Assembly: GCF_030295425.1 (NCBI RefSeq)
Contig: NZ_AP027081.1
Span: 248,001-312,000, forward strand
Reading direction: 5' to 3'
Source of the DNA: Mesoterricola sediminis
GTDB lineage: Bacteria; Acidobacteriota; Holophagae; Holophagales; Holophagaceae
Length of the DNA: 64,000 bases
Below are positions 1-64,000 of the stretch, one piece after another (positions within the stretch are counted from its first letter, which is position 1; each line of letters starts with the position of its first letter). The notes below the pieces were generated by a model that saw only the letters and a program-made list of their open reading frames with translations, was not told where the DNA came from and did no database searches. The position numbers and the translations under genes are program-made.

Positions 1-2240
<2,240 letters not shown>

Positions 2241-2244
<4 letters not shown>

Positions 2245-2540
2245 AGGCAGGCTCCCAGGTATTCGACCTCGACGTCGCCGAGGACGCGCACCTGGCAGGC
2301 CAGGCGCTGGTCCTCCGGCGCCTCGAGGCCGCGCAGGAAATCGCGCTCCTCCCGGCCCATGGGCGAGCAGTGCTCCAGGCCCCGGACCACGCGCACGCGG
2401 CAGGTGCCGCAGGAGCCGCTCCGGCAGCCGAAGGTGATGTCGGCCCCGGCGGCGTCGGCCACGGCCTGGAGCGGCGTTCCGGCGGGGCAGGCCGCCAGGA
2501 GGTCCTCCGGAAGGAAGCGCACGGTCACGGTCTCAGCCAC
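2241..2540 (-). CDS. Plant-type [2Fe-2S] ferredoxin in the methionine operon
   Basis: A 99-residue single-domain electron carrier. Cluster ligands are C39, C44 and C47 (CRSGSCGTC) and C82 in RLACQV, the C-x4-C-x2-C-x34-C pattern of plant-type ferredoxins. Starts at GTG 2540, overlapping the end of the upstream methyltransferase/MTHFR gene by 8 nt; its TGA overlaps the metH GTG by 4 nt. That position suggests it supplies electrons to a neighbour: reactivation of oxidised cob(II)alamin MetH (normally flavodoxin), or the MTHFR flavin. Both are inference. It resembles the N-terminal ferredoxin domain of corrinoid-activating RACo proteins in type, but lacks any ATPase domain. Confidence 0.9.
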
Positions 2541-4377
2541 GGCCCACCCCCGCGTCGAGGAGGGTGTCCAGGAGCTCCACCTGGCCCAGGGGCGCCGAGA
2601 GCTGGAGGCCCCGCACCGCGGGGCGGACCCTGGCGATGATCTCCAGGGCGATGTCCAGGCCCTCCTTGAGCTGGTCCTCGGCCGAGGGCCACCGGGCCAT
2701 GCGCTTCAGGAGGGCCGGGGGCAGGGTGACCCCGGGCACCTCGTTGGCCATGAACTCGGCGTTGCGCAGGCTCTTCAGGGGCCAGATCCCGGCGATGACG
2801 GGAATGCCGAAGGGGTCGGCGAACTCCAGGAAGCGGAAGAGGGCGTCGGCGTCGAAGACGGGCTGGGTGATGGCCCATTCGGCGCCGGCCTCCACCTTGT
2901 AGCGGAAGCGCGCCCGCTCCCGCTCCAGGTCCACGGCGACGGGGTTGGCCCCCACGCCGAAGCTGAACCGGGTGGGCACCCCGATGCGGCTGCCGCCCAG
3001 GTCCAGCCCGGAGTTGAGCTGGCGGAGGATGTTCGTGAGGCCGATGGCGTCCACGTCGAAGACCGCGGTGGCGTTGGGGTAGGGACCCAGCTTGGGCGGA
3101 TCCCCGGTGATGGCCAGCACGTTCTGGACGCCCAGGGCCGCGGCCCCCAGCAGGTCGCTCTGGATGCCCAGCAGGTTCCGGTCGCGGCAGGCGAAGTGCA
3201 TCAGGGCCTCGATGCCGACCCGCTCCTGGATGATCACGGCGGTGGCGAGGGCCGAAAGCCGCGCCATGGCCCGGGGGCCGTCGGGCACGTTGATGGTGTC
3301 CGCCCCGCGGTCCCGGCAGTAGGCCGCCTTCTCCACCAGCTTGTCCACGCCGACGCCCCGGGGGGGCACCAGCTCCACCGACACGACGAAGCCGCCGTCG
3401 GAGAGCTTGCGGCTGAAGGCGCTGGCCTCGGCCCGGGGGACCGAGGCGGCCCCCGCCTCCGGAAGGGGGCGGTCGACGCCCCCCTCCACGAAGGCGCGCT
3501 CCTGGCGGAGGGCCCCCTGCATGGCGCGGGTGTGGGCCGGCGTCGTGCCCGCGCAGCCCCCGACGGCCCGGGCCCCGAGCTGGAAGGCCTGGCGCGCGAA
3601 CTCACCCAGGTATTCGGGGCTGGCCATGTACAGGTAGCGGCCGTCCACCATGCGGGGCAGCCCGGCGCTGGGCTGGAGGATGAGGGGGCAGGCGGTGGCC
3701 GTCCGGAAGCGCTTGAGCAGGTCCAGCAGGGGCGCGGGGCCCGTGCCCCCGTTCACCCCGACGAGGTCGGCCCCCCACTCGGCGAGCTTGGCGACGTACC
3801 ACTCGGGTTCCGTGCCGTAGAGGGTCTGGCCCTCGTCGTTGGGGGTCATCTGGGCCACCACGGGGAGGCCGCAGGTCTCCTTGATGGCGAGGATGGCCTG
3901 GTGGATCTCGTTGAGGTCGGCGAAGCTCTCCAGCACGAAGAGGTCCACCCCGCCCTCCATCAGGGCCAGGGCCTGCTCCGCGAAGCAGGCCCGCGCCTCC
4001 TCGAAGCTGGTGGGGCCCCAGGGCTCGATGCGGACCCCGAGGGGGCCGATGCAGCCCGCGACCCAGCCGGCGCCCTCCGCCTGGAGGGCGCGCCGGGCGA
4101 GGCGGGCCCCGGCCAGGTTGATCTCCTTGAGGCGCTCCGCCAGGCCGTAGCCCTGGAGCTTCATGCGGTTGGCCGCCCAGGTGTTGGTGGTCAGCACCTG
4201 GGCGCCGGCCGCGCGGAACTCCCCGTGGATGGCCTCCACCAGGTCGGGGGAGGCCAGGTTGGCCTCGTCGAAGGAGCGGTTGATGTACACACCCCGCTCA
4301 TAGAGCACCGTCGGCGTGGATCCATCGAACAGGAAGCACTGGCCGGCGCGGAGGGCATCGTGGAACGTGGCGTTCAT
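2533..4377 (-). CDS. Fused homocysteine S-methyltransferase-like domain + methylenetetrahydrofolate reductase (zinc site decayed)
   Basis: About 614 residues with the layout of the Bacillus YitJ type: an N-terminal homocysteine-methyltransferase barrel (about 1-295) followed by a MetF-type flavin-dependent 5,10-methylenetetrahydrofolate reductase barrel (about 325-605; SVELVPP, ITGDPP, YPNA, ITQPVFD and PVIAGIWP motifs). The reductase half looks intact and should make 5-methyl-THF for MetH. In the N-terminal half the three zinc ligands expected by family are not kept: the NCGTGP cysteine is glycine (VNGGTGP, G210) and the paired cysteines are Cys-Ala (GGCAGTTP, C275-A276). Methyl transfer by this half is therefore doubtful. 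ATG 4377 is chosen because family homology starts just after it; ATG 4383 and TTG 4434 are alternatives and none has a clear ribosome site. The 3' end overlaps the ferredoxin gene by 8 nt. Confidence 0.92.
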   Translation of the reverse strand: MNATFHDALRAGQCFLFDGSTPTVLYERGVYINRSFDEANLASPDLVEAIHGEFRAAGAQVLTTNTWAANRMKLQGYGLAERLKEINLAGARLARRALQAEGAGWVAGCIGPLGVRIEPWGPTSFEEARACFAEQALALMEGGVDLFVLESFADLNEIHQAILAIKETCGLPVVAQMTPNDEGQTLYGTEPEWYVAKLAEWGADLVGVNGGTGPAPLLDLLKRFRTATACPLILQPSAGLPRMVDGRYLYMASPEYLGEFARQAFQLGARAVGGCAGTTPAHTRAMQGALRQERAFVEGGVDRPLPEAGAASVPRAEASAFSRKLSDGGFVVSVELVPPRGVGVDKLVEKAAYCRDRGADTINVPDGPRAMARLSALATAVIIQERVGIEALMHFACRDRNLLGIQSDLLGAAALGVQNVLAITGDPPKLGPYPNATAVFDVDAIGLTNILRQLNSGLDLGGSRIGVPTRFSFGVGANPVAVDLERERARFRYKVEAGAEWAITQPVFDADALFRFLEFADPFGIPVIAGIWPLKSLRNAEFMANEVPGVTLPPALLKRMARWPSAEDQLKEGLDIALEIIARVRPAVRGLQLSAPLGQVELLDTLLDAGVGRG

Positions 4378-4409
4378 GGGCATCCGGTTCGGGGAGGTGG
4401 GGGAAGCAT

Positions 4410-4429
4410 GATCCCGGCGGGCCGGGATC
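4410..4429 (-). repeat. Perfect GC-rich inverted repeat between SDR and MTHFR-fusion genes
   Basis: GATCCCGGC followed by two bases and then GCCGGGATC gives a 9-bp stem (8 bp with a 4-nt loop). It lies in the only real intergenic gap (about 60 nt) inside the methionine operon. There is no T-tract, so it is more likely an mRNA-processing or stability hairpin, or a weak attenuator, than a full terminator. Confidence 0.45.
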
Positions 4430-4439
4430 GTCAAGGCGC

Positions 4440-5198
4440 TCAGCCGCAGAGGACCGTGCCGCCGTTCACGTTGAGGATTTCACCGTGGACGGCCGCCGCC
4501 GCGTCGCCCAGGAGGAAGGCGATGGGGCCGGCGATGTCCTCGGCGGTGGGGATCCGCCCCAGGGGGAAGGCGGCCTCCACCTGCCCGCGCCGGGGGGAGC
4601 GCAGGGTGCCCGCGGACATGTCCGTGTCCACCCAGCCCGGGGCCACGCAGTTGACGCGGATGCCCAGGGGGCCGAGTTCGGCGGCGAGGCTCTTGGTGAG
4701 GGAGATGACGGCCCCCTTGCTGGCGGCGTAGCCGCCGTAGCCGGCCTCCCCCCGCTGGCCGGCGGTGCTGGCCACGAGGACGATCGCCCCGCGGCCCTGG
4801 CGCCGCAGGGCCGGGACCACCTCGGCGTTCCAGCGGAAGAGCCCCGTGACGTTGGTCTCCAGGATGGCCAGGAGGTTGCCCTCGTCCTGGAGGTCCACGG
4901 GCGTGGGCAGCCAGACCCCGGCGTTCCCCACGAAGGCGTCGAGGCCGCCCCAGGCCTCCTCCACCTGGGCCACCGCGGCCGCCGCGTCCTCCCGGGAGCG
5001 CTGATCCGCCTGGATGGCCAGGACCTCCCGCCCCTCGGCGGCGAGATGGGCGGTGAGGGCCTCGGCCGCGTCCGTGCGGATGCGGTAGGTGAAGGCCACC
5101 CGCGCGCCGAGGTCGGAGAGGCGGCGCACGGTGGCGGCCCCGATGCCCCGGCTGCCGCCGGTGAGGAGGATGCGTTGGTTCTGCATGGGCTGGGTCAT
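4440..5198 (-). CDS. Short-chain dehydrogenase/reductase (FabG-like) of unknown substrate
   Basis: A 252-residue classical SDR. The Rossmann motif TGGSRGIG spans residues 13-20, the structural NAG motif 92-94, and the catalytic set is S144, Y157 and K161 (YAASK). It resembles 3-oxoacyl-ACP reductases, and automatic annotation would call it FabG. It sits 3 nt downstream of the aspartate kinase stop, inside a methionine operon and away from any fatty-acid genes, so a role in methionine, homoserine or pterin/folate reduction is at least as likely. ATG 5198 is used; a second ATG five codons downstream is possible. Family assignment is firm, function is open. Confidence 0.88.
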   Translation of the reverse strand: MTQPMQNQRILLTGGSRGIGAATVRRLSDLGARVAFTYRIRTDAAEALTAHLAAEGREVLAIQADQRSREDAAAAVAQVEEAWGGLDAFVGNAGVWLPTPVDLQDEGNLLAILETNVTGLFRWNAEVVPALRRQGRGAIVLVASTAGQRGEAGYGGYAASKGAVISLTKSLAAELGPLGIRVNCVAPGWVDTDMSAGTLRSPRRGQVEAAFPLGRIPTAEDIAGPIAFLLGDAAAAVHGEILNVNGGTVLCG

Positions 5199-5201
5199 GG
5201 G

Positions 5202-6544
5202 TCAGACTCCAAGGGGCGTTTCGATGCAGGTGGCGTGGAGGCGGGGAATCAGGCCGGCCAGCCTGGGGTCCGGCACGAGGAAGGCCAGGGAGACCCCCGT
5301 GTCCCCCGCAAGGATGGCGGCAACCGGTTCCTCCACAAGGGGGCCCAGGAGGCTGAGGGCCCGGCCCTGGGCGGCGCGGAGCCCCTCGCCCACCAGGGCC
5401 ACGACGGCCCAGCCCCGACTCACGTCCAGGCCGGAGGCGGCCAGGTCCGTGAGCACCGCCTCGGCCTCCGCGGTCTCCGCCCGGGCGACCAGGAGACCCC
5501 CGTCCGGGGTGGCCAGCAGACCGTAGAGGGAGGCGCCGGCTTCCAGCAGGCGGGTGGAGGCCTGGAACAGCTGCTCCGCATCGGCGGTCGGGGGGACCCG
5601 GAGGCAACTCACCCCCTCCTTGTACGCCACGGACGTGATCTCCCCGGGCCGGCGGGGCGGGGAATCGAGGCGGATCTCCGTCCGACCGGCTGATGGCCGG
5701 TGGGTGTTGGCCACCACCAGCCGGAAGCCCGCCCGACGAACCGGCGCCAGGGCGTCGGCGTGCAGCACCTTGGCCCCGAAGGCCGAGAGGGCCGCCGCCT
5801 CCGGCAGGCTCATGACGGGAATGGGCCGGGCGCCGGGCACCAGGCTGGGATCGGCGCTGAGCACCCCGTCCACGTCGGTCCAGATCTGCACCTCCGCGGC
5901 GCCCAGGGCCTCCCCCAGGAGGGTGGCGCTGGTGTCCGAGCCGCCCCGGCCCAGGGTGGTGGTCGCCCCGTCGGGCCCCTGGCCCAGGAACCCCTGGGTC
6001 ACCCAGAGGGCCCCGGGTCCGAGGGCGGCGCGCCAGGGGGCGGCGGCCTCCCGGATGGCCTCCAGGTCCGGCCGGGCCCGGCCATGCCGGCCGTCCGTCC
6101 TCAGCACCTCCCGCACATCCCGGAAGGCGGCCGGAAGCCCCTCCCGCACCAGGAGGGCCGCCATGAGGCGGGCGGACAGGGTCTCCCCCACGGCCAGGGC
6201 CGTGTCCCGGCTGCGGGGGGAGGCCTCCCACAGGAGGCCCATGCCCTGCAGAAGGTTGGACAGGGACTGAAAGAGGGGGGCCCAGGCGGACCGCACCTCG
6301 GCCTCCAGGTCCAGGGCCCGGGCCGCCTCCCAGTGGCGGGCCTCCAGGGCCTCCCGGCACCGGGTGGACCCGGCGAGGTCCCCGCGGGCCGAAGCGGCCA
6401 TGGCCTTGAGGATGAGGTCCGTGGTCCCCGAAAGGGCCGAAACGACCACCAGGCCCCCGGCGGGGAGTTCCCGGGCGATGATGCGGGCCGCGAGGAGCTG
6501 GGCCTCGCGGGACCCGACGCTGGTGCCGCCGAACTTGAGCACCT

Positions 6545-6548
<4 letters not shown>
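5202..6548 (-). CDS. lysC: Aspartate kinase
   Basis: 448 residues; phosphorylates L-aspartate, the first step toward homoserine and methionine. The N-terminal amino-acid-kinase domain opens with KVLKFGGTSVGS and carries GRGGSDTSA and WTDVDGV, typical of aspartokinases. The C-terminal part (from about residue 300) has the size and pattern of ACT regulatory domains. The gene begins at GTG 6548, overlapping the metX stop by 4 nt (GTGA), and ends 3 nt before the SDR gene. Lying under a SAM riboswitch, it is probably a methionine-branch isozyme controlled by S-adenosylmethionine; a lysine/threonine-responsive copy is expected elsewhere. No homoserine dehydrogenase domain is fused to it. Confidence 0.95.
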
Positions 6549-8925
<2,377 letters not shown>

Positions 8926-8941
8926 TCAATCAGTTCGGTAT

Positions 8942-9043
8942 CTATCCGGTCGCGACATGCGTCGCCGCCGGCAGGAATTGGCACCTTGCTCTTCGCAGGT
9001 TGCCAAGGTTTCACAGGGCCCGTCCCTCCACCTTTCTGGATAG
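8942..9043 (-). promoter_or_regulatory. SAM-I (S-box) riboswitch aptamer
   Basis: On the minus strand the RNA carries the conserved S-box core in order: AGAAAGGTGGAGGGAC, GGGCCC, TGTGAAACC, TTGGCAACC, and AAGGTGCCAATTCC. P1 closes as CTATCC (9038-9043) with GGATAG (8942-8947), and a P4 hairpin GCGAC-GCAT-GTCGC precedes the 3' P1 strand. This family binds S-adenosylmethionine. With the terminator at 8871-8912 it should shut off transcription of metY and the genes behind it when SAM is high. Confidence 0.96.
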
Positions 9044-9078
9044 CTCACTATGGAACTGACAAAGAACTCAGAGGTCCC

Positions 9079-9107
9079 ATCATGGGTGTTCCCCCGGCCG
9101 GAGTCAA
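9079..9107 (-). promoter_or_regulatory. Sigma-70-type promoter of the methionine operon
   Basis: On the minus strand TTGACT (9102-9107) and CATGAT (9079-9084) are separated by exactly 17 nt. Predicted transcription would begin near 9072, about 30 nt before the aptamer. The motif sits in the divergent gap with recN. Confidence 0.65.
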
Positions 9108-9142
9108 GCGCCTTTGGCGCCGGATCAGGATAGGCTGATGCC

Positions 9143-10912
9143 ATGCTCTCCTCCCTCCGCATCCAGAACCTCGCCCTGGTGGAAGACCTGTCCGTGGACC
9201 TCCAGCCCGGGTTCACGGCCCTCACGGGCGAGACCGGCGCCGGGAAGTCCCTCCTCGTGGACGCCCTCTCCCTCCTCGTGGGCGCCCGGGGCGACGGGGA
9301 CATGGTGCGCCAGGGGGCCTCGCGGGCCCTGGCCGAGGCCGTCGTCGACGGCGCCTTCGCGGCCTGGAGCGCCTTCCTGGCGGAGCGGGGCCTCCCCGAG
9401 GAACAGCCCGTGGTCCTGCGCCGGGAGGTGGGCGCCAACGGCCGGAGCCGCGCCTGGATCAACGGCGGGGCCTGCAGCCTCGCCGACCTCCGCGAGGCGG
9501 GCCGGATCTGGATGCGCCTGACCAGCCAGCACGATCACCAGTCCCTGCTGGCCGAGGACCGCCACCTGGGCCTGCTCGACGAGGTGCTCGGGATCCGGGC
9601 GGATCTCGCCCGGGAGGCCGGCGAGGTCCGGGAGGCCCAGGCCAGGCTCGCCGCGCGGCGCCGGAGCGAGGCCCAGAAGGTGGAACGGCTGGCGTGGCTG
9701 GCCGAGCACATCGCCGACCTGGAGAAGCTGGCCCCGGCGGCCGGCGAATGGGCCCGGCTCCGGGCGGAGCGGGAGCCCCTGCGCCACGCCGTCCATCTGG
9801 AGGCCGCCTTCCGCGAGGGCGCCGAGGCCCTCCGCGAGGCCAACCGCCTCGTCGAGGAGGCCCACCGCGCCCAGGCCCGGGCCGCCGCCATCCTGCCCGC
9901 GGCCCAGCCCGAGGTGGACCGGCTGCGGAGCGCCCTCCTGGAACTGGAGGACCTCCAGGCCCTGGCCCAGGACCAGGCCGTGCGCTGGTCCCGGGAGGGG
10001 GTGGACCGGATCGAGGCCCTCGAGGACCGCCTCGCCCACTTCGAGAAGCTGGCCCGCCGCCACCGCTGCGAGCCGGAGGACCTGGCCCAGGTCCTGGCGG
10101 CCCTGTGCCTCGAACAGCGCGAGCTGGAGGACGGCGGCTCCTCCCTCAAGGAACTGGAGACGGCCCTGGCCGGGGCCGCCGCGGCCTACCTGGCCGCCGC
10201 CGAGGACCTGCACCGCCAGCGGGCCGCCCTCGTGCAGGCCCTGGAGAAGGACGTGCACCACCGCCTCGCCGCCCTCGGCATGGCCGGGTGCCGCGTCCAG
10301 GTGCGCCTGGGCCTCGCCGAGGACCCCGCCAGCCCGGTTCTGCGCGGCGGGCTGCCCGTTCGGTGCTCCGCCCAGGGCTTCTCCGCCGCCGCCATCTGGA
10401 TCGAGCCCAATGTCGGGGAGGGCTTCCGCCCCCTGGCCAAGATCGCCTCCGGCGGCGAGCTGAGCCGGATCATGCTCGCCCTCCAGGGCGCCGGCATGGC
10501 CCTGGGCGCCGGGAGCGGGGACCCCCTCGTCCTGGTGCTCGACGAGGTGGACGCGGGCATCGGCGGGGAGACCGCCCTGGCCGTGGGCGGGGCGGTGCGC
10601 GAGCTGGGCCGCCGCCACCAGGTCCTGGCCGTGACCCATCTCGCCCAGGTCGCCGCCCGGGCCGAGCACCACGGCTTCCTCCGCAAGGAGGTCCAGGACG
10701 GCCGCACCCGGAGCTCCCTGGGATGGATGACCGGCGAGGGCCGGACCCGGGAGCTCGCTCGTCTGCTCTCCGGCCACCCGGACCGCCCCGAGGCCCTGGC
10801 CCACGCCCGGATCCTCCTGGACGGCGCCGTCCAGCCCGCCCTCCTGCCCGACGCGGCGGCGTCCGTCCCAGGGAAAGCCAGGCGCCCCAAGGCCCCGGCG
10901 CCCCGCGGGTAG
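9143..10912 (+). CDS. recN: DNA repair protein RecN
   Basis: 589-residue SMC-like ATPase for double-strand-break repair. The N-terminal Walker A GETGAGKS is at residues 29-36, followed by the RecN-type SQHDHQSLL motif near 130, a central coiled-coil region (about 150-360) rich in Ala, Arg, Glu and Leu, then the ABC signature SGGELSRIM, Walker B LVLVLDEVDAGIGG and the VTHLAQVAA H-loop. Length and order match the family. Divergent from the methionine operon; stands alone and ends about 190 nt before the TonB receptor. No LexA-like box was recognised upstream, which does not exclude SOS control. Confidence 0.96.
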   Translation: MLSSLRIQNLALVEDLSVDLQPGFTALTGETGAGKSLLVDALSLLVGARGDGDMVRQGASRALAEAVVDGAFAAWSAFLAERGLPEEQPVVLRREVGANGRSRAWINGGACSLADLREAGRIWMRLTSQHDHQSLLAEDRHLGLLDEVLGIRADLAREAGEVREAQARLAARRRSEAQKVERLAWLAEHIADLEKLAPAAGEWARLRAEREPLRHAVHLEAAFREGAEALREANRLVEEAHRAQARAAAILPAAQPEVDRLRSALLELEDLQALAQDQAVRWSREGVDRIEALEDRLAHFEKLARRHRCEPEDLAQVLAALCLEQRELEDGGSSLKELETALAGAAAAYLAAAEDLHRQRAALVQALEKDVHHRLAALGMAGCRVQVRLGLAEDPASPVLRGGLPVRCSAQGFSAAAIWIEPNVGEGFRPLAKIASGGELSRIMLALQGAGMALGAGSGDPLVLVLDEVDAGIGGETALAVGGAVRELGRRHQVLAVTHLAQVAARAEHHGFLRKEVQDGRTRSSLGWMTGEGRTRELARLLSGHPDRPEALAHARILLDGAVQPALLPDAAASVPGKARRPKAPAPRG

Positions 10913-11105
10913 CCCCGGGGGCGGAAACGTTGCCGCTCAGCGGTCGTATGTGCCGGTTGGCTCGTAAAAGTTTCATTCTGGAAACATCCCATTCTTCCCT
11001 TGTGCCTGGTCGTCTGGCATCTTGAATCAACTTCAAGAACCGTTCAGACGCAGGCCGCCCTGGCCTGCCTCCATCCCACCCACCCGATCCGGGTCAGGAG
11101 CACGC

Positions 11106-14100
11106 ATGAACACCCGAAGCTTCAGCCTCGTCCTGCTTTCCGCCCTCGCCTGCGCCACCGTGGCCAACGCCCAGAGCAGCTCCACCTCCGGGGCCGTCCG
11201 GGGCGCCATCACCTCCAAGGGCGGCGGCCGCCTCGTGGGCGCCACCGTCACGATCCGGAACGTGGCCACCAACCTGACCCGCACCCAGGTCACCGCCGCC
11301 AACGGCGAGTACACCTTCGCCCTCCTGCCCCTGGGCACCTACGAGATCACCGTGACCGCCCCGGGCATGCGCACCCTCAAGGACACCTCGACCCGGGTGA
11401 GCCTGGGCGCCACGTCCATCGCCAATTTCTCCCTGGACCGGGCCGAGGCCGGCGCCACCGTCGCCGTGGTCGCGGCGGCCGCCGCCCTCGACGCCCAGCA
11501 GGTGACCAGCACGGTGGCCCTGAACAGCAAGATGGTGGAGTCCATCCCCCTGGCAGCCCGGGACTTCACCTCCCTGGCCCGCCTGACCCCCGGCGCCACC
11601 ACCGCCGCCGACCAGAACCGCCTCTCGGTGGAGGGCGGCCGCGGCATCTTCAACAACCTCACCATCGACGGCGCGAGCTACAACTCCAACTTCTTCGGCG
11701 AGCAGCGCGGCTCCACCCGCATCCCCTTCGCCTTCGGCATCGACACCATCAAGGAACTCCAGATCATCACCGACGCCTACGACGCCCAGTACGGCAACGC
11801 GGCCGGCGGCGTGATCAACGCCGTGTCCAAGACCGGCACCAACGAGTTCACCGGCAGCGTGCTGGTCCAGATGCGCCCCAAGTCCCTGGTCGCGCGCATC
11901 AAGCCCGCCCCAGCCGCCACGGCCCTCCAGAACAGCGTCGGGGCCCGCACCAAGGACTTCGAGCAGCTCGACTGGAACTTCAACCTGGGCGGCCCGATCG
12001 TCAAGGACAAGCTCTTCTTCTTCGCGGGCCTGGAGGTCTTCCACTACACCGAGAAGTTCACCCCCAGCTTCGGCCTGGACAGCGGCAACAATTCCCAGGC
12101 GAACCTGAACACCTTCCTGGGCAAGTTCGGCAACATCCAGGTGGGGAACGACGGGCGCACCCTGGCCCAGGAGAACGGCTACCAGTACGAGAACGACAAG
12201 CGGAACACCGTCGCCTTCGCCCGCCTGGACTATAACCTGAACGAGAGCCACCGGTTCACCCTCCGCGTCAACATCCAGAACTGGAACTCCGAGAACGGCA
12301 CCACCGACTTCACCAGCTCCTCCGCCCCCATCACGGGCCAGACCCAGCAGGGCCTGGAGAAGGACAACGGCCTGTCCTGGGTGGCCGAGTGGAACGCCAT
12401 CTTCTCGCCCCGGCTCGTGAACGAGGCCCGCCTGCAGATCGCCACGGAGCGGCGGCCCCGCTACGCCAACTCCACCGCTTCGCCCGAGATCTCCATCACC
12501 AACGGCTTCAACGCCGGCCAGAACAACTTCCTGCCCAACGGCCTGGACGAGTTCAGCAAGCAGCTCATCGACAACCTCACCTACACCGACGGCGACTTCA
12601 CCGTGAAGGCCGGCGTCGACCTCCAGTGGTTCTCCTTCGCCAACACCTTCTACCGCTACAACATGGGGGCCTTCTCCTTCGGCAGCTACGCGGTGGCCAA
12701 CCGCTGGGCCAACGGCGGCCTCCTGGCGACGGACAGCTTCACCTACCGCCAGGCCCTGAGCAACTATGGCGGCACCATCTCGTACGACTCCTCCCTCTAT
12801 GCCGGCTACGTCCAGGCCAGCTACAGCGGCCTCCTGAACCGCCGGCTGACCCTGGCCCTGGGCGTGCGCTACACCGGGGAGCACCAGCCCAACAACCCGC
12901 GGCCCAACGCCCAGCTGGCCGGCCTTGACCAGGCCAACGACGCCCGGGCCCTGGATCCCCGGTTCGGCTTCACCTATGACCTGACCGGCAAGGGCAAGAC
13001 CATGCTGCGGGGCGGCGCGGGCTACTTCTCCAGCCCCAATCCGAGCCTCACGGTGTCCAACACCATGAACAGCAACGGGAACACCACCTCCACCTACACC
13101 CTCACGGCCTCCTCCGCCGCCGTGCGCACCGCGGCCAACAGCGGCGCCCTCTCGTACGCCGCCCTGGTGAGCGGCGGCGGCACCCGCCTGTCCGCCCTCA
13201 GCCCCGCCACCCTCACCGCCCTCGGCTCCGCCAGCAAGGACGGCCAGGTCTGGGACCCCGAGAACAAGCTGCCCCGCGCCAAGCGCGCCAGCCTGGGCAT
13301 CGAGCACGAACTGGACAACGGCCTCGTGCTGGGCGTCCGCGCCTCGTACGCCGATTTCGAGAACCTCCAGTACTTCGTCAACATCAACCTCCGCCAGCGC
13401 CTCGCGGACGGGTCCCCCGATCCCAACGGCTACTGGAAGGACGGCTACCCCACCAAGTGGAACCTGTTCACGAGCTCCGGCCGTCCCGGCATGGCCATCG
13501 TGCGCGGCCGCATGCTGGATTTCACCGGCTTCGGCAACATCTGGCTCTCCGAGAACCAGGGCGTGGGCCACTACAAGGCCATTTCCATCACCGCGAGCAA
13601 GCAGTCCGACTCCGGCTTCGGCTTCCAGAGCAGCGTGACCTTCGCCAGCTCCAAGGATTCCAACTCCAACGAGCGCGTGACCGCCAGCGCCTCGGCCAAC
13701 TCCACCGTCAACAACCCGGCCGACCCCCACGCCTCGTACGGCCCCAGCGACAATGACGTGAAGTTCCGCGGCGTCTTCGCGGGCTACTTCCCCGTCGCCT
13801 TCGGCATCAAGGGCGCCGCCATCGCCACCTACACGTCGGGCCAGCCCTACACCGCCTACATGACCAGCGATCTCAACGGCGACACCTCCACGACCAACGA
13901 CTTCGCCGTGGGCGTGACGGGCCGCAACACCTTCCGGCAGCCCTCCGTCAAGACCTTCGACCTGCGCTTCACCCGGGCCTTCAACCTGCCCCGGAAGATG
14001 ATGATCGAGCTCCAGGCCGACATCTTCAACGTGTTCAACTGGGCCAACTGGACCACCAGCAACACCCAGTACACCAACGCCAACTTCGGCACCCTCAACA

Positions 14101-14153
14101 TCCAGGACCGCAACACGCGCGAAGTCCAGCTGGGCGCGCGCTTCAAGTTCTAA
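11106..14153 (+). CDS. Oar-like TonB-dependent outer-membrane receptor
   Basis: 1015 residues. A Sec signal peptide (MNTRSFSLVLLSALACATVANA, cleavage after about residue 22) is followed by a carboxypeptidase-regulatory-like domain (about 28-120), a plug region with LSVEGGRGIFNNLTIDGAS and YGNAAGGVINAVSKTGTNEF, and a long beta-barrel ending in LGARFKF with a C-terminal Phe, the outer-membrane insertion signal. This architecture is expanded in Acidobacteriota and Bacteroidota, where such receptors import glycans, peptides or chelates; the substrate is unknown here. ATG 11106 is chosen over an earlier in-frame codon because AGGAG lies just before it and the signal peptide begins there. The exported lipoprotein and glycosidase-like genes downstream could be functional partners, but spacing is too wide to claim an operon. 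Confidence 0.93.
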   Translation: MNTRSFSLVLLSALACATVANAQSSSTSGAVRGAITSKGGGRLVGATVTIRNVATNLTRTQVTAANGEYTFALLPLGTYEITVTAPGMRTLKDTSTRVSLGATSIANFSLDRAEAGATVAVVAAAAALDAQQVTSTVALNSKMVESIPLAARDFTSLARLTPGATTAADQNRLSVEGGRGIFNNLTIDGASYNSNFFGEQRGSTRIPFAFGIDTIKELQIITDAYDAQYGNAAGGVINAVSKTGTNEFTGSVLVQMRPKSLVARIKPAPAATALQNSVGARTKDFEQLDWNFNLGGPIVKDKLFFFAGLEVFHYTEKFTPSFGLDSGNNSQANLNTFLGKFGNIQVGNDGRTLAQENGYQYENDKRNTVAFARLDYNLNESHRFTLRVNIQNWNSENGTTDFTSSSAPITGQTQQGLEKDNGLSWVAEWNAIFSPRLVNEARLQIATERRPRYANSTASPEISITNGFNAGQNNFLPNGLDEFSKQLIDNLTYTDGDFTVKAGVDLQWFSFANTFYRYNMGAFSFGSYAVANRWANGGLLATDSFTYRQALSNYGGTISYDSSLYAGYVQASYSGLLNRRLTLALGVRYTGEHQPNNPRPNAQLAGLDQANDARALDPRFGFTYDLTGKGKTMLRGGAGYFSSPNPSLTVSNTMNSNGNTTSTYTLTASSAAVRTAANSGALSYAALVSGGGTRLSALSPATLTALGSASKDGQVWDPENKLPRAKRASLGIEHELDNGLVLGVRASYADFENLQYFVNINLRQRLADGSPDPNGYWKDGYPTKWNLFTSSGRPGMAIVRGRMLDFTGFGNIWLSENQGVGHYKAISITASKQSDSGFGFQSSVTFASSKDSNSNERVTASASANSTVNNPADPHASYGPSDNDVKFRGVFAGYFPVAFGIKGAAIATYTSGQPYTAYMTSDLNGDTSTTNDFAVGVTGRNTFRQPSVKTFDLRFTRAFNLPRKMMIELQADIFNVFNWANWTTSNTQYTNANFGTLNIQDRNTREVQLGARFKF

Positions 14154-14178
14154 TCGGCACCCGGCTCCGGGATTGAAC

Positions 14179-14214
14179 ATGCCTCCCTGGGTCAGGGCTG
14201 ACCTGGGGAGGCAT
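14179..14214 (+). terminator. Hairpin after the TonB receptor gene
   Basis: ATGCCTCCC pairs with GGGAGGCAT, with an inner GGTCA/TGACC stem separated by a two-base mismatch. It starts 26 nt after the stop. No T-run follows, so termination strength is uncertain. Confidence 0.5.
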
Positions 14215-14306
14215 GATCCTGTCCAGGAACCGCGTCGGCTTCCGGTGGATCCCCGGCTGTTGGAATCATGTGCTATGATTCATCTCTAATTTCATTGGGA
14301 CAGTCT

Positions 14307-16376
14307 ATGAAATTTAATACTTCCATGCTCGTCGTGGTCGGACTGTTCGCTGCTGGCTGCGGGGGCGGTAAAAATGAAAGCAGGCCACCCGATACGCCCC
14401 TCATCACCGCCCCGGCCCGGGTGACCTCCTATCGTCCGGGTTATCAGGCCAGTGTGTTGCCCCAGGCCGGCTGCACCTTCCAGTGGTCCATCACCGGCGG
14501 AGTCCTGACTGCCGGGATGACTGGGACCTCCGTGACTTTCACCCCTGCGGGCCCAGGGAAGCTTACGTTGGCCTGCGCCGCCATCAACGCTGACGGCAAG
14601 GCGTCCCCCCAGGGGAGCGCGAGGGTCGACGTCTTGGCGTCCCCCGCCCAGCCCGTCATCGTCGCCCCCTCCTCCGTCGAGACCCGCACGCCTGGCCTGA
14701 ATGCTTCGATCGCGGCCCAGGATGGCATGGTCGTCACCTGGACGCTTGTGGGAGGCCAACTGACCTCCAGCAGTGATTCGACGCACGTCGAATTCACCTC
14801 CGGCAGCCCCGGGAAATCGACCCTGAGCTGCAAGGTGGCCAACGCCCTGGGTGATTCAGCCGAGGCTTCTGCCGAGATCGTCGTCACGGATGCTCCGCCG
14901 CGGTCACTGACCTACACCCTCAATCCAGCTGTCTATCCCCTGGGCGTGGTTCCCATCCAGGCCAACCTCCCGGCTACGACTGGTGGGCTGCCGACTTCCT
15001 ATGCCATCTCTCCTGGATTGCCCGCAGGGTTGGGCCTGAGCACCACAACCGGCGTCATCAGCGGAGCGCCTCTGGTGGCGGCCCTGCCGACCTCCTATAC
15101 CATCACGGCCAGCAATGCCCTGGGTTCCTGTTCTACTGATTTTACTCTAACCATCTATCCTTACCTGCCTTCCATCCTGAGGGATCTTGACGACAAGGCT
15201 GTCGCGGCTGGTGATTCCGCCACCTGGGTCGCCGTTGTGAGCGCAGCGGAACCCATCCAATACCAGTGGTACCGGAATGGCCTGGCGATTCCCGGGGCGA
15301 CGCTCGCGACGTACGTGACGCCGGCCCTGGGACTCGGTGATTCGGGGGCGACCTACGGGTACAGGGCTGTGGATGCATATGGGAATGCGATCTCGAGTCG
15401 GAGCGCGACCGTGGAAATTGTCGAGGGGCGGTTCGTCCTGAGTCAGGCCCATATCCCGCCTCGTCGGGGAGGAACAGCCACGCGACTGGGGAATGGGCTG
15501 GTCCTTGTCGCGGGTGGCGATAGCGCTGGATCGACCGTGGCCTACCTTTACGATCCCGGCCTGGATGCTGCCTCCGCCACAGGCGCCATGGCCAAGGTGA
15601 GAGGTGGGCACACGGCGACCTTGCTCCTGGATGGTCGTGTGCTGATGGCCGGGCCGGATGCTTCAGCGGAGATCTATGACCCCGCCACGGGGCAATTCAC
15701 GGCCCTCCCGCAACCCCCCCTCTCGCCTTCTGTCGCAGTCATGATGAAGAACGGGAAGGTCCTGCTGGGTGCTGACGGTTCCATGGCGGTGTTCGACCCT
15801 GCCGGCAACACTTTCTACCCTGTGGCGGGATCAGGCCCGACCGTCAAACCGGTGGTGCTGAATGATGGGATGGTCTTCCTCGGCAATGGGCTTTTCGACC
15901 CATCCAAGGAAACCACGGTGGCATTGACCGGAGATGCGCAGGCTGGCCTCGCGGGGCGGACGGCGCGGGGGCTTGCGGATGGGAATGTCCTTCTCTGTCA
16001 GGGCGGGGTCTACCAAGGGGCCTATGTGGCTTCCGATGAGGCCGAGCTCTTCATGGCTGGAACCCGCGTATTCACCCCGTTGGCTTCCAAGCCCTACCCG
16101 GCCATGGGAGTCCCATCGGCCATGCTCGCCGATGGGAGAATCCTGCTTCCGGGGGGGACCACCGTGTCGGGTGGCATGTCCATCCAGACGGGGACGGCGA
16201 AGGCCATGCTCTTCAATCCCGCGACTTTGACCTTCTCCAGGACCGGGGATCTGCCCGAGGCGCTCTACAGCCATGCTGTCGCCACGCTCCAGGATGGACG
16301 GGTCCTCGTCACGGGTGGCGCGACCTCCGCGAATCCTGCTGGCACAGGGGCGACCTACCTGTATATCGTTCCGTGA
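14307..16376 (+). CDS. Exported lipoprotein with Ig-like and kelch-type repeats, function unknown
   Basis: 689 residues from ATG 14307, where a lipoprotein signal peptide begins (MKFNTSMLVVVGLFAAGC, lipobox FAAGC near residue 18, then a Gly-rich linker). Residues about 30-200 hold two Ig-like/PKD-like modules; about 200-290 resembles a putative Ig (He_PIG-type) repeat with LPAGLGLSTTTGVISGAP; about 300-375 is another Ig-like segment (YQWYRNG). The C-terminal half repeats G-x-V/L-L-x-x-G plus Y-DP-A-T, e.g. RVLMAG, VLLGADG, RILLPGG and RVLVTGG, as in kelch/galactose-oxidase-like propellers. Likely a surface adhesion or glycan-binding protein. GC and codon use are lower than in recN or the TonB gene, suggesting transfer or relaxed selection. 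A TATGAT -10-like box at 14274-14279 lies upstream, without a convincing -35. Confidence 0.8.
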   Translation: MKFNTSMLVVVGLFAAGCGGGKNESRPPDTPLITAPARVTSYRPGYQASVLPQAGCTFQWSITGGVLTAGMTGTSVTFTPAGPGKLTLACAAINADGKASPQGSARVDVLASPAQPVIVAPSSVETRTPGLNASIAAQDGMVVTWTLVGGQLTSSSDSTHVEFTSGSPGKSTLSCKVANALGDSAEASAEIVVTDAPPRSLTYTLNPAVYPLGVVPIQANLPATTGGLPTSYAISPGLPAGLGLSTTTGVISGAPLVAALPTSYTITASNALGSCSTDFTLTIYPYLPSILRDLDDKAVAAGDSATWVAVVSAAEPIQYQWYRNGLAIPGATLATYVTPALGLGDSGATYGYRAVDAYGNAISSRSATVEIVEGRFVLSQAHIPPRRGGTATRLGNGLVLVAGGDSAGSTVAYLYDPGLDAASATGAMAKVRGGHTATLLLDGRVLMAGPDASAEIYDPATGQFTALPQPPLSPSVAVMMKNGKVLLGADGSMAVFDPAGNTFYPVAGSGPTVKPVVLNDGMVFLGNGLFDPSKETTVALTGDAQAGLAGRTARGLADGNVLLCQGGVYQGAYVASDEAELFMAGTRVFTPLASKPYPAMGVPSAMLADGRILLPGGTTVSGGMSIQTGTAKAMLFNPATLTFSRTGDLPEALYSHAVATLQDGRVLVTGGATSANPAGTGATYLYIVP

Positions 16377-16751
16377 TTCACGGCTGAGGCCCGTCCCGGG
16401 GCCGGACCCCCACGCAGGCGCCCTGATGGTCCGGCCCAAGGCGCCGTGGAGGGGTCTGCCCTGATGCGCGTCTCCTGCTTCGGGGTATCGACCCTCGTCC
16501 GTCATGGGATGGGAGCCATGGACCTTCAGGGGGCCATGGTCTCCTGTCCTTCCTCCATGCATGGGTCGCAGACCGTCTGGAACCCTCGTTTCGCTTGCGT
16601 GCCTCGACGCGTCCACGCCCAGCACGCCCCTGGCAGCGCCCTGAGGTCACCCATCGCGGTGGAGTCCGGTTTGAGGGTGGACAAAAATAATAAATAGACA
16701 ATATTGAGACTGGCTGTTCGGCGTACGGGCCAAGTCTTCCAGTTGTCAACC
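16377..16751. other. Intergenic stretch with an inverted repeat and an AT-rich probable promoter
   Basis: No credible gene. GGCCGGACC (16400-16408) and GGTCCGGCC (16428-16436) form a perfect 9-bp inverted repeat after the lipoprotein gene, without a T-tract. A second imperfect repeat around CCATGG lies near 16510-16542. The AT-rich patch at 16681-16705, preceded by TTGAGG at 16671, is the most likely promoter area for the next gene, although no box pair fits well. Confidence 0.4.
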
Positions 16752-18242
16752 ATGCAGAAATGGCACCGCAGGGACATTCTTAAGATGGCCGCATTGTGCG
16801 GCGTTGCGGGAGTCCTGGGGCCAGGTTGCGCCAGGGTCCTGGGGGAGACTCGGACAGCCCCAGGGGTTCCACCGCTTGGGTCAGGCATTATTAATTCACG
16901 ATTTCTTTGGACCTGGGACCACAGCACCGAATGGCGTTTGAACCGTCCAGGTGCGCATACCTATGGATCCTGCAACAGTTACGATAGGACGACAGATGCC
17001 TTCATCAGTGATTACTCATCGCTGATTACGTGGTGCAGCGAAAACGGGATCGATGGCCTGGTGGTCTGGGGATTGCTCAGAGATGGCCATGGGGGCGTCG
17101 AAGCCGCCAGGGCCATTTGCGAGTTGGCCGCTGAGCGGGGCGTTAAGTTGCTGTGCGGGGTTGGGTTGAATTGCTATGGTGGCGTTTATTATGAAGGCGC
17201 CTCGCCCTACAACCTTGAAAACCACCTGAGGGCCCACCCTGAACTGTATGCCACCGGACCTGACGGGCGGACGATCAACTTCATGGTCGATGGAAACGGG
17301 AATCGGACGGACCTTGGTGCTCCTTCCAGCCTGGGACCCAGGGGGTTCTACCATGCGTGCCCCAGTCAGCGCCTCAACCAGGAGTTCGTGGTGGATTCGC
17401 TGACTTGGTTGTTCCAGACCCTGCCCCTGGCCGGGGTCCAGATCGAGACCGGGGATACTGGCGTTTGCCAGTGCAACCTCTGTTCCCAGCGCCGGAAGTA
17501 CCCGGTGTCCGAATTCTCCTGGGAGGACATGGCCCTGATGTACCCCATCGCCGCCAACGCCGTCCGGGCTGTGGCGCCTGGGGCATGCGTCATCTGCGAA
17601 ACGTACTCCCATCCCCAACCCTACGTGGGGCCACGGGTGGTTCCGGGGTTCGGCGATGGCACGCCGCCATGGGCCGGGGAGGCCCTGGCGGCTTTTCCGG
17701 ACGGAGCATTCCTGCAGTGGGTTGGAGACAACTATCTGAGATTGGAAGATCCCGCCTACGTCTGGACGGCCGATGGGAGCGTCGCCGGCAATGGGTTCCG
17801 GAACATCCTGAGGGTGCATTTCGGCACGAACTGGGGGTGGGGTGCTTTCAGGGGCGAGGTTGCCCTCGACTGGATGGCGGAATTCGCTCGAAGATCTGGT
17901 GAGGCTGGGTTCGAAGCGATGAGCCTGTTTGGCGAAGTCTCCCCCTTCGAAACGGGGGCTGAACTCAATTACCTTGCATTGAGGGATTTCGCGAGTTCGT
18001 GGAATCCGGCCTCGGATCTTGCTTCCTTCCTGGAGCGGGTCGCCGCCCCCCGCCTTGGCGGGTTGGCCAACGCCCAGGACTTCTTGGCATTTGCCGGCCT
18101 CCTGGACAGGCGCCATCCTGAACGTTTGGGTGAGATCCCGCGGGCCCTGGCGCAGATCTATGGACGGATGTCGAGCCTTCAGCCGGACGCCGCCAGGCGC
18201 TGGTGCTGGTTGGCCAACAGATTGGCTTCCTACCAAGTTTGA
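16752..18242 (+). CDS. Exported TIM-barrel, glycoside-hydrolase-like protein of unknown specificity
   Basis: 496 residues from ATG 16752. The N-terminus has a twin-arginine-like start (HRRDILKMAALCGVAG) and then GPGC, so a Tat-exported lipoprotein is likely. The mature part has the alternating pattern of a TIM barrel: IDGLVVWGLLRDGHGG, VKLLCGVGLNCYGGVYY, LAGVQIETGDTGVCQCNLC, and VICETYSHPQP. The ETGD-x-G-x-C-x-C-x2-C segment is typical of large uncharacterised glycosidase-like families, and acidic residues in IETGD could be catalytic; no family could be named with confidence. A TTG 48 nt upstream is in frame but would add residues before the signal sequence. No ribosome site is obvious. Composition matches the lipoprotein gene before it rather than the high-GC neighbours. 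Confidence 0.75.
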   Translation: MQKWHRRDILKMAALCGVAGVLGPGCARVLGETRTAPGVPPLGSGIINSRFLWTWDHSTEWRLNRPGAHTYGSCNSYDRTTDAFISDYSSLITWCSENGIDGLVVWGLLRDGHGGVEAARAICELAAERGVKLLCGVGLNCYGGVYYEGASPYNLENHLRAHPELYATGPDGRTINFMVDGNGNRTDLGAPSSLGPRGFYHACPSQRLNQEFVVDSLTWLFQTLPLAGVQIETGDTGVCQCNLCSQRRKYPVSEFSWEDMALMYPIAANAVRAVAPGACVICETYSHPQPYVGPRVVPGFGDGTPPWAGEALAAFPDGAFLQWVGDNYLRLEDPAYVWTADGSVAGNGFRNILRVHFGTNWGWGAFRGEVALDWMAEFARRSGEAGFEAMSLFGEVSPFETGAELNYLALRDFASSWNPASDLASFLERVAAPRLGGLANAQDFLAFAGLLDRRHPERLGEIPRALAQIYGRMSSLQPDAARRWCWLANRLASYQV

Positions 18243-18548
18243 ATGGACCCCTGCTGGATGCCGATACGGGTGAGTTGACCCGGACGGAGGATCTGTCCGA
18301 AATTTCTTGCCAATATGTAAAACATTGGCGGCACCTTGTTTCACCTTTGGAAAGGGGGGGCTGGTTGGGCCAGAAGGGCTAAGTTCTGCCAACAGGGAAT
18401 TAAGTCGATCGCACTTGCGTTCCGAGGCCCTGGCCCGAGGCTCAAGCGGAGAAATGGGACTTACATCACAGAAGGCCCGCAAATCGGATCCCGGTGGTCT
18501 TGATAGCATCGATCCACCCTAAGACCCCCCCAACAATTCGGAGGAACC
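18243..18548. other. Intergenic region upstream of the dehydrogenase operon, with a palindrome
   Basis: No gene seen. GCCAAT (18309-18314) and ATTGGC (18324-18329) flank ATGTAAAAC, an operator-like or short hairpin element in an AT-rich patch. A GGAGG ribosome site lies just before the ATG at 18549. No convincing -35/-10 pair was found. This is where a promoter for the following six-gene run must lie. Confidence 0.4.
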
Positions 18549-19664
18549 ATGAGCTACAAGATCGCTTGGCTGCCGGGAGACGGCGTGGGCGTGGAAGTGA
18601 TGGAGGCCACCCGGATCTGCCTCGACGCCCTCAAGTTCGATGCCGTCTACACGCACGGCGACATCGGCTGGGAGTTCTGGTGCAAGGAAGGCGAGTCCTT
18701 CCCCCAGCGCACGGTGGACCTCCTGAAGAGCTCCGATGCCGCGATGTTCGGCGCCATCACCTCCAAGCCGGCCAAGGACGCCGAGGCCGAGCTGGTCCCC
18801 GAGCTCAAGGGCAAGGGCCTGGTCTACCGGAGCCCCATCGTCCGCATGCGCCAGATGTTCGACCTCTACACCTGCCTGCGGCCCTGCAAGGCCTACCCGG
18901 GCAACCCCCTCAACTTCAAGGAGGGCATCGACCTCGTCGTGTTCCGCGAGAACACCGAGGGCCTCTACGCCGGCGTCGAGTTCAGCCCCGTCCCCGAGGC
19001 CGTCTCAACCGCCCTGGCCAACGCCTCCAAGCCCTTCGCCCACTTCGCCGCCAACAAGCCCGAGGACTACGCGATCACCTGCAAGATCAACACCCGCAAG
19101 GGGTGCGAGCGCATCATCCGCGCCGCCTTCGAGTACGCGAAGAAGTTCGGCTACCCCAAGGTCACGGCCATCCACAAGGCCAACGTGGTGCGGGCCACCG
19201 AGGGCATGTTCCTGGAGACCGCGAAGCGGGTCGCCAAGGACTACCCGGGCATCGCCCTGGATGACGCGAACGTCGACGCCATCTGCATGTGGCTGCTCAA
19301 GAACCCCAAGAGCTACGGCGTGATGGTGGCCACCAACCTCTTCGGCGACATCATCAGCGACCTCAGCGCCCAGCTCGTGGGCGGCCTCGGCTTCGGCTGC
19401 TCCGGCAACATCGGCGAGAAGCTGGCCGTGTTCGAGCCCAGCCACGGCTCGGCCCCCAAGTACGCGGGCCAGTACAAGGTCAACCCCATCGCCACCATCC
19501 TGGCCGCCAAGATGATGCTGGACTGGCTGGGCGAGTCCGACATGGGCCGCAGGCTCGAGGACGCCACCGCCGCCGTCATCGCGGAGGGCAAGGTTCGCAC
19601 CTACGACATGGGCGGTTCCTCCACCACCCTGGAGATGGGCGAGGCCATCGCCCGGAAGCTCTAG
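18549..19664 (+). CDS. Isocitrate/isopropylmalate dehydrogenase family enzyme, NADP-type
   Basis: 371-residue beta-decarboxylating dehydrogenase that oxidises a 2R-hydroxy-diacid to a 2-oxoacid plus CO2. Family features: LPGDGVG near the N-terminus, arginines R101, R111 and R132 around the substrate, ENTEGLY with Y140, catalytic K210, and metal aspartates D243, D267 and D271. The cofactor loop reads HGSAPKYAGQYKVNP with K304-Y305 and V311, the pattern known from NADP-dependent isocitrate dehydrogenase rather than the Asp of NAD-dependent isopropylmalate dehydrogenase. Substrate could be isocitrate, 3-methylmalate or a homologue. First gene of a tight operon (2-nt gap to the lyase, with LeuC/LeuD-type subunits and glutamine synthetase further on), so it is not named leuB here. 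Confidence 0.88.
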   Translation: MSYKIAWLPGDGVGVEVMEATRICLDALKFDAVYTHGDIGWEFWCKEGESFPQRTVDLLKSSDAAMFGAITSKPAKDAEAELVPELKGKGLVYRSPIVRMRQMFDLYTCLRPCKAYPGNPLNFKEGIDLVVFRENTEGLYAGVEFSPVPEAVSTALANASKPFAHFAANKPEDYAITCKINTRKGCERIIRAAFEYAKKFGYPKVTAIHKANVVRATEGMFLETAKRVAKDYPGIALDDANVDAICMWLLKNPKSYGVMVATNLFGDIISDLSAQLVGGLGFGCSGNIGEKLAVFEPSHGSAPKYAGQYKVNPIATILAAKMMLDWLGESDMGRRLEDATAAVIAEGKVRTYDMGGSSTTLEMGEAIARKL

Positions 19665-19666
19665 CC

Positions 19667-20563
19667 ATGGCCGGCATCGTCCTCCACGAGGTGGGGCCGC
19701 GGGACGGCCTCCAGGTCGAGCGCCAGGTGGTCCCGACCGAGGTCAAGGAGCGCTGGATCCGGGCGCTCCTGGCTTCGGGCCTGGATATCGTGCAGGTCGG
19801 CTCCTTCGTCCATCCCGAGAAGGTCCCGCAGATGGCCGACACCGACGAGCTGTTCCGCCGCCTGTCCCTGGCGCCCGGGCCCCGCGCCGTCCTGTCCGGC
19901 CTCGTCCTCAACGAGAAGGGCCTGGAGCGGGGCATGGCCTGCGGCGTCGAGCTCTTCTGCATGGGCGTCTCCGCCTCCGACACGCACTCCCGCAAGAACA
20001 CGGGCATGGGAAGCCTGGAAGCCCAGCAGCGGATCCTCGCCATGGGCCGCGCGGCCCAGGAGGCGGGGAAGAAGGTCCAGGTGAGTGTCCAGAGCGCGTT
20101 CGGCTGCGGCTTCGAGGGCCGGATCGACCGGACCCGGGTCCTGGACATCGTCAGGGCCTACCTGGACGCCGGCCTGACCTCGATCAGCCTGGCGGACACC
20201 GCCGGCCACGCCCACCCCGACCAGGTCAAGGACCTCTTCGGGGCCATCCTGGCCCTCGGGCCCGTGCAGGCGACGGCCCATTTCCATGACACCTACGGCC
20301 TGGGCATGGCCAACGTCTATGCGGCCATGGGCCAGGGCGTCACCACGTTCGAGACCAGCTTCGCGGGCCTCGGCGGCTGCCCCTTCACCAAGGTGGCGGC
20401 CGGCAACGTGGCCACCGAGGACCTGGTCCACGGGCTCCGCCGCGTGGGCCTCCGCACCGACGTGGACCTGCCGGCGCTCATCGACATCGCCAAGGACGTC
20501 GCGGCCTTCTTCGGCCGGGACATGACGGGCCGCGTCCACCGCGCGGGCCCGCTGGGGTACTGA
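19667..20563 (+). CDS. HMG-CoA lyase family protein (acyl-CoA aldol lyase; candidate citramalyl-CoA or citryl-CoA lyase)
   Basis: 298-residue DRE-TIM-fold lyase. Catalytic features of the HMG-CoA lyase family are present: R12-D13 in GPRDGLQ, metal histidines H205 and H207 in AHFHDTYG, the loop cysteine C238 in GGCPFTKVAAGN, and N247. These enzymes cleave a tertiary 3-hydroxyacyl-CoA into acetyl-CoA and an oxoacid, and some homologues act on citramalyl-CoA (Chloroflexus). Here it lies between an isocitrate-type dehydrogenase and a class III CoA-transferase, not among leucine-degradation genes, so a substrate such as citramalyl-CoA (acetyl-CoA + pyruvate) or citryl-CoA (acetyl-CoA + oxaloacetate) is more likely than HMG-CoA. 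ATG 19667 is 2 nt after the previous stop. Confidence 0.88.
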   Translation: MAGIVLHEVGPRDGLQVERQVVPTEVKERWIRALLASGLDIVQVGSFVHPEKVPQMADTDELFRRLSLAPGPRAVLSGLVLNEKGLERGMACGVELFCMGVSASDTHSRKNTGMGSLEAQQRILAMGRAAQEAGKKVQVSVQSAFGCGFEGRIDRTRVLDIVRAYLDAGLTSISLADTAGHAHPDQVKDLFGAILALGPVQATAHFHDTYGLGMANVYAAMGQGVTTFETSFAGLGGCPFTKVAAGNVATEDLVHGLRRVGLRTDVDLPALIDIAKDVAAFFGRDMTGRVHRAGPLGY

Positions 20564-20564
20564 C

Positions 20565-21767
20565 ATGACCAAGCAGCGCATGCTCGAGGGCATCAAGGTC
20601 CTCGACCTCACCAATGTCCTCTCCGGGCCTTTCGCGACCCTCCACCTCGCCCTCCTGGGCGCGGACGTGATCAAGGTCGAGAATCCCAAGGACGGCGACC
20701 TGGCCCGCAAGCTGGGCATCGTTCCGGCCTACAACAAGGCCCTCATGGGGACGAGCTTCCTGGCCCAGAACGCCAACAAGCGCTCCGTCACCCTCAACAC
20801 GAAGAGCGCCGAGGGCAAGGAGATCTTCAAGCGGCTGGTGAAGGACGCCGACGTCCTCGTGGAGAATTTCCGGCCGGGGGTCATGAACCGCCTGGGCCTG
20901 GGCTACGAGGTCCTCAAGGAGATCAACCCCCGCCTCATCTACTGCGCGATCTCCGGCTTCGGCCAGACCGGGCCCGACGCCTTCAAGCCCGCCTACGACC
21001 AGATCATCCAGGGCCTCTCGGGCGAGATGGCGGTGAACGGCGACGAGCGCCTGAACCCCCTGCGCACCGGCTTCCCGGTCTGCGACACCGTGGGCGGCCT
21101 CAACGCCGCCTTCGCGCTGATGGCCGCGTTGTTCCATCGCGAGCGCACGGGGCAGGGGCAGTTCATCGACATCGCGCTGCTCGATTCCATCATGCCCCTC
21201 ATGGGCTGGGTGGCCGCCAACCTCCTCATCGGCGGCCAGGACCCCGTCGTGATGGGCAACGACAACTTCACGGCCGCGCCGTCCGGGACCTTCCGGACCG
21301 GGGACGGCTTCATCAACATCGCCGCCAACAAGCAGGAGCAGTGGGAAGCGGTCTGCGACGTCCTGGGCGTGCCCGAGCTCAAGACCGACCCCCGGTTCCA
21401 GGAGCGCGACACCCGCAAGCGGAACCGCAAGGAGCTCACCCCCCTCCTCGAGGCGCGCCTCCAGACCGAGGCCACCGCCGTGTGGGTGGAGCGCCTGAAC
21501 GCCAACGACGTCCCCAGCGGAGAGATCCTCTCCCTGCGGGACGCGCTTAAGCAGGAGCAGGTCCGCCACCGCGGCGTCCTGCAGAAGACCAGCGCCGAGG
21601 GCGTGGGCGAGATCGAGGTATTCGGTCTCACCGCGCTGTTCGACGGATGCTCAGGGGACGTCACCGCGCCGCCCCCGACCCTGGGCCAGCACAACGCGGA
21701 AATCTACGGCAGGCTCGGGATTGACGAGGCGCGGCGCGCCGAGCTCAAGGCCCAGGGCGTGATCTGA
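20565..21767 (+). CDS. Class III (CaiB/BaiF, formyl-CoA transferase type) CoA-transferase
   Basis: 400 residues. Moves CoA between carboxylic acids through an aspartyl-CoA thioester; the catalytic Asp is D145 in PAYDQIIQG. Other family landmarks are the N-terminal LEGIKVLDLTNVLSGP, ADVIKVENP, NKRSVTLNTKS, LVENFRPGVM and the C-terminal PPPTLGQHN. ATG 20565 is one base after the lyase TGA, so the two are almost certainly co-translated and probably act on the same acid/acyl-CoA pair: the transferase would activate, or release, the hydroxy-diacid on which the lyase acts, with succinyl-CoA or acetyl-CoA as partner (inference from class III enzymes acting on malate, citramalate and itaconate). Confidence 0.92.
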   Translation: MTKQRMLEGIKVLDLTNVLSGPFATLHLALLGADVIKVENPKDGDLARKLGIVPAYNKALMGTSFLAQNANKRSVTLNTKSAEGKEIFKRLVKDADVLVENFRPGVMNRLGLGYEVLKEINPRLIYCAISGFGQTGPDAFKPAYDQIIQGLSGEMAVNGDERLNPLRTGFPVCDTVGGLNAAFALMAALFHRERTGQGQFIDIALLDSIMPLMGWVAANLLIGGQDPVVMGNDNFTAAPSGTFRTGDGFINIAANKQEQWEAVCDVLGVPELKTDPRFQERDTRKRNRKELTPLLEARLQTEATAVWVERLNANDVPSGEILSLRDALKQEQVRHRGVLQKTSAEGVGEIEVFGLTALFDGCSGDVTAPPPTLGQHNAEIYGRLGIDEARRAELKAQGVI

Positions 21768-21785
21768 ACCCTCCAGGAGGACACC

Positions 21786-23072
21786 ATGGGAATGACGGTA
21801 GTAGAGAAGATCCTCGCGCGGGCCGCCGGCCGCGAGGCGGTCAAGGCCGGCGACGTGCTGGAGCCGAAGGTCGACCTGGCCATGTCCCACGAGAACGCGG
21901 CGCTGGTGATCAACCAGTTCGAGGCCATCCACGAGGGCACCGGCATCGAGGTCCGGCCCTGGGATCCGTCGAAGATCGCCATCATCTTCGATCACCGCGT
22001 GCCGGCCGAGAGCCCCAAGACGGCCACCAACCAGAAGAAGATCCGCGGCTTCGTGGCCAAGCACGGCATCGCCAAGTTCCATGACATCCGCGGCGACGTG
22101 GGCGGCATCTGCCACCAGGTCCTGCCCGAGTACGGCTATGTGCGGCCGGGCTTCGTGGTGGTCGGAACCGACAGCCACACCACCAGCCACGGCGCCCTCG
22201 GCGCCTTCTCCTTCGGCGTCGGCGCCACCGAGATGGCCTCGGCCTGGACCCTCGGCTACGCGGTGAACATCGAAGTGCCCCCCACCATCAAGGTGGTGGT
22301 CAACGGCGAATTCCCGCCCATGGTGGGCCCCAAGGACCTGATCCTCCACCTGATCGGCGTCCTCACCGCCCAGGGCGCCAACTTCCGCGTCCTGGAATAC
22401 CACGGGGAGACCATCCGGAAGATGAGCACCTCCGGGCGCCTCGCCGTCTGCAACATGAGCGTGGAGGCCGGGGCCACCAGCGGCATCGTGCCCGCCGACG
22501 CCGAGACCCTGCGCTACCTCCGGGAGGAGGCCGGCGTGACCGACGCCATCAGCCCCGTCACCCCCGACGCGGACGCGGTCTACGAGCGCGTGGTGGAGAT
22601 CGACGTCTCCGCCCTGTCGCCCCAGATCGCCTGCCCCCACACCGTGGACAACGTGAAGCCCATCGACCAGGTCGCCGGCAAGCGCATCCACCAGATCGTC
22701 ATCGGCAGCTGCACCAACGGCCGCCTCGACGACCTGGCCGTCGCCGCCGGGATCCTGAAGGGCCACAAGGTGGCCGAAGGCACCCGCATGCTGGTCTTCC
22801 CCGCCTCGGGCCGGATCTTCGGGCAGGCCCTGGACCGCGGGTACATCCACGAGTTCATGCGGGCCGGCGCGGTCGTGATGAATTCGGGCTGCGGGCCCTG
22901 CCTCGGCGTCCACGAAGGCGCGCTGGGCGACGACGAAGTCGCCCTGTCCACCACGAACCGCAACTTCAAGGGCCGCATGGGCAACCCCAAATCCGAGGTC
23001 TACCTCTGCAGTCCGGCCGTCGCGGCCGCGTCGGCCATCACCGGCGTCATCACCGACCCCCGCAAGGCCTGA
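21786..23072 (+). CDS. Aconitase-superfamily hydro-lyase, large (LeuC-type) subunit
   Basis: 428 residues, binds a [4Fe-4S] cluster and, with the small subunit encoded next, moves a hydroxyl between adjacent carbons of a diacid or triacid. Cluster cysteines lie in GSCTNGR and SGCGPCLG. Substrate motifs FDHRVPAESPKTATNQ, VVGTDSHTTSHGALGAFSFGVGATE and AGATSGIVPAD fit the LeuC/homoaconitase branch, which is split into two subunits. Isopropylmalate, citrate, homocitrate or citramalate are all possible; the operon favours a role between the lyase and dehydrogenase products. A CCAGGAGG ribosome site precedes ATG 21786. Not called leuC, since no leucine synthase is present. Confidence 0.9.
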   Translation: MGMTVVEKILARAAGREAVKAGDVLEPKVDLAMSHENAALVINQFEAIHEGTGIEVRPWDPSKIAIIFDHRVPAESPKTATNQKKIRGFVAKHGIAKFHDIRGDVGGICHQVLPEYGYVRPGFVVVGTDSHTTSHGALGAFSFGVGATEMASAWTLGYAVNIEVPPTIKVVVNGEFPPMVGPKDLILHLIGVLTAQGANFRVLEYHGETIRKMSTSGRLAVCNMSVEAGATSGIVPADAETLRYLREEAGVTDAISPVTPDADAVYERVVEIDVSALSPQIACPHTVDNVKPIDQVAGKRIHQIVIGSCTNGRLDDLAVAAGILKGHKVAEGTRMLVFPASGRIFGQALDRGYIHEFMRAGAVVMNSGCGPCLGVHEGALGDDEVALSTTNRNFKGRMGNPKSEVYLCSPAVAAASAITGVITDPRKA

Positions 23073-23083
23073 GGAGAGCCACC

Positions 23084-23578
23084 ATGCCCAACGTGATCAT
23101 CACCCTCGAAGCCGACATCTCCACCGACGACATCTACCCTGGCCGCTACATGGCGACGGTCCTCCCCACCGAGACGCCGCAGTACTGCTTCGCCAACCGC
23201 ACCGACCTCAACGAGAAGCTCAAGTCCGGGGCCTTCCCCAAGGGCTCGGTCATCGTGGCCGACCAGAACTTCGGCTGCGGCTCCTCCCGCGAGCAGGCCG
23301 CGAGCGCCCTGAAGGGCTACGACCTCACCATCGTCGCGCGCAGCATGAGCCGCATCTTCCTGCAGAACGCCATCAACCTCGGACTCAACGTCGTCCTGTG
23401 CCCCGGCATCGAGGCGGAGGAAGGCCACGAACTGGCTTTCGAGGCCGGCAAAGTGACAAACGTCACCACCGGCAGGACGTTCGAAACGGTTAGGCTTCCA
23501 GAGGCCAGGCAGGCAATCATCGACGCCGGCGGCCTGATCCCCTACACCCGGAAACGACTGTTACAAACGGCTCGGTAA
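23084..23578 (+). CDS. Aconitase-superfamily hydro-lyase, small (LeuD-type) subunit
   Basis: 164-residue swivelling subunit for the preceding large subunit. DISTDDIYPGRYM contains the substrate-recognition loop and FGCGSSREQA the phosphate/carboxylate-binding Ser-Arg. The loop sequence YPGRYMATVLP differs from the short YLRT-like loop of classical isopropylmalate isomerases, and REQA (rather than REHA) is also seen in homoaconitases, so substrate is left open. It starts 11 nt after the large subunit and ends 24 nt before glnA. Full length for the family. Confidence 0.9.
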   Translation: MPNVIITLEADISTDDIYPGRYMATVLPTETPQYCFANRTDLNEKLKSGAFPKGSVIVADQNFGCGSSREQAASALKGYDLTIVARSMSRIFLQNAINLGLNVVLCPGIEAEEGHELAFEAGKVTNVTTGRTFETVRLPEARQAIIDAGGLIPYTRKRLLQTAR

Positions 23579-23602
23579 TCAATCATTTACAGGGAGGCGT
23601 CC

Positions 23603-25021
23603 GTGTTCAGGACCTTCGATGAGGCAAGGAATTTCATCAGGGAAAATCAGTACCGGATGATCGACCTGAAATTCAGCGACATGTGGGGCAACTGGCACCA
23701 CGTCACCATCCCGGCGTCCCAGTTCACCGAGGAGATGATGCGGGACGGCGTCGGCTTCGACGGCTCCAGCGTGGGCCTCAAGTCCGTCAAGTCGGGCGAC
23801 ATGGTCCTCCTCCCCGACCTGGCGTCCGGATTCGTGGACCCGTTCTGCCAGTTCCCCACCCTCAGCTTCATCTGCTCCGCCTACGAGGCCGACACCAAGC
23901 GGCCCTTCGCCTTCGATCCGCGCAACATCGTCGCCCGGGCCGAGGAGCACCTGCGCGCCACCGGCATCGCCGACGGCAGCATCTGGGGCCCCGAGTACGA
24001 GTTCTACGTCTTCAACGACGTCTCGGTCGAGAACGACGTGAACGTCGCCGCCTACCGGCTGGACAGCGTCGAAGGCGCCTGGAACGCCCCCACCGCCGGG
24101 CACGGCCACCTGATCCCCTTCCACGGGGGCTACCACGCCATCCCGCCCAAGGACGCCCTGGCCAACCTCCGGGCCGAGATGTGCATCGAGCTCGAGAACC
24201 TGGGCGTCCCGGTCAAGTACCACCACCACGAGGTGGGCGGCCCGGGCCAGTGCGAGATCGAGACCCCGCTCTTCGACATCCTCAAGGCCGGCGACGCCAC
24301 CCAGATCATCAAGTACGTGATCAAGAACGTGGCCCAGCGCAACGGCCAGAGCGCGACCTTCATGCCGAAGCCCCTCTTCGGCGAGGCCGGGAGCGGCATG
24401 CACTTCCACCAGATGCTCATGAAGGGCGGCAAGAACCTCTTCTACGATCCCAAGGGCTACGGCTGCCTCAGCCAGGAGGCCCTCTGGTACATCGGCGGCA
24501 TCCTGAAGCACGGCCCGGCCCTCCTGGCCATCACCAACCCCAGCACCAACTCGTACCGCCGCCTCATCCCCGGCTTCGAGGCGCCGGTCAACGCGTTCTT
24601 CTCCCTGGGGAACCGGAGCGCCGCCATCCGCGTGCCCAAGTACGCCGACCAGCCCGAGACGGCCCGGTTCGAGTTCCGTCCCCCCGACGCGACCTGCAAC
24701 ATCTACCTGGCCCTCGCCGCCCAGCTCATGGCCGGCATCGACGGGATCCTGAACCGCATCGACCCCACCGCCAACGGTTTCGGCCCCTTCGACGCCAACA
24801 TCTTCAGCTGGACCGACGAGCAGCGGAAGGCCATCAAGCCCCTGCCCGCCAGCCTCAAGGAGGCCTGCGACGCCCTCCGGGACGACCACGACTTCCTCCT
24901 GGCCGGGGGGGTCTTCGACGAGGCCCAGATCCAGGACTGGATCAAGCACCTGATGGCCGACTTCAACGCAGTGAACAACCGGCCCACCCCCTACGAGGTG
25001 GCCCGCTACTACGACGTCTAG
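23603..25021 (+). CDS. glnA: Glutamine synthetase, type I (no adenylylation tyrosine)
   Basis: 472 residues; ATP-dependent amidation of glutamate. Signature segments are present: FDGSSVGLKSVKSGDM near 55, GPEYEFYVF, the ATP-binding region FMPKPLFGEAGSGMHFH, NPSTNSYRRLIPGFEAP with the catalytic loop, and RFEFRPPDA. Length matches type I dodecameric enzymes. The segment that normally carries the adenylylated tyrosine (NLYDLP) reads NIFSWTDE at 399-406, so covalent control by GlnE is unlikely. It begins at GTG 23603 with GGGAGG before it, 24 nt after the LeuD-type gene, and is followed by a strong terminator; it may be the end of the dehydrogenase operon, linking 2-oxoacid supply to nitrogen assimilation. 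Confidence 0.96.
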   Translation: MFRTFDEARNFIRENQYRMIDLKFSDMWGNWHHVTIPASQFTEEMMRDGVGFDGSSVGLKSVKSGDMVLLPDLASGFVDPFCQFPTLSFICSAYEADTKRPFAFDPRNIVARAEEHLRATGIADGSIWGPEYEFYVFNDVSVENDVNVAAYRLDSVEGAWNAPTAGHGHLIPFHGGYHAIPPKDALANLRAEMCIELENLGVPVKYHHHEVGGPGQCEIETPLFDILKAGDATQIIKYVIKNVAQRNGQSATFMPKPLFGEAGSGMHFHQMLMKGGKNLFYDPKGYGCLSQEALWYIGGILKHGPALLAITNPSTNSYRRLIPGFEAPVNAFFSLGNRSAAIRVPKYADQPETARFEFRPPDATCNIYLALAAQLMAGIDGILNRIDPTANGFGPFDANIFSWTDEQRKAIKPLPASLKEACDALRDDHDFLLAGGVFDEAQIQDWIKHLMADFNAVNNRPTPYEVARYYDV

Positions 25022-25050
25022 AAGGTCAAGCGTTGCCAGTTATTGAGTTA

Positions 25051-25076
25051 GGCCCCGGAGCCCTCCGGGGCCTTTC
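25051..25076 (+). terminator. Intrinsic terminator after glnA
   Basis: GGCCCCGGAG and CTCCGGGGCC form a 10-bp GC-rich stem with a minimal loop, followed by TTTCT. Located 30 nt after the glnA stop. Confidence 0.85.
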
Positions 25077-25200
25077 TCGTGGGGGCCGAATCGCCGCTTG
25101 GTGACGGAAGGCATTCCAGGCCATGCTGGATGTTCCGGTTTTGAACCTATCGGGCGCCCGCGCCACAAGGTCAGTGGGCAATCCAATTGGAGATCGAGGT

Positions 25201-26583
25201 ATGGCGTACGGTGCTAGGAAGACGGGAATGGGCGTGTCCGGGCTGCTGGCCCTGGCGGCCTTCCTCGGGGCCCCCCTGTCGGGCCAGACCCTCTGGACCC
25301 CGGCTTCCGACCCGGTCGGGATCGCCCGGGCCGGGGCCGGCGTGGCCTTCGGCCAGAGCCTGGAGGCGGGGGCCATCAACCCCGCGCTCCTGGTGACCCT
25401 CCGGGAGGACGGCGCGGCCTACGTGGCGGCGGGCATGGAGCTCATGTCCTCCCAGGCCACCCTCCAGTCCAACTCCCAGGTGCTCTTCAGCTCCGACCGG
25501 AACCGCTTCCTGCCGGCCTTCGGCGCGGCCTGGAAGATCAAGGACCACTTCTACATGGGCCTGAAGGTGGACAACCCCTTCATGCGGCACGCGCGGTTCG
25601 AGTCGGACTACACGGGCCGGTTCGAGGGCCAGAGCCTGGAGCTCACCGCCCGGCGGGCCTCGCTCCAGTTCAGCTACGCCGTCACCCCGGCCTTCTCCCT
25701 CGGGCTGTCCGTGGGGGCCGCCCGGGTCCAGTACGCCTTCTCAAACGCCGTTCGGGTGCCGGTCACCGCCGATCCCCAGGCCCCGATGTCCACCGCCAAT
25801 CCGGCCCTGGGCCTCCTGGAGGTCGGGCTCACCCAGTCCGGCGCGAAGACCCTCCCGTCCCTCGAAGCCGGCTTCCGCTGGGCCATCAATCCCCGCTGGA
25901 CCCTCGCCGGCGCCTGGCAGGGCCCGATCCGCGGCACCCTCGGCCTCACCGCGGGCATCGACGGCTCGAAGGCCACCGTCACCTCCGTCACGGGCTACGG
26001 TCCCGCCGACGCCATCGCCAACGCCGCGGCCCCCGGGGTCCAGGCCGCGGCGACCGTCGCGCCCGGGTCGGGCGACATCACCCTTCCGGGCCGCTTCACC
26101 CTCGGCGTTCGGCAGCGCGTGAACCAGATCTTCACCTGGGAGGCGGACCTCCGCTTCGTGCAGGGCGGCTCCACCCGCATCCCGGGCTACCCGGTGATCA
26201 CGACCTCCAGCGGGACCGCCACCGGCTCCGGCATGCCCGGCACCTACCACAGCGGCTTCGGCCTGAGCCTGGCCGGCGAGATGACGCTCACCAAGCGGCT
26301 CACGGGCAGGCTCGGATTCTCCTCCGACCCTTCCCTCCGGGAGGATCCCTCGGTGGAGCCGCTCCTGGGCGGGAGCCGCAACGCGGCCTTCTCCATGGGC
26401 CTCGGCCTCAAGGCCTTCGGCGGCGAGATCAGCGTCGGCTGGCAGATCCGGCAGAGCCAGGACCGGGACGTGCGGCGCCTCGACGGCGCCTGGAACCTGG
26501 CCGGCTACGCGACCACCGGGACCCAGACCCGGGTCGAGAGCATGGGCCACCTGTGGTCCATCGGCTACCGGAGGAGCTTCTAG
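25201..26583 (+). CDS. OmpP1/FadL-family outer-membrane transport protein
   Basis: 460 residues from ATG 25201. N-terminal signal peptide (MAYGARKTGMGVSGLLALAAFLGAPLSG, cleavage before QTLWTP). The mature N-terminus, with GIARAGAGVAFGQSLEAGAINPALL, matches the FadL hatch pattern, in which an early NPA motif is typical; the rest is alternating beta-strand ending in IGYRRSF with a C-terminal Phe. Such proteins move long-chain fatty acids or other hydrophobic compounds across the outer membrane. An earlier in-frame ATG (25123) would place 26 polar residues before the signal sequence. It is followed after one base by a TrmH-family gene, probably in the same transcript. Confidence 0.82.
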   Translation: MAYGARKTGMGVSGLLALAAFLGAPLSGQTLWTPASDPVGIARAGAGVAFGQSLEAGAINPALLVTLREDGAAYVAAGMELMSSQATLQSNSQVLFSSDRNRFLPAFGAAWKIKDHFYMGLKVDNPFMRHARFESDYTGRFEGQSLELTARRASLQFSYAVTPAFSLGLSVGAARVQYAFSNAVRVPVTADPQAPMSTANPALGLLEVGLTQSGAKTLPSLEAGFRWAINPRWTLAGAWQGPIRGTLGLTAGIDGSKATVTSVTGYGPADAIANAAAPGVQAAATVAPGSGDITLPGRFTLGVRQRVNQIFTWEADLRFVQGGSTRIPGYPVITTSSGTATGSGMPGTYHSGFGLSLAGEMTLTKRLTGRLGFSSDPSLREDPSVEPLLGGSRNAAFSMGLGLKAFGGEISVGWQIRQSQDRDVRRLDGAWNLAGYATTGTQTRVESMGHLWSIGYRRSF

Positions 26584-26584
26584 C

Positions 26585-27319
26585 ATGAAGTTCCTGGGTC
26601 CTCACGCCTGCGAGGAGGCGCTGGAGCGCGGAGAGGTCCAGACCCTCCGGATCGCGCCCTCCGCCTGGGAAAGGTGCGCCAGATTGCGCGCGGCCGCGCG
26701 GGAGCGGGGCGTCGTGGTCCATCGCGAACCCATGGACAGCCTGGACCGGCGGGCCCAGGGCCAGCGTCACCAGGGCGTCCTGGGCGAGGGCGCCGACCTC
26801 GCCCTCTCGGGCATGGATGAACTGGCGGAGCGCATCCGCGCGAAGGGCCCCGGCGCCCTCGTCCTGGCCCTGGACGGCGTGACGGATCCCCACAACTTCG
26901 GCGCCATCCTCCGCTCCGCCGCGGGCGCCGGCGCGGACGGGATCATCTTCCCCGAGCGCCGCAGCGCCCAGGTCAACGAGACGGTGGTCCGCGCCAGCGC
27001 CGGCACCGCGGGGCGCGTGCCCCTCGTGCGCGTCGTCAACCTCTCCCGGGCCCTCGACGAGCTCAAGGAGGCCGGGGCCTGGGTGTACGGCCTGGCGGCC
27101 GGCGAAGGGAGCCGGGACTACCTGGAGGAGCCCTTCGACCGCCCCACGGTCCTCGTCCTGGGCTCCGAGGGCGAAGGCCTCCACCAGAAGATCCGGGAGC
27201 GGTGCGACGGCCTGCTGCGGATCCCCATGCCGGGGGGCATCGAGAGCCTCAACGTGTCCGCCGCGGCGGCCGTCATGCTGTTCCGGGTGCTTGCCCGCAG
27301 GAAGTCGGGCGGAGCGTGA
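26585..27319 (+). CDS. TrmH/SpoU-family RNA 2'-O-ribose methyltransferase (RlmB-like)
   Basis: 244 residues. A short N-terminal substrate-binding domain (about 1-75) precedes a SPOUT knot domain with motif 1 DGVTDPHNFGAILRSA, motif 2 VLVLGSEGEGL and motif 3 IPMPGGIESLNVSAA, which bind SAM and hold the catalytic Arg. The two-domain layout is that of 23S rRNA G2251 methyltransferase RlmB, but the exact target cannot be proven from sequence alone. Starts at ATG 26585, immediately after the FadL-like stop. Confidence 0.9.
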   Translation: MKFLGPHACEEALERGEVQTLRIAPSAWERCARLRAAARERGVVVHREPMDSLDRRAQGQRHQGVLGEGADLALSGMDELAERIRAKGPGALVLALDGVTDPHNFGAILRSAAGAGADGIIFPERRSAQVNETVVRASAGTAGRVPLVRVVNLSRALDELKEAGAWVYGLAAGEGSRDYLEEPFDRPTVLVLGSEGEGLHQKIRERCDGLLRIPMPGGIESLNVSAAAAVMLFRVLARRKSGGA

Positions 27320-27329
27320 ATCTTTTCCC

Positions 27330-27358
27330 TTGTGCCCCCCGGAGGGGCGTGTTACCTT
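27330..27358 (+). promoter_or_regulatory. Probable promoter of the tRNA-tuf operon
   Basis: TTGTGC (27330-27335) and TACCTT (27353-27358) with a 17-nt spacer, about 60 nt upstream of tRNA-Tyr. Moderate match only; the spacer itself contains a CCCCC-GGAG-GGGG hairpin that could act as a terminator for the preceding gene. Confidence 0.4.
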
Positions 27359-27418
27359 GGATGTTCCCTGTCAGGAAAGCTTTGCCTTACAGAGCACCGA
27401 TGGGGTTGTTTGACAAAC

Positions 27419-27505
27419 GCCTAGATGGCCGAGTGGTTAATGGCAGCAGACTGTAAATCTGCCGGGCTCCGCCCTACGGAGGTTCGAATCCTTCTCTAGG
27501 CACCA
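27419..27505 (+). tRNA. tRNA-Tyr (GTA)
   Basis: Acceptor GCCTAGA pairs with TCTAGGC; anticodon GTA in CTGTAAATC; long variable arm as in class II tRNAs; T-loop GGTTCGAATCC; CCA encoded (27503-27505). First of three tRNAs before tuf. Confidence 0.96.
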
Positions 27506-27531
27506 GTTCTTTCGCGGAAGACTGGTTGATT

Positions 27532-27607
<76 letters not shown>

Positions 27608-27618
27608 GAAAAGTTCAG

Positions 27619-27693
27619 GCCCACATAGCTCAGTGGCAGAGCGCGTCCTTGGTAAGGACGAGGTCGGCGGTTCAATCCCGCCTGTGGGCTCCA
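27619..27693 (+). tRNA. tRNA-Thr (GGT)
   Basis: Acceptor GCCCACA with TGTGGGC, anticodon GGT in TTGGTAA, T-loop GGTTCAATCCC, CCA encoded at 27691-27693. The Tyr-Gly-Thr-tuf order is also found in Escherichia coli upstream of tufB. Confidence 0.96.
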
Positions 27694-27759
27694 CTTTTCT
27701 GCCGCGCATCCATCCAACGGTTCAACATCCCCATCCCCTACCACCTCCAGGAGGCACCT

Positions 27760-28953
<1,194 letters not shown>

Positions 28954-28964
28954 AGGAGCGCGCC

Positions 28965-29114
28965 ATGCGCGACATCGTTTACCTGCTCTGCACCGAGTGC
29001 AAGCGCAAGAACTACACGACCACCAAGAACAAGCGCACCACCACGGGCAAGCTCGAGTTCAAGAAGCATTGCCGGGCCTGCGGGGGCCACAAGCTCCACC
29101 GGGAAGGCAAGTAG
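28965..29114 (+). CDS. rpmG: 50S ribosomal protein L33
   Basis: 49 residues, of the zinc-binding C+ type: C9-x2-C12 (LLCTECK) and C36-x2-C39 (HCRACGG). Starts at ATG 28965 with AAAGGAG upstream, 11 nt after the tuf stop. The usual position of rpmG between tuf and secE supports the call. Confidence 0.95.
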   Translation: MRDIVYLLCTECKRKNYTTTKNKRTTTGKLEFKKHCRACGGHKLHREGK

Positions 29115-29124
29115 GTGATCCTCA

Positions 29125-29153
29125 GGGGACCCCGCCCATCGGGCGGGGTCCCC
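29125..29153 (+). terminator. Very strong perfect hairpin after rpmG
   Basis: GGGGACCCCGCCC and GGGCGGGGTCCCC form a perfect 13-bp stem closed by ATC, immediately followed by a second palindrome CGGCGG-AAT-CCGCCG. No T-tract. Could separate the tuf message from tRNA-Trp by processing or pausing. Confidence 0.55.
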
Positions 29154-29186
29154 GGCGGAATCCGCCGAATTCCTTGCAAAGCCCAT

Positions 29187-29262
29187 AGGGGAGTAGCTCA
29201 GCTGGTAGAGCAGCGGACTCCAAATCCGCAGGTCGCGGGTTCGAACCCTGTCTCCCCTGCCA
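29187..29262 (+). tRNA. tRNA-Trp (CCA)
   Basis: Acceptor AGGGGAG with CTCCCCT, anticodon CCA in CTCCAAA, T-loop GGTTCGAACCC, CCA end encoded at 29260-29262. Lies directly upstream of secE, a common bacterial arrangement. Confidence 0.97.
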
Positions 29263-29271
29263 ATTCTGCCC

Positions 29272-29301
29272 GGCCCCAGCGACACCAAGCTGGGGCCTTT
29301 T
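29272..29301 (+). terminator. Intrinsic terminator/attenuator between tRNA-Trp and secE
   Basis: GGCCCCAGC and GCTGGGGCC make a 9-bp stem with an 8-nt loop, followed by TTTT. As secE begins only about 30 nt later with no obvious promoter in between, it may attenuate rather than fully stop transcription into secE-nusG. Confidence 0.7.
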
Positions 29302-29334
29302 CAGTCAAAGCCCTTTGAAAGCCGGGAGATCCCG

Positions 29335-29526
29335 TTGATTTCAACCATCAAGCATCAAGCCAAGGAGCTCCTCAGCGAGCTCAAGCGCGTGGATTGGCCG
29401 GGCAAGCAGAAGGTCCTCAGCGCGGCCACCTCGGTGGCCATTGTGTCGACGTTCGTCGGTCTGTTCCTTTGGGCGGCGGACAAGGCGATCTCCTGGGGGA
29501 TGACCTTCATCCTCCCCCAACACTAG
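29335..29526 (+). CDS. secE: Preprotein translocase subunit SecE
   Basis: 63 residues, short form with one transmembrane helix (about 31-53, VAIVSTFVGLFLWAADKAI), preceded by the amphipathic ELKRVDWPGKQKV segment characteristic of SecE. Inner-membrane partner of SecY. Start is TTG 29335 with GGGAG upstream; no ATG lies early in the frame. Position between tRNA-Trp and nusG is standard. Confidence 0.93.
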   Translation: MISTIKHQAKELLSELKRVDWPGKQKVLSAATSVAIVSTFVGLFLWAADKAISWGMTFILPQH

Positions 29527-29539
29527 TCGGGAGGCACCC

Positions 29540-30172
29540 ATGACGGAACTTCTGGGCAGTCAGGGAGAGGCCCCGGCGAGCGCCACGACCGAGCACAAGA
29601 TGGCCTGGTTCATCATCCACACCTACTCGGGCTACGAGGCCAAGGTGATGGAGAGCCTCCGCCAGCGGATCAAGATGGAAGAGCGGGACGAGCACTTCGG
29701 GGACATCCAGATCCCCGAGGAGACGTACGAGGAAATGAAGGTCGACGCCAAGTCCGGCCGGAAGGAGCGCGTCCTCAAGAAGCGCAAGTCCTTCCCGGGC
29801 TACCTCCTCGTCCAGATCGCCGTCACCAAGAAGGGCGCGAACTACGAGATGGAGGATGCCGACTGGCACCTCGTCCGCAACACCCCCAAGGTCACCTCCT
29901 TCGTGGGCGCCAACAAGAAGCGCCCCACGCCCCTGACGGACGACGAAGTCCGGCAGATCATGAACCACACCGAGGAGACCCAGGAGAAGCCCAAGCCGAA
30001 ATACCACTTTGAAAAGGGCGAAAAGGTCCGTATCATTGATGGCCCCTTCGCCAACTTCGAAGGGGACGTGGAGGAGATCCACGAGGAACGCTCCACCATC
30101 AAGGTGATGGTGACGGTGTTCGGTCGAAGCACCCCCGTGGAGCTCGATTTCATCCAGGTGGAGAAGCGCTAG
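29540..30172 (+). CDS. nusG: Transcription termination/antitermination factor NusG
   Basis: 210 residues: NGN domain (about 20-140; [14 protein letters not shown] and FPGYLLVQI, with [14 protein letters not shown]) and C-terminal KOW domain (about 155-210; [21 protein letters not shown]). An extra 20-residue Ala/Glu-rich N-terminal tail is present; an internal ATG at residue 21 ([11 protein letters not shown]) is the alternative start, but GGGAGG precedes ATG 29540. Couples RNA polymerase to ribosomes or Rho. Confidence 0.97.
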
Positions 30173-30238
30173 CCCCGCGCTCCACCCTTCAAGGCGACAG
30201 TCGCCGGCATCTGCCGGAATCCGTCGCGGGAGAACAGA

Positions 30239-30670
30239 ATGGCCAAGAAGATCACCGGTTACATCAAGCTGCAGCTTCCCGCCGGGGAGGCCACGCCGGC
30301 TCCCCCCGTGGGCCCCGCCCTCGGCCAGCACGGCGTCAACATCATGGAGTTCGTGAAGCAGTTCAACGCGAAGTCCGTGACCCAGGTGGAGAAGGGCACG
30401 ATCCTGCCCGTCGTCATCACCGTCTACGGCGACCGCAGCTTCAGCTTCATCCTCAAGACCCCCCCCGCGGCCGTGCTGATCAAGAAGAAGCTCGGCCTCG
30501 ACAAGGGCAGCGCGGTCCCCAACAAGACCAAGGTGGGCAAGATCACCCAGGCCCAGCTGGAAGAGATCGCCAAGGTCAAGATGCCCGACCTCAACGCCGG
30601 CAGCCTCGAGGCCGCCATGCGCTCCATCGCCGGCTCCGCCCGGTCCATGGGCGTCGAGGTCGTCAAGTAG
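30239..30670 (+). CDS. rplK: 50S ribosomal protein L11
   Basis: 143 residues; [35 protein letters not shown] is the conserved N-terminal domain and the C-terminal rRNA-binding domain ends in [10 protein letters not shown]. Forms the GTPase-associated centre with L10 and L7/L12, encoded downstream. GGGAG precedes the ATG. Confidence 0.98.
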
Positions 30671-30757
30671 CACCCTTTCACGACGGAAACCCGCATCGTG
30701 CGGGAATCCCGGTAACCGCGACCGTCATCGCGGAAGATCTTCAAAGCAGGAGTTAAC

Positions 30758-31447
30758 ATGGCAAAACCTGGAAAGAAGTACCAGGCTGCCGCCTCCAAGA
30801 TCGAAGATCGCCCCTATGAGCTCTCCGAAGCCATCGCCGTGATCGAGAACCTGGCGTTCGCCAAGTTCGACGAGACCGTCGAAGTGCACATGAGGCTCGG
30901 CGTCGACCCCCGCCACGCGGACCAGATGGTTCGCGGCACGATTGTCCTCCCCCACGGGACGGGCAAGACCATGCGGGTGGCCGTCATCGCCGCGGGCGAG
31001 AAGATCAAGGATGCGGAAGCCGCCGGTGCGGACATCGTGGGCGGGGATGATCTCGTCGAGCGCATCGCCGGCGGGTTCCTCGAGTTCGATGCCCTCGTCG
31101 CTACGCCCGACATGATGAAGGGCGTCGGCCGTCTGGGCAAGGTGCTGGGCCCCCGTGGCCTGATGCCGAACCCCAAGACCGGCACCGTGACCTTCGAGGT
31201 CGCCAAGGCGATCAAGGAGATCAAGGCCGGCAAGGTCGAGTACCGCGTCGACAAGACCGGCATCATCCATGCCGGCGTCGGCAAGATCTCGTTCGGGGTC
31301 GAGAAGCTGAAGGAGAATGCCAAGGCCCTCATCGACGCCGTGGTCAAGGCCAAGCCGGCCGCGGCCAAGGGCAAGTACGTGAAGGCCATCCACATGGCCT
31401 CCACCATGGGCCCCAGCGTCTCCATCGCCCCGATCGCGGAAAAGTAG
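30758..31447 (+). CDS. rplA: 50S ribosomal protein L1
   Basis: 229 residues with the typical [30 protein letters not shown] and [15 protein letters not shown] motifs. Binds the L1 stalk and in other bacteria represses the L11-L1 message. The usual rplK-rplA order is kept, with an 87-nt gap that could hold its operator. AGGAG ribosome site present. Confidence 0.98.
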
Positions 31448-31459
31448 GAGGAGCTGACC

Positions 31460-31951
31460 ATGGAACGCGAACAGAAACGCACCGAAGTGGCCCAGCTCAA
31501 GGGGACGTTCACCGCGGCCAAGTCCGCCGTCGTCCTCGGCTTCAAGGGCCTCACTGTCGACAAGGACACGGCCTTCCGCAAGTCCATCCGCGAGAGCAAG
31601 GCCCAGTACCGGGTGTCCAAGAACACCCTGCTGAAGATCGCGGTCAAGGAATCGGCGTTCGAGGGGCTCTCCGAGCACTTCAAGGGCGCCACCGCCGTCG
31701 CCACCACCGAAGGGGATGTCGTTGCCCTGGCCAAGGCCGTCAGCAACTTCCTCAAGGACAACCCGGCCGCCAACCTGAAGGGCGCGATCCTCGACGGCAA
31801 GCTCGTCACGGAAGCGGAATTCAAGGCGATCGCCGAGCTGCCCTCCCGCGAGGTGCTCATCGGCAAGCTGCTCTACCTCATGCAGTACCCCATCTCCGGG
31901 CTGGCAGTCGCCCTGGAGGCCATCCGCAAGCAGAAGGAAGGCGCGGCCTAG
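31460..31951 (+). CDS. rplJ: 50S ribosomal protein L10
   Basis: 163 residues; base of the L7/L12 stalk. Motifs [35 protein letters not shown] and a C-terminal helix ([21 protein letters not shown]) for L7/L12 binding. It starts only 12 nt after rplA, so little room exists for the separate L10 leader found in many bacteria. Confidence 0.97.
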
Positions 31952-32011
31952 GCCGGGTCTTCATCCCCCCCCGAACCCAACCTTTGAAATCGCATACGAG
32001 AGGAGAACTTC

Positions 32012-32392
32012 ATGGCTCTCACCGCTGACATGCTGATCCAGGAAATCGAAACGATGACCGTCCTCGAGCTGGCCAACCTGGTCAAGGCCCTCGAGGAGCG
32101 CTTCGGCGTCTCCGCCGCCGCCGTCGCGGCCCCCGCCGCCGGTGGCGCCGCCGCCGCCGCCGCCCCCGCCGAGGAGCAGACCGAGTTCAACGTCGAGCTC
32201 ACCGAGGCCGGCGCGAACAAGCTCAACGTCATCAAGGCCGTCCGCGAGCTCGTCGCCGGCCTGGGCCTCAAGGAGGCCAAGGACATGGTCGACGGCGCCC
32301 CCAAGATCGTGAAGGAAGGCGCTTCCAAGGAAGAGGCCGCCAAGATCAAGGAAAAGCTCGAAGCCGCCGGCGCCAAGGTCACGATCAAGTAA
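32012..32392 (+). CDS. rplL: 50S ribosomal protein L7/L12
   Basis: 126 residues; N-terminal dimerisation helix (about 1-33), Ala-rich hinge (35-52), and C-terminal domain with [29 protein letters not shown] and [17 protein letters not shown]. Recruits translation factors. AGGAG ribosome site. Confidence 0.98.
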
Positions 32393-32417
32393 AAAAGCGA
32401 CCGACCGCGTCGAATCC

Positions 32418-32450
32418 AAAGCGCGAGGTGTCTTGTACACCTTGCGCTTT
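32418..32450 (+). terminator. Terminator/attenuator between rplL and rpoB
   Basis: AAAGCGCGAGGTGT pairs with ACACCTTGCGCTTT (14 bp including one G-T wobble) around a CTTGT loop; the stem ends in TTT and is followed by GTGGTTTG. Same position as the partial terminator that lowers rpoBC relative to ribosomal-protein expression in Escherichia coli. Confidence 0.75.
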
Positions 32451-32466
32451 GTGGTTTGTGAAAAAG

Positions 32467-32475
32467 TGGTATGCT
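32467..32475 (+). promoter_or_regulatory. Possible extended -10 promoter for rpoBC
   Basis: TGG-TATGCT matches an extended -10 (TGn-TATAAT-like), 17 nt beyond the rplL terminator and about 240 nt upstream of rpoB. The rest of the 324-nt rplL-rpoB gap (32476-32716) shows no gene; the leader is long and of lower GC at its start. Confidence 0.4.
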
Positions 32476-32716
32476 TATTCCTTGCCCCTGGACCCCGGTC
32501 CGGGGGATTTCCTCCTCGCCACCACAAAGGGCCCCGGTTGCACCTCGTTCCGTGTGCCATCACATCGCGATCCGCAGGGTCAGCATCCATCCTCGTCGAT
32601 GGATGTCTGGCCCCAGTCGCGTCTTCAGTTGTCCTTTCGGTGAGCCCCGTACGACCTCCCCACGATTTTCCCGCAGGCCCCACAAGGGTCCGGCGGGGCG
32701 CCTTCCGGAGTGAACC

Positions 32717-37108
<4,392 letters not shown>

Positions 37109-37155
37109 CCCCACGCGATCCCTGCTGAAACCGACACGAACTAGAGAGGTCTGAT

Positions 37156-41382
<4,227 letters not shown>

Positions 41383-41400
41383 CGCTCGGAGGAATGTTGG

Positions 41401-41430
41401 CGGCAGCGGCATCGCGTGATGCTTCTGCCG
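41401..41430 (+). terminator. Probable terminator after rpoC
   Basis: CGGCAGCGGCATC and GATGCTTCTGCCG pair except for two central mismatches around a GCGT loop; TCAATTTCCTGTT follows. Ends the ribosomal-protein/RNA-polymerase block and precedes the lower-GC polysaccharide locus. Confidence 0.65.
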
Positions 41431-41515
41431 TCAATTTCCTGTTAAGATCGCTGGAAACATGGAGGAAGCCCCTGGGTTCAGGGCCGGAAGGCTGCCCGGG
41501 CTTCAGCGGGGAGAA

Positions 41516-42451
41516 ATGCGCATGCCATCATGGCTTACCAAGCTGATTGGCCCGTTGAAATGGGCCCTCGTGACTGCTGTGGTGGTCGCTGCCGGGTCCA
41601 TTTTCATCCCGAATCGCTACGCATCGGTGGGTCGCATCCTGCCAGCTGACGGGCGTTCCCTCTCCTCTGGGCTCGGCGGCCTTGCGGCAACCGCGGCAAC
41701 GTTCGGCATCAGCATTCCAGGTTCGGAAGGGGCGGATGCCAACTTCGTGGATATCCTCCAGAGTCGGTGGATGAGTGAGCGTCTGCTTCTTACACGGTTT
41801 TCTTTCCGGGCAAGATCCTGGCGGTTCGGACGCGAAGTCGAGAAGGATATGACCCTCTACGACTTTCTAGACTCCAAGAACATCGATAGAGCTGTCGTGC
41901 GCTTTGGGAAGGTTCTGAGTTGTTCCAAAGACGCAAAATCCAAGGTTGTGACGATTAGGGTTGAAACGAAATCCCCCTCCCTGTCTCAAGCGGTCCTCCA
42001 GCAGAGCGTGAAACTCCTCGAGCAGTTCGTGCAGGAAAAGGGCCGGACGAAGGGTGGAGCGAAGGCCCTCTTCGCTGAAGGCCGCCTCGGTGAAGCACGG
42101 AAGGAAATGGACGCGACGGAAGGTGAGTTCCGCCGGTTTCTCGACGCCAACCGTAACTACCTGGTCAGTTCCGACCCCGCGATCCGGTTGAGAGGGCTTA
42201 GGCTGGAGGCCGAATACAAGCTGCGCCAACAGATCGTCACCACGCTGGCCCTCAGCCGCGAACAGGCGTTGATGGAGGAGAAGAACGATATCCCCGTCAT
42301 CAACGTGCTGGATCCGGGGAACCTGCCGATTGAAAAGGCTGGCCCCAATCGGGCTGGTTTCGTCGTGGGCGCATTCCTGGCCAGCCTCGCGCTCCTTGTC
42401 GCGTGGCAATTCCGAGCGACCCTCAGGGAGATGCTGGCGGTGCAGCCTTGA
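41516..42451 (+). CDS. Wzz-type polysaccharide co-polymerase (chain-length regulator)
   Basis: 311 residues, inner membrane. N-terminal transmembrane helix (about 12-33, LKWALVTAVVVAAGSIFI), a periplasmic domain with LPADGRSLSSGLGGLAATAATFGI and helical EARKEMDATEGEFRRFLDANR, and a C-terminal membrane helix (about 282-303, AGFVVGAFLASLALLVAW) preceded by VLDPGNLPIEKAGPNR, the Pro-rich signature of Wzz proteins. No tyrosine-kinase domain. ATG 41516 has GGGGAG upstream; an earlier ATG (41459) lacks a site and adds 19 unlikely residues. First gene of the polysaccharide locus; with Wzx and Wzy downstream it implies a Wzy-dependent pathway. Confidence 0.85.
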   Translation: MRMPSWLTKLIGPLKWALVTAVVVAAGSIFIPNRYASVGRILPADGRSLSSGLGGLAATAATFGISIPGSEGADANFVDILQSRWMSERLLLTRFSFRARSWRFGREVEKDMTLYDFLDSKNIDRAVVRFGKVLSCSKDAKSKVVTIRVETKSPSLSQAVLQQSVKLLEQFVQEKGRTKGGAKALFAEGRLGEARKEMDATEGEFRRFLDANRNYLVSSDPAIRLRGLRLEAEYKLRQQIVTTLALSREQALMEEKNDIPVINVLDPGNLPIEKAGPNRAGFVVGAFLASLALLVAWQFRATLREMLAVQP

Positions 42452-42519
42452 GGGCGCGTGCGCATCGGTCCCGCGTCAGTTTTCTGCGATGAATCAACTC
42501 AGTCGGAGGCGTTCGTAAC

Positions 42520-43551
42520 ATGTTCAAAGACAAAGTCCTGCTTATCACCGGGGGTACTGGGTCGTTCGGGAATGCGGTCCTGAACCGGTTCCTGGACTCT
42601 GATATCGGCGAGATCCGGATCTTCAGCCGAGATGAAAAGAAACAGGATGACATGCGGCATCGCTACAAGAACCCGAAGGTCAAGTTCCACATCGGAGATG
42701 TCCGGAACTACCAGAGTGTTCATTCGGCGATGCGGGGTGTGGACTATGTATTCAGCGCCGCCGCGCTGAAGCAGGTCCCCTCCTGCGAGTTCTACCCGGT
42801 GGAGGCGGTCCGGACCAATGTGCTTGGAACGGAAAATACCCTTCGGGCCGCAGTGGAACTTGGCGTGAAGAAGGTCGTGGTCCTCAGCACGGACAAGGCG
42901 GTCTACCCCATCAATGCCATGGGGATGAGCAAGGCGCTGATGGAGAAGGTGACCATCGCGATGGGCCGGAATGTCGACCACGAGCGGACGATGATGTGCA
43001 ACACCCGGTATGGAAACGTGATGGCCAGCAGGGGGTCCGTGATCCCACTGTTTGCCAAGCAGATCCTAAGTGGAAGCCCCATCACGATCACCGACCCGGA
43101 GATGACGCGGTTCATGATGTCCCTTCCGGACGCCGTTGACCTGGTGCTGTTCGCATTCACCCATGGCGAGCAGGGAGACACCTTCGTTCAGAAGGCCCCC
43201 GCGGCGACCATTCTCGTTCTCGCCGAGGCGATGAAGCGTATCTTTAACGCCCAGAATGAAATCCGAATTCTGGGGACCCGGCACGGCGAGAAGAAGCACG
43301 AATGCCTTGTCAATCGGGAAGAGATGGCGCGCGCGGAGGACCTGAAGGATTATTTCTGCATCAAGGCCGACAGCCGCGACCTCAATTACAACAAATTCTT
43401 CGAGCAGGGCGAGACCTCCATTTCGCTGGGGGCCGATTACACTTCCGAAAACACCCAGCGGCTTGATGTGGATGGGATGGTGAACATGCTCTTGAAGCTG
43501 AAGTACATCCAGGATCTGCTCGCGACGGGTCAGGCAGAGGACGTCGGATGA
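42520..43551 (+). CDS. UDP-GlcNAc 4,6-dehydratase/5-epimerase (CapE/WbjB/WbvB type)
   Basis: 343-residue extended SDR. Rossmann motif TGGTGSFG near residue 10; SRDEKKQDDMRHRY and the modified active site, in which LSTDKAVYPINAMGMSK carries the Met-Lys pattern typical of inverting dehydratases instead of YxxxK; RYGNVMASRGSVIPLF; and the C-terminal TRHGEKKHECLV segment. Makes a UDP-4-keto-6-deoxy-L-hexosamine from UDP-GlcNAc. Followed directly by a reductase and a 2-epimerase, the three-step route to UDP-L-FucNAc or UDP-L-QuiNAc. The absence of a genuine CapF C-terminal epimerase domain downstream favours the second (see findings). Confidence 0.92.
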   Translation: MFKDKVLLITGGTGSFGNAVLNRFLDSDIGEIRIFSRDEKKQDDMRHRYKNPKVKFHIGDVRNYQSVHSAMRGVDYVFSAAALKQVPSCEFYPVEAVRTNVLGTENTLRAAVELGVKKVVVLSTDKAVYPINAMGMSKALMEKVTIAMGRNVDHERTMMCNTRYGNVMASRGSVIPLFAKQILSGSPITITDPEMTRFMMSLPDAVDLVLFAFTHGEQGDTFVQKAPAATILVLAEAMKRIFNAQNEIRILGTRHGEKKHECLVNREEMARAEDLKDYFCIKADSRDLNYNKFFEQGETSISLGADYTSENTQRLDVDGMVNMLLKLKYIQDLLATGQAEDVG

Positions 43552-43579
43552 CTGGGCCGGGCAAACGGGGAGCGCACGT

Positions 43580-44491
43580 ATGAATGTCGTGGTGCTGGGC
43601 GGCTCGGGGATGCTCGGGTCCATGGTCGTGGATGTCTTGCGCCAGGATCCCGAACTGAAACTGTGTGTCACTTCCCGGGATGGGCGTCAGGATTGCATCC
43701 CTGACGGCATCCAGGTCCACGCGCTTGATGCCTCCGTGGCGACGAAGGAAGAGATTGCAGCAGTGCTTGACGGAGCCGGGTGGGCCATCAATTGCATCGG
43801 AGTGATCAAGCACCTGATCAACGACGCGAACGCTGCGGATGTCGAGCGGGCCATTCGAGTCAATTCCCTGTTCCCCCACAACCTCGCCGCCGCCGCCGCC
43901 ATGGTGGGCTGCAAGGTCCTTCAGATTGCGACGGATTGCGTGTTCTCGGGGGAAAAGGGCGGGTACATCGAAACGGATCCCCATGACGCCCTGGACGCAT
44001 ATGGGAAATCAAAGAGTTTGGGCGAAGTGTCCGCTGATGGCTTCTACAACCTCCGGTGTTCGATCATTGGACCTGAACTCCGGGAGTACCGTTCCCTGCT
44101 TGAGTGGTTCTTGAGGCAACCGTCAGGGGCCGCCGTGACCGGCTTCACGAATCATCTCTGGAATGGGGTCACCACGCTTCATTTCGCCAAGATCTGCAGG
44201 GGGGTCATCAGGAACTCCCTTGCATTGCCAAGGTTGGCTCATGTGATACCTGGGGATGTTCTCTCCAAAGGGGACCTGCTGTCTGCCTTTGCTGTCGCCT
44301 TTGGTCGGAAGGATCTCGTGATCACGCCCAAGGCAGTCCAGCATGCGGTTGACCGCTCCCTGGGGACCTTGGACGCCAGCCTGAACCTTCGTCTCTGGCA
44401 GGCTGGTGGCTACGTGGTGCCTCCGACGTTAGGGCAAATGGTCGATGAGCTCGCTGGGTACCGCATGCTCTTGCAAGGGGGACGCTCGTGA
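43580..44491 (+). CDS. RmlD-like NAD(P)-dependent sugar reductase (WbvR-like)
   Basis: 303 residues. LGGSGMLGSMVVDVL binds the cofactor, ATDCVFSGEKGGY and DALDAYGKSKSLGE give the Thr/Ser-Tyr-Lys set, and GFTNHLWNGVTTLHFA is a substrate-site motif of RmlD-type 4-keto reductases. It probably reduces C4 of the keto-sugar made by the upstream dehydratase. CapF/WbjC reductases that lead to L-FucNAc are about 370 residues with a C-terminal cupin 3-epimerase; this protein ends at 303 and lacks that domain. Its stop overlaps the GTG of the next gene by 4 nt. Confidence 0.85.
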   Translation: MNVVVLGGSGMLGSMVVDVLRQDPELKLCVTSRDGRQDCIPDGIQVHALDASVATKEEIAAVLDGAGWAINCIGVIKHLINDANAADVERAIRVNSLFPHNLAAAAAMVGCKVLQIATDCVFSGEKGGYIETDPHDALDAYGKSKSLGEVSADGFYNLRCSIIGPELREYRSLLEWFLRQPSGAAVTGFTNHLWNGVTTLHFAKICRGVIRNSLALPRLAHVIPGDVLSKGDLLSAFAVAFGRKDLVITPKAVQHAVDRSLGTLDASLNLRLWQAGGYVVPPTLGQMVDELAGYRMLLQGGRS

Positions 44492-45579
44492 AAATCATGA
44501 CAATTCTCGGGACTAGGCCTGAAATCATTCGGCTCAGTCGCATCATCGAAGCCCTGGACGCCACGGTGGACCATACGCTCGTCCATACGGGCCAGAACTT
44601 TGATCCCAGACTAAATGAGCTGTTTTTTGATGAGTTGGGACTGCGGGGGCCCGATCACCACCTGGGGGCCAAGGGCGCCTTCGGGGAGCAGGTGGGGACC
44701 ATCCTGACTGGCACCGAATCCCTGATCCGGGAAATTCAGCCGGATCGACTGCTTATCCTCGGCGATACGAATAGCGGTCTTGGGGCGATCGTGGCGAAAA
44801 GAATGGGAGTACCGGTCTTCCACATGGAGGCCGGGAACCGGTGTTATGACGATCGGGTTCCCGAGGAAGTCAACCGCCGCATCATCGACCATTCGAGCGA
44901 TGTCCTGATGCCCTATACCGAAAGAAGCAAGCAGAATCTCCTGAAAGAGGGGATTCCCGGACAGAGGATTTACGTGACTGGAAACCCCATTCTGGAGGTG
45001 ATCAGGCACTATGAGCCCCAAATCTCCCAGTCCCGGATTCTCCAGGACTTGAACCTGTCCCCATCCGGCTTCTTCCTGGTGACGATGCATCGGGCTGAGA
45101 ATGTGGATGTTGAAAGCAGGTTGGCCGCTTTCCTCTCCGCATTTGACCGCCTCCAGCGGACCTATGGCATCCCAGTGATTGTGAGCACCCATCCGCGCAC
45201 CAGGCTCCGTTTGCAGAACCTGGCCACCGAAGGGTTGAACCCGGAGGTCCGCTTCCTGGAACCCTTCGGATTCTTTGACTTCATCGCCCTGGAAAAGTCG
45301 GCCAGGTGCGTCCTGAGTGATAGTGGGACTGTCCAGGAGGAGTGCGCCATCTTTGGCGTCCCCAGTGTGACAATCAGGGATGTCACGGAACGCCCCGAGA
45401 CGATTGAATGTGGCAGTGGTGTGCTGAGTGGGGCGGGCGTGGAACAGATCCTGACGCTCGTTCGCCTTGCGACAGGGAAGACCCGGACCTGGGAGCCGCC
45501 GAAGGAATACATGCAGGAAAACGTGTCCGACGTGGTTCTTCGCATATTGATCGGACACCTCCACAGGACTGGTGCATGA
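44488..45579 (+). CDS. UDP-N-acetylhexosamine 2-epimerase (WecB/CapG/WbvD type)
   Basis: 363-residue GT-B-fold epimerase. GTRPEIIRLSRII, the HTGQNFD motif, LGDTNSGL, HMEAGNRCYDDRVPEEVNRRIIDH, TMHRAENVD and the C-terminal SDSGTVQEECAIFGVPSVTIRDVTERPE are all family signatures. Epimerises C2 of the L-sugar nucleotide to finish the pathway. Starts at GTG 44488 inside a GTGA overlap with the reductase. The related WecB makes UDP-ManNAc; the neighbours favour the deoxy-L-sugar role. Confidence 0.9.
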   Translation: MKIMTILGTRPEIIRLSRIIEALDATVDHTLVHTGQNFDPRLNELFFDELGLRGPDHHLGAKGAFGEQVGTILTGTESLIREIQPDRLLILGDTNSGLGAIVAKRMGVPVFHMEAGNRCYDDRVPEEVNRRIIDHSSDVLMPYTERSKQNLLKEGIPGQRIYVTGNPILEVIRHYEPQISQSRILQDLNLSPSGFFLVTMHRAENVDVESRLAAFLSAFDRLQRTYGIPVIVSTHPRTRLRLQNLATEGLNPEVRFLEPFGFFDFIALEKSARCVLSDSGTVQEECAIFGVPSVTIRDVTERPETIECGSGVLSGAGVEQILTLVRLATGKTRTWEPPKEYMQENVSDVVLRILIGHLHRTGA

Positions 45580-45649
45580 CCTGCACCCCGCGTCCCGGAA
45601 CCTCCCGGCTCGTTCCTTGCGAAGAACCGGGGGGAGGGAGGACTCGCCT

Positions 45650-47164
45650 GTGAGCCTGGCGCTTTTCCGACTCTTTCACTCCAGTCGCTCCGTCAGAAAC
45701 GTCGTCTGGAATCTTGTGGGTGGGCTGACCGCCGGCGTCTTGATCGTCCTGGCCACGCCTCAGTATGTGCACCGCCTTGGGCTGGAAGGCTATGGCATCG
45801 TCGGCCTCTGGCTGATGATGCAAGTCCTGATGGGCCTCCTCGATATGGGGATGGGGGCGACCATCGTCAAGGAATTCGCTGACTCGCGTGAAGAGGGCGG
45901 GGCGGAGACCAAGCAGGACCTGCTCCGGACGCTGGAAATCATTTATGGCTCCCTCGCGTTGGCTCTTGCGCTTGTGCTTGCCTGCGCTGCGGGAGGGGTT
46001 GCCGCGCGTTGGCTCAAAGCTCCTGTCTCCTCGCCAGCGCATATCGCTTGGGCGATCCGGTTGATGGCCCTGACACTGGGCTTCCAGTTCCCCACCGTGC
46101 TCTATGCCAACGGCATTGCCGGCCTCCAGGCTCATGGGCGGATGAATCTGATCCAGATCGCTGGGAACTGCCTGCGGTACGGGGCCGGTGTCGCGATCCT
46201 GCTGGTAAGGCCCGACCTCGTTTGGTTTTTCGCCGTTCAGGCTCTGGTCGCTGGCGTGCAAATGATGGCGACGCGGGAGGTGCTATGGAGCCTGCTGCGC
46301 AGGGGGAGCTCATGCCGCCCTACGTTCAAATTGGCACTGTTCAAGCGGTTGTGGCGGTTTTCGGCAGGCATGGCGCTGACTGCGTTTTCCGGGGTGCTTG
46401 TCGCCAATGCTGACCGTATAGCTCTAAGCAAGCTGATGCCCACGGCTGAGTTGGGGAAGTATGCAGTTGCCTATACTGCGACGGGGCTCCTTCAAATGGG
46501 CATTCAGCCCTTCTACAAGGCTTTCTTCCCCAGGTATGCAGAGCTGGTCTCTCTCCGCGCTTTTGATGCTCTGCGTAATGAATACCTGCGCAGTTGTGGA
46601 TTGATGGCCGGCGTGATCATCCCCCTGGGCGTCGCGGGATGGATCTTTGCGCCCCAGCTCTTCACGATCTGGCTTGGAACTGCGGATCCAACCATCGTGC
46701 GCGTGTTCCGCTGGCTCATCCTCTCCATCACCTGTTCCGGACTCATGTGGTTGCCCGCTGCGTTCCAACAAGCCAATGGAAAGCCAGGACTCCATGCGAC
46801 GATGATCATCCTGGCCCTCCTGGCAGGCGTTCCGGTTATGGTGTGGGCCATTCGTGTCTACGGCACCGTTGGCGCAACGGCCGTCTGGCTCATTCACGGG
46901 CTGTCAGGCATTTCCGTGGAAATCTGGCTCATGCACCGGCTGATGTTGAAGGGGGATATGCTGCGATGGTACTGGAGGGCCTTGATCCAGCCCCTCTGCG
47001 CCACCCTTCCGATCCTCCTTGGCTCCCGCTGGTTGTTGCCTGCCGGCTGTGGTCGGCTTGCGACATTGGGTTGGATCGGGCTGGCCGGTCTTGTCGGCGC
47101 GGGATGCTCCGTCGGCCTGGCCCTGGTCGGCCCCACCCGGAAACCGGCAGCCGATCCTTCCTGA
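45650..47164 (+). CDS. Wzx-type polysaccharide flippase
   Basis: 504-residue integral membrane protein with about 12-14 predicted helices, starting VRNVVWNLVGGLTAGVLIVLATPQYVHRLGLEGYGIVGLW, the usual opening of PST/MATE-like repeat-unit transporters. Flips the undecaprenyl-linked repeat unit to the periplasm. GTG 45650 is chosen: it lies 7 nt after GGGGAGGGAGG, while an upstream ATG at 45572 overlaps the previous gene and lacks a ribosome site. The TGA overlaps the next ATG by one base. Confidence 0.85.
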   Translation: MSLALFRLFHSSRSVRNVVWNLVGGLTAGVLIVLATPQYVHRLGLEGYGIVGLWLMMQVLMGLLDMGMGATIVKEFADSREEGGAETKQDLLRTLEIIYGSLALALALVLACAAGGVAARWLKAPVSSPAHIAWAIRLMALTLGFQFPTVLYANGIAGLQAHGRMNLIQIAGNCLRYGAGVAILLVRPDLVWFFAVQALVAGVQMMATREVLWSLLRRGSSCRPTFKLALFKRLWRFSAGMALTAFSGVLVANADRIALSKLMPTAELGKYAVAYTATGLLQMGIQPFYKAFFPRYAELVSLRAFDALRNEYLRSCGLMAGVIIPLGVAGWIFAPQLFTIWLGTADPTIVRVFRWLILSITCSGLMWLPAAFQQANGKPGLHATMIILALLAGVPVMVWAIRVYGTVGATAVWLIHGLSGISVEIWLMHRLMLKGDMLRWYWRALIQPLCATLPILLGSRWLLPAGCGRLATLGWIGLAGLVGAGCSVGLALVGPTRKPAADPS

Positions 47165-48501
47165 TGGACAATCCTGTAAAAAACACCATGAACAAAGACC
47201 GCCAGCCGCGATTCACCGTCATCATTCCGACTAAAGATCGAGCGGAGTACCTCAAGCACACCCTAAGAACGTGCGCGCTCCAGGATTACGACAACCTTGA
47301 AATCCTGGTTTCGGATGATGGGAGCACCGATCAGACGCGGGAAGTCGTCGAGGAGGCAGGGAGGAAGGATCCACGAATCCGCTACGTGACGCCCGGCGGG
47401 TGTGTCGGGATGAGGGACAATTTCGAGTTCGCCCTGGATCAGGTGAAGCCGGGGTTCGTGATCGCCATGGGGGGGGATGACGGGATCCTTCCCTATGGGG
47501 TTTCCCGCCTTGCTGACTTCCTCCTTGAGACGGGTCTGGAATTGGCTGCCTGGCCTGCACCGATGTTCTCCTATGCCAAGGCTCGTATGGAGACTGGGCA
47601 ACTTGTGCTGCACCGGCCTCGGAAGAGTCGGATTGTCGAATCGTCCATATTCCTGGCGCGCCAGGTTGAGACCCTGAACTACATCGCTGACATTGAATCA
47701 CCCATGTTCTATGTGAAGGGTGTCGCCTCGACACGGCTGGTGGATCAGGTGCGGAGGCGATCCCCAGAGGGGCGGTTCTACGTCTGCCCGACGCCCGACG
47801 GCTACTCCGGGATTGTCCTGGCCGGTGAAGTGGAACGATTTGCATTTTCCGGTGAAGCTTATACCATCTACGGGACTTCACCGACCTCCCAGGGGCTGGG
47901 GTACCTGGCCAATGACCAGGAGGCGAAGAAGAGGTCGGATGACTTTTTCAAACACGTCTCCGCCGTGCCCATGCACCCGGAACTTGCCGGCCAACCCTAC
48001 TCTCCGCTGATCACCGTGATGACCGTGGATTACCTTCTCACTGCGCGCGATCTGCCTGGATGGCCAGGGCGGTTCCCGGAAATCTCCATGTCCCGGATGT
48101 TGGAGAAGAGCCTTGCGGAGCTGGCGCATGGGCTCTACGGGGGAGACAGGGTCTTGAGGGAGCTCCGAATCCTGGATCAGATCGCCGGCAAGCACGGGCT
48201 TCGCGATGAATTTCGGCGGATGGTCCAGTCCACCCGCCGATTCGCGGCGAAATCCCCGTTCGAGGGGGATGGCATCAGCTCGGACCGGGTATTCATAGAT
48301 TGCACTCGGTATGGAATTCATGATCTGTTCGACGCGGCATATGCAGCCTACTGCCTGGGGAACCTTGCCGAAAAGGCCACGCCGGGTTCCATCGCGAGGG
48401 CCTTCGCTGGCTCCGTGGCCTACCGCTTGCGCTCCTTGCGGAAGGGCGAACCCTTTCCAGGCCCGGCTTCCTGGTCTGAAGGCGAACAGGGGGTGGACTG
48501 A
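47164..48501 (+). CDS. Family 2 glycosyltransferase
   Basis: 445 residues. N-terminal GT-A domain: FTVIIPTKDRAEYLKHTLRTC, ILVSDDGSTDQT, then a DxD-like MGGDDGILP near residue 107. The C-terminal 200 residues have no clear domain and probably help bind acceptor. Adds one sugar of the repeat unit on the cytoplasmic side; sugar not predictable. ATG 47164 overlaps the Wzx stop; ATG 47188 is an alternative. Confidence 0.85.
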   Translation: MDNPVKNTMNKDRQPRFTVIIPTKDRAEYLKHTLRTCALQDYDNLEILVSDDGSTDQTREVVEEAGRKDPRIRYVTPGGCVGMRDNFEFALDQVKPGFVIAMGGDDGILPYGVSRLADFLLETGLELAAWPAPMFSYAKARMETGQLVLHRPRKSRIVESSIFLARQVETLNYIADIESPMFYVKGVASTRLVDQVRRRSPEGRFYVCPTPDGYSGIVLAGEVERFAFSGEAYTIYGTSPTSQGLGYLANDQEAKKRSDDFFKHVSAVPMHPELAGQPYSPLITVMTVDYLLTARDLPGWPGRFPEISMSRMLEKSLAELAHGLYGGDRVLRELRILDQIAGKHGLRDEFRRMVQSTRRFAAKSPFEGDGISSDRVFIDCTRYGIHDLFDAAYAAYCLGNLAEKATPGSIARAFAGSVAYRLRSLRKGEPFPGPASWSEGEQGVD

Positions 48502-48632
48502 ATGGGTGGGACGAGACTGGAGCCCATGGGATGGCGTGGCGAAGGGGATGCTTTCGGGCGGCAGAGGACGGCCTCTGACGCCATTCGGGTGTGATTGGCA
48601 AGGCGATGGGGACGATGGAAGGTGAAAGGAGA

Positions 48633-50066
48633 ATGAGCCGGCAAGACCTTCTGCGTGAGGTCTTGTTCACCATGCTGGGTCTTCTTGCGCTTGGCTGTCT
48701 GGTTGGATCCAGGGTCCACACGGCTCAATTGGCCATCCTATATCCGACCTTGGCAGCTCTGGGCGTCTTCGGGTTCTTCTCGCTCCTTCTTCGGTATCAG
48801 GTTGGAGACGGGCTGTTCGGAGAGCTGGGCTTCATATACATGGTGTTCATCCTTGCCTATACCGTATTTCCCGCCTTCACATTCCTGGTCGTAGATCTTG
48901 ACCTGGCTTCCGGATGGGTGTGGGAAAAACTCTCCCTGCTTCTTCCAGCGCCGGCTGCGCTGGGGGCTCACCTGTGGAGGCACGTGCTGTTTTCAGCCGG
49001 GGTCGGGGTTGGCTACTTGTGGCTCCGGGGAACAGCTCCGCTGAAGGTCTCGCATCCTGAAGAACCGGGGTGGCTGAACCGGAGGGTCATCCTGGTGCTG
49101 GGAGGCCTCGTCCTGGTCTGTGTCCTGGCCGTGAGCCTGATGTCCGCGCCGGTGACGACCTACATCGAGAATTACACCCGATATGATCACCTCGGATGGC
49201 TCCCCAGGAAGTTTGTCTCCCTTTGTGCCCGCATGAAACAGGGCTTTTTTGTGGCCCTTCTGGTTTTCCTGTTTGCCAATTATCGGCAATACAGGGTGCT
49301 CACCTGGATCGCGGTCCTTGGGATGGCGGCTTTTGAAGTCGTGTTCTCTTTCGGGTCAAGAATCGAAAGTTTGATCGTCCTTCTCATGGGCTTTAGCTTG
49401 TATCATTTGAATGTTAAACCGGTGAACATGAAGAAGGGCTTGGCCGCCTGTTTGATCTTGGCAGGCTTGTTTACTGGGGTAGAGGTCTTGCGTTCCTATG
49501 ATTTCGATCTCTCCATGGCCGGGGGAGCTGTCTCGGCGAAAGGGGTCAATCCGGCATCGGAATTCGGGGCTGTGTATTTCACGGGGTTCCATCTTTATGA
49601 GGAGCGGGCGAATGATGCCATCCCTCCCAAGGAAACTCCCATGCTTTTCAATGATTTTATTTCACTGGTGATGCCGAACGACTTCAAGCGATGGAATCCG
49701 CAGTATTGGTACGCTGACGCTTATTTCCCTGATTCCGTGGTGCCCCCCGAAACCATGGGGCCCATCGCCGACAGCGCGATCTGGGGCGGAGAACTCGATC
49801 TGCTGGCAAGGAGCCTGCTCAATGGGCTCTTCTTTGCCTTTATCGTGAGATGGTTCCTGGCCAGGCAGGGCAAGTGGTGGAGCATGGCCGTTTATGTATT
49901 CTGTTTCGCGACCAGCATCATGACGCTGAAGTATTCAATTTTCTACCACTTGAACCCGCTGTTCAAAACGTTCCTGCCAACGATCCTATGCGTTGAAGGG
50001 TTGCGCCGAGCCATAGCCTGGGGGAACCGCTCCCGCCGAGGGGAGGCTGCCGCGGTCCAGTCCTGA
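48633..50066 (+). CDS. O-antigen polymerase-like membrane protein (Wzy candidate)
   Basis: 477 residues with roughly 10-12 hydrophobic segments and a large polar loop (about residues 290-370, with PNDFKRWNPQYWYADAYFPDS) before the last helices, the usual topology of Wzy polymerases. Sequence conservation in this family is low, so the call rests on topology and on the Wzx/Wzz neighbours. ATG 48633 follows AAAGGAG closely. The 3' end overlaps the convergent nucleotidyltransferase gene by 81 nt. GC is lower than in the housekeeping genes. Confidence 0.72.
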   Translation: MSRQDLLREVLFTMLGLLALGCLVGSRVHTAQLAILYPTLAALGVFGFFSLLLRYQVGDGLFGELGFIYMVFILAYTVFPAFTFLVVDLDLASGWVWEKLSLLLPAPAALGAHLWRHVLFSAGVGVGYLWLRGTAPLKVSHPEEPGWLNRRVILVLGGLVLVCVLAVSLMSAPVTTYIENYTRYDHLGWLPRKFVSLCARMKQGFFVALLVFLFANYRQYRVLTWIAVLGMAAFEVVFSFGSRIESLIVLLMGFSLYHLNVKPVNMKKGLAACLILAGLFTGVEVLRSYDFDLSMAGGAVSAKGVNPASEFGAVYFTGFHLYEERANDAIPPKETPMLFNDFISLVMPNDFKRWNPQYWYADAYFPDSVVPPETMGPIADSAIWGGELDLLARSLLNGLFFAFIVRWFLARQGKWWSMAVYVFCFATSIMTLKYSIFYHLNPLFKTFLPTILCVEGLRRAIAWGNRSRRGEAAAVQS

Positions 50067-51209
50067 CCTGAGGGTCTCCAGGGTGGTGGATAAAGCGGCC
50101 AGGTCCCCATCTCCGGGGCCCGGCAGGAGGCATTCTGCGAGCCCTGGGACGCCGAGGCGTTCCGATGGCAATCCGAGGAGGTGGACGCAGCCTGCCAGGT
50201 CCAGGTTGAGGTCTTCGGCGGCCTGGAGGATGGCCGCGACCTCGGGGGAAGGCTGGCGATCCGCTCCTCCTCCGCGGACTGCGCCTGGGATGTGGAGAGG
50301 CGCGGCTAGATTGAGGCGGCCGCGGAAGGTCGGGTGGGATGCGGAAGCGACTCCTGCATTCGACGCGCCATGCAGGAGGGGCACGATGAGGGACGCCCTC
50401 TCCTGAAGCTGGGTCAAGAACTCGTGAAGGAGGGATGCACTGGCCGCTGGCCAGGCCTGGGGCTGCAAGAGAGAAGAGCTGACGAGGGCGGCCCTTCGCT
50501 TGGGGGTGGCAATCCACTTCTGGAGGTTGGCCTGCGCCAACCGGTAGTCGGACTCCACGCCGATGTCGATGAAGCGCCCCTCGAAAGGCACGCCACCCAG
50601 CAGGCCTCGGGCCGCCAGTTCGGGGAAGACGCCATCCTCCAGGGATGCCGGGGTGGATTCCGGCAGAAAAGAGGCGATCGATTCGGAGCAGAAATACAAA
50701 CCGGCGTTGATCAGCCCATCTCCGCCATTGGCCTGCTTTTCCAGGAACCCCGTGACCAGGGCCTCCGACATTCGCACGCGGCCATACCTTGAGCAGTCCA
50801 TGCAGTATTTCAAGGCGATGGTCAGGCAGGCTCCGGATTGTTCGTGGGCTCGCCGCAGGCGGTCAAGGCTGCAATCGAAGAATGTGTCCCCGTTTGCAAT
50901 GGCAAAGGGGCCTGGCACCTTCCTTGTCTTCAGGGCCTCCCGCAGCGCGCCAGCTGTGCCCAGGGGGGCCGTCTCCCTGGAAAACGTCACGAGCGGCGCG
51001 AAGCGGGGATGCGAGGAGAAATGATCTTCAATCACTTCGGCCTTGTGGCCCGTCAGCAGGGTGAAACTGGTCGCGCCATTCCGTACCAGATGCTCCAGAA
51101 GGATCTCCAGGAACGGCAGACCTTCGATGGGAGCCATCGGCTTGGGTACATCCTTTACGATGTGGGCAAGCCTGGTCCCGAATCCGCCACAAAGCACGAA
51201 GATATGCAT
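49986..51209 (-). CDS. Heptose-1-phosphate guanylyltransferase (HddC-like) fused to a decayed GmhB-type HAD domain
   Basis: 407 residues from ATG 51209. Residues 1-232 are a sugar nucleotidyltransferase: LCGGFGTRL, KPMAPIEGLPFLE, NGDTFFDCSL, INAGLYFCS and the C-terminal FIDIGVESDY. With GmhA and HddA beside it, D-glycero-alpha-D-manno-heptose-1-phosphate to GDP-heptose is the likely reaction. Residues 236-385 follow the layout of GmhB phosphatases (KRRAAL..., hydrophobic strand with LIVPLLHGASNAGVA, then RQPSPEVAAILQAAEDLNLDLAGCVHLLGLPSE) but lack the DxDGT nucleophile (VSSSLL), the Lys (Q319) and the GDxxxD acid motif (GLPSER). It appears catalytically dead; no other frame restores the motifs. 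An upstream TTG (51230) is a possible start. Confidence 0.82.
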   Translation of the reverse strand: MHIFVLCGGFGTRLAHIVKDVPKPMAPIEGLPFLEILLEHLVRNGATSFTLLTGHKAEVIEDHFSSHPRFAPLVTFSRETAPLGTAGALREALKTRKVPGPFAIANGDTFFDCSLDRLRRAHEQSGACLTIALKYCMDCSRYGRVRMSEALVTGFLEKQANGGDGLINAGLYFCSESIASFLPESTPASLEDGVFPELAARGLLGGVPFEGRFIDIGVESDYRLAQANLQKWIATPKRRAALVSSSLLQPQAWPAASASLLHEFLTQLQERASLIVPLLHGASNAGVASASHPTFRGRLNLAAPLHIPGAVRGGGADRQPSPEVAAILQAAEDLNLDLAGCVHLLGLPSERLGVPGLAECLLPGPGDGDLAALSTTLETLRSGLDRGSLPSAGAVPPGYGSAQPFNA

Positions 51210-51234
51210 GTCGTCATTATCCTGGGGCAAGGTT

Positions 51235-52443
51235 TCAGGTGTTCATCGCCTTCAGCGTCATGTCGACGATGAGGGCCGCGGAGCGCTCGAATGAGAAGGC
51301 CTCGAGGACTTGATTCCTGATGCGAACAGCCTGTTGCCTGGCACCGGACCGGAGCAGGTCGACGACTGCCGTGGCAATGGCTTCGGGAGTCTCCCGTACG
51401 AAAAGTCCCTGGCTCTCCTGGAATTCGATGCCTTCGGCTCCAACACTGGTTGCTACGGTCGGGAGTCCCATGAGCATGCATTCTACGGTTTTGACCTTGA
51501 TGCCGGCGCCCATCCGGAGAGGGACGACCGCGACATGGGCCTCGTTGAAAACAGGGGCTGGATCCTCGAGGAAACCCGTGACTTGGATGGAATCTCCCTC
51601 AAGGGCCATGACCCGGCGAGAAGGCGAAATGCCGGCGACAACGAACTGGCAATCGGGGACGGACTCGAGAATCCGCGGAAGGATGCACTCCGCGAAATAG
51701 AGGACGGCATCCTCGTTCTCCTTTCTGTTCAAGGCGCCCCAGAAGAGAACCTTTGGCCTGGTGGACGGGTTCGGCGCGAACTGCAGATTGCCGAGAAGAT
51801 AGGGCTGGAAAGCCGCGACCTTGCAGCCAGGGGCCAACTGGCGGAGAAGGATCGCATCCTTCTCGGACTGGACAAGGCACAGGGACGTGCTTCGAAGAAG
51901 GCGAGGTTCCCAGAATCGAAGCTTCAGATGCTCGAATCCCCAGAAGAGCCGGGAGGCGATGCCTCGGGCGCCCTGGCGGGAACGTCCGCTCATTTGCACA
52001 AGGACGTCGGATTGGGACGCAATGACAGGAACTCCCTTGAGCTTCCCTAGCAGGAGTCCGATGAACAAGGACTGGCCGTCCCTGACGTAGATGGCACTGG
52101 ACGTCTGACGCAGAAGCCGGAAGAGCGTGGTCAAGGAGAAACGGCGGGTGTACGAGGCTGGCAGCCAGAAAAACAGGGCAACCCAGAACAGGGGAATGAC
52201 GCTCCCGACGGGGATGGGGCACACCGCGTGGATGCCGGCGTCCTGGCAGGCCTCTTCTGTCGCCTTCCTGAACTGGTCCTCGTACCTGGTGAAGAAGAAG
52301 TTGAGGTGGATGCCGAAGGCCTTGTGCAGAGCCAGGGCCTCGAAAAAGGCCGTCTTCGCTCCGGCGCCGCTCACCAGGCTAGGTGTATAGGAAGACAGGA
52401 ACAGAATGGGCTTCGAGCCCTGGGGGCGGGTCTCACGGCTCAA
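51235..52443 (-). CDS. GT4-type glycosyltransferase
   Basis: 402 residues with a GT-B fold: N-terminal acceptor domain beginning ILFLSSYTPSLVSGAGAKTAFFEAL, and a C-terminal nucleotide-sugar domain with VLFWGALNRKENEDAV, VTGFLEDPAPVFNEAHVAVVPLRMGAGIKVKTVECMLMGLPTVAT, the E-x7-E-like region of GT4 enzymes. Likely adds a sugar, perhaps the deoxyheptose, to the repeat unit. It starts at TTG 52443, overlapping gmhA by 11 nt; no ATG occurs near the N-terminus. Ends 25 nt before the HddC-like ATG. Confidence 0.85.
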   Translation of the reverse strand: MSRETRPQGSKPILFLSSYTPSLVSGAGAKTAFFEALALHKAFGIHLNFFFTRYEDQFRKATEEACQDAGIHAVCPIPVGSVIPLFWVALFFWLPASYTRRFSLTTLFRLLRQTSSAIYVRDGQSLFIGLLLGKLKGVPVIASQSDVLVQMSGRSRQGARGIASRLFWGFEHLKLRFWEPRLLRSTSLCLVQSEKDAILLRQLAPGCKVAAFQPYLLGNLQFAPNPSTRPKVLFWGALNRKENEDAVLYFAECILPRILESVPDCQFVVAGISPSRRVMALEGDSIQVTGFLEDPAPVFNEAHVAVVPLRMGAGIKVKTVECMLMGLPTVATSVGAEGIEFQESQGLFVRETPEAIATAVVDLLRSGARQQAVRIRNQVLEAFSFERSAALIVDMTLKAMNT

Positions 52444-53026
52444 GGGCCCCCCCGAAGATCCGGGATTCGATGGTCGCGCAAAGCGCGTGGACGATCAGGC
52501 TGTGACCCTCCTGGATGCGGGGCGTGGAATCGGACGGCACCTTCAGGCAGAGGTCGCAGTGCTCTCCCATGGTGCCACCGGTGCGTCCGGTGAGCCCGAT
52601 CGTGGCCAATCCCCTTGCCCTGGCCTCCTGAAGCCCGGCGAGGATGTTCGGGGATCGGCCACTGGTGGAGATGCCGATGAAGAGGTCGCCGGTGGCCCCC
52701 AGGGCCTGAACCTGTCGCGAGAAGGTCTTTTCGAAACCGTAGTCGTTCCCGATTGCCGTCAGGATGGATGTGTCCACGGTAAGGGCGACGGCCGCAAGGC
52801 CCGGGCGATCGAAGTAGAACCTGCTGACGAGTTCTCCAGCGAAATGCTGCGCATCGGCGGCGCTCCCGCCATTCCCGGCGATCAGCACCTTGCCGCCCGA
52901 AGTGAGGGTCTTGATGCAAAGGGAAGCCGCGGCTTCGAACGCTTCCCCGAAAGCGGTGTCCCCGGCCAGGGCTTCCTTGACTCGAATGGACTCAATGGCG
53001 TGGTCATGGAAGGTCATGGGAGTCAA
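52433..53026 (-). CDS. gmhA: Sedoheptulose-7-phosphate isomerase
   Basis: 197-residue SIS-domain protein; isomerises sedoheptulose 7-phosphate to D-glycero-D-manno-heptose 7-phosphate. LIAGNGGSAADAQHFAGELVSRF, SILTAIGNDYGFEKTFSRQV, and GISTSGRSPNI with GLTGRTGG are strong family signatures. TTG 53026 is preferred over ATG 53017 because GGAGG lies six bases before it; it overlaps the hddA stop by 4 nt. Confidence 0.93.
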   Translation of the reverse strand: MTPMTFHDHAIESIRVKEALAGDTAFGEAFEAAASLCIKTLTSGGKVLIAGNGGSAADAQHFAGELVSRFYFDRPGLAAVALTVDTSILTAIGNDYGFEKTFSRQVQALGATGDLFIGISTSGRSPNILAGLQEARARGLATIGLTGRTGGTMGEHCDLCLKVPSDSTPRIQEGHSLIVHALCATIESRIFGGALEP

Positions 53027-54048
53027 TGGGTCCTCCAGGTGATGACACCGTGCTTGACGAACTGGAAGCGCCTGAACTCACCCCCGAACTTCCCGAGCGC
53101 GTCGATGACGGGGTACCTGTTGACGCCCGGACAGAAGAACATGATGAAGCCGCCTCCTCCAGCTCCGGAGATCTTTCCGCCGGTGCTCCCGGCATCTTCG
53201 GCGGCACGGAAGATCTCGTCAATGACCGGCGAGGTTACTTCCGCGGCCGTCTCCTTCTTCAGTTTCCATCCATAATTGAGGATTTCCCCAAAAGTGCCCA
53301 ATTGCCCTTTGAGGACGGCCTCCTTCATGCGGGTCGACTGCTCCTTGAGCTGGATCATGGCCTCCAGGCCTTTGTGTTGGTCTGAAGACACATTCCGACT
53401 CTGGGCTTCGATGATCCGGGCCGAGGCCCTGCTCATTCCCGTGAAATAAAGCACGAGGGAGCTTTCGAGCTCGGAAATGATCTCCTTCTTCAGGCGCAGA
53501 GGGTTGACGACCACATTCTGGCCCGGGCCGAATTCCATGAAATTGAAACCCCCGAACGCGGCGGCGTACTGATCCTGTTTCCCCCCGGCGAGAGCCAGAT
53601 CGATCCTTTCGATCTGGAAGGCAAGTTGGGCGATGTCGTATTCACCCAGAGCGACGCCGAAGAAATCGGCGAAGGCCGCAACGAGGGCAACCGTCAGGGT
53701 GGAGGAGGTGCCAAGGCCGGAGCCCGCGGGCGCATCCACGAAGGTTGTCAGGTTGAAGCCGGAAGGCGGGGCTCCGAAATCCTTGAGGAATCTCCTGTAG
53801 ACGCCTTCTGCCAGGCTGCAGCCGGGGGGTGGGTTCCCCTCCAGCATGAGCGGGTGGGTCCCGAATGACCCATGGTCGATGGAACGGAATGTGGCCTGAT
53901 TCCCTGGCAGGGGCTCGATGGTCACATGGGCGAACAGATTGATCGTGGCATTCAGGACCGTGCCGCCATATGTATCGCTGAAGGGGGAGACATCGGTGCC
54001 TCCTCCTGCGAATCCCAGGCGCAGCGGCGCCTTGCTTCGGATGAACAC
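53023..54048 (-). CDS. hddA: D-glycero-D-manno-heptose 7-phosphate kinase, GHMP family
   Basis: 341 residues. GHMP features: APLRLGFAGGGTDVSPF near the N-terminus, the ATP loop DAPAGSGLGTSSTLTVALV (about 107-125), LALAGGKQDQYAAAFGG, and the C-terminal GGKISGAGGGGFIMFF. In the GDP-heptose route it phosphorylates C1, giving the 1,7-bisphosphate, which then needs a GmhB phosphatase not seen intact here. GTG 54048 has GGGGGAAGAG upstream. Overlaps gmhA by 4 nt. Confidence 0.9.
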   Translation of the reverse strand: MFIRSKAPLRLGFAGGGTDVSPFSDTYGGTVLNATINLFAHVTIEPLPGNQATFRSIDHGSFGTHPLMLEGNPPPGCSLAEGVYRRFLKDFGAPPSGFNLTTFVDAPAGSGLGTSSTLTVALVAAFADFFGVALGEYDIAQLAFQIERIDLALAGGKQDQYAAAFGGFNFMEFGPGQNVVVNPLRLKKEIISELESSLVLYFTGMSRASARIIEAQSRNVSSDQHKGLEAMIQLKEQSTRMKEAVLKGQLGTFGEILNYGWKLKKETAAEVTSPVIDEIFRAAEDAGSTGGKISGAGGGGFIMFFCPGVNRYPVIDALGKFGGEFRRFQFVKHGVITWRTH

Positions 54049-54094
54049 CTCTTCCCCCTGTTCGATTGAATTGAAATGATGTCGGTTGCTCGAG

Positions 54095-55108
54095 TCAGCG
54101 CGTAAGGAACCGATGTCCGAGCGAAATCCGGTCGCGCCAATACTGCAGCAGGTCCCTCATGGTCTTGTCGAAGGGGATCTCCGGCTTCCAGCCTGTGTGT
54201 TCAGTGAATTTCCTCGTATTGGGAACCTGGAGGTCCGCGTCGATCGGGCGGAGCCGGACGGGGTCCGTGATGACCTCGATGCCGGAAACGGTGGAAAGGC
54301 TCAAGAGCTTCTGCAGCATGTCCCGGATCGTGCAGGAATAGGTTCCCCCGATGTTGTAATAAGCTCCCGGCTGGGGGTTCACGGTGACGAGCATGTAGTA
54401 GGCCCGGACCGCATCCCGCACATCCGCCCAGGTTCGCATGGAATCGAGGTTTCCCGTCTTCACCACGGGAGGGACCAGCCCCGCCTCGATCATCGCGATC
54501 TGCTTCGCGAAGGTGGATTCCGCGAATACATCACCCCGCCGCGGGCCGGTATGCGTGAACATGCGGGTGGTCATGACCTTCTGGCCGTAGGCCTCGGCAT
54601 GGAATCGGCCCACCAGGTCGGTTCCCACCTTGGATATCGCATACGGAGAGGCCGGATGGAACGTGCACTCTTCGTCAATCGGCAACTTCTCCTTGGGTAC
54701 GCGTCCGAACACCTCGGAGGAGGCGCATACGTGGATGGTCGGGTCGATCCCGGGCTCGGCCCTCAGGGCCTCAAGCAGACGGCTTGTGCCAAGAATATTC
54801 GTGTTCAGCGTGTCCACGGGGGACTCGAAGCTCGTCCTGGGGAAGCTCTGGGCGGCCAAATGAAAAACAAAGTCCGGTTTGGCCTCGGCGACGGCATTCC
54901 TCAGGGAGACGTAGTCGTTGAGGTCGCCATAGATGAGCTGGACACGGTCTCCTGCGGCGATCCTGGGAAGAATGTGCTCCAGGTTGTCCAGCGGACTGCG
55001 CCACCGGCAAAGTCCATGAATTTCCCAATCCGTATTTTCGAGCAGGAAGTCGGTCAGATGAGAGCCGACCATGCCTGTGATCCCCGTGATGAGCGCACGC
55101 TTTTTCAT
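54095..55108 (-). CDS. GDP-mannose 4,6-dehydratase-like enzyme (probable GDP-heptose 4,6-dehydratase)
   Basis: 337-residue extended SDR. ALITGITGMVGSHLTDFLLE binds NADP; HLAAQSFPRTSFESP, VCASSEVFG and SPYAISKVGTDLVGRF give the Ser-Tyr-Lys site; RTWADVRDAVRAYYML is a GMD signature. Next to the heptose genes it is best read as the 4,6-dehydratase for GDP-D-glycero-alpha-D-manno-heptose (DmhA/WcbK type), giving a 6-deoxy-4-keto heptose. GDP-mannose cannot be excluded as substrate. ATG 55108 follows GGAGGGT and is preferred to an upstream in-frame codon at 55183. Confidence 0.87.
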   Translation of the reverse strand: MKKRALITGITGMVGSHLTDFLLENTDWEIHGLCRWRSPLDNLEHILPRIAAGDRVQLIYGDLNDYVSLRNAVAEAKPDFVFHLAAQSFPRTSFESPVDTLNTNILGTSRLLEALRAEPGIDPTIHVCASSEVFGRVPKEKLPIDEECTFHPASPYAISKVGTDLVGRFHAEAYGQKVMTTRMFTHTGPRRGDVFAESTFAKQIAMIEAGLVPPVVKTGNLDSMRTWADVRDAVRAYYMLVTVNPQPGAYYNIGGTYSCTIRDMLQKLLSLSTVSGIEVITDPVRLRPIDADLQVPNTRKFTEHTGWKPEIPFDKTMRDLLQYWRDRISLGHRFLTR

Positions 55109-55112
55109 CGTT

Positions 55113-55961
55113 CTAGACCCTCCTGAGTTCGGCGGCCAAGGCGGCTTCGATATCGAGAGGCGGCCGGCCGAGAATCGTTTCAATCTGGTTGGATTTCATG
55201 TGGATGCGCGCCGGCCTGGACTTGAGGAATGCGTCGGACAGCGGAATCGCATCGAAAGCCAGGTCAGGTGCCACAACCTTTTTGACCATTGCCGCCAGGT
55301 CTGCGCGCGAGACCAGCCTTGGTCCGCATAGGTTGATGGATGGAGACCGGAAGGCCCCCCAGGCCTCATGAAGCCGGTCGATGGTTTCGATGACGTCATC
55401 CAGGTGGATTGCGGATCGCAGGAACGGATGGAATACCTCGGCCTTTCGCCCAAGTGCCGCAGCGTTGAGGAGGTAAGACGTGAATTTGTCCTTGATGGAA
55501 ACGATGTAGGAGGGCCGCACAACCTTGAATTCGGCCTCCCCCCTGAACCTTCCTTCCACCTCGGCCTTCTGTTGGCCGTAGATGCCGAAGGGGCACAAGG
55601 GCGATTCTTCTTCGGGCGGAGTATCCGCATGCCCGAAAACAACATCGGAGGAGAAGAAAATGACTCGGCAACCGCGGCCGAGGGCGTTCTCGATGAAGAG
55701 GGAGGTTCCCTGGACGTTGATCTTGGCTGTCTCTTCAGGGGCCTCGGAACACTTGTCCGGCGATGAGATTGCGGCCGTGAATACAACCGTGCTGCCGGGT
55801 TCAAGGCTGCCGAAATCGAATTGCCCGAGGTCCAACAGGTCAAGTCGTCCACTGCCAGGAGTTGAAATGGGGGACAGCCCCACGATATCCGTCTTGTGAC
55901 GGGACCCGGTACAGATGGCCGAGCCAACAAATCCATCTGAGCCGGCAACGTAAAGTTTCAA
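55113..55961 (-). CDS. RmlD/NAD-dependent epimerase-type sugar reductase (candidate GDP-6-deoxy-4-keto-heptose reductase)
   Basis: 282 residues. N-terminal VAGSDGFVGSAI Rossmann motif, FFSSDVVFG and YGQQKAEVE with Tyr-x3-Lys, and FLRSAIHLDDVIETIDRLHEA. It stops 4 nt before the dehydratase start and would reduce the 4-keto product (DmhB-like role). The start is TTG 55961, supported by GGAGGT seven bases upstream. A simple epimerase function is the alternative. Confidence 0.8.
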   Translation of the reverse strand: MKLYVAGSDGFVGSAICTGSRHKTDIVGLSPISTPGSGRLDLLDLGQFDFGSLEPGSTVVFTAAISSPDKCSEAPEETAKINVQGTSLFIENALGRGCRVIFFSSDVVFGHADTPPEEESPLCPFGIYGQQKAEVEGRFRGEAEFKVVRPSYIVSIKDKFTSYLLNAAALGRKAEVFHPFLRSAIHLDDVIETIDRLHEAWGAFRSPSINLCGPRLVSRADLAAMVKKVVAPDLAFDAIPLSDAFLKSRPARIHMKSNQIETILGRPPLDIEAALAAELRRV

Positions 55962-56048
55962 GCAAGACCTCCAAGCAGGGCTGAGGGCGAAGGGTCGACA
56001 TGCCTGCCATGAATCGCGTGGGTCACATGGTAAATAAACATAGCATGC

Positions 56049-57284
56049 CTATTGGCCTGAGTTGAATGTTCCCAATGGTTTGACAACGCTAGCACCTGAA
56101 ATTTCGGCTTCGATCCGATCCATGCACGCCTGCATCGAGAAGTGTGATTTATAGAACGCAAGCCCGGCCGAAGCCATTCGCTCACGTTCTTCAATCGGCA
56201 AGCGCGACAGGGACATGACCTGTTCGGCGAGTGCCTTGGCATCTTCGGCTGGAGCTGCGACGCCCGCGCCAGCGAGGGTCACAAGCCTCGCCGCTTCTCC
56301 ATTGCCAGAAACGATGATGGGTCGCCTCGAGGCAAGGTAGCCTTGAAGGCGGCTGGGAACCGTCCTTTCGAGGGCCTCGCCGCTGTTCAGGCTGACCAGC
56401 ATGGCATCGGCCCGCTCGTACCATGCAGGCATCTCCGATGGGGGCCTGCTTCCCGGCATTTCAACGCAATGCCCCAGGCCCCACTGCTCGATCAGCTCCC
56501 TTGACGACCCTGCCATGGGGCCATCCCCAAGAAGGATCCATCGGATTTGAGGCTCATCGCGAAGGAGCTTCGCGGCCCCCAGGACCGTGGGAATGGCTTG
56601 GACCCTTCCAAGGTTGCCAGCCACCATGACCGTGAAGGTAGTTCTCTCGGGCAGCCGTCGCCAGGGCTGATCAAAGCAGGCGTCAGCCCAGTTGTAGACG
56701 TTGGCCATGCGGCTCTTCTCGACGCCAGCCTCCTCGAGAACGGGAATCATGCTTTCGTTCTGAGTCAGGACGCGATCAAAGGCTCGATAGATTGAATGGC
56801 TCAGCCAACGGATGGGGCCAAGGAGGCCTTTTGGGATCTGAACCCCAGCGTCGTCCATCACCTCAGGCCATAGGTCTTGAACCCAGATGATCCGCCTTGC
56901 TCCAGCCAGGCTGCTGGCAAAAAGGCCAGGGAGTGCCACTGTGACGGGTGAAGACTGAAAAACGAAAACGGCATCCCAGTCAAACCGGCCCGCAAGAAGG
57001 ACGCGCAGCGTGCCGAGGGTGACGAATGAAACGTACTGGCACAGCAACTCCCACTTCCTGCCCTTTCCCCGCGGGAACTGAGGGAAGCGCAACACGGTTG
57101 CACCTTCGTACTGGTCCACGAATGGGCCTAGCCAGGTGAACCCCGGGAAGAATTGGCCGACGGGGTAGTGCGGGTGCCCAGCCAAAACTTCCACCTGGTG
57201 GCCATGGGCCACCAGGTGGAGGACGACATCGTTGATCCTGAAGGATTCGGGCCAAAAAGCTGGGGAAACTACAAGTACTTTCAT
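56049..57284 (-). CDS. WbuB-type GT4 glycosyltransferase
   Basis: 411 residues. KVLVVSPAFWPESFRINDVVLHLVAHGHQVEVLAGHPHYPVG is the distinctive opening of the WbuB/WbuC-like group, with IIWVQDLWPEVMDDAG, VMVAGNLGRVQAIPTVLGAAK and the C-terminal E-x-TVPSRLQGYLASRRPIIV nucleotide-binding site. Characterised WbuB enzymes transfer L-FucNAc; that would fit the UDP-L-sugar pathway encoded at 42520-45579. ATG 57284 is taken as start; 31 nt downstream of pnp on the same strand, so possible read-through from pnp. Confidence 0.85.
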   Translation of the reverse strand: MKVLVVSPAFWPESFRINDVVLHLVAHGHQVEVLAGHPHYPVGQFFPGFTWLGPFVDQYEGATVLRFPQFPRGKGRKWELLCQYVSFVTLGTLRVLLAGRFDWDAVFVFQSSPVTVALPGLFASSLAGARRIIWVQDLWPEVMDDAGVQIPKGLLGPIRWLSHSIYRAFDRVLTQNESMIPVLEEAGVEKSRMANVYNWADACFDQPWRRLPERTTFTVMVAGNLGRVQAIPTVLGAAKLLRDEPQIRWILLGDGPMAGSSRELIEQWGLGHCVEMPGSRPPSEMPAWYERADAMLVSLNSGEALERTVPSRLQGYLASRRPIIVSGNGEAARLVTLAGAGVAAPAEDAKALAEQVMSLSRLPIEERERMASAGLAFYKSHFSMQACMDRIEAEISGASVVKPLGTFNSGQ

Positions 57285-57315
57285 GCCAATCCCAGGCAGG
57301 AAGGCCCCTGGGGGC

Positions 57316-59418
<2,103 letters not shown>

Positions 59419-59708
59419 GGATTCTCCTGGGGCGCTGCCCCTTTGGGCTCCCTTGCGCGATCCCTCCATGAAACCCTCCGCCGGGGTGGTTGGGAGGTGG
59501 GCTTCCTGCAGAGGTCGCTGCCGCCAGGAGCGAGGACGTCGGCGCTTCAAGGATAACACCCATTATTTCTAAGCGCCTATCGCTATGTTTATGGCTCCCG
59601 GGAGTCTGTTCCGCCGGCGGCCCAGGGTCCCAACTTTTTTTCGTGTCCGGCAATCTTGCGCGATTGGTGGGTTTACCATACTTTCCTCGCATAACCTCGG
59701 AGGGACGC

Positions 59709-59936
59709 ATGATCATCAGGGCTGAATGGCCGGGCTACGTCGTGGGCGTCCTGGTTAGCCCGGGGCAGGAAGTCGAAGAGGATGAGTCCCTTATGCTTCT
59801 CGAAGGCACGGATAGCGGCCACACCCCCTTCTACGTCAGCGCGCCCGAATCCGGGAAGATCAAGCGGATCCTGCTCGAGGAGGGGGACTTCGCGGAGGAG
59901 GATGACGAACTCCTCGAATTGGCCGAGATGGAGTGA
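59709..59936 (+). CDS. Small lipoyl/biotinyl-fold protein without the attachment lysine
   Basis: 75 residues from ATG 59709 with GGAGGGA upstream. The sequence follows the lipoyl/biotin carrier hammerhead: PGYVVGVLVSPGQEVEEDESLMLLE, a hairpin, VSAPESGKIKRILLEEGDFAEEDDELLELAE. Where carriers have MKM or DKA the protein reads EGTDSGHTP (residues 32-40) and no lysine is found before K50, so biotin or lipoate cannot be attached at the normal site. Very acidic. It lies 51 nt before dihydroorotase and divergently from pnp; role unknown. An N-terminal extension in the same frame back to 59490 is not supported. The 290-nt gap to pnp holds no other gene. Confidence 0.7.
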   Translation: MIIRAEWPGYVVGVLVSPGQEVEEDESLMLLEGTDSGHTPFYVSAPESGKIKRILLEEGDFAEEDDELLELAEME

Positions 59937-59987
59937 GGCCGTCGCTGCGGCGGTTCCGCTAAGATGAAGGGGCATTCGGAGATTTCC

Positions 59988-61271
59988 ATGCCCCTTCTCA
60001 TCAAGAACGCTCGGCTGGTCGATCCGTCCCAGGGCCTCGATGAAACCACGTCCCTGATCATTGACCAGGGGAAGGTGGCTTCCGTGGGGGTGGGACTTCC
60101 GGAGCCCGCCGGCGCGGAGCTCCTCGATGCGGCGGGGCGTCTGGTGCTGCCCGGCTTCATCGACTTGCATGTGCATTTCCGGGAACCAGGGCAGACGGCC
60201 AAGGAATGCATCGAAACGGGTTGCCGTGCGGCCGTCGCGGGGGGGTTCACCTCCGTGTGCGCCATGGCCAATACCAAGCCGGTGAACGATTCGGTGGCCA
60301 TCACCGAGATGATGTTGAACCGTGCGAACAAGGCGAACCTTTGCCGGTACTTCCCCCTGGGGACGGTGACGAAGGGCGCCGCCGGCGAGGAACTCGCCGA
60401 CTACGGCACCCTCAAGGCCGCGGGGTGCGTCGCCTTCAGCGACGATGGGCTGCCGGTCATGAACGCCTCCATCATGCGCCGGGCCCTGGAATACACGGCC
60501 TGGCTCGGCGTTCCCGTGGTGGCCCACGAGGAGGACGTCAATCTGGCCGCCAAGGGCTACATGAACGAAGGCGCCGTCAGCGCCTTCCTCGGTTGCCACG
60601 GCATCCCCGCTGCCGCCGAGGAGGCCATGGTGGCCCGCGACATCGTGCTCGCTGAGCACACCGGCGGCCACCTTCACCTCGCCCATCTCAGCACCCGCGG
60701 GGCCCTCCGCCAGGTGCGCGAAGCCAAGGCCCGCGGCCTGAACGTGACCTGCGAAGTGACCCCCCATCATTTCGCCCTCACCGACCGGGAGATGACCCGG
60801 TTCGACGCGGATTTCAAGATGAACCCGCCCCTCCGCACCGAGGCGGATGTGGAGGCGGTCCTGGAGGCGATCGCGGACGGGACGGTGGATGCCATCGCGA
60901 CCGATCACGCGCCCCATGCCTGGGATGACAAGGAATGCGAACTGCGCGACGCCTCCTTCGGTGTGATTGGCCTCGAGACGGCCTTCCCCCTGGCCCTGGA
61001 AATCCTCGTCGGGCGGGGGGTGATCGGCCTGTCCCGGGCGGTCGAACTCTTCACCCAGGGACCCGCGCGGGTCTTCCATCTGGATCGCCTGGGGCTGGGC
61101 AGCCTCGCGCCCGGGTCCGAGGCCGATTTCGTCCTGGTGGACCCGGAAGCCCGCATCGACGTGGATCGGGCCTTCGTCCAGTCCCGGAGCTTCAACACCC
61201 CCTTCAAGGGCTGGAGCCTGCCCGGGCGGGTCGTGGGGACGTGGGTCGGCGGGCGCCGGGTCTGGGGCTGA
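59988..61271 (+). CDS. pyrC: Dihydroorotase
   Basis: 427 residues, third step of pyrimidine synthesis. Metal site DLHVHFREPG (about 58-67), class I motif DDGLPVMN, VVAHEED, HLHLAHLST and the catalytic TDHAPH; C-terminal GSEADFVLVDPEA and SRSFNTPFKGWSLPGRVVGTWVGG are typical of the PyrC class I group. ATG 59988 with CGGAG upstream is favoured over ATG 59964. It ends 3 nt before the convergent WecA-like gene. Confidence 0.95.
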   Translation: MPLLIKNARLVDPSQGLDETTSLIIDQGKVASVGVGLPEPAGAELLDAAGRLVLPGFIDLHVHFREPGQTAKECIETGCRAAVAGGFTSVCAMANTKPVNDSVAITEMMLNRANKANLCRYFPLGTVTKGAAGEELADYGTLKAAGCVAFSDDGLPVMNASIMRRALEYTAWLGVPVVAHEEDVNLAAKGYMNEGAVSAFLGCHGIPAAAEEAMVARDIVLAEHTGGHLHLAHLSTRGALRQVREAKARGLNVTCEVTPHHFALTDREMTRFDADFKMNPPLRTEADVEAVLEAIADGTVDAIATDHAPHAWDDKECELRDASFGVIGLETAFPLALEILVGRGVIGLSRAVELFTQGPARVFHLDRLGLGSLAPGSEADFVLVDPEARIDVDRAFVQSRSFNTPFKGWSLPGRVVGTWVGGRRVWG

Positions 61272-61274
61272 ACC

Positions 61275-62396
61275 CTACCGACGGGTGACCAGGAAGAAGG
61301 CGACCAGCCACTGGAAGACGGTGAGGTTCTTCGCCCAGGCCGTCTGTTTCTCGGGCTTGGCGGAGGGAACCGGGCTGGTGACGGGACCCGCCTGGGGGAG
61401 GCTTGCGGCTTCAGCAGGCACGGGACGGGTCTTCAGGACCACGAAATAGGCGGAGGTGGTCAGGAGCGCGGCAAGGCCGGCCACGGGGATGACAAGCCAG
61501 GGCCCGGCCAGGTAGATCTCCGAGGCGCACATGGCCGCGAGCAGGAGCAGGTAGGGCACCGCGGAGTTCGCCAGGGCCGGCCACCGGTCCTTGATCTGAA
61601 AATGGAGGTGGTTGCGGTCGCCGACAGAGACGGGCTTCCGGAGAAGAAGCCGGATGACGACGACGGTGAGCACGTCCACGATCGGGTAGGCGAAGAGCCA
61701 GAGGAGATGGTTGGGCCTGGGCATGGCCAGGGCCTTGAGGCCCGAGATGACCAGGAGGAGGCCGATGGAGAGGCTGCCGCAATCACCGAGGAACAGGCGG
61801 GCCTTGGGCCAGTTGAGCAGGAGCAGGGCCGCCAAGCCCCCCATCAGCATCGGATGGACGGCTCCTGTGATGGCCAGGGAGCCCAGGGTGACGAGGGCGA
61901 ACCCGATGGCCAATCCGTTGGCGCCATCGATGAGGTTGAAGCCGTGAGGGATGCACCAGAAAAGGAGCACCAGGAGGGCGAACGTGATCCCGGGCAGGGG
62001 AGGGAAGGTGATTCCCAGGATCTCGAAGGCCTGGAGGCCCTGGGCTACCAGATGGAAGGTGGCGCCCGCCGCCAGGATGATCGCGACCGCGAGCCCCAGG
62101 GTGGCCTTCCAGCGGGCTCTGAGATCCATCCGGTCGTCCAGGAACCCGAGGATGCCCATCGTAGCGACCGCGCCCACTTCCAGGGGGGTGTAGGGCGACC
62201 GCGAGCCGGCCACCGCATGCAGGCCGACCAGGGTCAGGAGCAGGGCGAGGCCTCCGACCCGGGGGATGGGGCCCTTGTGCTGTCTACGGCCCCCGGGTAT
62301 GTCCATCAGGCCGAGCCGCGGCGCCAGGCGGATCACGCCCTGGCATGCCGCAAGGCACACCACCAGGGCTAGGATCGCTTGAAGAAGGTTGCTCAT
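61275..62396 (-). CDS. WecA/TagO-type undecaprenyl-phosphate sugar-1-phosphate transferase
   Basis: 373-residue polytopic membrane enzyme, about 10-11 helices. Catalytic signatures of the MraY/WecA superfamily: GGRRQHKGPIPRVGGLAL, FLDDRMDLRARWK with the metal Asp pair, NLIDGANGLAIG, FLGDCGSLSIG, and the cytoplasmic GDRNHLHF loop. Transfers HexNAc-1-P to undecaprenyl phosphate to start polysaccharide synthesis. A charged/proline tail plus a final hydrophobic stretch is added after residue 320. ATG 62396 chosen as the start nearest the first helix. Likely initiates the repeat unit made by the nearby locus. Confidence 0.9.
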   Translation of the reverse strand: MSNLLQAILALVVCLAACQGVIRLAPRLGLMDIPGGRRQHKGPIPRVGGLALLLTLVGLHAVAGSRSPYTPLEVGAVATMGILGFLDDRMDLRARWKATLGLAVAIILAAGATFHLVAQGLQAFEILGITFPPLPGITFALLVLLFWCIPHGFNLIDGANGLAIGFALVTLGSLAITGAVHPMLMGGLAALLLLNWPKARLFLGDCGSLSIGLLLVISGLKALAMPRPNHLLWLFAYPIVDVLTVVVIRLLLRKPVSVGDRNHLHFQIKDRWPALANSAVPYLLLLAAMCASEIYLAGPWLVIPVAGLAALLTTSAYFVVLKTRPVPAEAASLPQAGPVTSPVPSAKPEKQTAWAKNLTVFQWLVAFFLVTRR

Positions 62397-62621
62397 CTCA
62401 AAAAGGGTCTGGAGCGGTCGAGGTGAAGACAGGAGTAAAAAGTCTACCACCCAGGCCTGGGTCTCGCCAGAAAAACGGCGGGAGAATCGGGTCTCTCATG
62501 AAGAATTCACTTGTTGAATTCTGTGAAATAGGCGTCGGCCATGGACTAAAAACCCAGCTTGCGGGCGGTCGTGGGTTGCGGGGTTGCCGTGTCCCCATGC
62601 AATCGGGTTGATCCGACTGGG

Positions 62622-64000
62622 TTACCTGACCTTGATCGCGTTGAGGAGCAGCGCGAGCGGCGTGAGGGCATTGACCGTTTCCACCCAGGTCATGTCGCGC
62701 TGGATGCGCTGCGGGACGAGGATGGCGTCGCCGGGCTCCACCGGCTGGCCCATGACGCTGCTGTCCAGGATCCGGCCGTCCGCTTTGAGCAGCCGCAGGT
62801 TGCTCTTGTCGGCATTCCGGGTGAAGCCGCCGGCCATGATCACCACCTCCTTCACCTTCATGCCTTCCTTCACGTGGTAGGACATGAAGGGGCTGGCGGT
62901 TTCGCCGATGATGTAGGCGCTGTCCGAGGTCTTGGGAATGATCAGCTTGTCGCCGTCCTGCAGGTCCACGTCCAGGGCAGGGTCGCCGCTCATGATGGCG
63001 GGGATATTGACGACGAGCCGGTCCAGGGTGCTGGTGCCCAGGCCGTGGAGGAGGGGTGGCCGCAGGAGGGCCCCGGAGTTGGGGTGGCGCTTGGTCTCGC
63101 TGAGGCGCTCCAGAACGCTATTGATGCCGTTGAGGTTGGGGGCCTTGGTGTCGCCATTCTGGACGTCCTCGGCCTTGAATTCATTGGGGTTCGGGGTGCG
63201 CAGGGGGCGGAGGAAGATGGTGGCCTTGGGCATGGCCTCGGGGGTGAGGCCCCCGGCCCGGGCGATGATCTCCCGGATGCCGACCCGGTCCTTGTCCAGG
63301 GTGTAGATGCCGGGGCGGTTGACCTGGCCGATGAGGGTGACGGTGCGGTGGGCCCGGTAGTCGGGTTTTCCGTAGATGGAGAGCTGGTCCCAGGGCTTGA
63401 TGAGGGGGTTGACGGCCTCGTCCTCGAGGCGGATCGGGCTGGAGCCCTCGTCGGAGAGGAGCTTGGACAGATCCAGCTTCCGGACCTCGCTGGGGATGCC
63501 GTCGCGGGTGTGGGCCAGCTCCGCCACGAACCGGTTGGCCTCGCGCTGGGGGATGCCGGCCTGGAAGAGCAGGTCCGAGGCCCGCATGCCTTCGTGGAAG
63601 GCGTAGGTGCCGGGCCGCGCGACGGGGCCGATGATCTCGACGGTGCGGGCCAGGCGCATGTCCACCGTGCGGTACAGCTCCACCCGGTCCCGGTCCTGGA
63701 GGGGCACGTTGTGCCCGGGGTCCCCGGCGAGGGCCTTGGCCACGTCGAAGGCCAGGTAGCTGGTGGTCTGGTCGGGGGCGAAGCGGATGATCTCGCCCCG
63801 GGCCAGGTAGGTGTCGGGCAGGATCTGGTTCTCGCGCTTGAGGAGGTCGCCCACGCGGAGGCCCTCGGCGCGGGAGAAGAGCCCCGGCACCCGGATCCAG
63901 CCGTTGACGGACACGGTCCGGTCCAGGTGGCCCTGGGTGGCGAAGGCGGAAAGGATGTCGCCGCGCCGGAGGGGGGTGCCCGCCGCCCCGTCCACGGGGA
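62622..64000 (-). CDS. SLBB-domain polysaccharide export protein (5' part cut by window edge)
   Basis: About 459 residues are visible; the frame stays open to 64000 so the N-terminus, including any signal peptide and the Poly_export domain, is outside. Repeated SLBB-like units are evident: VEIIGPVARPGTYAFHEGMRASDLLFQAGG-like at about 115-145, VTLIGQVNRPGIYTLDKDRVGIREIIARAGGL, and YIIGETASPFMSYHVKEGMKVKEVVIMAGGF. Each is a ubiquitin-like unit found in Wza and related outer-membrane/periplasmic channels. The C-terminal MTWVETVNALTPLALLLNAIKV could be a membrane-interacting helix. A Wza-like export role with the Wzx/Wzy system is probable. Confidence 0.85.
   Translation of the reverse strand, partial: PVDGAAGTPLRRGDILSAFATQGHLDRTVSVNGWIRVPGLFSRAEGLRVGDLLKRENQILPDTYLARGEIIRFAPDQTTSYLAFDVAKALAGDPGHNVPLQDRDRVELYRTVDMRLARTVEIIGPVARPGTYAFHEGMRASDLLFQAGIPQREANRFVAELAHTRDGIPSEVRKLDLSKLLSDEGSSPIRLEDEAVNPLIKPWDQLSIYGKPDYRAHRTVTLIGQVNRPGIYTLDKDRVGIREIIARAGGLTPEAMPKATIFLRPLRTPNPNEFKAEDVQNGDTKAPNLNGINSVLERLSETKRHPNSGALLRPPLLHGLGTSTLDRLVVNIPAIMSGDPALDVDLQDGDKLIIPKTSDSAYIIGETASPFMSYHVKEGMKVKEVVIMAGGFTRNADKSNLRLLKADGRILDSSVMGQPVEPGDAILVPQRIQRDMTWVETVNALTPLALLLNAIKVR

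Follow-up and report, generated by a model that had tools for sequence, protein, structure and literature searches.

The window, a stretch of 64,000 nucleotides of the Mesoterricola sediminis genome, encodes a stand-alone biotinyl-domain protein in which the lysine of the attachment hairpin is replaced. This protein is almost certainly a functional, lysine-free paralogue of a biotin carrier, and the comparison of sequences indicates that its gene is probably a tandem duplicate of the gene for a stand-alone carrier. As to its role, we tentatively propose that it serves biotin-dependent carboxylases as a non-catalytic subunit for docking or regulation, by analogy with the plant BADC (biotin attachment domain-containing) proteins.

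The gene and its surroundings in the window

The open reading frame (positions 59709-59936, forward strand) comprises 75 residues plus the stop codon, and its assignment draws on the reading frame itself, a Pfam match, an alignment and a predicted model. Just 5' of the ATG lies a likely ribosome-binding site region with GGAGG (59695-59708, forward strand), and similar purine-rich stretches also precede the orthologues in the upstream regions of 19 sequences. The downstream neighbour is pyrC (59988-61271, forward strand), which codes for a dihydroorotase of 427 residues from this ATG (NCBIfam dihydroorotase, 1.3e-138; TIGR00857, 410 bits, cut-off 279), and the divergent upstream neighbour is pnp (57316-59418, reverse strand), for a polynucleotide phosphorylase of 700 residues (TIGR03591, 958 bits, cut-off 525). 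Both are flanking genes and lie outside the proposed mechanism. An upstream RNA element was considered and rejected, the single Rfam match, to mir-296, being below threshold (22.9 bits against 66) and taken as chance. The promoter scan gave one weak site on the opposite strand, no terminator was found, and the search for phage families returned none.

Predicted fold

The protein had been described from the window alone as a fit to biotin or lipoyl carriers, and this is borne out by both domain and structure comparisons. The Pfam family PF00364 (Biotin_lipoyl) matches with an E-value of 1.6e-8 and 34.7 bits (cut-off 22.1), next to weak matches to Pfam HlyD. The NCBIfam models for stand-alone biotin carriers match weakly; the best score, 35.1 bits, falls short of the equivalog cut-off of 95 bits of NF006079 (PRK08225). 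Structure prediction, proposed at the outset as a check, returned a biotinyl fold: with a mixed alignment of orthologues and carriers, AlphaFold gave a pLDDT of 91.9 and a pTM of 0.74, the prediction from 30 close orthologues alone having been poor (pLDDT 42.9) until the carriers were added. Foldseek found 93 matches in the PDB at E <= 0.001, and the best 50 of the 93 belong to biotin carriers and carboxylases. The top structural match is the Pyrococcus horikoshi carrier 2ejf_C (Z 14.9, rmsd 0.7 over 69 residues for the predicted model), and the model lies 0.7-0.9 Å from the Pyrococcus biotin carrier over those 69 residues. E2 and HlyD-type domains score lower (Z about 12.3-12.5), and the predicted model is nearest to biotinyl domains, with the biotinyl/lipoyl barrel that characterises a biotin carboxyl carrier.

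A reshaped hairpin without lysine

What the protein does not have is the attachment lysine that such carriers present in their hairpin ([AS]MKM). When 58 sequences are aligned, Thr34-Asp35-Ser36 fall on the MKM columns, as the original prediction had it, with Asp35 on the column of the attachment lysine. Alignment and conservation delimit the hairpin to codons 32-40 (EGTDSGHTP, 59802-59828, forward strand), and reveal a three-residue insertion, His38-Thr39-Pro40, which had been overlooked. In relatives, the neighbouring carrier has ESMKMQ at this hairpin. The translation agrees that no lysine precedes K50, the first lysine of the window protein, and in the predicted model K50 is on a different strand from the hairpin.

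A search for conserved small homologues without the lysine, another of the checks suggested, yielded 53 distinct orthologues drawn from 119 loci, leaving out a fragment of 39 residues at the edge of a contig (L123) and three proteins of the g8 group, which had their best score against their own query. None of the 53 has a lysine at residues 30-46, and Asp35 is found in all of them. A hairpin lysine in close homologues had been named as the result that would point to a sequence error; it is absent throughout this set, and a displaced lysine occurs in one distant genus. Pro8, Gly9, Gly19, Glu32, Asp35 and Pro46 are invariant, Thr34 and Phe41 are kept in 52 of the 53, Trp7 is near-invariant, and residue 38 is Arg or His throughout. 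Residue 50 is a lysine in 75% of the orthologues, and five of the 53 have no lysine at all.

Pooling the pairs with a synonymous difference of 0.05-0.55, the dN/dS of the lysine-free protein is 0.119 (578 of 1378 pairs), close to the 0.102 of its lysine-bearing twin (383 of 561 pairs). The hairpin is somewhat freer than the whole lysine-free protein (0.168), and that of the twin is not (0.104). At six loci without the twin, the values for 15 pairs of the lysine-free protein are 0.02-0.11, and the g9 pair gives 0.10. With no lysine in the hairpin region of any orthologue, an invariant Asp35 and a dN/dS near 0.12, the missing lysine is neither a sequencing error nor a relic. The lysine-free protein is also strongly acidic, with a mean of 21.7 Asp plus Glu against 5.1 Lys plus Arg, and the twin is less so (13.7 against 4.6).

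The displaced lysine occurs in g8, a small-genome genus (0.9-1.2 Mb), in three genomes of which the lengthened hairpin reads ENKSMEG (L035:8981-9214, L036:8426-8659 and L183), the lysine being aligned one position before that of the carriers. Two of these proteins were included in the tree described below, where they nest on a long branch inside the lysine-free clade (97/80 with the protein of G014), and for this reason the g8 lysine is best read as secondary.

Distribution in the Holophagaceae

In the searches made, strong matches were seen only in the Holophagaceae, a family of soil and water bacteria within the Acidobacteriota. When 60 relatives were searched, 33 of the 37 Holophagaceae genomes gave matches of about 1e-12 or stronger, among them all 26 with a completeness of 90% or more; the four without a match are 64-83% complete. 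In a sample of 396 genomes of the phylum, the matches listed include 39 Holophagaceae genomes, two of them of 1.2 Mb, and no member of the family is among the 20 unmatched genomes listed (239 further genomes were unmatched). The best match outside the family, among those listed, is at 2.9e-12. Homologues outside the Holophagaceae were considered and set aside: those listed are weaker matches, and all 19 carriers sampled elsewhere in the phylum have the hairpin lysine, 18 as MKM, which came from a selection keeping frames with MKM or DKA, and one as MKL. The contig scan gave at least 58 loci, 52 with the lysine-free protein and six others; the four of these six that were examined code for a lipoyl E2 and, in three cases, for ordinary biotin carriers.

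Probable origin by duplication, and loss of the twin

In Geothrix and its relatives, the usual gene order is a divergent YchF gene, the lysine-free gene, a gene for a 70-residue carrier with an ESMKM hairpin, a crotonase gene (PF00378) and a cation-efflux transporter gene. This carrier gene directly follows the lysine-free gene in 31 of the 52 loci listed. The original prediction saw no hint in the position between pnp and pyrC, and this stands for the window but not for these other loci, where the next gene is a lysine-bearing version of the same domain. Besides similar length, predicted fold and neighbourhood, the two proteins have in common A5 E6, G9, V16, G19, V22, E24, L28, E32 and P46. 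The neighbour of the g8 protein passes the NF006079 cut-off (100.6 bits), and the Geothrix-type neighbour that was tested does not (78.6 bits).

A tree of the two was built without the hairpin columns. In this tree, 24 lysine-free and g8 proteins group together (92/95), and a further branch (87/82) unites them with eight neighbouring carriers, apart from the 26 other carriers. As the lysine-free protein and the neighbouring carrier are joined, the former probably derives from a duplicate of the stand-alone carrier; with 62 columns, an unsettled bootstrap and neither branch at the level that the program marks with a star, the duplication is likely rather than proven.

A finer count of the neighbours was made at the 46 listed loci where the downstream sequence extends for 1.2 kb or more. 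The first downstream gene is the carrier in 28, the crotonase in six, the efflux gene in three, the efflux gene followed by pyrC in two, and pyrC directly, as in the window, in five, with none of the tested genes in the remaining two. An obligate partnership with the neighbouring carrier was therefore rejected, since in 18 of these 46 loci the twin is not the next gene and the lysine-free gene is retained. At L083, L097, L101 and L117, inspection of the DNA by eye shows a short leftover piece of the carrier gene that lacks the hairpin. The genome-wide look for the twin covered G000, G013 and G021, and in the window's genome no stand-alone 70-residue carrier is found among the eight Biotin_lipoyl matches above cut-off. 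The working copy has been lost from this spot in several lineages and the lysine-free copy kept under purifying selection, which is unusual in itself.

Directly behind an intact carrier gene, a partial second match (35-38 residues, 84-92% identical) was observed at L082, L085, L091, L096, L104 and L109, an apparent partial tandem duplication; at L082, L104 and L109 it is seen as protein and corresponds to the C-terminal half. 

The crotonase and cation diffusion facilitator genes that follow the carrier pair (L031:8765-10485 and equivalents) have no evident functional link to it. In five of the 52 loci listed, the efflux gene still adjoins the lysine-free gene where carrier and crotonase are gone. 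In 43 of 63 loci, a gene of the SPFH/Band-7 family (L084:12298-13341 and equivalents) is found within several kb of the lysine-free gene, on the opposite strand. These loci comprise both Geothrix-type and pyrC-type contexts (the latter including L037, L038, L040, L041, L074, L081 and L110), which supports orthology across contexts and allows for other partners.

Possible role and competing explanations

A docking piece is the simplest reading of a protein that kept the shape of a carrier and lost its attachment site. We propose that the barrel would show a carrier-like surface to a biotin-dependent carboxylase, at its biotin carboxylase or carboxyltransferase, and that the reshaped hairpin would suit it to a part in assembly or regulation, like that of plant BADC in plastid acetyl-CoA carboxylase. 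Such a role is preferred to that of a carrier because the biotin site is replaced, often beside a working twin. The earlier suggestion of a retired carrier agrees with the biotinyl fold, the grouping with a true carrier, the selection and the absence of the lysine; the binding or regulatory function that went with it is presumed, and so are direct binding to a carboxylase and the direction of any effect. The case for a carboxylase as the partner comes from ancestry and linkage. A gene for a biotin-dependent acyl-CoA carboxyltransferase lies 10-17 kb from the pair in six of the 12 genomes examined (G008, G012, G018, G020, G025 and G035) and not at that distance in the other six (G000, G001, G004, G009, G013 and G014). 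Linkage alone does not single out carboxylases, given that the efflux and SPFH/Band-7 genes are linked as well. In G013, the strong biotin-carrier domains are confined to a fused carboxylase of 1868 residues (L220:2841-8444), with biotin carboxylase, biotin carrier and carboxyltransferase matches, and a 1188-residue frame, and searches of both families found no separate carboxyltransferase or biotin carboxylase subunit there; in G021, they are confined to one frame of 1496 residues. Both genomes keep the lysine-free gene, and its persistence in G013, together with its outliving the twin and the crotonase, argues against its serving one complex exclusively.

The same observations lend weight to another explanation, in which the barrel was recruited outside biotin enzymes, for example to act as an adaptor or to regulate in response to a metal or ligand, and the linkage to the carrier is a trace of the duplication. 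The survival of the gene at many loci without carrier and crotonase, and in G013 with its long fused frames, would be expected, and the linkage of the efflux and SPFH/Band-7 genes in more than one context, the strong acidity, the invariant Pro8 and Asp35 and the near-invariant Trp7, Thr34 and Phe41 are all in line with it. This is a serious possibility, if a somewhat doubtful one, but the closeness of the model to the Pyrococcus carrier and the grouping with a working biotin carrier in the tree speak against it. In 2ejf, the best structural match, the matched chain is a carrier in complex with a ligase, and a non-acceptor mimic that binds biotin ligase, tuning the biotinylation of true carriers, would presumably suit all members of the family whatever their carboxylases; we consider this unlikely, since a ligase would have to recognise a hairpin that has gained three residues and lost MKM.

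That the protein is still a carrier, modified at K50 or at the displaced lysine of the small-genome genus, could be argued from the frequency of lysine at residue 50 and from the ENKSM hairpin of the three g8 proteins. It is very unlikely in view of the five orthologues without any lysine, the separation of K50 and hairpin on different strands of the predicted model, and the nested position of the g8 pair, whose lysine looks secondary. Decay of the lysine-bearing twin itself at several Geothrix-type loci might suggest that the lysine-free gene is likewise a functionless, decaying carrier relic, but this is hardly tenable, being already contradicted by the selection data, both pooled and at the twin-less loci, and by the retention of the gene across the family, down to genomes of 1.2 Mb. 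Taking the docking proposal further, one bacterial family would have independently evolved a dedicated carrier mimic that docks on carboxylases to assemble or throttle them and has outlived its parent carrier, a bacterial counterpart of BADC; we offer this fuller scenario as a speculative one.

Comparison with known systems

From the stand-alone biotin carrier (PRK08225/NF006079), represented by the neighbouring ESMKM gene, the lysine-free protein differs in having Asp for the attachment lysine, the hairpin insertion and a more acidic composition. The lipoyl-like domains of HlyD/RND adaptors also have a barrel-sandwich fold and are not known to have an attachment lysine; the window protein matches them weakly in Pfam and with Z of about 12.5. 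Those domains, in contrast, are found inside long adaptor (membrane-fusion) proteins, whereas the window protein is one small domain on its own, and its Z to biotin carriers is higher.

The closest likeness is to plant BADC. In the literature searched, with most subscription journals outside its reach, no bacterial lysine-free stand-alone carrier mimic was found. BADC is a paralogue of a working carrier without the biotinylation motif; it is reported by some to be the 'glue' in the assembly of plastid acetyl-CoA carboxylase and by others to inhibit that enzyme, and such non-biotinylated carrier-like subunits are termed unique to the plant enzyme (PMC11926652). The window protein is likewise a motif-less paralogue of a working carrier, by a tree grouping of moderate support, but it is bacterial, 75 residues long and confined to one family in the searches made, and this distribution suggests an origin independent of plant BADC. 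If true, a bacterial case of the BADC type would point to repeated evolution of such mimics, and the named Geothrix isolates would offer a 75-residue system in which to study the control of carboxylases by a lysine-free carrier mimic.
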